NCBI GenBank assembly: GCA_902786285.1
Contig: CADABX010000023.1
Location: 1-32,276 of the forward strand
Length of the DNA stretch: 32,276 nucleotides
From: Oscillospiraceae bacterium
GTDB lineage: Bacteria; Bacillota; Clostridia; Oscillospirales; Acutalibacteraceae
Direction: 5' to 3'
The notes below the pieces were generated by a model. That model searched no databases and was not told the origin of the DNA. It saw only the letters and a program-made list of their open reading frames with translations. This document shows, piece after piece, positions 1-32,276 of this stretch. The position numbers and the translations under genes were made by a program. Numbering within the stretch: the first letter of the stretch is position 1; every line of letters begins with the position of its first letter.

Positions 1-1008
<1,008 letters not shown>

Positions 1009-1021
1009 TCAGGACAGCTCT

Positions 1022-1050
1022 ATCATATCACAGTCCGGCTTAAACTTCAA
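1022..1050 (-). promoter_or_regulatory. Sigma-A promoter of the serine recombinase
   Basis: On the minus strand, TTGAAG (1045-1050) and TATGAT (1022-1027) are separated by 17 bases and point at the TTG start at 972. The 7-base inverted repeat AGCCGGA/TCCGGCT (989-995 and 1034-1040) brackets the -10 and the start of the transcript. It could be an operator or a leader hairpin; this is inference. Confidence 0.6.
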
Positions 1051-1067
1051 CACTTTAAAGCACGAAT

Positions 1068-1355
1068 TCAAAGATTTCTGACAACAAAACTTTCCGCACG
1101 ATCCAGTAGGGTTTCATTCCCTTTGGATTGAAAAAAGGTGCGGACGACATAGGTCGTGCCGTCAATCTTTTTCAAGAACCGAACCGATTCCGGCTTCATG
1201 TTTTGAAAGAAAGCCATTCGTTCGTCCGACGTCATCTGTTTCAATTCAGCCATGATTCGGCTGTATTCTTTTTCCGCTCTGCCGGTCAGCTCCAAAGAAG
1301 CTCGCTTGTCAGAAAGAGACTTGCAAAGCCGTTTCCATAAACCTTTCAAATTCAT
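1068..1355 (-). CDS. Small hypothetical protein of the mobile element
   Basis: 95 residues, rich in charged residues (N-terminus MNLKGLWKRLCK), mostly predicted helical, with no signal peptide or membrane segment. I recognise no domain. Its ATG overlaps the TGA of the upstream MobC-like gene by four bases (ATGA), so it is probably translationally coupled to it. That position suggests an accessory role in mobilization or its control, but the sequence does not show the function. It ends about 95 bases before the recombinase start. Confidence 0.65.
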   Translation of the reverse strand: MNLKGLWKRLCKSLSDKRASLELTGRAEKEYSRIMAELKQMTSDERMAFFQNMKPESVRFLKKIDGTTYVVRTFFQSKGNETLLDRAESFVVRNL

Positions 1356-1711
1356 TGTTTCACCCCTGCCTGATAGACTTCACCGTGCGTTTCCAGCATG
1401 GTTTTGATTTCTTCCCGGCATTCATTGACCAGTGTGTCCAGTTCATTGACCGCGTACAGAATCCGGTCTGGAAAAACGGTTTTGGTTTTGTGATAGAGCA
1501 GGATTTCTTCATTGATATGGTTGCCGACGTTCCGTATGGACAGCACATATTTGCGGGAGTCCATGCGCGGAAACGTCTTCACTGGAATCGTTTCGCACAG
1601 TAGCCGCATGAAGTTGGAAAAGTCCAGACCTGTCTGTTTCAGCTTCTTGTCAAGAATGGATTTTGTCTTTTTGCCGAGTCGAAACGTTACCTGTTTTGTT
1701 CTTTTACGCAT
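1352..1711 (-). CDS. MobC-like relaxosome accessory protein
   Basis: 119 residues. The basic N-terminus (MRKRTKQVTFRLGKKTK) with a following helix resembles the ribbon-helix-helix DNA-binding start of MobC/relaxosome proteins. The segment RNVGNHINEEILLYH matches the family's conserved GNNIN-like motif. Such proteins bind oriT beside the relaxase and help open the strand for nicking. The ATG follows GGAGGA by about 9 bases, and the gene overlaps the previous MobC-like gene by 25 bases, so the two are cotranscribed and probably coupled. The two proteins are clearly different sequences rather than a recent duplication. MobC assignment is by motif and context only. Confidence 0.65.
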   Translation of the reverse strand: MRKRTKQVTFRLGKKTKSILDKKLKQTGLDFSNFMRLLCETIPVKTFPRMDSRKYVLSIRNVGNHINEEILLYHKTKTVFPDRILYAVNELDTLVNECREEIKTMLETHGEVYQAGVKQ

Positions 1712-2073
1712 TTCAAAATGTCCTCCGTTTTCAAAAAGATTTCATTGGATATACCGAAGGTGTTATAGATTTCATGAACCAGATTTCCCATGTTTGTCAG
1801 GACTTCTCCGGTGCGTTCGCAGACCGACGGAAAGCGTTGATACGTCATCCATTGCAGCTCTTGCAAAGGTGTGTAAAGCCGAAAAAGCAGAACCTGCAAA
1901 TCGTTCAGATCCTTTGGTAAACGTTCTTTCACCTGGATGCCGCGGATCAGGAAATCAAGATAATCGGTGCGATTAAAGTGTGTCATGGCGACCTTTTCAT
2001 TCAGCCGCTGCAATTCATCTTCTGTCAGATAGAATTTGCAAAAATACGGTTTTTCAGTTGGCTTTTTCTTCAA
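1687..2073 (-). CDS. Second MobC-like relaxosome accessory protein
   Basis: 128 residues starting at a TTG (2071-2073) seven bases after AAAGGAG. The N-terminus (KPYFCKFYLTEDELQRLNEKV) fits a strand followed by a helix as in ribbon-helix-helix proteins. The C-terminal half has LTNMGNLVHEIYNTFG, which resembles the MobC G-N-x-(I/L)-(N/H) motif. It is the first gene after an intergenic stretch (2074-2269) full of inverted repeats, the usual position of mobC next to oriT. No relaxase gene is seen in the visible part of the element; it may lie beyond the left edge, be supplied in trans, or have been lost. Confidence 0.6.
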   Translation of the reverse strand: MKKKPTEKPYFCKFYLTEDELQRLNEKVAMTHFNRTDYLDFLIRGIQVKERLPKDLNDLQVLLFRLYTPLQELQWMTYQRFPSVCERTGEVLTNMGNLVHEIYNTFGISNEIFLKTEDILKCVKEQNR

Positions 2074-2109
2074 GGTTTTTCTCCTTTCCCGGTGCTTTAC
2101 AGAAGGGTT

Positions 2110-2284
2110 TCAGGGAACGCTTTCCCTGACAAGGCATTTGTGGGTATACAAATGCGATGCTTGCTAAGACAATACCATAATATTAATACCGTCACAGCGA
2201 GGATTATGACATCTGTTCTGTGACGATGGCGACGGTGTTTTTGCATTCCCATTTTCATCGTCACAGCCGTCACGGATCGTCACC
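2110..2284. other. Candidate oriT/replication-control region with inverted repeats and CGTCAC repeats
   Basis: Two perfect inverted repeats lie next to each other just upstream of the MobC-like genes. TCAGGGAA-cgct-TTCCCTGA is at 2110-2129 and GCATTTGT-gggtat-ACAAATGC at 2134-2155. Farther right, the hexamer CGTCAC (or its complement GTGACG) occurs about five times between roughly 2190 and 2284, running into the end of the RepA-like gene. Inverted repeats upstream of mobC are the normal look of an oriT, and short repeats beside a RepA helicase resemble iterons. The nick site cannot be identified by eye. Confidence 0.5.
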
Positions 2285-3295
2285 GACCCGCTGCAATTCA
2301 ATCCTGCGGCCATCGTGATTGCGGCTAATATGAACGGCGATTTTGAATTCGTGCAACAGAACAGAAGTATTAATATTGAGCTTCATACTGAGCACATTCG
2401 GCTTCAAATCCGTACCGAGAAAAGCTGCCAATTCGGTCGCCGTGCCGCTCCATTTTTCGCCGGTTTCGTTCAGCTTTTCAGAGAGCAAAACCAGCAATGG
2501 TTCGAGCGGCGTTTTCCAAAGTTCGGTTTCATAACTGACGAGATTCCAGCGCAGTGTTTCGGGATCACGCTCTAATAGAACCTTCGTATCCGGCTGGTCG
2601 CGTCCGGAGATTTCCAGCGTGGCAAGGTTGCTTGTTCGGCAGTCTTTTGTCAGCAGCCAAATGCCGTCCGCTGCACCCATCAGTCCGGTTGTACCGTTGA
2701 TCTTTCCGAACGGATCACTGCTGTTTTGTTTGCGCGTATGATGGACAAGCAACACACAAAGCGCAAATCTTTCGGCAAAAGATTTCAGTTTGGAAATGAC
2801 GTCATAGTCTTTTGCATAGCTGTAAGAATCGCTGCCGCCGCGGATCTTTTGCAGCGTATCGATGATAATCAGCCTTGTGTTTTTATGTTCTGACACGAAC
2901 GCTTCCAGTTGTTTTTCCAAACCGTCACCGAGAAGTTTTGCCTGCACAGCGAAGTGCAGATCGGCGCTTTCTTCTGTGCCAAACATCTGATACATGCGCT
3001 GCTGAATCCGTGCGTATTGATCTTCCAAAACGAGGTACAACACATCGCTTTTTTGAACCGGTCTCTCCCAGAACGGTGTACCGATTGCAACGGAAAACGC
3101 GAGCTGCGCCGCGAGAAAGCTCTTACCGATTTTGGAGTCGCCGACCAGAAGATATACGCCGGGAAAGAGCAGAACATCGATGATCGGTTCACCAGATACA
3201 AAACCGGTTTCATACAGTTCGGTCAGCGATTTCGTTTCCAGTACAGCGGTGTCCGACAAGCGTAGTGGCTGTAATTTGGTTATGTTTTGGCTCAT
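2270..3295 (-). CDS. repA: RepA-like hexameric helicase / AAA_25 ATPase
   Basis: 341 residues with a RecA-type ATPase core. Walker A is GDSKIGKS (residues 52-59), a conserved acidic strand follows (YLVLEDQ, about 87-93), Walker B is LIIIDT (142-147), and a sensor-type segment LLVHHTRK lies at 182-189. This is the signature of the RSF1010 RepA-like helicases common on plasmids and integrative elements, which unwind DNA at the element's origin. The C-terminal 100 residues are probably a winged-helix-type tail. The ATG at 3295 follows AAGGAGG with ideal spacing. It lies between a hypothetical gene and the repeat-rich intergenic region that may be its target. Confidence 0.85.
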   Translation of the reverse strand: MSQNITKLQPLRLSDTAVLETKSLTELYETGFVSGEPIIDVLLFPGVYLLVGDSKIGKSFLAAQLAFSVAIGTPFWERPVQKSDVLYLVLEDQYARIQQRMYQMFGTEESADLHFAVQAKLLGDGLEKQLEAFVSEHKNTRLIIIDTLQKIRGGSDSYSYAKDYDVISKLKSFAERFALCVLLVHHTRKQNSSDPFGKINGTTGLMGAADGIWLLTKDCRTSNLATLEISGRDQPDTKVLLERDPETLRWNLVSYETELWKTPLEPLLVLLSEKLNETGEKWSGTATELAAFLGTDLKPNVLSMKLNINTSVLLHEFKIAVHISRNHDGRRIELQRVGDDP

Positions 3296-3309
3296 GGATT
3301 TCCTCCTTC

Positions 3310-3615
3310 CTATTTGGATTTTGGCAGGTTGCTGTTTCTGAGATTAGCAGCGTTCCGGCGTCCGTTTTCGGCGCGTGTTCTTCTTGCACTTTCGGACAGC
3401 ACAGGCTTGAAACGCAGGGTGACATTTTCTGCTTTGACGGCGGCACGGAGATAGGATGGTGCGTCATCAGCGTCAAACAGGAACACGGCTTCAGGCAGCT
3501 TTTCAGCCAATGTCAGTATGTCTTTATTGCGCTTTTTATCATAGCTTTCGATCTGGATTTCATCATCTCCAATCGCGTAAAACAGATGGAATTCTTTGCT
3601 TTTCACGTTAGGCAA
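3310..3615 (-). CDS. Hypothetical protein preceding the RepA-like ATPase
   Basis: About 101 residues if begun at the TTG (3613-3615); a GTG nine bases later (VKSKEFHLF) is an alternative. No strong ribosome site decides between them. The N-terminal half (FHLFYAIGDDEIQIESYDKKR) looks like a compact alpha/beta fold, and the C-terminus is very basic (RRTRAENGRRNAANLRNSN), compatible with nucleic-acid binding. I do not recognise the family. It ends 14 bases before the RepA start and is probably in the same transcript. Confidence 0.55.
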   Translation of the reverse strand: MPNVKSKEFHLFYAIGDDEIQIESYDKKRNKDILTLAEKLPEAVFLFDADDAPSYLRAAVKAENVTLRFKPVLSESARRTRAENGRRNAANLRNSNLPKSK

Positions 3616-3667
3616 TTTTTCTCACTTTGCTATTTTCCAAATAGGTTTTGCAAGTGACAAACGTGGA

Positions 3668-3721
3668 TCATTGACAATTTAACAAACGGATAAGCAGCGT
3701 TTTCGGCGGCAAGTTGTTCAT
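3668..3721 (-). CDS. Possible 17-residue leader peptide at the head of the element operon
   Basis: The ATG at 3719-3721 is preceded nine bases upstream by a strong GGGAGGT site. The frame encodes MNNLPPKTLLIRLLNCQ and stops at 3668-3670. It is the first translatable frame after the terminator-like hairpin at 3756-3819, and the next gene begins about 50 bases later. A short peptide with a good ribosome site next to an attenuator suggests translational control, but it may simply be a decayed gene start. Confidence 0.4.
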   Translation of the reverse strand: MNNLPPKTLLIRLLNCQ

Positions 3722-3755
3722 GTAGACAGCACCTCCCTTACAGCATATTTTTACA

Positions 3756-3819
3756 AACAAAAAAACCGGACATGCTAACCTTCAGGGCAGAAGAATCCCT
3801 TGGGGTTATACATGTCCGG
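3756..3819 (-). terminator. Attenuator-like hairpin in the element leader
   Basis: Reading leftward, CCGGACATG pairs with CATGTCCGG. Inside, TAACC pairs with GGTTA, then GGG with CCC, separated by a symmetric 4x4 internal loop. A run of seven T (3759-3765) follows directly. It lies between the promoter at 3914-3941 and every element gene, so it would stop the element's transcription unless overcome. That makes it a conditional attenuator rather than an end-of-gene terminator. Confidence 0.7.
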
Positions 3820-3913
3820 CTATTTGGTGACTCATTGAGTTTTTCAACTCACGGACCCGTTGCTCGGTACGTGCAAACGAGAATGAATATTAGAGTGATT
3901 GCTCACAAGTATT

Positions 3914-3941
3914 ATTATAGTCGGGTTTTCTCTTTTGTCAA
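3914..3941 (-). promoter_or_regulatory. Near-consensus promoter driving the mobile-element operon
   Basis: TTGACA (3936-3941) and TATAAT (3914-3919) on the minus strand, spaced 16 bases, start about 40 bases past the purF stop codon. The 3616-3980 interval has no long gene. It holds this promoter, a roughly 90-base leader with a GAGTT/AACTC hairpin (about 3837-3850), the attenuator at 3756-3819 and the short ORF at 3668-3721. Confidence 0.75.
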
Positions 3942-3980
3942 GAGAAAAGAGAAGATTTGTTCGGCAAATACATTTTACCG

Positions 3981-5420
3981 TCAGAAAAACGATGAAGCAC
4001 ATTCATCTTCCCTTTGCAGTCGTTGCTCAAAGCGGTTTTTGACATTGGCGGCGGAAACGTCCGTCGGGTAACGACCGGAAAAGCACGCGCTGCAATACCC
4101 TTCGCCCGGCACCAGCGCTTTCAGAGCCGTCAGCGGCAAAAAGCCGAGCGAATCCGCGCCGATCTGCCGGGCGATCTCGTCAACAGAACAGCGGCAGGCG
4201 ATCAGATTTTCTGTGGAGTCGATGTCCGTGCCGTAATAGCACGGATGCAAAAACGGCGGCGCACTGATGCGCACATGCACCTCGGTTGCACCGGCGTCGC
4301 GCAAAAGCGACACAACCCTGCGCATCGTGTTGCCGCGCACGATGGAATCGTCGACCAGTACCACGCGCTTGCCGCGCAAACTTTCTTCCACGGCAGACAG
4401 TTTGATCCGCACGCTGTCGGTACGCATACTTTGTCCGGGCGCGATAAAGGTGCGCCCGATATATTTGTTTTTGATGAGGCCGATGCCGTAGGGGATGCCG
4501 GACGCCCGCGCAAAGCCGAGCGCCGCGTCCAGCCCCGAATCCGGCGCACCGATTACCAGATCGGCCATGACCGGGTGCTGCTTTGCCAATGCTTTGCCGG
4601 CGCGAATCCGAAACGCATGCACCGACAACCCGTCGACGACAGAATCGGGCCGGGCAAAATAGATGTATTCGAATACACACAGACGCCGGGGCTGCGTCTG
4701 ACAGTGCTCTTTGCGCGACACCACACCTTCTTTGCTGAAAACAAGGATCTCGCCGGGTTCCACATCACGGACCGGCACAGCGCCGACGGCGCGCAGCGCG
4801 CAGCTTTCCGACGCGACGACATAGGCTCCGTCCGGCATCTGACCGAAACACAGCGGCCGAAACCCGAACGGGTCGCGGGCACACAGCAGCTTTTGCGCCG
4901 ACATCAAAACGAGAGAATAGGCGCCCTCCAGCAGATCCATCGCCGCCGACACCGCGTCTTCGATCGACGCGGTGCGCAGCCGCTGCTGGGTAACAACATA
5001 GGCGATGATCTCGGTGTCGCTTGTGGAATGAAAGATCGCGCCGCTTTTTTCCAATTTGTCGCGCAGCGCAGCGGCGTTGCTCAAATTGCCGTTGTGTGCC
5101 AGCGCGAGTCTGCCCTTCTGGTGGTTGACCTCCATCGGCTGGCAGTTGCTGCGGCTGTTGCCGCCTGTGGTGCCGTAGCGCACGTGACCGACCGCTATGG
5201 TGCCGGGCGGCAAAGCGGCGAGCTCCCGCGCAGAAAACACATCGCCGACAAGGCCGAGGTCTTTGTGAGAATAAAACAGACCGTCTTCATTGACCACAAT
5301 CCCGCAGCTTTCCTGCCCGCGGTGCTGCAGGGCGTACAGCCCGTAATACGTATCGGCGGCAACGTCGGTTTTGCGGTTTGCAAACACGCCGAACACGCCG
5401 CATGCTTCCTGAATTGCCAT
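3981..5420 (-). CDS. purF: Amidophosphoribosyltransferase
   Basis: Catalyses the first committed step of purine synthesis, transferring glutamine amide nitrogen to PRPP to give phosphoribosylamine. 479 residues, normal full length. The N-terminal Ntn glutaminase begins MAIQEACGVF, so Cys7 would become the nucleophile after removal of a short propeptide. The phosphoribosyltransferase PRPP loop is VVLVDDSIVRGNT (353-365). Cys248, Cys394, Cys443 and Cys446 fit the four ligands of the structural [4Fe-4S] cluster of the Bacillus-type enzyme. The start follows GGAGGAG. It stands last in the leftward glnN, amt-PII, purF unit, away from any other pur gene, so its transcription may follow nitrogen status. 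A weak hairpin at 5431-5460 separates it from amt. Confidence 0.97.
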   Translation of the reverse strand: MAIQEACGVFGVFANRKTDVAADTYYGLYALQHRGQESCGIVVNEDGLFYSHKDLGLVGDVFSARELAALPPGTIAVGHVRYGTTGGNSRSNCQPMEVNHQKGRLALAHNGNLSNAAALRDKLEKSGAIFHSTSDTEIIAYVVTQQRLRTASIEDAVSAAMDLLEGAYSLVLMSAQKLLCARDPFGFRPLCFGQMPDGAYVVASESCALRAVGAVPVRDVEPGEILVFSKEGVVSRKEHCQTQPRRLCVFEYIYFARPDSVVDGLSVHAFRIRAGKALAKQHPVMADLVIGAPDSGLDAALGFARASGIPYGIGLIKNKYIGRTFIAPGQSMRTDSVRIKLSAVEESLRGKRVVLVDDSIVRGNTMRRVVSLLRDAGATEVHVRISAPPFLHPCYYGTDIDSTENLIACRCSVDEIARQIGADSLGFLPLTALKALVPGEGYCSACFSGRYPTDVSAANVKNRFEQRLQREDECASSFF

Positions 5421-5430
5421 AGCTCCTCCA

Positions 5431-5460
5431 ATGAAAATCCGGGCAGCGGTGACTGCCCGG
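5431..5460 (-). terminator. Weak terminator-like hairpin between amt and purF
   Basis: CCGGGCAG/CTGCCCGG, eight pairs with a six-base loop (5439-5460), is followed leftward by ATTTTCATT. The T-run is short, so partial read-through into purF is likely. No separate purF promoter is evident. Confidence 0.5.
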
Positions 5461-5467
5461 CGCTTGT

Positions 5468-7228
5468 TTATTCCACGTCCTGCAAAGCGTCAAAGCCCTC
5501 TTCGCCGGTACGCACCTTAATCACGTTTTCCACGTCATAGACAAAGATCTTGCCGTCGCCGATGTGACCGGTATACAAAACCCGTTTCGCTGTTTCGATC
5601 ACCGCGCGGACAGGCACTTTGCTGACCACGATGTCTACCTGCACCTTCGGCAACAGCGTCGCCTCCACCTGCACACCGCGGTAGTATTCCGGTTTGCCCT
5701 TCTGCACGCCGCAGCCGAGCACATGGGATACCGTCATGCCGGTGATGCCGATGCGCAGCATGGCGTCCTTGAGCGCTTCGAGCTTTGCTTCTTTGCAGAC
5801 GATCTCGATCTTGGTAAACTTCGGCGCACCTTCGTCAAACGCCGGCACTTTTTTGACCGGCACGGCTTCGGCAACCGGCACGTCGCCGGTAACAACCACA
5901 GGCACAAGCTCCTCATCAATGGATTCCGGCAGCATGGAAAAGCCGGCATAGGCCGACGGCAGACCGTGTTCGGTCTGATCGAGCCCGAGCAGTTCCTCTT
6001 CTCTGGAGACGCGCAGACCCACAACCTTTTTGATGGTCAAAAACGTCACGGTGATCGTGACCGCCGTCCAGGCGGCGACCGACGCAAAACCGAGCAACTG
6101 CAGGGAAAGCAGTTTGACGCCGCCGCCGTAGAACAGACCGGTTAGCGTGCTGCCGGCAGCGTCCGCAATGGAATAGCCGGGCGCTTTGTCTGTGGCAAAC
6201 AGCCCAACGGCAACGGTGCCCCAGATGCCGTTAAGACAGTGCACGGCGACCGCGCCGACCGGGTCGTCGATATGCAGCTTGTGATCGAGCATCCACACAC
6301 CGAACACCACAAGCAGCCCTGCTACGGCGCCGATGCAGATGGCGCCGAACGCATCAGTCACATCACACGGCGCGGTGATTGCCACCAGACCGGCGAGCGA
6401 GGCATTGAGGCACATCGACACGTCAGGTTTGCCGTATTTCAGCCACGTAAAGATCATGCAGACCACGGTTGCCACGGCGGGCGCTATGGTGGTGGTCAAA
6501 AAGATGGAGCCGAGCTGCTGCACGCTCGTTGCCGCCGCACCGTTGAAGCCGTACCAGCCGAGCCACAGGATGAACACACCCAGCGCGCCGAGCGCGATGC
6601 TGTGGCCGGGAAAGGCGTTGACTTTAACAACTTTGCCGCGCTCGTCGTGTTTGAATTTGCCGATACGCGGACCAAGGATTTTTGCGCCGATCAGCGCTGA
6701 AATGCCGCCGACCATGTGGATGGCACAGGAGCCGGCAAAATCGTGGAAGCCGAGCCCGCTCAGCCAGCCGCCGCCCCAGATCCAGTGCGCTTCGATGGGA
6801 TAGATCAGCGCCGAGATCACGCCGGAATAGATGCAGTAGGACAAAAACTTCGTTCGCTCCGCCATCGCGCCGGACACGATGGTCGCCGTTGTGGCGCAGA
6901 AGACGAGATTGAACACAAACGAGGAAAAGTCAAAGCTTTCATACGCTGTAAACAGGTCGAACCCCGGTTTGCCGATGAAGCCGACCAAATCTTCGCCCAT
7001 CAGCAGACTGAAACCAATCACAATAAAAACAACGGTACCGATGCAGAAATCCATCAGATTCTTCATAATGATGTTGCCTGTGTTTTTGGCGCGGGTAAAC
7101 CCGGCCTCCACCATGGCAAATCCGGCCTGCATCCAGAATACAAGCGCTGCACCGATCAGAAACCAGACGGCAAACACTTGAGAGCCGACCGCTTCCTGCA
7201 CCGTTTGTAAGAGACTATCTGAAATCAT
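5468..7228 (-). CDS. amt: Ammonium transporter with fused C-terminal PII domain
   Basis: Membrane ammonium channel/transporter of the Amt/Rh family. 586 residues from the ATG at 7226-7228, chosen because GAGAGGAAGG precedes it at good spacing; a longer frame adds 14 unlikely residues. Residues 1 to about 420 form about eleven membrane segments with typical Amt stretches (MQAGFAMVEAGFTRAKN, GAMAERTKF, HMVGGISALIGA). After a linker, about the last 115 residues are a complete PII (GlnB/GlnK) domain beginning FTKIEIVCKEAKLEAL. It has a T-loop containing EYYRG and the C-terminal signature TGHIGDGKIFV. In most bacteria GlnK is a separate protein that plugs the Amt pore; here the regulator is tethered. 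Cotranscription with glnN is likely through the attenuator-like hairpin at 7245-7328. Confidence 0.96.
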   Translation of the reverse strand: MISDSLLQTVQEAVGSQVFAVWFLIGAALVFWMQAGFAMVEAGFTRAKNTGNIIMKNLMDFCIGTVVFIVIGFSLLMGEDLVGFIGKPGFDLFTAYESFDFSSFVFNLVFCATTATIVSGAMAERTKFLSYCIYSGVISALIYPIEAHWIWGGGWLSGLGFHDFAGSCAIHMVGGISALIGAKILGPRIGKFKHDERGKVVKVNAFPGHSIALGALGVFILWLGWYGFNGAAATSVQQLGSIFLTTTIAPAVATVVCMIFTWLKYGKPDVSMCLNASLAGLVAITAPCDVTDAFGAICIGAVAGLLVVFGVWMLDHKLHIDDPVGAVAVHCLNGIWGTVAVGLFATDKAPGYSIADAAGSTLTGLFYGGGVKLLSLQLLGFASVAAWTAVTITVTFLTIKKVVGLRVSREEELLGLDQTEHGLPSAYAGFSMLPESIDEELVPVVVTGDVPVAEAVPVKKVPAFDEGAPKFTKIEIVCKEAKLEALKDAMLRIGITGMTVSHVLGCGVQKGKPEYYRGVQVEATLLPKVQVDIVVSKVPVRAVIETAKRVLYTGHIGDGKIFVYDVENVIKVRTGEEGFDALQDVE

Positions 7229-7244
7229 AACAATCCTTCCTCTC

Positions 7245-7328
7245 AAAAAACAAAGAATAACCGCCGACAAGGGGTGTCATACGTCGGGGAAGTCAGACCC
7301 GGTCCTTTTCCGCAAGCCGACGGTTATT
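7245..7328 (-). terminator. Long-stem terminator/attenuator between glnN and amt
   Basis: A 13-pair stem (7316-7328 with 7256-7268, two G-U pairs) encloses a 47-base loop and is followed leftward by CTTTGTTTTTT. No promoter is visible between this hairpin and the amt start. Transcription of amt would therefore depend on read-through, or on a promoter inside glnN. Confidence 0.65.
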
Positions 7329-7336
7329 GTCGAAGA

Positions 7337-9430
<2,094 letters not shown>

Positions 9431-9448
9431 ACTTTGACTTCCTTTCTG

Positions 9449-9599
9449 AAAAAAATGAGAAACGGCGTCTTCGCACAGAATGCAAAAGACGCCGTTGCCT
9501 TAAAATGAGAGAGGTCTTTGGTACACGCCCAAAGACCCCATTGCCTGTCTGATTGGAAGCGAGGTCTTTGAGCGTTTTGCCCAAAGACCCCGTTGCCTT
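9449..9599 (-). promoter_or_regulatory. glnN leader: three tandem ANTAR-type hexaloop / terminator units
   Basis: Reading leftward, three small stems of the form (A)AGGC-loop-GUCU(U) occur at 9584-9599 (loop AACGGG), 9533-9546 (AATGGG) and 9486-9501 (AACGGC). Each loop has six bases with A at position 1 and G at position 4, the known recognition pattern of ANTAR proteins. In every unit the GUCUU arm is reused as part of the 5' arm of a longer hairpin (9561-9591, 9511-9539, 9461-9496), so the two folds exclude each other. Only the third long hairpin is followed by a T-run (9449-9455), making it the terminator before glnN. The ANTAR assignment is inference; no ANTAR gene is in the window. Confidence 0.72.
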
Positions 9600-9606
9600 T
9601 TTGTGC

Positions 9607-9635
9607 ATTATATCGCTTTAGAGCGCGAAAGTCAA
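9607..9635 (-). promoter_or_regulatory. Sigma-A promoter of glnN
   Basis: TTGACT (9630-9635), 17 bases, TATAAT (9607-9612) on the minus strand. The transcript would begin within a few bases of the first hexaloop stem (9599), so almost nothing precedes the regulatory RNA. Confidence 0.85.
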
Positions 9636-9673
9636 CCCCTTTTGCAAAGTTTTTCAAAAAATTTTTTTCGCGC

Positions 9674-9702
9674 TTGACAACGGGAAACCAACGCGCTATA
9701 AT
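9674..9702 (+). promoter_or_regulatory. Sigma-A promoter of the glutamate synthase operon
   Basis: TTGACA (9674-9679), 17 bases, TATAAT (9697-9702) on the plus strand, divergent from the glnN promoter with the two -35 boxes 38 bases apart. Confidence 0.87.
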
Positions 9703-9711
9703 GCAGAAAAA

Positions 9712-9767
9712 GAGCAATGGCGTTCATCTGACGCGGCCCCGCCGCAAAGATGAGCGCTTTTCTTTTT
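9712..9767 (+). terminator. Hexaloop plus terminator in the glutamate synthase leader
   Basis: GAGC-AATGGC-GTTC (9712-9725) is a four-pair stem with a six-base loop having A1 and G4, as in the glnN leader. Its loop end and 3' arm overlap the 5' arm of a ten-pair hairpin (9720-9729 with 9748-9757), which has an inner GCGGC/GCCGC stem and is followed by TTTTCTTTTT (9758-9767). The terminator lies upstream of the chosen gltB start, so it would abort transcription unless the hexaloop form is stabilised. Confidence 0.7.
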
Positions 9768-9785
9768 GGAAAGGCGGCGATTGGA

Positions 9786-10883
9786 TTGAAAAAAGAGGGC
9801 GAAATCCGCATCCCCTCCGGCTGCGCCATTGCGGCTGTGATCTCCAAAGACGGCAAGCGCATGAACGGCGACGGCATCGTGCGGTCGATGGTGCCGATGC
9901 ATGAACGCTCCAACGGGCTCGGCGGCGGCTTTGCGGCCTACGGCATCTATCCGCAGTACCGGGACTTTTATGCGTTTCATCTGTTTTTTGATTCGCGCGA
10001 CGTGCGCAAAGACTGCGAGGCGTTTTTGAGAGAACGGTTTGAAATCGTCCATGCCGAACGCATTCCCACACGGAAGATTCCGCAGATTACAGACGAGCCG
10101 ATGATCTGGCGCTATTTTCTTGCGCCGCTGTCTTCGGCGGTCGCCGCCATGCAGGTGGACGAAAAGGAATATGTCATGCGCGCCGTGATGCAGATTAACA
10201 GCGAAAAGAACGGCTGCTATGTGTTTTCCAGCGGCAAAAACATGGGCTGCTTCAAGGCGGTCGGCTATCCTGAAGACGTCGGCGAGTTCTACCGGCTGGA
10301 CGAATACGAGGGCTACTGCTGGACGGCACATGGCCGCTATCCGACCAACACACCCGGCTGGTGGGGCGGCGCACATCCGTTTTCGCTTTTGGACGCTTCC
10401 GTGGTCCACAACGGAGAGATCTCCTCCTATGACGCGAATCGCCGGTTTATTGAAATGTTCGGCTACCACTGCACGCTGCAGACCGACACCGAGGTCATCA
10501 CCTATATCATGGACTATCTGCTGCGCCGCAAAGGACTGACGCTGCAGGAGGCCGCCGCCGTGATTGCAGCGCCGTTCTGGAGCACGATTGAAGCAAAGAC
10601 GGACGCCCGGGAGCGCGAGCAGTACGCGTTTTTGCGCATGGTTTTTCCGAGCCTTTTGGTCACAGGGCCGTTTTCCATCGTGTTTGCGTTTGACGGCGGG
10701 CTAATGGCGCTCAATGACCGGTTGAAGCTGCGGTCAATGGTGGTTGGCGAAAAGGACGACAAGGTCTTCATCGCCAGCGAGGAGTCCGCCATCCGCGTGA
10801 TGGCGCCGGACGCCGAAAACATCTGGTCGCCCGCCGGCGGCGAGCCGGTGATCGTGCGTGTGAAAGAAGGTGCCAAACTTTGA
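9786..10883 (+). CDS. Glutamate synthase glutaminase (class II amidotransferase) subunit
   Basis: Releases ammonia from glutamine for the neighbouring synthase subunit. About 365 residues from a TTG at 9786. The frame also has an ATG at 9750, but that codon lies inside the terminator hairpin, and AAAGGCGG at 9770-9777 fits the TTG. The domain begins EIRIPSGCAIAAV; this cysteine, about residue 13 of the chosen frame, is the probable nucleophile after propeptide removal. Other family segments are GDGIVRSMVPM, GLGGGFAAYGIYP, GRYPTNTPGWWGGAHPF and VVHNGEISSYD. In ordinary bacterial GOGAT this domain is fused to the large subunit; here it is separate, as in archaeal-type split enzymes. It overlaps the next gene by 4 bases. 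Confidence 0.9.
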   Translation: MKKEGEIRIPSGCAIAAVISKDGKRMNGDGIVRSMVPMHERSNGLGGGFAAYGIYPQYRDFYAFHLFFDSRDVRKDCEAFLRERFEIVHAERIPTRKIPQITDEPMIWRYFLAPLSSAVAAMQVDEKEYVMRAVMQINSEKNGCYVFSSGKNMGCFKAVGYPEDVGEFYRLDEYEGYCWTAHGRYPTNTPGWWGGAHPFSLLDASVVHNGEISSYDANRRFIEMFGYHCTLQTDTEVITYIMDYLLRRKGLTLQEAAAVIAAPFWSTIEAKTDAREREQYAFLRMVFPSLLVTGPFSIVFAFDGGLMALNDRLKLRSMVVGEKDDKVFIASEESAIRVMAPDAENIWSPAGGEPVIVRVKEGAKL

Positions 10884-12385
10884 ATGAACTGTACATCACG
10901 CCCGAATTCGAGGTTGTGCGCAATGAAAACCGCTGCATTGCCTGCCGCGTCTGTGAACGCCAGTGTGCGAACGAGGTACATAGTTTTGACGAAACACGCG
11001 GGGTGCTGCGCAGCGACGAGATCAGGTGTGTCAACTGCCAGCGGTGCGTGTCCCTTTGCCCGACCCACGCGCTTAAAATTGTGAAAAACAACTGCACGCT
11101 GCGCGAAAACGCCAACTGGCAGAACGCCACAATCAAAGAAATCTATAAGCAGGCGAACACCGGCGGTGTGCTGCTGTCCTCGATGGGCAACCCCAAACCG
11201 ATGCCGGTGTATTGGGACAAGATCCTGATCAACGCTTCGCAGGTGACCAATCCGCCCATCGACCCGCTGCGCGAGCCGATGGAAACGCGCGTCTTTCTCG
11301 GCAAAAAGCCGGACGTGCTGCGGCGCGGCGCAGACGGAAAGCTGCTGACGGATCTGGAGCCGCAGCTCTCGCTTTCCATGCCGGTGATGTTTTCCGCCAT
11401 GAGCTACGGCTCCATCAGCTATAACGCCCATGCGTCGCTTGCCGCGGCGGCCGAAGCACTCGGAATCTTGTATAACACGGGCGAAGGCGGACTGCATGAG
11501 GACTTTTACCGCTACGGCGCGAACACCATTGTGCAGGTGGCGTCCGGACGGTTCGGCGTGTATGAAGACTATCTGAACGCCGGCGCCGCCATTGAGATCA
11601 AAATGGGCCAGGGCGCAAAGCCCGGGATCGGCGGCCATCTGCCCGGCGCAAAGATCGTTGGTGACGTCTCGCGCACGCGGATGATTCCGGAAGGAACGGA
11701 CGCCATCTCTCCGGCGCCGCACCACGACATCTATTCGATTGAAGACCTGCGGCAGTTGGTCTATTCGCTCAAGGAAGCGACCAACTGCCAAAAGCCCGTC
11801 ATTGTGAAGGTGGCGGCGGTCCATAATATTGCAGCCATCGCCAGCGGCGTGGCGCGCTCCGGCGCGGATATCATTGCCATCGACGGCTTTCGCGGCGGCA
11901 CCGGTGCGGCGCCGACCCGCATCCGCGATCATGTGGGCATCCCGATTGAGCTGGCTTTGGCGGCGGTGGACCAGCGGCTGCGGGACGAGGGCATCCGCAA
12001 CAACGTGTCTTTGGTCGTCGGCGGCTCCATCCGTTCGGCGGCGGACGTTGTAAAGGCGGTAGCGCTCGGCGCGGACGCGTGCTATATCGCAACAGCGGCG
12101 CTGCTCGCGCTCGGCTGCCATCTGTGCCGTACCTGCCAGAGCGGCAAATGCAACTGGGGCATCGCCACCCAGCGCGCAGACCTTGTCAAGCGGCTGAACC
12201 CTGAAATCGGCAAAGAGCGCCTTTGCAATCTGATGACTGCGTGGCGCCACGAAATCATGGAGATCATGGGCGGCATGGGCATCAACTCCATTGAAACCTT
12301 GCGCGGCAACCGTCTGATGCTGCGCGGAATCGGTTTGAGCGAAAAAGAACTGTCGATTCTCGGCATCATGCATGCCGGCGAATAA
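10880..12385 (+). CDS. Glutamate synthase, ferredoxin-like plus FMN-binding synthase subunit
   Basis: Central catalytic subunit that uses ammonia, 2-oxoglutarate and reducing power to form glutamate. 501 residues from a TTG overlapping the previous stop codon, after AGAAGG. Residues about 13-65 hold two four-cysteine motifs (CIACRVCERQC and CVNCQRCVSLC) for two [4Fe-4S] clusters. The rest is the FMN/TIM-barrel Glu_synthase domain, with SYGSISYNAH, NTGEGGLHEDFYRYG, MGQGAKPGIGGHLPG, IDGFRGGTGAAPTR and VVGGSIRSAADVVKA. Cysteines in CHLCRTCQSGKC fit the enzyme's own iron-sulphur site. Order in the operon is glutaminase, this subunit, ferredoxin, FAD protein, GXGXG subunit. Confidence 0.95.
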   Translation: MNELYITPEFEVVRNENRCIACRVCERQCANEVHSFDETRGVLRSDEIRCVNCQRCVSLCPTHALKIVKNNCTLRENANWQNATIKEIYKQANTGGVLLSSMGNPKPMPVYWDKILINASQVTNPPIDPLREPMETRVFLGKKPDVLRRGADGKLLTDLEPQLSLSMPVMFSAMSYGSISYNAHASLAAAAEALGILYNTGEGGLHEDFYRYGANTIVQVASGRFGVYEDYLNAGAAIEIKMGQGAKPGIGGHLPGAKIVGDVSRTRMIPEGTDAISPAPHHDIYSIEDLRQLVYSLKEATNCQKPVIVKVAAVHNIAAIASGVARSGADIIAIDGFRGGTGAAPTRIRDHVGIPIELALAAVDQRLRDEGIRNNVSLVVGGSIRSAADVVKAVALGADACYIATAALLALGCHLCRTCQSGKCNWGIATQRADLVKRLNPEIGKERLCNLMTAWRHEIMEIMGGMGINSIETLRGNRLMLRGIGLSEKELSILGIMHAGE

Positions 12386-12399
12386 GAAGGAGGTGCGCC

Positions 12400-12840
12400 A
12401 TGAAACGGATTTATGTCAACGAGGACTGGTGCCTCGGCTGTCACTTGTGTGAATACAACTGCGCGTTTGCAAATTCCGGCGAAGCGGATATGGCCGCCGC
12501 ACTGAAGGGCAAGCCGCTGTTTCCGCGTATTCATATTGAAGAAGGCGACAAAATCTGCTATGCGGTGTCCTGCCGCCACTGCGAAGACCCTCTGTGCGTC
12601 AAAAGCTGCATCGCGGGCGCGCTGCAGGTGAAAGACGGCGTGATCACCGTTGACCAAAGCCGCTGTGTCGGGTGTCTGACCTGTGTGCTGGTCTGCCCCT
12701 ACGGGGCGCTGGCGCCGAACGAAAACGGCGTCATGCAAAAATGTGAGCTTTGTCTGCAGAACAGTTGCGGGGAACCGGCGTGTGTCAAAGGCTGCCCGAA
12801 CCGCGCGATCGTCTTTGAAGAAAGGAGCGCGGTCTTATGA
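12400..12840 (+). CDS. Multi-cluster ferredoxin subunit (HycB/DmsB-like) of the glutamate synthase
   Basis: 146 residues with four cysteine groups: CLGCHLCEYNC, the CRHCEDPLCVKSC region, CVGCLTCVLVC and CELCLQNSCGEPACVKGC. This is the pattern of electron-transfer subunits holding up to four [4Fe-4S] clusters. It probably passes electrons between the FAD protein encoded next and the FMN synthase subunit. The ATG follows a perfect AAGGAGG, 14 bases after the synthase subunit, and the gene overlaps the FAD gene by four bases. Similar proteins serve hydrogenases and molybdoenzymes, so the glutamate synthase role rests on operon position. Confidence 0.92.
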   Translation: MKRIYVNEDWCLGCHLCEYNCAFANSGEADMAAALKGKPLFPRIHIEEGDKICYAVSCRHCEDPLCVKSCIAGALQVKDGVITVDQSRCVGCLTCVLVCPYGALAPNENGVMQKCELCLQNSCGEPACVKGCPNRAIVFEERSAVL

Positions 12841-14084
12841 AGCAGTATGTCATTATCGGCAACGGTACGGCGGCAGTCAGCTGTGTGGAAGGGATTCGCA
12901 GCATAGACGAAAAAACGCCGATCACCATTGTTTCCGAAGAAATATACCCGGCCTACTGCCGTCCGCTGATTTCCTATTATTTGGAGGGCAAAACCGATCG
13001 CAACCGGATGCAGTACCGCCCGGACGATTTCTATGAAACGAATGGCTGCACTGTGCTGTATGGAAAAACAGCCGTCCATCTTTCGGTACGGCAAAAGACC
13101 GTGACACTCAGCGACGGACAGACCCTGTCTTATGACGCGCTGTGCGTTGCAACAGGGTCAACGCCGTTTGTGCCGCCGATCCCCGGGCTGGAAACGGTTG
13201 CAAAAAAATACACATTTTTAAAGCTGGACGATGCACTTGCTTTGGAGCAGGCTGTCACACCGGACAGCCGCGTACTGATCGTAGGTGCCGGTCTGATCGG
13301 TCTGAAATGCGCCCAAGGACTGTCTGCACGCGCAAAAAGTATCACGGTCTGCGATCTGGCGGATCGGGTGCTTTCGAGTATTTTGGACAACGCCTGCGCC
13401 GCACGGATGCAAACGGTGTTGGAACAACACGGCATCCGGTTTCTGTTGTCCGACACGGCGGCGCGGTTTGACGGCAACACGGCCATCATGCAAAGCGGCG
13501 AACAAATACCGTTTGACGTTCTGGTACTTGCAATCGGTGTGCGACCGAACACTGCGCTTGTGCGCGAAAGCGGCGGCAAAATAAATCGCGGCATTTTGGT
13601 CGATGCGCAGATGTGCACATCTCTGCCCGGCGTCTATGCCGCCGGAGACTGCGCCGAAGGGATGGATATTTCCTGCGGAAGTTCCCGTGTGCTTGCCGTT
13701 TTACCGAACGCGAACCTGCAGGGCTTTTGCGCCGGTGTGAATATGGCGGGCGGCACGAAGGTATTTGACAATGCGATTCCGATGAATGCCATCGGCTTTT
13801 TCGGTCTGCATGCACTGAGCGCCGGCAGCGACCGGTCGGACGAACCCGGCGGTGCAGTTTATGAGGAAAGTGACGAATGGCATCTCAAGCGCCTGTTTCT
13901 CAAAGACGACAACCTGACCGGCTTTATGTTGATCGGCGACACTGCGCGCGCCGGGATTTATACGTCGCTGATTCGCAGGCAGACACCGCTGCACACGCTG
14001 GATTTTGACCGGTTAAAACAAACGCCCACCACGGCGGCGTTTTCAAAAGAGACACGAAAGAAAACATTTGGAGGCGCAGTCTGA
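12837..14084 (+). CDS. FAD/NAD(P)-dependent pyridine nucleotide-disulphide oxidoreductase
   Basis: 415 residues. The N-terminus YVIIGNGTAAVSCVEGIRS is an FAD-binding Rossmann motif, and a second dinucleotide fold is RVLIVGAGLIGLKCAQGLS. The segment GVYAAGDCAEG near residue 270 is the conserved FAD contact close to the C-terminus of the cofactor domains. It resembles NirB/rubredoxin-reductase type enzymes and probably feeds NAD(P)H electrons to the ferredoxin of the same operon, replacing the usual GltD beta subunit. It has no redox-active CxxC. It overlaps both neighbours by a few bases (tight coupling). Confidence 0.9.
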   Translation: MKQYVIIGNGTAAVSCVEGIRSIDEKTPITIVSEEIYPAYCRPLISYYLEGKTDRNRMQYRPDDFYETNGCTVLYGKTAVHLSVRQKTVTLSDGQTLSYDALCVATGSTPFVPPIPGLETVAKKYTFLKLDDALALEQAVTPDSRVLIVGAGLIGLKCAQGLSARAKSITVCDLADRVLSSILDNACAARMQTVLEQHGIRFLLSDTAARFDGNTAIMQSGEQIPFDVLVLAIGVRPNTALVRESGGKINRGILVDAQMCTSLPGVYAAGDCAEGMDISCGSSRVLAVLPNANLQGFCAGVNMAGGTKVFDNAIPMNAIGFFGLHALSAGSDRSDEPGGAVYEESDEWHLKRLFLKDDNLTGFMLIGDTARAGIYTSLIRRQTPLHTLDFDRLKQTPTTAAFSKETRKKTFGGAV

Positions 14085-14806
14085 TGAAATATCTCAATGC
14101 GGCAAATCAGGATTTCCAAGCGCTGAACCGTTCTTTGCGCGTGCAAAAACAGCCCTGCACGCTGCAGAACTGCTGCGGTCAGCGTTTCCTTGCGGCAGGC
14201 ATGTCGCAGATCGAACTGACAATTGAAGGTGTGCCGGGCAACGCGCTCGGCGCCTATCTCAACGGCGGCAGTATCACCGTTTGCGGCAATGCGCAGGACG
14301 CGGTGGGTGACACGATGAACGAAGGAGAAATCACGGTGCACGGGAATATCGGCGACGCGGCGGGCTATGCCATGCGCGGCGGTGCAATCTTTGTGAAAGG
14401 TAACGCGGGATACCGTGCCGGCATCCACATGAAAGCGTACCGCGACAAGGTGCCGGTGATGGTGATCGGCGGTCGGGCAGGCAGCTTTTTAGGCGAATAC
14501 CAGGCCGGCGGCGTGATCGTTGTTCTGGGATTGCATGATGACAGCAAACCGATCGTCGGGAACTTTCCCTGTACCGGCATGCACGGAGGCAAAGTCTTTT
14601 TGCGTGGCGAGATGGATGGTGTCCGCTTTCCGAAGGGTGTCCATGTGGATGCAGCGAGTGAAGCGGAGCTGGCCGGAATTCGTCCGCTGCTGCAAAGATA
14701 CTGCGCAAAGTTCGGCGTATCGCAAGAAGCATTGACGGGTGTTCCGTTCTTTGTTGTAACCCCGGACAGCGCCAACCCGTTCCGGCAACTGTATGCGGCC
14801 AACTGA
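14084..14806 (+). CDS. Glutamate synthase GXGXG-domain subunit
   Basis: 240 residues forming a right-handed beta-helix. The repeats run GGSITVCGNAQDAVGD, GEITVHGNIGDAAGYAMRGG, IFVKGNAGYRAGIHM and VIGGRAGSFLGEYQAGG. In single-chain GOGAT this is the C-terminal domain of the large subunit, which helps shape the ammonia tunnel; here it is a separate polypeptide ending the operon. The ATG overlaps the previous stop codon (TGATG) after GGAGG. No good terminator in the plus direction follows directly; the hairpin at 14926-14965 may serve. Confidence 0.9.
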   Translation: MKYLNAANQDFQALNRSLRVQKQPCTLQNCCGQRFLAAGMSQIELTIEGVPGNALGAYLNGGSITVCGNAQDAVGDTMNEGEITVHGNIGDAAGYAMRGGAIFVKGNAGYRAGIHMKAYRDKVPVMVIGGRAGSFLGEYQAGGVIVVLGLHDDSKPIVGNFPCTGMHGGKVFLRGEMDGVRFPKGVHVDAASEAELAGIRPLLQRYCAKFGVSQEALTGVPFFVVTPDSANPFRQLYAAN

Positions 14807-14925
14807 ACGAATCGGTTCCGGGGCGAAATGGGAATCTGAAAGATGAATCTTGAATAAATCTTTCTCTGTGGTTAAAGGGTTATATTCAAGACATCTCTTC
14901 CGGCAAAGCGATTGCATAAATAGCA

Positions 14926-14965
14926 GAAAACAGCCGCGACCCAAACGGATCGCGGCGGCTGCTGT
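14926..14965 (-). terminator. Terminator of the first tnpV gene
   Basis: CAGCCGCGA (14931-14939) pairs with the GC-rich arm at 14950-14961, leaving a three-base bulge. Leftward it is followed by TGTTTTCTG. It can also act weakly on transcripts arriving from the glutamate synthase operon. Confidence 0.55.
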
Positions 14966-14993
14966 TCCTGTTTGATTGTTGGTTTAGCCGGTC

Positions 14994-15371
14994 TTACGCA
15001 TATACTACCTCCTGCAGAACGATCTCCTCTGCTGCGCTTTTGAAGCTGTTCATCAAGCCTATCCAGCGCAGCGGGTCGGTCGATTTCAGTGATTCCGTCA
15101 CACCTTTGGCTTTCGCCATCTGCGTGACCATCGTTTCCACCATGGCGTGTGCCTGTTCGTCAACTTCCAGCAGATGCGGCCACAGCTCGTCAAGCAGCAG
15201 CATCTTGCTGAACAGCGCCTTGTGATGTTCCTGCAAATATGTCTTGCGCAGCATACCGTACTTACCGAGGGGCGGGTAATCATTCTTGGAATAAGCAATG
15301 TCCGGATAATAGAAATCACCTCGCCGAGTGTAGTAAAGTCCGTTCTGTTCGTTGTAAAAGTGATCTTTCAT
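14994..15371 (-). CDS. tnpV: TnpV-family transposon protein, copy 1
   Basis: 125 residues; small protein found on Tn4451/Tn4453-type mobilizable elements, biochemical role unknown. The family core YPPLGKYGMLRKTYLQEHHK and the C-terminal STDPLRWIGLMNSFKSAAEE are intact, so it looks like a complete gene. The ATG follows GGAGG by about 10 bases. It stands alone between chromosomal genes (glutamate synthase and trxB) with no recombinase beside it, so it is probably the remnant of an excised or decayed element. A second copy, about 80% identical by eye and in the opposite orientation, lies at 31658-32035. Confidence 0.85.
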   Translation of the reverse strand: MKDHFYNEQNGLYYTRRGDFYYPDIAYSKNDYPPLGKYGMLRKTYLQEHHKALFSKMLLLDELWPHLLEVDEQAHAMVETMVTQMAKAKGVTESLKSTDPLRWIGLMNSFKSAAEEIVLQEVVYA

Positions 15372-15445
15372 TTTGAGTAATCCTCCGTTAATAGAATTGA
15401 ATTCGTCCTGTCAATTCACTCTTTCCGGCTGATTACAAAAGCAAC

Positions 15446-15490
15446 GGGAGACAACTTCCTTACGAAGTGTCTCCCGCGGGGCTTTTTTTA
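15446..15490 (+). terminator. Strong hairpin of unassigned purpose upstream of tnpV copy 1
   Basis: GGGAGACAACTTC (15446-15458) pairs with GAAGTGTCTCCC (15464-15475), leaving one bulged base. A short GC stretch and seven T (15483-15489) follow on the plus strand. No plus-strand gene ends here. On the minus strand it would lie upstream of tnpV. It could end an unseen small RNA or be the old end of an element. Confidence 0.45.
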
Positions 15491-15596
15491 TTCGTCAGTC
15501 GACAGTCGTTAGTCGGCAGCAGACAGCGATTAGCAATCTGGCGGCTATGAAACCTTGCCGTTGCGCCCCGGGTCGGCGAAACGCCGACGCTGCCTT

Positions 15597-15680
15597 GGCT
15601 TCCCCGAAGGCGGGGAAGCTGTCACGCGCTAACCAACGCTGTGGCAAAGCCGAAACATACAATGCGCGTGACTGATGAGG
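15597..15680. repeat. REP-like palindromic element
   Basis: GGCTTCCCC/GGGGAAGCT is followed by CTGTCACGCGC and then GCGCGTGACTGATGAGG, so two nested inverted repeats make one 84-base palindromic unit. Sequences of the form 'GGGGAAGCTGTCAC...GTGACTGATGAGG' are, from memory, dispersed repeats of gut Clostridia. The rest of 15372-15982 has no plausible gene. Confidence 0.5.
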
Positions 15681-15754
15681 TTTGAACCCCACCGCCGCGC
15701 ACCGTTGGCGGCAAAGCACAACCACACCTGCCGCGCCCAGTCGCGCGGAGCGCA

Positions 15755-15838
15755 ACGCTACAGGGCGCTGGATTTTTGCTATCTTGCTATCGACACAGCC
15801 GATCGGAGATCGGCGCTATAGGGCGCTGGGTAGTTGCT
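15755..15838. repeat. Imperfect direct repeat in the non-coding stretch
   Basis: Two 26-base copies with about 21 matches, sharing the core AGGGCGCTGG and the end TTGCT/TTTGCT, begin at 15755 and 15813. Between about 15493 and 15525 there is also a degenerate AGTCG-type tandem. I see no gene here. Confidence 0.4.
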
Positions 15839-15929
15839 GTAATTGTAGTGCCGCCGTTCGACAGCTTTCCCTTTCGTTGCAAAGTTGCAGAAACTGCAAA
15901 TTAGTCCACCTGTACTGTTCCCATACACG

Positions 15930-15955
15930 AAAAAGCGGGCGGCCGATGGCCGCCC
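15930..15955 (-). terminator. Terminator of trxB
   Basis: GGGCGGCC (15937-15944) and GGCCGCCC (15948-15955) form eight perfect pairs with a three-base loop. Reading leftward, GCTTTTT follows. It lies about 30 bases past the trxB stop. Confidence 0.75.
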
Positions 15956-15982
15956 AAATGCTATATGCTAATTGCTGTCAAC

Positions 15983-16882
15983 TTAATCCAGATACCGGCA
16001 CGCCGCCACAGCCGCCACGGCGCCGTCGCTGATGGCGGTCGCAATCTGGCGCACCTGCTTGGTGCGGCAGTCGCCGGCAACAAAGATCCCGTTGCCCACA
16101 GTGCAGCCCTCGTCGCTGACGACGTAGCCCCAGTCGTTGAGCGGCACAACATCCCGGAACGGTTCGTTTTCCGGCACCTGCCCGATTGCGACGAAGATGC
16201 CGTCAAACGGCAGGGTCTTTGTTTCGTTCGTTTCCGTGTTGCGGATCGTGATGCCGGTCAGCTCCGCGTCGCCCTTCAGCGCGTCGACCACGCTGGACGT
16301 GATGAACGACACGTTGTCCTTCGTTTTGAGCAGATCGAGCAGCTTTTGCTCGCCCGTAAAGAACGCGAGGTTTTGTACCAGCGTCACATGGCTGCAGATG
16401 TCAGACAGCATGACCGCCTCCTGCAGCGCCGTGTTGCCGCCGCCGATGACAGCAACGTTTTTGCCGCGATAAAATGCGCCGTCGCATACCGCGCAGTAGC
16501 TGACGCCCGCGCCCACAAAGTCGTTTTCGCGGTCAACGCCGAGCTGGCGGTGCTTACTGCCGGCGGCAAGGATGACGGTTTTGCCGTTGAAGCTGCCGTT
16601 TTCGCAGACAACGGTTTTGTAATCGCCGTGGTCCTCAATCGCGGTGGCGGCGTCCATTTCGATCTCCACTTCGAGGTTCAGCGCCTGTTCGATCAGCTTT
16701 TCGGCAAACTCGTTGCCGCTCATCTGAATAAAGCCGGGATAGTTTTCCACCTTCGGGGAATGGGTGATCTGGCCGCCGAAGGTCTCTTTTTCAAGCACGA
16801 GCACGCTTTTTTCCGCGCGCCGCGCATAGATCGCCGCCGTCAGTCCTGCCGGGCCTGCGCCGATGATGATAATGTCGTACAT
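15983..16882 (-). CDS. trxB: Thioredoxin reductase
   Basis: NADPH-dependent flavoenzyme that reduces thioredoxin-like proteins. 299 residues. FAD-binding IIIIGAGPAGLTAA is at 4-17, the redox-active CAVC at 130-133, the NADPH-binding GGGNTA at about 147-152, and the C-terminal FAD contact GIFVAGDCR at about 265-273. The ATG follows GAGAGGAG. It sits directly downstream of nrdD, separated by a bidirectional terminator (16925-16951). No clear promoter is visible in the short gap, so it may rely on read-through. The thioredoxin-like tail of NrdD next door is a plausible substrate. Confidence 0.93.
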   Translation of the reverse strand: MYDIIIIGAGPAGLTAAIYARRAEKSVLVLEKETFGGQITHSPKVENYPGFIQMSGNEFAEKLIEQALNLEVEIEMDAATAIEDHGDYKTVVCENGSFNGKTVILAAGSKHRQLGVDRENDFVGAGVSYCAVCDGAFYRGKNVAVIGGGNTALQEAVMLSDICSHVTLVQNLAFFTGEQKLLDLLKTKDNVSFITSSVVDALKGDAELTGITIRNTETNETKTLPFDGIFVAIGQVPENEPFRDVVPLNDWGYVVSDEGCTVGNGIFVAGDCRTKQVRQIATAISDGAVAAVAACRYLD

Positions 16883-16924
16883 GGTTTGCTCCTCTCAACC
16901 TGTTTTATTCCGAATTCCGAATTG

Positions 16925-16951
16925 AAAAAGGGCGGTTGCCCGCCCTTTTTT
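16925..16951 (-). terminator. Bidirectional terminator between nrdD and trxB
   Basis: GGGCGG-ttgc-CCGCCC (16930-16945), flanked by five A on one side and six T on the other, works in both directions. In the leftward direction it would attenuate nrdD read-through into trxB. Confidence 0.75.
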
Positions 16952-16953
16952 GG

Positions 16954-19329
16954 TTACGCGATGGTGTCGATGTATTTGCGGATGTTCGACACGTTGGTGA
17001 TCTTTTCGATGTTGCCGTCCTTCGCGACGATCAGGGTCGGCGCCATTTTTACGCCGTGCTCCTTGGCAAACGCCTCGTTGTCTTCGGCATAGATCTTTTC
17101 AAACGGCACGCCGGCTTTGTTGAGGAAGCTTTCGGCCATCTTGCAGTTCGGGCAGGTCTTTGTGGCGAACAGATAGACGCCGTCGGCGCTCTGTGCGGCG
17201 GGTGTGGCTGCTGCTTCGGCTGCCGGTGCGTCGGTGTGGCCCTTGTGCGGAGCCGTGGACACCTCGAGGTTATACAGCTTTCTGCGCTTGAATTCCTCGG
17301 CCTTGCCGTCGTTCCAGTTCTGCACCGGACGGTAGTAGCCGGTGATGCGGGAATAAACCTCTGTCGTTTCGCCGCAGATCGGGCAGGTGTACTGCTCGCC
17401 GGTCAGATAGCCGTGGTTTTTGCAGACCGAATAAGTCGGGGACAGGGTGTAGTACGGCAGCTTGTAGTTGTCCGCGATCTTGCGTACCAGAGAAGCGGCC
17501 GCTTTCCAGTCGGGCAGCTTTTCGCCGATGAAGGCGTGGAACACGGTGCCGGAGGTATACAGCGTCTGCAGATCGTCCTGAATGTCGAGGGCTGCGAAGA
17601 TGTCTTCGGTGAAGCCAACCGGCAGGTGGGAGGAGTTGGTATAGAACGGAGCGCGGCCGGGCTGCGACGCGGTGATGATGTCCGGATAGCGGGCCACGTC
17701 GTGTTTCGCGAAGCGGTAGGTGGTGGATTCCGCCGGGGTCGCTTCGAGGTTATACAGATCGCCGTACTGTTCCTGATAGTCGGACAGTCTTTCGCGCATA
17801 TGGTTGAGCACGTCCTTGGTAAACGCCTGCACGCGCTCGTCGGTCAGATCGGCGCGCAGCCAGTTGGCGTTGAGACCCACTTCGTTCATACCGATCAGGC
17901 CGATGGTGGAGAAGTGGTTTTCGAATGTGCCGAGATAGCGCTTGGTGTAGGGATACAGGCCTTCGTTCAAAAGCTTTGTCACGATGGTGCGCTTGATCTT
18001 CAGCGAACGCGCAGCGATGTCCATCATGTGATCCAGACGCGCATAGAAGTCTTTTTCGTCCTTCGCAAGATAGGCAATACGCGGCATGTTGATCGTGACC
18101 ACGCCGATGGAGCCGGTGCTTTCGCCGCTGCCGAAGAAGCCGCCCGTCTTTTTGCGCAGCTCGCGCAGATCGAGACGCAGCCGGCAGCACATGGAGCGGA
18201 TGTCGGACGGTTCCATGTCGGAGTTGACGTAGTTGGAGAAGTACGGCGTGCCATATTTCGACGTCATTTCAAACAACAGCTTGTTGTTCTCGGTTTCGCT
18301 CCAGTCGAAGTCGCGGGTGATGGAATAGGTCGGGATCGGATACTGGAAGCCGCGGCCGTTGGCGTCGCCCTCGATCATGATCTCGATGAACGCCTTGTTG
18401 ATCATATCCATCTCTTTTTTGCAGTCTTTGTATTTGAAATCCATCTCCTTGCCGCCGACGATGCAGTTCAGCTCGGCAAGGTCGTTGGGGACGGTCCAGT
18501 CCAGCGTGATGTTACTGAACGGCGCCTGGGTGCCCCAGCGCGACGGCGTGTTGACGCCGTAGATGAAGGATTCGATGCACTTTTTCACCGTGTCGTAATC
18601 GAGATTGTCGGTTTTGACAAACGGCGCAAGATAGGTGTCGAACGAGGAAAACGCCTGTGCGCCCGCCCATTCGTTTTGCATAATGCCCAGGAAGTTGACC
18701 ATCTGGTTGCACAGCGTGGCAAGGTGCTTGGCCGGGGCGGAGGTGATCTTGCCGGTCACGCCGCCGAGACCTTCCTGAATCAGCTGCTTTAAGGACCAGC
18801 CGGCGCAATAGCCGGTGAGCATGGACAGATCGTGCAGATGGATATCCGCGTTGCGGTGGGCGTTGGCGATCTCTTCGTCATAGATTTCGGAAAGCCAGTA
18901 GTTGGCGGTGATGGCGCCGGAGTTGGACAAAATCAGACCGCCGACGGAATAGGTGACGGTGGAGTTTTCCTTTACACGCCAGTCGGTGACCTTGACATAG
19001 GAGTCCACGACCGCCTTGTAGTCGAGAATGGTGGATTTCAGATTGCGGAGCTTTTCGCGCTGCTTGCGGTACAGGATGTAGGCCTTGGCGACCTGGGAAT
19101 AGCCGGCCTTGACCAGCACGTTTTCCACGGAGTCCTGAATATCTTCCACCGCGACGTGGCCGTCTTTGATCTTGTTTTCAAAATCGGCAGTGACCTTCAG
19201 CGCGATGAAATCGATCAGATCGTCGTTGAAGTTGACTTCCTGCGCTTCAAACGCGGACTTGATGGCGCCGGAGATCTTGTTGATATCGAACTGCGCGATT
19301 TTGCCGTCTCTTTTGCGAACGTCAAACAT
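16954..19329 (-). CDS. nrdD: Anaerobic ribonucleoside-triphosphate reductase fused to a thioredoxin-like domain
   Basis: Class III reductase making deoxyribonucleotides without oxygen. 791 residues. An N-terminal ATP-cone (residues 1 to about 95) is followed by the ten-stranded barrel with GFFGSGESTGSIGVV. The zinc site has Cys636, His639, Cys649 and Cys652, and the glycyl-radical motif RITGYYRPVQNW has the radical glycine at about 664. An Ala/Pro-rich linker (about 693-717) then leads to a 75-residue thioredoxin/glutaredoxin-like domain with CPNC at 726-729. Usual NrdD proteins end soon after the glycyl motif, so the tail is an extra fused domain. It may supply thiols to the reductase, consistent with trxB next to it. 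Own promoter with NrdR box upstream. Confidence 0.96.
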   Translation of the reverse strand: MFDVRKRDGKIAQFDINKISGAIKSAFEAQEVNFNDDLIDFIALKVTADFENKIKDGHVAVEDIQDSVENVLVKAGYSQVAKAYILYRKQREKLRNLKSTILDYKAVVDSYVKVTDWRVKENSTVTYSVGGLILSNSGAITANYWLSEIYDEEIANAHRNADIHLHDLSMLTGYCAGWSLKQLIQEGLGGVTGKITSAPAKHLATLCNQMVNFLGIMQNEWAGAQAFSSFDTYLAPFVKTDNLDYDTVKKCIESFIYGVNTPSRWGTQAPFSNITLDWTVPNDLAELNCIVGGKEMDFKYKDCKKEMDMINKAFIEIMIEGDANGRGFQYPIPTYSITRDFDWSETENNKLLFEMTSKYGTPYFSNYVNSDMEPSDIRSMCCRLRLDLRELRKKTGGFFGSGESTGSIGVVTINMPRIAYLAKDEKDFYARLDHMMDIAARSLKIKRTIVTKLLNEGLYPYTKRYLGTFENHFSTIGLIGMNEVGLNANWLRADLTDERVQAFTKDVLNHMRERLSDYQEQYGDLYNLEATPAESTTYRFAKHDVARYPDIITASQPGRAPFYTNSSHLPVGFTEDIFAALDIQDDLQTLYTSGTVFHAFIGEKLPDWKAAASLVRKIADNYKLPYYTLSPTYSVCKNHGYLTGEQYTCPICGETTEVYSRITGYYRPVQNWNDGKAEEFKRRKLYNLEVSTAPHKGHTDAPAAEAAATPAAQSADGVYLFATKTCPNCKMAESFLNKAGVPFEKIYAEDNEAFAKEHGVKMAPTLIVAKDGNIEKITNVSNIRKYIDTIA

Positions 19330-19386
19330 GTTGTTAACCTCTCCTTCATATTTATGTCAAAATTGATCTTTGGATCGTGCTTGATT

Positions 19387-19415
19387 AGTATATACGACAA
19401 GAAAGAAAAAGTCAA
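19387..19415 (-). promoter_or_regulatory. Promoter of nrdD
   Basis: TTGACT (19410-19415), 17 bases, TATACT (19387-19392), pointing leftward to nrdD. It gives nrdD a transcript independent of nrdG, which lies upstream on the same strand. Confidence 0.75.
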
Positions 19416-19422
19416 GAGCAAA

Positions 19423-19438
19423 ACACAAGATATTGCGT
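19423..19438 (-). promoter_or_regulatory. NrdR box
   Basis: ACGCAATATCTTGTGT matches the NrdR consensus acaCwAtATaTwGtgt at 14 of 16 positions and lies 8 bases upstream of the nrdD -35 box. NrdR is the ATP/dATP-sensing repressor of ribonucleotide reductase genes. A second box is usual; the only candidates upstream match at about 10 of 16. Confidence 0.72.
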
Positions 19439-19500
19439 TTTTTCTTGACTTTTTTTCCATATTTTGTTGTGAAACGCAAGATGTATGTTTCACACGGGTT

Positions 19501-20184
19501 TCATTCGCCGCGCACGCCGACATTTTTGACCGTCTGTTTTACCGTTTCGGCAAAGGCGTCGAGTTCCTCTTTTGTGAAGGATTCAAACGGCGCGCCGATC
19601 ATGTCGTCGGCGATTTTGTATTGCTGGATGTAGTAGTTCTCCTCGCCCTGCAGCCACTGTGCGATCGCGGTGAAATCGGCCGCGGTGTGAATTCCCTTCA
19701 CGGTCGTGGTGCGGAATTCGTGGGCGACGCCGCTTGTTTTCAGCAGCTCCACCGAGCGGCGGATCTTTTCCATGTCGGTCACAACGCCCGTTGCGTTGTT
19801 GTAGTTGTCGGGCGCGGCCTTGATATCCATCGCCACATAGTCGACCAGCTGTTCCTCCAGCAGCGGCTGCAGCCGGTCGGGGAAGGTGCCGTTGGTGTCG
19901 AGCTTGATCTGATAGCCGAGCGCTTTGACCTTGCGCAAAAAGGCGGCAATGTCCTTTTGCAGCAGCGGTTCGCCGCCGGTGACGCACATGCCGTCGAGGA
20001 TGCCGACGCGCTTGTTTAAAAAGGCGAGCACGCGCTCTTCGCCGATCTCGTCCGCACAGGAGAACACGAGCGAAGCGTTGTGGCAAAACGGGCAGCGCAG
20101 GTTGCAGCCGGGGGTAAACACCGTGCACGCCACCTTGCCCGGAAAATCGAGCAGCGTGAGCTTTTGGAGGCCGGAGATTTTCAT
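19501..20184 (-). CDS. nrdG: Anaerobic ribonucleotide reductase-activating protein (radical SAM)
   Basis: Radical-SAM activase that generates the glycyl radical on NrdD. 227 residues. The CxxxCxxC cluster motif CNLRCPFC is at 27-34, followed by the SAM-binding MCVTGGEPLLQ. It begins MKISGLQKLTLLDFPGK, typical of NrdG2-type activases. The ATG overlaps the stop of the upstream acyltransferase (ATGA), so it is translated as part of the cell-surface operon. It precedes nrdD, the reverse of the common nrdD-nrdG order, with the nrdD promoter in between. Confidence 0.93.
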   Translation of the reverse strand: MKISGLQKLTLLDFPGKVACTVFTPGCNLRCPFCHNASLVFSCADEIGEERVLAFLNKRVGILDGMCVTGGEPLLQKDIAAFLRKVKALGYQIKLDTNGTFPDRLQPLLEEQLVDYVAMDIKAAPDNYNNATGVVTDMEKIRRSVELLKTSGVAHEFRTTTVKGIHTAADFTAIAQWLQGEENYYIQQYKIADDMIGAPFESFTKEELDAFAETVKQTVKNVGVRGE

Positions 20185-21245
20185 TGGGGTTCCACCTTTC
20201 CTTTGGTACGGGGTTTCCAGATCCGCGCGTCGAGTTTAGAAAGCGCGGTGTCAAACAAAACGGCGAGCACCAGCGTTGCAAGAAAGCTCAGCGTGATAAA
20301 GCTGTAGCGGTGGTCCGCCATGCCGAGCTTTGTAAAGACCATCATCGGAATGCGCTGCAGAATATAGATGCTGAACACATGCGAGCCGAACCACGAAAGA
20401 ATATCGTTGCCGATGCGGACCTTCATGGTCAGCAGCACGAGCAAAATCATAAACAGCCCGCCCCAAAGATCGTACCACGCCAGATGGGTGTCGCGGCGCA
20501 GGAAGCAAAAATAATACGGCACGAGCAGCACACCGGCGCAAAGGAACCAGGCGATGTCGTTTTTCATCACAACTTTTTCGATCTGCGGTTTAAAGAGCGA
20601 CCACAGCATACCCAGCGGATAGAGCACCACGGTGTTGTACCACCAGGTGTCCTTGCCCGCGCGCAGCAGTATATACGCATAGACGACCGACAGCGCCGCT
20701 GTCAGAAACGTGCCGATATAGAGATTGGCACGGCAGACCAGAAAGCTGAAAAAGACGATCAGATACAGGCACAGGATCGCAAAAATATACCAGTTGCTGT
20801 TGCCGATGGATTCCCAGAACGTGAACGACAACAACGTCGTTTTGAGTCCGAAGTGCTTGCCAATGGCAAGATCGGTCACAAGAAACAGCGCCACGGCGAT
20901 CTCCATGTGCAGCAGCACCTTGGAAAAGCGTTTGCCGGGGATGCTTCTGACATAAGCCATGCCTTTCTTCTTGATGGATTCCAGCATGCCGTAGCCGGAA
21001 TAAAACAGGAACGACGCGACGATCAGCTGGCGCAGATAGCCCTTGAGGGTACTGTAGGCGGCGTCCAGCGGTCCGCCCAGCTCCACATAGGTGCTCGCGT
21101 GGGACAAAAACACGATCAGCACAAAGATGCCGTTGATCGCCGTGGTCTGCTCCTTCGACAGATAGCCCGTAAAGAACTGATCCTTTTTGGCCACCTGCAT
21201 CCCGGAAACGACCAGCAGCATCAGCACGATCAAATAGACCAGCAC
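20181..21245 (-). CDS. Acyltransferase 3 family membrane protein
   Basis: 354 residues with about ten hydrophobic segments; the first is MLVYLIVLMLLVVSGMQV. The family's early HAS-type segment is present as VFLSHASTYVE, with FLFYSGYGMLESIKKKG after it. Members O-acylate (often O-acetylate) cell-envelope glycans from the membrane. The start is a GTG (21243-21245) ten bases after AAAGG. It follows the GT2/TagF-like gene by 36 bases and overlaps nrdG by 4, suggesting it modifies the polymer made by the upstream enzyme. The substrate cannot be read from sequence. Confidence 0.82.
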   Translation of the reverse strand: MLVYLIVLMLLVVSGMQVAKKDQFFTGYLSKEQTTAINGIFVLIVFLSHASTYVELGGPLDAAYSTLKGYLRQLIVASFLFYSGYGMLESIKKKGMAYVRSIPGKRFSKVLLHMEIAVALFLVTDLAIGKHFGLKTTLLSFTFWESIGNSNWYIFAILCLYLIVFFSFLVCRANLYIGTFLTAALSVVYAYILLRAGKDTWWYNTVVLYPLGMLWSLFKPQIEKVVMKNDIAWFLCAGVLLVPYYFCFLRRDTHLAWYDLWGGLFMILLVLLTMKVRIGNDILSWFGSHVFSIYILQRIPMMVFTKLGMADHRYSFITLSFLATLVLAVLFDTALSKLDARIWKPRTKGKVEPQ

Positions 21246-21281
21246 ACCCGGTCACCGCCTTTCCATATAAAATAAATACGA

Positions 21282-24011
21282 TCAGTGTTTTTTGATTTCT
21301 TTCAAAATGCGCCTGCAGTTGTCTCGGTCGCTGAACGCAAAGAAGTCGTCCATCCGTGCGCGGTAGGTATCCTGCACGGCGCAGTCGTCGTTCACAGCGT
21401 CGATGATCGCCTGCACGGTATCTTCATAGGTGGTGCAGACCGGACCGAAGCCGTCGCGGTCATAATCGAAATAGCCCTCGTCATAGGTCTGCGCTTCAAA
21501 GAAGGCCTCTTTGTCGAACTGGGTATACAGGATGCGCTTGCGCAGATAGGCAAAGTCGAACAGAACCGAGGAATAGTCGGTGATCATCATGGCGGCGCGG
21601 TCAAACACGTCGTTGTAGTTGACATAGCCCTCGTTGACCGTGAACACGTCGTTTTGCTGAAAATCGACCGTTTGCTTCATATGGATCGGATGCATGCAAA
21701 ACAGACCCTTGTAGCCCTTTGCGCGCATCGCCGCAAGCAGCCGTTCGTCATTGATCAAGCTGTTGTAATACTTGAAGTATTCCGTGTCCTTGAACCCGTC
21801 GAAATACACGCTTGTGGTGTTTTTGTCATAGCTTTGGCGGATCGCCTTGCGCCAGGTCGGCAAAATCATTATCAGCTTTTGCCTGTGGTCGGTCAGCTCG
21901 TCAAAGCGGGCCTGGCCGGTCAGCGCGATCTGCTTTTTGTCGTAATAATACGGCCCGGTGATAAAGGCGTTTCTCTCGCGTGCGCCCGCCGCGGTAATCA
22001 TGCGGATGTTCTTGTTGTATTTGTTCAGCCACATCGACAAATCCGCACAGGCCACGCCGTGCTGCAGATAATAGAACCGGAAGCGGAACAGATCCTGCAC
22101 AAAGCGCACGTCGGCGCCGAAGGGGTTGATGGTGAATTCGTTGGCGGACGAGGAGATGACCTTGTCGGCGAGCAGGAAGTAATACGGATACATCTTGTCT
22201 TCAAAGAAGACCGTTTCGCCCTCCTGCTGCAGCCGCTCTTTACAGCCGGCCTTTTCGCTGATGGCAAACATCGGGCGCACACCCTGCGGCGTATGGGTCG
22301 TCAGATATTTGAAAAAGACTTCGCCGTTGTCGCCGGCATTTTCCGCGCGGTCGGAGACAAGCCAGATTTTGCCCTGCTTTGCCAGCTTGCGCCGCAAGAA
22401 CAGCAGCCGCAGCCGCAGCAGGAACCACGCGAACTCGCCCTTTTTGAGCAGATAGAACAGTGCGCTGCATTCACGCGACAGATGGGTCAGCTTGAGATGC
22501 TTCGGCTTTTGCAGCAAAATCTTCTTTTTGGCACAGACCAGACAGTAGCGTTCATCCACGATGCGGTAGGCCTTTTTGAATGTCCGTTTGCTGGGAACGA
22601 GTCTGCCGTAGCCGAGCGCCGGCACGATTTTGTCTTCGCCGAAGCGCAGCAGCAGCGAAACGCGCAGCCTGCCTTTTTGGTCAAACATGCTGTCGTCAAG
22701 CGGTATGACCTTTTTGAAGCGCAGACACTTCGGGCGCAGTTCAAAATAGTTTTTGGAGATCTCATGCGGATACTCGGTGAGCTTGAGGCCCATCTTGCGC
22801 TTGCCGACCTTGAGATACAGCTTCTTTTCCCGTTCGGGGCAGCACTCGAAGATCCAGCGGAACACAAGGCCCTCCACGGTCAGCACATTGTCCTCCACGT
22901 CCAGCGCCATGATGCGGAACGCGTGGGGGTTCTGGTTGAAATTGAGGAAGACCCAATCCTTGTATTTGATCGTTTTTTCCGCCGGGTCGTAATAGATCAC
23001 ATCGGTCAGCGGTTTGCCGTGCTTCATGCGGAACATGGCGGTCTTGCGCTCAAAGTGGGCATGGATCTCGTTGACCACGATGAACCGGTCGTCGATATAG
23101 CTCAGCACATCCCTGAGCATGGCCTCATATTCGGAAAACAGCGGTTCGCGGCAGCGCATTTCGTCGGGCACCGGCGCATAGAACCGCCAGCCGACGTCGT
23201 AGGCAAGCACGTTCTGGATATATTCGATCACGCGGCCGTACTGCTGCTTGCTGCGTTCGATCAGCCCGTAATAGTGCAGGCGCGGCGAGGTGGTATAGTA
23301 TTGTTCGTTCATGCTTTGCGTTTGCACAGCGGAATTCTGGCTCAGTCGCTTGCGGTAATAGTGGACCGCCGATTCCATCACGCCGTAGGCGCCCTTTTGC
23401 AAAATATAGGAGTTGATGAACAACGAGTCCTCGCCGTATTTGACGCGCGAATCAAAGCGGACGTCGCTTTGCTGCAGCGTTTCGTTTTTGAAAAACGCGC
23501 TGGTCACATGCATCTGGATGCTGCTGAAATCCTCTTCGTCAAAGATATTGATCACGCGGTCGCCCTGCTTATACTTTTTGTTGAGAATATGGCCGCGGTC
23601 GCTGGCTTCGAAGTGGATCATCCGCGCCGACAGTACGTCGATTTCGTTCTGGTGTTTTTCAAAAAAGCGCCAGATGCGGGCAAACGCGTCGAGCTCCCAT
23701 TTGTCGTCGGAATCGAGGAAGGTGACATACTTGCCCGTGGCGTGGGAAAGGCCGTTGTTGCGCGCGGCGGACACCCCGGCGTTTTCCTGCTTGATATACA
23801 GGATGTTGTCCGGGTACTGCGCTTGATACTGCAGGCAGATCTGCTCGCTGTTGTCGGGCGAGCCGTCGTTGACGAGGATCAACTGGATGTGCTCCGAAAA
23901 GCCGATGGTCTGGCCGATGACGGAATCCACGGTTTCGGCGAGATAGTCCTCCACATTATAGATCGGCACGATCACCGAAAAGCGGTAAGTTTGATTTTTT
24001 ATGATAAACAC
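21282..24011 (-). CDS. Two-domain cell-wall glycosyltransferase: GT2 plus CDP-glycerol glycerophosphotransferase-like
   Basis: 909 residues. Residues about 10-230 are a GT-A family 2 domain (FSVIVPIYNVEDYL, NDGSPD at 48-53, FLDSDDKW at 98-105). After a beta-rich middle region, about 560-905 resembles TagF/TagB poly(glycerophosphate) polymerases, with YYLQHGVACADLS, LTGQARFDEL, ILPTWR and MITDYSSVLFDFAYL. It probably builds a teichoic-acid-like or other phosphodiester-linked surface polymer at the inner membrane face. The GTG start at 24011 sits directly against the ribosome site GGGGAG, an unusual spacing; a non-standard start 6-9 bases later is possible. First gene of the leftward operon. 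Confidence 0.88.
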   Translation of the reverse strand: MFIIKNQTYRFSVIVPIYNVEDYLAETVDSVIGQTIGFSEHIQLILVNDGSPDNSEQICLQYQAQYPDNILYIKQENAGVSAARNNGLSHATGKYVTFLDSDDKWELDAFARIWRFFEKHQNEIDVLSARMIHFEASDRGHILNKKYKQGDRVINIFDEEDFSSIQMHVTSAFFKNETLQQSDVRFDSRVKYGEDSLFINSYILQKGAYGVMESAVHYYRKRLSQNSAVQTQSMNEQYYTTSPRLHYYGLIERSKQQYGRVIEYIQNVLAYDVGWRFYAPVPDEMRCREPLFSEYEAMLRDVLSYIDDRFIVVNEIHAHFERKTAMFRMKHGKPLTDVIYYDPAEKTIKYKDWVFLNFNQNPHAFRIMALDVEDNVLTVEGLVFRWIFECCPEREKKLYLKVGKRKMGLKLTEYPHEISKNYFELRPKCLRFKKVIPLDDSMFDQKGRLRVSLLLRFGEDKIVPALGYGRLVPSKRTFKKAYRIVDERYCLVCAKKKILLQKPKHLKLTHLSRECSALFYLLKKGEFAWFLLRLRLLFLRRKLAKQGKIWLVSDRAENAGDNGEVFFKYLTTHTPQGVRPMFAISEKAGCKERLQQEGETVFFEDKMYPYYFLLADKVISSSANEFTINPFGADVRFVQDLFRFRFYYLQHGVACADLSMWLNKYNKNIRMITAAGARERNAFITGPYYYDKKQIALTGQARFDELTDHRQKLIMILPTWRKAIRQSYDKNTTSVYFDGFKDTEYFKYYNSLINDERLLAAMRAKGYKGLFCMHPIHMKQTVDFQQNDVFTVNEGYVNYNDVFDRAAMMITDYSSVLFDFAYLRKRILYTQFDKEAFFEAQTYDEGYFDYDRDGFGPVCTTYEDTVQAIIDAVNDDCAVQDTYRARMDDFFAFSDRDNCRRILKEIKKH

Positions 24012-24047
24012 TCCCCTTGCGTCATAGCTGTCAGCACAATTATATTT

Positions 24048-24076
24048 ATCATACCATGATTTCCCTGTATTTGCAA
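24048..24076 (-). promoter_or_regulatory. Promoter of the cell-surface/nrdG operon
   Basis: TTGCAA (24071-24076), 17 bases, TATGAT (24048-24053), pointing leftward and followed about 35 bases later by the GT2/TagF-like start. Confidence 0.65.
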
Positions 24077-24131
24077 GAATTCGCCGGAAATTTCGACATG
24101 CGGAAAATCAAAAAATAATTTTTGAAAAATC

Positions 24132-24160
24132 TTGACAACCGCGCCCTTTTCTGCTAAGAT
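24132..24160 (+). promoter_or_regulatory. Promoter of tRNA-Ala
   Basis: TTGACA (24132-24137), 17 bases, TAAGAT (24155-24160), about 52 bases before the mature tRNA 5' end. Confidence 0.75.
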
Positions 24161-24212
24161 ATATAGGCACTTGAGACACGGCGCTGTGTCCGGCGAAAAG
24201 TGAATAGGTCAT

Positions 24213-24288
<76 letters not shown>

Positions 24289-24289
24289 G

Positions 24290-24321
24290 AAAAAGGCATC
24301 TGCAAAAGCAGGTGCCTTTTT
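24290..24321 (+). terminator. Terminator of tRNA-Ala
   Basis: GGCATCTGC-aaaa-GCAGGTGCC (24295-24316), nine pairs including one G-U, followed by five T. Confidence 0.85.
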
Positions 24322-24459
24322 GTTGCATAAAAAAAGAAGATATGGCTTCGCAGAGCCTAAAATCACGACGCGGGATGCAGACAGTCTGTTTTCTTAAGAA
24401 TTCAGTTGTATCATAGGAATGAACCTTGCAGACGCCGGGTTTTTATGATAACTCCTTTT

Positions 24460-25302
24460 TTATCTGATAACCAAATGGCGGATCACGGACAACAGGTGGA
24501 AAAACCGCCCGTACAGGCTGACGAACAGCGTGAAAACCCCGGTGCCGCGCGCGTCGGCGCCCGGCGTGGTGATCACAGGCTCCGTCTTTTCGCCGAGGCC
24601 GTTGTCATACAGCGTTTGCAAAATGACCCGAGCAATCTTTTCGTTGCCGGCCGCGCTGGGGTGAATGCGGTCCTGCGCAAAGTCTTTGTCGGAATCCGTC
24701 AGCGCCTGTGCCGTATCCGCAACAAGAATGCCTGCCGGATGCGCCTGTGAGAATTCCAGGATCTTTGCGTTGAGTCTGTCGGCGCCGTGCTGATAGACGT
24801 CGCCAACGTAACCGGTCTGCGGGTTGTAAAGGGTCTGCAGCACGATCGCGGCGTTTGGATTCAGACCCCGAATCTCATCGACGATCTTGCCGAGATCCTC
24901 ATAAAAGCCCGCAGCGATCTCGTCAAAGCGGGCGTAGTCCTCTTTGACGATGCCGTCATAGAGCAGGCTGCTGATGTTGCCGAGCAGGAAGTTGTTGCCG
25001 CCGATGGAAATGCTGATGATATCGGCGGAACCGATCGCTTCGCGGACGGCTTCGGTCTCCTTCCGGCGAAGCAGATTGGCGGTGGTATGCCCGGGTACGG
25101 CATAGTTTTCATAGGCGAAGCTGTTGGTGTCGGCAACGATTTTGCCCCAGACGGCTTCTTTCGGGTTAGACAGGCCGGAGCCGTATGCAATGGAATCACC
25201 GAGGACGAGATAACGCGTCTGCTTTGCGGCGCCTGCCGACAGGCTCAACAGGCTCAGCAGCAGCGCGGCGCAAAGAAGAACAGAAAGGATTCGTTGCTTC
25301 AT
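24460..25302 (-). CDS. Secreted SGNH/GDSL hydrolase
   Basis: 280 residues. It has a signal peptide (MKQRILSVLLCAALLLSLLSLSAGAA, probable cleavage near residue 26). The SGNH blocks are GDSIAYG with catalytic Ser37, GGNNFLLG (block III), and DRIHPSAAG carrying the Asp/His pair. Such enzymes cleave ester bonds in lipids or in acylated glycans outside the cell. The last ~20 residues are hydrophobic with basic ends, a possible membrane anchor. The ATG follows AAAGGAGG, and its own promoter lies at 25342-25371. Its substrate could be O-acylated surface polymers such as those of the neighbouring operon; this is only a guess. Confidence 0.88.
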   Translation of the reverse strand: MKQRILSVLLCAALLLSLLSLSAGAAKQTRYLVLGDSIAYGSGLSNPKEAVWGKIVADTNSFAYENYAVPGHTTANLLRRKETEAVREAIGSADIISISIGGNNFLLGNISSLLYDGIVKEDYARFDEIAAGFYEDLGKIVDEIRGLNPNAAIVLQTLYNPQTGYVGDVYQHGADRLNAKILEFSQAHPAGILVADTAQALTDSDKDFAQDRIHPSAAGNEKIARVILQTLYDNGLGEKTEPVITTPGADARGTGVFTLFVSLYGRFFHLLSVIRHLVIR

Positions 25303-25341
25303 GGTGGGTGCCTCCTTTTGTTTTTATCCGGTGTTTTTTCC

Positions 25342-25371
25342 ATCATATCGGTTTTTTTGCTTCTCTGTCAA
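25342..25371 (-). promoter_or_regulatory. Promoter of the SGNH hydrolase gene
   Basis: TTGACA (25366-25371), 18 bases, TATGAT (25342-25347) on the minus strand. Confidence 0.7.
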
Positions 25372-25454
25372 TGGGCGGGAAAACGTTTAAGTATTCTTTA
25401 GAATTAAAACTGCGCGCACAGCCCCCGTTTTTGCTGTGTAGTTTGCGATTCCGA

Positions 25455-25483
25455 TTGAAAAGCGGCGGCGGTTGTGTTATAAT
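25455..25483 (+). promoter_or_regulatory. Promoter of the glycosidase operon
   Basis: TTGAAA (25455-25460), 17 bases, TATAAT (25478-25483), 30 bases before the GH36 start codon. The SGNH gene diverges from it. I see no obvious operator in the gap. Confidence 0.7.
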
Positions 25484-25513
25484 TCCGATAGAACGCCGAA
25501 GGAGGAGACGACC

Positions 25514-27598
25514 ATGCTCCCGAGATGGAAAACACTGCTTTGCTGGCTGCAGGCGCTGCTGCTGGTGATCCCGCAATTCGCCGTTTATCACTACGGTCTC
25601 AAACAAAAGGTGGACCGCGCGGCAATCGGGCTGACAAGCGTCAACGACGTTATGTTTGCGCCTGTTGAAGCCGACGCGCTGCAGGTGAGCGACGCCGAGC
25701 GCAGCCGCTGCCGCCAATGGTACGACAGCCATATCCGCACCGCGCAAAACCCCGCCTATGATTTCACCGTCGGCGGGCGGTCGCTGCGGCGCCACCTGCG
25801 CGATTGGGAGATCAACGTGGGCGAGGAGGGCGTGCCGGACGACCGCGGCGGCAAAACGACCCTGGTTGCGCTGCGCCATAAAGAATCCGGCCTGCGCGCC
25901 CGGGTGGAAGCAACGATCTTTGAAGCGGAAGCCGCCTGCGAATGGACGTTGTACATACAGAACGAGGGAGCAAAACAGTCTCCTGTGGTGCGTCGCGTCT
26001 TTGTCGCCGACTGTACGCTGGAAACCGGCAAGACGGACGTTCTGTTCAGCCGGGGCAGCGAATCCGCCGCCGACGACTATGAGTTGCTTCGCTCCGCGGT
26101 TCCTCCCACGCGGCTGCACTTCAACGCCACCTGCGGCAGGACCGAATCGTTTTTGCCTTTTTTCAACCTATGCGGCAAATCGGGCGGCGCGGTGCTTTCC
26201 GTCGGCTGGACGGGCCAGTGGTTCGCGTCGCTGCGCCAAACCATAAAGGGTGTGCATGTGCGCGCCGGGCAGGAATACTTCCGCGCCGCGCTGGAACCCG
26301 GCGAAGAAGTCCGATCGCCGCTTTGCTCGCTGACCTTCTATATCGGCGACAACGCGCTCAAGGGCTTCAACAGCTTCCGGCAGATGATGCTGCACTGCGT
26401 TTACCCCGCGTCGCTGGAGCCGATGCGCTGCTATCTGTTCGCCAACGAGTTTTGTACGCTGACATGCGACGAACTGGTCGAAAAGGTGAATTCAACGCCG
26501 CAGGACCTTTTGCAGTCTGTCGATACATTCTGGATGGACGCCGGCTGGTATACTTACCAAAAAGACTGGTATGACGGCGTGGGCAACTGGACGCCGGACG
26601 CTGCCCGATTCCCGAACGGGCTGCGCCCGCTCGCCGACGCGATCCAAGCCAGGGGCAAGCGTTTTCTGCTGTGGTACGAACCGGAACGGGTGCGGGAGGG
26701 CACGATCCTCTATGCAGAGGGCAGCCGCCACGACGGCTGGATCGTGCAAAAGGACGATAACCTGTTGTGGAACCTCGCGAACGACGAGGCGTGCAGCTTT
26801 TTGACAGACTATATTGCCGCGTCGCTGCTGGAAAACGGCGTTGGCATCTATCGGCAGGATTTCAATTTCTACCCGCTGGAATATTGGCACAAGGCCGACA
26901 AAGCCTTTTGCGGCGGGCGCGTGGGCATTACCGAAAACCACTACGTTACGAATCTCTACCGCTATCTGGATACGCTTTGCGAACGTGTGCCCGGCTTGAT
27001 CATTGACAACTGCGCCAGCGGCGGCAGACGGCTGGACCAGGAAATGTGCCGCCGCAGCGTGCCGCTTTGGCGCAGCGATTACAACTGCGTGCCCGCCGAC
27101 GGCACGATCCCGTCGGATATTGCCGAAGCGACGCAGGCGATGACCTGCGGGCTGTCCTGCTGGCTGCCCTGCAGCGGCACCTTGCAGCACACGTCGTCGC
27201 GCTATGATTTGCGCAGCGGGATTTTGACGCACCCCATGCGGATGACAGACGACGGCATGGACGACCCCGCGCTGGAGCAGGCGCGCGCGTTTTTGACGGA
27301 ACGCTATTTCCCGCTGACGAGCGGCGGCACCGACCGCGTAAAGACGCTTGCCATGCAGTTCGGCACCGAAAAACGCGGCGCGGCGGCGGTCTATGTGCGC
27401 GAAGAAGCGCCGGACGCCGTTGTTCTGCGGCTGAACGGCCTTTCGCCCGACCGGGTCTATACCGTTTCTGACGCGGACGATCCGGATCGCTGCTATTTTG
27501 AAACTGGAAAAACGCTGATGGAGACCGGCGTGACGCTGACTGTGAAAGAAAAGCCGGCGGCGCTGCTGTTCTTCTACGGCGCCGACACGCTGAAATGA
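25514..27598 (+). CDS. GH36 alpha-galactosidase-like glycoside hydrolase
   Basis: 694 residues from the ATG at 25514 after GGAGGAG. The central TIM barrel has FWMDAGWY, the RFLLWYEPERV strand, the nucleophile motif IYRQDFNF (Asp449), DNCASGGRRLD, and WRSDYN with the acid/base Asp522. These are the clan GH-D signatures of alpha-galactosidases acting on raffinose- or galactomannan-type sugars. The first 25 residues are hydrophobic after a basic start (LPRWKTLLCWLQALLLVIP), which could be an uncleaved anchor or a signal peptide, unusual for this mostly cytoplasmic family. Cotranscribed with the GH127-like gene 9 bases downstream. Exact sugar specificity is not evident. Confidence 0.92.
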   Translation: MLPRWKTLLCWLQALLLVIPQFAVYHYGLKQKVDRAAIGLTSVNDVMFAPVEADALQVSDAERSRCRQWYDSHIRTAQNPAYDFTVGGRSLRRHLRDWEINVGEEGVPDDRGGKTTLVALRHKESGLRARVEATIFEAEAACEWTLYIQNEGAKQSPVVRRVFVADCTLETGKTDVLFSRGSESAADDYELLRSAVPPTRLHFNATCGRTESFLPFFNLCGKSGGAVLSVGWTGQWFASLRQTIKGVHVRAGQEYFRAALEPGEEVRSPLCSLTFYIGDNALKGFNSFRQMMLHCVYPASLEPMRCYLFANEFCTLTCDELVEKVNSTPQDLLQSVDTFWMDAGWYTYQKDWYDGVGNWTPDAARFPNGLRPLADAIQARGKRFLLWYEPERVREGTILYAEGSRHDGWIVQKDDNLLWNLANDEACSFLTDYIAASLLENGVGIYRQDFNFYPLEYWHKADKAFCGGRVGITENHYVTNLYRYLDTLCERVPGLIIDNCASGGRRLDQEMCRRSVPLWRSDYNCVPADGTIPSDIAEATQAMTCGLSCWLPCSGTLQHTSSRYDLRSGILTHPMRMTDDGMDDPALEQARAFLTERYFPLTSGGTDRVKTLAMQFGTEKRGAAAVYVREEAPDAVVLRLNGLSPDRVYTVSDADDPDRCYFETGKTLMETGVTLTVKEKPAALLFFYGADTLK

Positions 27599-27606
27599 GG
27601 TGAAGC

Positions 27607-29166
27607 ATGGTACCGTATGTGTTTCAACTGCCGCAGCCCGGCACGATCGAGTTGCAGGGCCGCGAAAAGCAGTATCTTGATTTTATCACCGAAACCCAGC
27701 TTCTGGACCGTTCGCTGTGGGAACATTTTGTTGCAGTTTACCGCACAAAGGCGGACGGCGCCGACCGCGGCTGGCGCGGCGAATACTGGGGCAAAATGAT
27801 GCGCGGCGCGTGTCTTGTTTACCGCTGCACCAAAGACGCGCGGCTGTATGAGCTGCTGCGCCAAAGCGTGGCCGCGCTGCTTGCCGCCGCGGAGGAAGAC
27901 GGGCGCCTTTCCACCTATGCGCGCGTGTGCGAATGCACGGGCTGGGATCTGTGGTGCCGCAAATATGTTTTGACCGGCATGCTGCATTTTTGCGATATCT
28001 GCGACGATCCGGCGCTGGCCGAACAGATCCTCGACGGCATGGAGCGCCACCTCGATTGCCTGATCGAGCGGGTTGGCCCGGGCGCGGGGCAAACGGAGAT
28101 CACCGCGACCTCCGATTACTGGCTCGGCGTGAACGCGTGCAGTATTCTGGAGCCGGTGCTCGACCTCTATCGCCGCCGTCCGCGCGAACGCTTTCTCGCT
28201 TTTGCCCGCTATATCATCGGCACGGGCGGCTGCAGCGGCGGTGATCTGATCGCGCTTGCGCTGCAAAACAAAAAAGCGCCTTACCGGTACCCCGAGACCA
28301 AGGCGTACGAAACCATGTCGTTTTTTGAGGGCGTTCTGGCGTTTTACGAGGTGACGGGGGAGCGCCGTTTTCTGGACGCGGTATTGCGCTTTGCCGAACA
28401 GGTCAACGATACCGAGATCACGCTGATCGGCTGCGCGGGCTGTACGCACGAGCTGTTCGACCACGCCGCTGCCCGCCAGACCCGCTTTATTGAAAAGCCC
28501 ACGCAGGAAACCTGCGTCACGGTGACGTGGATGCGCCTTTGCGCCCGCCTGTTTTTGCTTACGGGCGAAGACCGCTATGCCGCCCGCGTGGCGCAGTCTG
28601 CGTTGAACGCGCTCTACGGCAGCGTCAACCTGTTCCTGCAGCCGGGCACGATACCGAAAACCGGAGAAAGACTGCCGCCGCTGCCGTTTGACAGCTACAG
28701 TCCGCTGGTGCAAAACCGCCGCGGCCGCGGCGTCGGCGGGCTCAAATACTTTGACGACGGCACCTTTTACGGATGCTGCGCCGCCATCGGCGCGGCGGGG
28801 CTCGCGGTCTGGCCGCTGATCCGGTCGCTGCGGCAAACGCCGCAATCTGCGCCGGTCCTGTGCGAACGGCGGCAGGGCGGCTGCGTTGCGTTTACCTATG
28901 GCCCCTATGTTTTGGCGCGCGACACGGCAAAGGAACCCGGAGACCTTTCCCGGCCCGTTCGGCCGTGTTACCGCGACGGGGCGCTTTGCTATACGCTTTT
29001 GCCCTGCGCCGAAAACGAGACGGTGCGGCTGCGGCTGGAAACCGAAGACGGTCCGCTGCTGTTCACAGACTACGCCTCGTGCGGAAAGCGCTGGGAAGAG
29101 CAGGACGGCTCCGTCTCGGTCTGGTTTCCGGCGCGCCGGCGTCTGCTTTGCAAACGGCAAAAATAA
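27607..29166 (+). CDS. GH127-like (DUF1680) beta-L-arabinofuranosidase family protein
   Basis: 519 residues, an (alpha/alpha)6-barrel type sequence containing WDLWCRKYVLTGML. The residues of the family's zinc-thiolate centre are recognisable: Glu301 and Cys303 in QETCVTVTW, and Cys390/Cys391 in FYGCCAAIG, where the first cysteine of the CC pair is the expected nucleophile. It is shorter than typical GH127 (about 640), chiefly at the C-terminal beta domain. No signal peptide, so cytoplasmic. It starts at an ATG nine bases after the GH36 stop with GAGGTGA, so the pair probably degrade one oligosaccharide. Related families GH142/GH146 cannot be excluded. Confidence 0.85.
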   Translation: MVPYVFQLPQPGTIELQGREKQYLDFITETQLLDRSLWEHFVAVYRTKADGADRGWRGEYWGKMMRGACLVYRCTKDARLYELLRQSVAALLAAAEEDGRLSTYARVCECTGWDLWCRKYVLTGMLHFCDICDDPALAEQILDGMERHLDCLIERVGPGAGQTEITATSDYWLGVNACSILEPVLDLYRRRPRERFLAFARYIIGTGGCSGGDLIALALQNKKAPYRYPETKAYETMSFFEGVLAFYEVTGERRFLDAVLRFAEQVNDTEITLIGCAGCTHELFDHAAARQTRFIEKPTQETCVTVTWMRLCARLFLLTGEDRYAARVAQSALNALYGSVNLFLQPGTIPKTGERLPPLPFDSYSPLVQNRRGRGVGGLKYFDDGTFYGCCAAIGAAGLAVWPLIRSLRQTPQSAPVLCERRQGGCVAFTYGPYVLARDTAKEPGDLSRPVRPCYRDGALCYTLLPCAENETVRLRLETEDGPLLFTDYASCGKRWEEQDGSVSVWFPARRRLLCKRQK

Positions 29167-29212
29167 CAGCCGCAGGAAAAGCCTGCGGCCGATGTAAAAC
29201 CTGCTCTGATTG

Positions 29213-29240
29213 AAAAACCGCCGGCTGGGTCGGCGGTTTT
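29213..29240. terminator. Bidirectional terminator after the glycosidase operon
   Basis: AAAACCGCC...GGCGGTTTT (29214-29240) has nine pairs and A/T flanks on both sides. It serves the GH127 gene rightward and the MATE remnant leftward. A second GC-only hairpin (GCCGCAGG/CCTGCGGC) precedes it. Confidence 0.75.
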
Positions 29241-29246
29241 GACTGT

Positions 29247-29640
29247 TCAGGCGGCATATTCTTTGCGCAGCCGCTGCGGGCGTGTCAGAAAAAGGAACAG
29301 CCCCGCGGCAACGGCGAAGGTGATTCCCCAGGAGAGGGGATAGGAAACGTAAAGAAACGGCAGGGTGCGCCGCATCGGCAAGAAGCAGAACACCCAAATC
29401 AGCCGCAGGCCGCAGGCGCCGAACAGGGAGACCAGCATGATCTGGAACGAGCGGCCGAGTCCGCGCACCGCGCCGCCGGTGACGTCGAGCAGCGAGCAGA
29501 ACACAAAGAACGGCATGATCAGCGCCATGCGCTGGGTGCCCACCACGATGACGGCCGGATCGGTGGAAAACAGCGACACGATCGGTTCGCGCAGCAAAAG
29601 GCCAAGCGTTTGCAGCGTAACGGCGGCGGTCGCCGCGCTG
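29247..29640 (-). pseudogene. MATE-family efflux transporter, C-terminal remnant
   Basis: Only the last ~130 of about 450 residues remain. LLLREPIVSLFSTDPAVIVVGTQRM, PFFVFCSLLDVTGGAVRGLG and three or four membrane segments match the C-terminal half of multidrug/oligosaccharidyl-lipid MATE transporters. The stop codon is intact (29247-29249). Toward its 5' end the frame runs into hsdR sequence of the opposite strand at about 29625-29640, so the start, the promoter and the first eight or so membrane helices are missing. It cannot function as a transporter. Any in-frame ATG/GTG inside (e.g. near 29597) is only an internal codon. Confidence 0.82.
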
Positions 29641-31566
29641 CCAAACGCGAACTATATCGCATTCACCGGCACGCCGCTGCTCGGCAGCAAGCGGTTGACC
29701 AATCAGTGGTTCGGCAACTACGTTTCGGAGTACAACTTCGCCCAGTCGGTGGAAGACGGCTCCACGGTGCCGCTGTTCTATTCGCGCCGCGTGCCGGAGG
29801 TCGGGCTGGAAAACGACTTTCTGGATGACGACGTGGTGGACATCATCGAAGACGAGAACCTGAACGAGGACGAAACGCGGTTGCTGGAGAATTCCTCCTC
29901 CCGGATTCTGGAGGTCATCAAGCGCGAAGACCGCATCGACAAGATCGCACAGGACATCGCGCACCACTTCCCGCGGCGCGGTTTCCTCGGAAAGGGCATG
30001 GTCGTTTCTGTTGACAAGTACACTGCGGTGAAGATGTACGACAAGGTGCAGCATTACTGGGCAATCGAGAAGCAAAAAGTGATGCAGGAGCGCAACGCCG
30101 CCGATGCCAAAGAAAAGCGCGACGAACTGACGCGCATTCTCAATTACATGAACAAGGTGGAAATGGCGGTGATCGTCTCGGAAGAAGAGGACGAAACCGA
30201 AAAGTTCCAGAAGCAGGGGCTGGATATTTCCATCCACCGTCAGAAGATGAACGCTGTGACCCCGGAGGGCGCGGATATCGAAGACCGGTTCAAGGATCCG
30301 GACGATCCGCTGCAGTTGGTGTTCGTCTGCGCCATGTGGCTCACCGGCTTCGACGTGGAGAATCTTTCCACGCTGTATCTGGACAAGCCGATGAAGGGCC
30401 ACACGCTGATGCAGGCCATCGCCCGCGCCAACCGTACGTATGAAAACAAGCCCTGCGGCATCATCGTTGACTATGTGAACGTGTTCAAATACATGCAGCG
30501 CGCGCTGACGGAGTATGCCGCCGGTGACGACGGCACGGACTTCCCGGCGAAGGATATCGACCAGCTGATCGTTCTGATCAACAACGCTGTGGACGAAGCG
30601 GACGAATATCTGCTCGGGCTGGGCATCGACCTTGGCGCGATCATTGCCGATTCGGATACATTTGACCGTTTGGATGCCTTGCGCATTGCGTTTGATACCA
30701 TTATCTCCAAAGACGAAAGCAAGGACAAGTTCAAGGTCATTCTGAACACGTTGATGAATCTGTATGACGCATCACGGCCGGAAATCTTTGAAAAGAACTG
30801 GAAGAACGAAAAGTTCCCGCCGCTGGCATATCTGCACGGTCTGTTCTGCCACACCATCGACGACGAAAAGATCCGCCGGGCGCGTCTGCGTATGGCGCAG
30901 GTGCTGGATACCAGCATTGTTTCGCAGCAGGCGGAAGACAACGATGCGGGCCTGGTCATCCACCAGGGAAAGGTGATCGACCTTTCCAAAGTGGACGTGG
31001 AACAACTGAAAAAGGAAATAAAAGTCGCCCAGTACAAGGCGGTTGAGATTGACGATTTGAAAGCGTTTATTGAGCAGGCCTTGAAGCAGATGCTTGACCG
31101 CAACTGCACACGGCAGCGGTTCTCGCAGCGTTTCCGGAATATCATTGACCGTTACAATGCCGGCGGTTCTGAAAACGAAGACTATTACGAACAGCTCCTG
31201 CAGCTGATCGAAGACCTGAAAGCGGAAGAAAAGCGCCCCGATGCCGAAGGACTCTCGGAAGAAGAGCTTGAGATCTATGATATGCTGATCGCCGGAAAGA
31301 AGCTCACAAAGGATGAAGAGCAGAAGGTCAAGCTCTCGGCAAAGAACCTTTTCAAGAAACTGACCGCAGAAAAAACGGAGCTGCTGGTTGTTGACTGGTA
31401 CAAGGACGAACAGCCGCGGGCAAAGGTGAAAACGGCGATTGAAACGTCACTGGACGCCGATTTGCCGGTTTCCTATGACAAAGAAACCTTTGCGGCAAAG
31501 ATCAATCTGCTGCTGACACACTTTATCGACATGGCTGTTCAGGGCTACGGCTGGGTGGCAGCGTAA
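29635..31566 (+). pseudogene. hsdR: Type I restriction enzyme R subunit, 5'-truncated
   Basis: About 643 residues of a normally ~1000-residue protein. Homology begins abruptly at ALPNANYIAFTGTPL, just after the motor's middle motifs. The PD-(D/E)xK nuclease domain and the Walker A/DEAD part are missing. The remaining part has the second RecA-like lobe (VVSVDKYTAVKMYD, AMWLTGFDVENLSTLYLDK, MQAIARANRTYENKPCG) and the long C-terminal helical domain. There is no ribosome site or start codon at the new 5' end. hsdM and hsdS are absent. Without nuclease and Walker A it cannot restrict DNA. The open frame is otherwise intact, suggesting the truncation is recent or an assembly artefact. Confidence 0.88.
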
Positions 31567-31611
31567 CGCAGGAGAGACACTTTTCTCCTTCGCACATTCG
31601 ACATGCCTTCC

Positions 31612-31642
31612 TGCATTTGATAAAATGGGACCATCAAATGCA
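31612..31642. repeat. Perfect inverted repeat in the leader of tnpV copy 2
   Basis: TGCATTTGAT, 11 bases, ATCAAATGCA (31612-31621 and 31633-31642). The right arm abuts the ribosome site AAGGGAGG, so the hairpin or a protein bound here could control tnpV translation or transcription. A smaller GGAGA/TCTCC hairpin precedes it (31571-31588). Confidence 0.6.
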
Positions 31643-31657
31643 AGGGAGGCTTTCTTT

Positions 31658-32035
31658 ATGCAAAAGCACATCTACAATGAACAAAACGGTCTGCACTACA
31701 CGCTGCACGGCGACGTCTATCTGCCGGATCTTGTCTATTCCAATAATGACTACCACCCTTTGGGCAAGTACGGGATGCTGCGCAAGACGTATCTGCAGGA
31801 GCATCACAAGGCGCTGTTCAGCAAGATGCTGTTGCGGGACGAGCTGTGGCCGCATCTGTTGGAGATCGACGAGCAGGCACACGCGATGGTGGAAACGATG
31901 GTCGCTCAGATGGCAAACGCAGAGGGGTTGACGGAGAAGATGAAATCGACCGACCCGCTGCGCTGGGTGGGACTGATGAACAACTTCAAGAACGCAGCGG
32001 AAGAGGTCGTTTTGCGGGAGGTCGTGTACGGATAA
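31658..32035 (+). CDS. tnpV: TnpV-family transposon protein, copy 2
   Basis: 125 residues, the same length as copy 1. Shared blocks include GKYGMLRKTYLQEHHKALFS, DELWPHLLE, DEQAHAMVETMV and STDPLRW; differences cluster near the N-terminus and around residues 88-95. The ATG at 31658 follows AAGGGAGG by 8 bases. It is followed by a strong bidirectional terminator and the 3' end of a serine recombinase gene on the other strand. Tn4451-type elements carry tnpV near tnpX, so this copy probably belongs to an element continuing beyond the right edge. Function of the family is unknown. Confidence 0.87.
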   Translation: MQKHIYNEQNGLHYTLHGDVYLPDLVYSNNDYHPLGKYGMLRKTYLQEHHKALFSKMLLRDELWPHLLEIDEQAHAMVETMVAQMANAEGLTEKMKSTDPLRWVGLMNNFKNAAEEVVLREVVYG

Positions 32036-32062
32036 CCATTGACACTTGGTGAGAAACTTGAC

Positions 32063-32100
32063 CGGGCAGAGTTCAAAGCGAACCCTGCCCGATCTTTTTT
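32063..32100 (+). terminator. Terminator between tnpV copy 2 and the convergent recombinase
   Basis: CGGGCAG (32063-32069) pairs with CTGCCCG (32085-32091), and inside them GTTC pairs with GAAC. Six T follow (32095-32100). It closes tnpV; the convergent recombinase gene ends at 32099. Confidence 0.8.
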
Positions 32101-32276
32101 ATGCAGCCTCTATGCTGTCCAGCCCTTCCAGAAACTGCTGATAATCAAAGTTGAAATCAATGTGCAGCTTGTAGCCACGGTAGACGTCCACGCGCCGAAT
32201 CAGACAATTCACGATCATCTTCTTTTTCTCTAACGATGCCGTTTCATACAGCTCCGCCCAGGATACCAGCGTGTCA
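32099..32276 (-). CDS. Serine recombinase, C-terminal end only
   Basis: 58 residues up to a TAA at 32099-32101, open at the right edge. LVSWAELYETASLEKKKMI and RRVDVYRGYKLHIDFNFD match the C-terminal tail of large serine recombinases of the Tn4451 TnpX / recombinase-zinc-ribbon type, which usually ends in a short beta-hairpin after a coiled coil. It is probably the integrase of the element that carries tnpV copy 2. It is not the missing tail of the recombinase at the left edge: joining the two would give only about 380 residues and would lack the zinc ribbon and most of the coiled coil. Confidence 0.72.
   Translation of the reverse strand, partial: DTLVSWAELYETASLEKKKMIVNCLIRRVDVYRGYKLHIDFNFDYQQFLEGLDSIEAA

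Follow-up and report, generated by a model that had tools for sequence, protein, structure and literature searches.

The RNA target of ANTAR proteins was defined by Ramesh et al. in 2012 as a two-hairpin element with the hexaloops P1 and P2 (PMC3369931). The hits reported in the accessible text of that paper precede genes for P-II, ammonium transporters and the synthases of glutamate and glutamine; in Desulfotomaculum acetoxidans, at least 13 sites are spread over six transcription units (PMC3369931). That ANTAR proteins control these synthase genes has thus been proposed before. The 2022 structure of EutV led to a new definition of the minimal binding site, which became a single hexaloop; P1 was found to be necessary for antitermination by EutV, and the available part of that paper states that bioinformatic and experimental work on the role of the single hexaloop is still needed (PMC8934654). 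NasR binds one hairpin approximately ten-fold more weakly than two, with a value of about 12 uM for P2 alone (PMC7496416), and a survey of actinobacterial ANTAR targets demanded two stem-loops (PMC8164766). AmiR carries a pseudo-receiver and is controlled by its partner AmiC (PMC8934654). NitR of Clostridium acetobutylicum has been mentioned as an antiterminator, and both this protein and the ANTAR gene of the GS-GOGAT cluster of C. thermocellum occur in the same setting as the gene described here, with a proposed role in antitermination for ammonium assimilation (PMC4676874). In the accessible part of that report, regulation in C. acetobutylicum is described with an antisense RNA, and no RNA target is given for NitR (PMC4676874).

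In this study, we analyzed a stretch of 32,276 nt from an Oscillospiraceae bacterium (contig CADABX010000023.1), referred to as the window. As listed in Table 1, glnN and the glt operon are divergent, and the approximately 355 bp between them hold all four hexaloop stems. The ammonium transporter-P-II gene is probably co-transcribed with glnN. Behind it lies a purF-like gene with glutamine amidotransferase and phosphoribosyltransferase domains (window 3981-5420, minus strand). The longest glt reading frame begins at ATG 9750 on the plus strand, with its start inside the 3' arm of the terminator. Since many glt homologs align from residue 13 of this frame, TTG 9786, which is preceded by GGAAAGG, is the likelier start. 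Rfam at gathering thresholds returned a tRNA as the sole match in the whole window.

Table 1. Genes, promoters and leader structures of the switch (window positions unless a locus is given).
Feature	Position	Strand	Details
Ammonium transporter fused to P-II, 67 nt behind glnN	5468..7270	-	Pfam Ammonium_transp, P-II
glnN, type III glutamine synthetase, regulated gene	7337..9430	-	Pfam GSIII_N 3e-78 and two more domains
glnN unit 3 terminator hairpin 9496-9461 and seven-T run 9455-9449	9449..9496	-	fold -21.7 kcal/mol
glnN unit 3 hexaloop hairpin AAGGC[AACGGC]GTCTT, loop 9496-9491	9486..9501	-	5 bp, -2.6 kcal/mol
glnN unit 2 competing hairpin, then weak T stretch	9511..9539	-	fold -18.5 kcal/mol
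glnN unit 2 hexaloop hairpin AGGC[AATGGG]GTCT, loop 9542-9537	9533..9546	-	4 bp, -1.6 kcal/mol
glnN unit 1 competing hairpin, without T run	9560..9592	-	fold -23.8 kcal/mol
glnN unit 1 hexaloop hairpin AAAGGC[AACGGG]GTCTTT, loop 9594-9589	9583..9600	-	6 bp, -3.4 kcal/mol
glnN promoter TTGACT-17-TATAAT	9607..9635	-	read from sequence, positions checked
glt promoter TTGACA-17-TATAAT	9674..9702	+	read from sequence, positions checked
glt unit hexaloop hairpin GAGC[AATGGC]GTTC, loop 9716-9721	9712..9725	+	4 bp, -1.6 kcal/mol
glt unit terminator hairpin 9719-9758 and T-rich tail	9719..9767	+	fold -26.0 kcal/mol
glt operon: glutamine amidotransferase, synthase, Fe-S, reductase, GXGXG genes	9786..14806	+	Pfam
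gdhA	L002:3886-5220	-	two units in leader 5240-5400

The four A1/G4 stems described in the initial annotation (loops AACGGG, AATGGG, AACGGC and AATGGC) are all present where it had placed them. Folding also bears out its view that the 3' arm of each stem is shared with a terminator-like hairpin: in all four units, the loop and 3' arm double as part of the 5' arm of the stronger hairpin. The hexaloop stems fold with -1.6 to -3.4 kcal/mol and the competing hairpins with -18.5 to -26.0 kcal/mol. Given this gap in stability, the small stem is expected to be outcompeted if nothing holds it. The glnN leader carries three tandem units, and its long T run is indeed confined to the last, with seven T after unit 3 and a weak stretch after unit 2, whose hairpin has CTCTCATTTT directly 3'. 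The lack of a T run rules out unit 1 as an ordinary terminator; its hexaloop hairpin is predicted to begin within a few nucleotides of +1. The glt terminator hairpin has TTTTCTTTTT directly 3'. These units resemble the targets of EutV in eut and of NasR in nasF in the A1/G4 hexaloop hairpin, the C-G closing pair, mutual exclusion with a terminator, the nitrogen genes served (glutamate synthase included) and the occurrence of several sites per genome (PMC3369931, as far as its accessible text goes). They differ in that each terminator goes with a single hexaloop rather than with P1 and P2, in the location of that hexaloop at the predicted 5' end of the RNA, in a strict AANGR loop, and in a strong TTGACA-17-TATAAT promoter directly before the hairpin.

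The conservation of the loop was investigated with a loop-blind scan, in which any six-nucleotide loop closed by a stem of 4 bp or more was accepted if its 3' part overlapped a hairpin, and the loop bases were free. In the glnN and glt leaders, the scan returned exactly the four A1/G4 stems. Across four leaders of the source genome (glnN, glt, glnA-nitR and a second GSIII gene) it returned seven structures, 7/7 of them A1/G4. The background, taken from both strands of 20 eut loci, was 108/1431, or roughly 1 in 16. The 78 related glnN leaders gave 54/145 A1/G4 structures, and the next loop combination reached 12; these were 78 of 80 loci, as L106 and L124 came without upstream DNA and were left out. 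In 30 glt leaders, the source genome included, the count was 26/67, and 24 of the 30 leaders had a unit. An antisense control at the other end of the glt match gave 4/44. These results indicate that the A1/G4 loop named in the initial annotation is kept in related glnN and glt leaders at a frequency well above that of the background. The bare motif RGCANNGGNGTY was uninformative genome-wide (141 matches vs 115 for the reversed control). A -10 box plus a loose loop pattern was also set aside, giving 27 matches in the source genome, many resembling ribosome-binding sites; among these 27, read on both strands, units occurred only at the glnA-nitR, glnN and glt leaders.

We then examined covariation of the stem. 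Ninety distinct units were gathered on three features: a -10 box, a loop matching CAANGRNG, and a hairpin that overlaps it and is followed by a T-rich tail; a stem rule was omitted to avoid circularity, and most of the glt units came from loci scanned on both strands. At stem pairs 2-5, 334 of 360 cells were paired. When the partner was slid by 1-3 positions, 103-183 of 360 cells paired, and shuffling gave 232.5 cells (sd 6.5), with 0/2000 shuffles reaching 334. Pair 4 was A-T in 32 units, G-C in 27 and C-G in 25. An alignment (A2) was built from 72 of the 77 units that had a -35 match of five or six bases and a locus coordinate; L088, with a broken stem, was left out, as were a later tandem unit of L280 and one spurious-looking unit each of L294, L298 and L311, and the count of 90 keeps all five. 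In this alignment, three of five pairs vary on both sides and one varies on one side (G-U, G-C, A-U); the closing C-G is invariant since it is part of the collecting motif. Pairing was found in 95.5% of the cells, and the covariation score was 0.730, compared with at most 0.180 for slid and 0.291 for shuffled alignments. These results demonstrate strong covariation in homologous leaders, by which the initial annotation had proposed to judge the stems.

The position of the promoter was examined in the same 90 units. An exact TTGACA was found in 68, though the -35 box had not been used in the collection, and a 17-bp spacer in 59 of the 82 units with at least four matching -35 bases; in shuffled sequence, an exact -35 match was found in 0.1%. 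Among 55 leaders unselected for a promoter, an exact TATAAT ended 10-19 nt before the loop in 26 and lay elsewhere within 100 nt in 2, a count whose glt portion read the wrong end for minus-strand matches and whose glnN portion is unaffected. With +1 set at the seventh base past the -10 box, the predicted loop start had a median of +10 and fell between +7 and +12 in 74/90 units. Thus, the transcript start almost at the stem, pointed out as unusual in the initial annotation, holds true across relatives on predicted +1 positions. As the hexaloop begins at about the expected start of the transcript, the stem and little else would fit, with no room for a P1.

Of the hexaloops upstream of the unit, 3/57 were A1/G4 (stem of at least 3 bp, 45 nt; the glt portion of this count again read the wrong end for minus-strand matches, with the glnN portion unaffected) in one search and 1/58 (stem of at least 4 bp, 60 nt) in another. 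In the eut control (20 loci, 40 nt, both strands), 11/38 upstream hexaloops were A1/G4, and clear A1/G4 pairs appeared in four leaders of three loci, so that a comparable search does detect P1. Of the A1/G4 units with a T-rich tail in eut loci, 8/32 have some A1/G4 hexaloop upstream. In the eut dual hexaloops at L260, L277 and L278, P1 is AATGGN with C-G closure and resembles the single hexaloops, and P2 is AANGNA. Downstream of the 90 units, 27/232 structures were A1/G4, tandem units included. The single hexaloop in place of the usual pair, which had been remarked on for the glt side, therefore holds across relatives. It is improbable that the leaders are ordinary dual-hexaloop elements whose P1 was missed, either through a start further upstream or because tandem units act as P1 and P2. 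The three tandem glnN units would fit such an arrangement, with unit 1 lacking a T run as a recruitment hairpin might, and a second unit does lie within 230 nt in 11/90 promoter-proximal units. However, these 11 are spaced 57-104 nt apart with a full hairpin between, and 79/90 have no further unit, whereas published eut linkers measure 5-12 nt (PMC3369931, accessible text) and lengthening of the linker by 20 nt abolished antitermination (PMC8934654, available part). The low upstream counts, the near-perfect promoters, which leave no room, and the detection of P1 in eut loci also argue against it. Judging from these sequences, messages in this group as a rule carry one hexaloop at their 5' end, which departs from the two-hairpin definition. 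Because P1 was searched for and not found in these leaders, we do not file them as dual-hexaloop ANTAR RNA, though they would work like one.

The extent of the regulon was examined in the source genome, which is approximately 90% complete. Nine units were found in five leaders (glnN, glt, glnA-nitR, the second GSIII gene and gdhA), and by folding, nine of nine overlap a stronger hairpin. All five leaders precede ammonium-assimilation genes, and one belongs to the operon of the ANTAR gene itself. The initial annotation had made its proposal depend on an ANTAR gene in the genome; one was found, inside the same nitrogen system, directly behind glnA and before the second GSIII gene. Before glnA-nitR, a single unit, ATGAGC[AAAGGC]GTTCAT, is found together with a terminator, and the leader of the second GSIII gene has two. 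Two units also stand in the leader of gdhA (glutamate dehydrogenase, Pfam ELFV), which is divergent from glnA. A switch that opens only under nitrogen shortage would not be expected to serve GDH along with GS and GOGAT. At L002:5500-9727, glnA-nitR lies apart from the glt operon with the second GSIII gene next to it; many relatives keep a glt-glnA-nitR row. With a model of promoter plus hexaloop (R1), the four best hits in the source genome were glt, gdhA, glnA-nitR and glnN, of which the first two were in the training set and the last two were not. The fifth hit, C38:24002 at 33.1 bits, was rejected as no A1/G4 unit is there; the second GSIII leader, with its poor -10 box, is absent from the R1 hits listed above it. 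A candidate at L002:12585 near an asparagine synthase gene, from a 14-kb scan around glnA-nitR, has no promoter and was taken as chance.

The association of units with ANTAR genes was determined in two data sets. An ANTAR gene was present in 61 of the 77 genomes behind the glnN loci (L104 is not in this set). An A1/G4 unit before glnN occurred in 45/61 ANTAR-positive vs 0/16 negative genomes (p 4e-8), and other hexaloops were unlinked to ANTAR (41/61 vs 11/16). Among 120 genomes of the family, R1 hits at E of at most 1e-3 were found in 62/77 ANTAR-positive vs 3/43 negative genomes, and in 35/50 vs 3/43 when the 27 training genomes were removed (p 2e-10); as the genomes are related, the p values overstate independence. 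Relaxed criteria gave weaker results in the same direction (36/61 vs 0/16; 38 vs 2; 40 vs 3; 48 vs 7), in an analysis whose glt portion also read the wrong end for minus-strand matches. In 16/61 ANTAR-positive genomes, the main scan found no A1/G4 unit within 450 nt of glnN; in some of these, the unit was missed by the scan or lies further upstream. In the ANTAR-negative genome of L088, the -10 box and loop are intact and the stem is broken. In both data sets the units go with ANTAR genes, a co-occurrence that the initial annotation had proposed to look for.

These counts bear on whether the hexaloop is read by a factor other than the ANTAR protein, or the leader is a plain constitutive attenuator. 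That would suit genome G004, which is 97% complete and in which no ANTAR gene was found, yet where both promoter and unit are perfect, at the end of a contig (L361, G004:C60:6212-6271). We regard it as very unlikely, in view of the co-occurrence in both data sets, the agreement of A1/G4 and the C-G closing pair with the selection made by EutV and NasR (PMC3369931 and PMC7496416, in their accessible parts), and the location of nitR behind glnA in an operon that is itself leader-controlled.

Gene order was compared in two groups of 20 relatives, L279-L298 picked for nitR and glt on the same contig, and L299-L318 picked for nitR alone (no gene was recognised in L299). In 17/20 of the first group, glnN is encoded on the other strand past the glt promoter, in some cases separated from it by a further gene such as gdhA; 17/20 have a unit before glt, and the R1 search added one more, in L296. 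In both groups together, glnA is directly upstream of nitR in 33/40 loci, and 7/40 have no recognised glnA beside nitR. Among 54 unit rows, in which some sites occur twice, the nameable gene behind the unit was glnN, glt, gdhA, glnA or an ammonium transporter in 47, and 7 had none. Since the reference genes were all nitrogen-related, this shows which genes were recognised, not the absence of other controlled genes. Units precede glnN in Ruminococcus sp. YE71, Sellimonas caecigallum, Claveliimonas monacensis, Neglectibacter sp. X58 and Sphaerochaeta halotolerans, and are thus not restricted to metagenome assemblies. Records named as spirochaetes (Treponema, Sphaerochaeta and others; L084, L089, L092, L094, L107, L127) have a GSIII gene with a similar leader unit, which suggests that gene and switch were transferred together.

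Of the 29 loci fetched with R1, 13 have divergent units on both strands, which is what would be seen if one NitR dimer held the hexaloops of two nascent RNAs, for example those of glnN and glt, and so coupled the operons. In the EutV crystal, two ANTAR domains do hold hexaloops of different RNA molecules, but the authors deem binding in trans too slow during transcription (PMC8934654, accessible text). The other 16/29 loci have a unit on one strand only, and we give pairing in trans very little credence.

The name NitR is used here for the ANTAR protein of the source genome. ANTAR (8.4e-19) was the only Pfam domain recognised in this protein at E 0.001, and no receiver match was obtained at that threshold. 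Its nearest solved ANTAR proteins are Rv1626 (1e-13), AmiR (5.9e-7) and NasR. At the position presumed to hold the phospho-acceptor Asp, which is our own assignment, NitR has Asn59; among 54 homologs, this position is Asn in 40 and Asp in 4. Compared with a REC-ANTAR response regulator of the EutV type, NitR thus has the ANTAR domain without the phospho-acceptor Asp. A receiver-like domain of this kind makes a partner protein likelier than a kinase, and a partner would be expected, from the protein sequence, to carry the signal to NitR. By gene order, with glnA just upstream of nitR, GlnA would be the first candidate. AmiR/AmiC, NasS-NasT and NasR are likewise ANTAR antiterminators without a kinase; they differ in their substrates and partners and have two-hairpin targets (PMC7496416, in its accessible part).

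We consider it very likely that these leaders are single-hexaloop, promoter-proximal attenuators that are read by NitR and lack a separate P1. The support comes from sequence, namely the two alternative folds, stem covariation, the location of the promoter, the lack of a detectable P1, the genes served and co-occurrence with ANTAR genes. Transcription would start from a strong sigma-A-type promoter, and the weak hexaloop hairpin could fold within the initial 20-30 nt of the RNA; the 3' arm of this hairpin doubles as the 5' arm of the stronger terminator. When NitR is inactive, the terminator would win; active NitR would grip the hexaloop and block the terminator, and the downstream genes would be transcribed. 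In this way glnN with the ammonium transporter, glt, gdhA, the second glnN and glnA-nitR would be switched on together, and some leaders carry the whole unit two or three times. We infer that NitR would bind the hexaloop, act as the antiterminator and be activated under nitrogen shortage. The suggestion that one ANTAR protein could switch GSIII and GOGAT together is supported by the covariation, the A1/G4 conservation and the co-occurrence with ANTAR genes.

In the literature searched, which had most subscription journals outside it, no description of promoter-proximal single-hexaloop attenuators was found. In the current model, an ANTAR protein needs two hexaloops, of which the first recruits and the second antiterminates, and the single-hexaloop form could test this. 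Dozens of genomes offer such attenuators as a natural set, for which a candidate protein is available and whose short leaders are fit for in vitro transcription. We lean toward the broader view that a single hexaloop at the 5' end suffices for ANTAR antitermination and that P1 is not general. A widespread, kinase-independent class in Clostridia and some spirochaetes would then control ammonium assimilation, with the ANTAR gene in its own regulon. With the hairpin forming while RNA polymerase is leaving the promoter, its capture may fall in very early elongation. The leaders also give a testable account in which GS, GOGAT, GDH and ammonium transport may be switched as one in many Clostridia of the gut and rumen.
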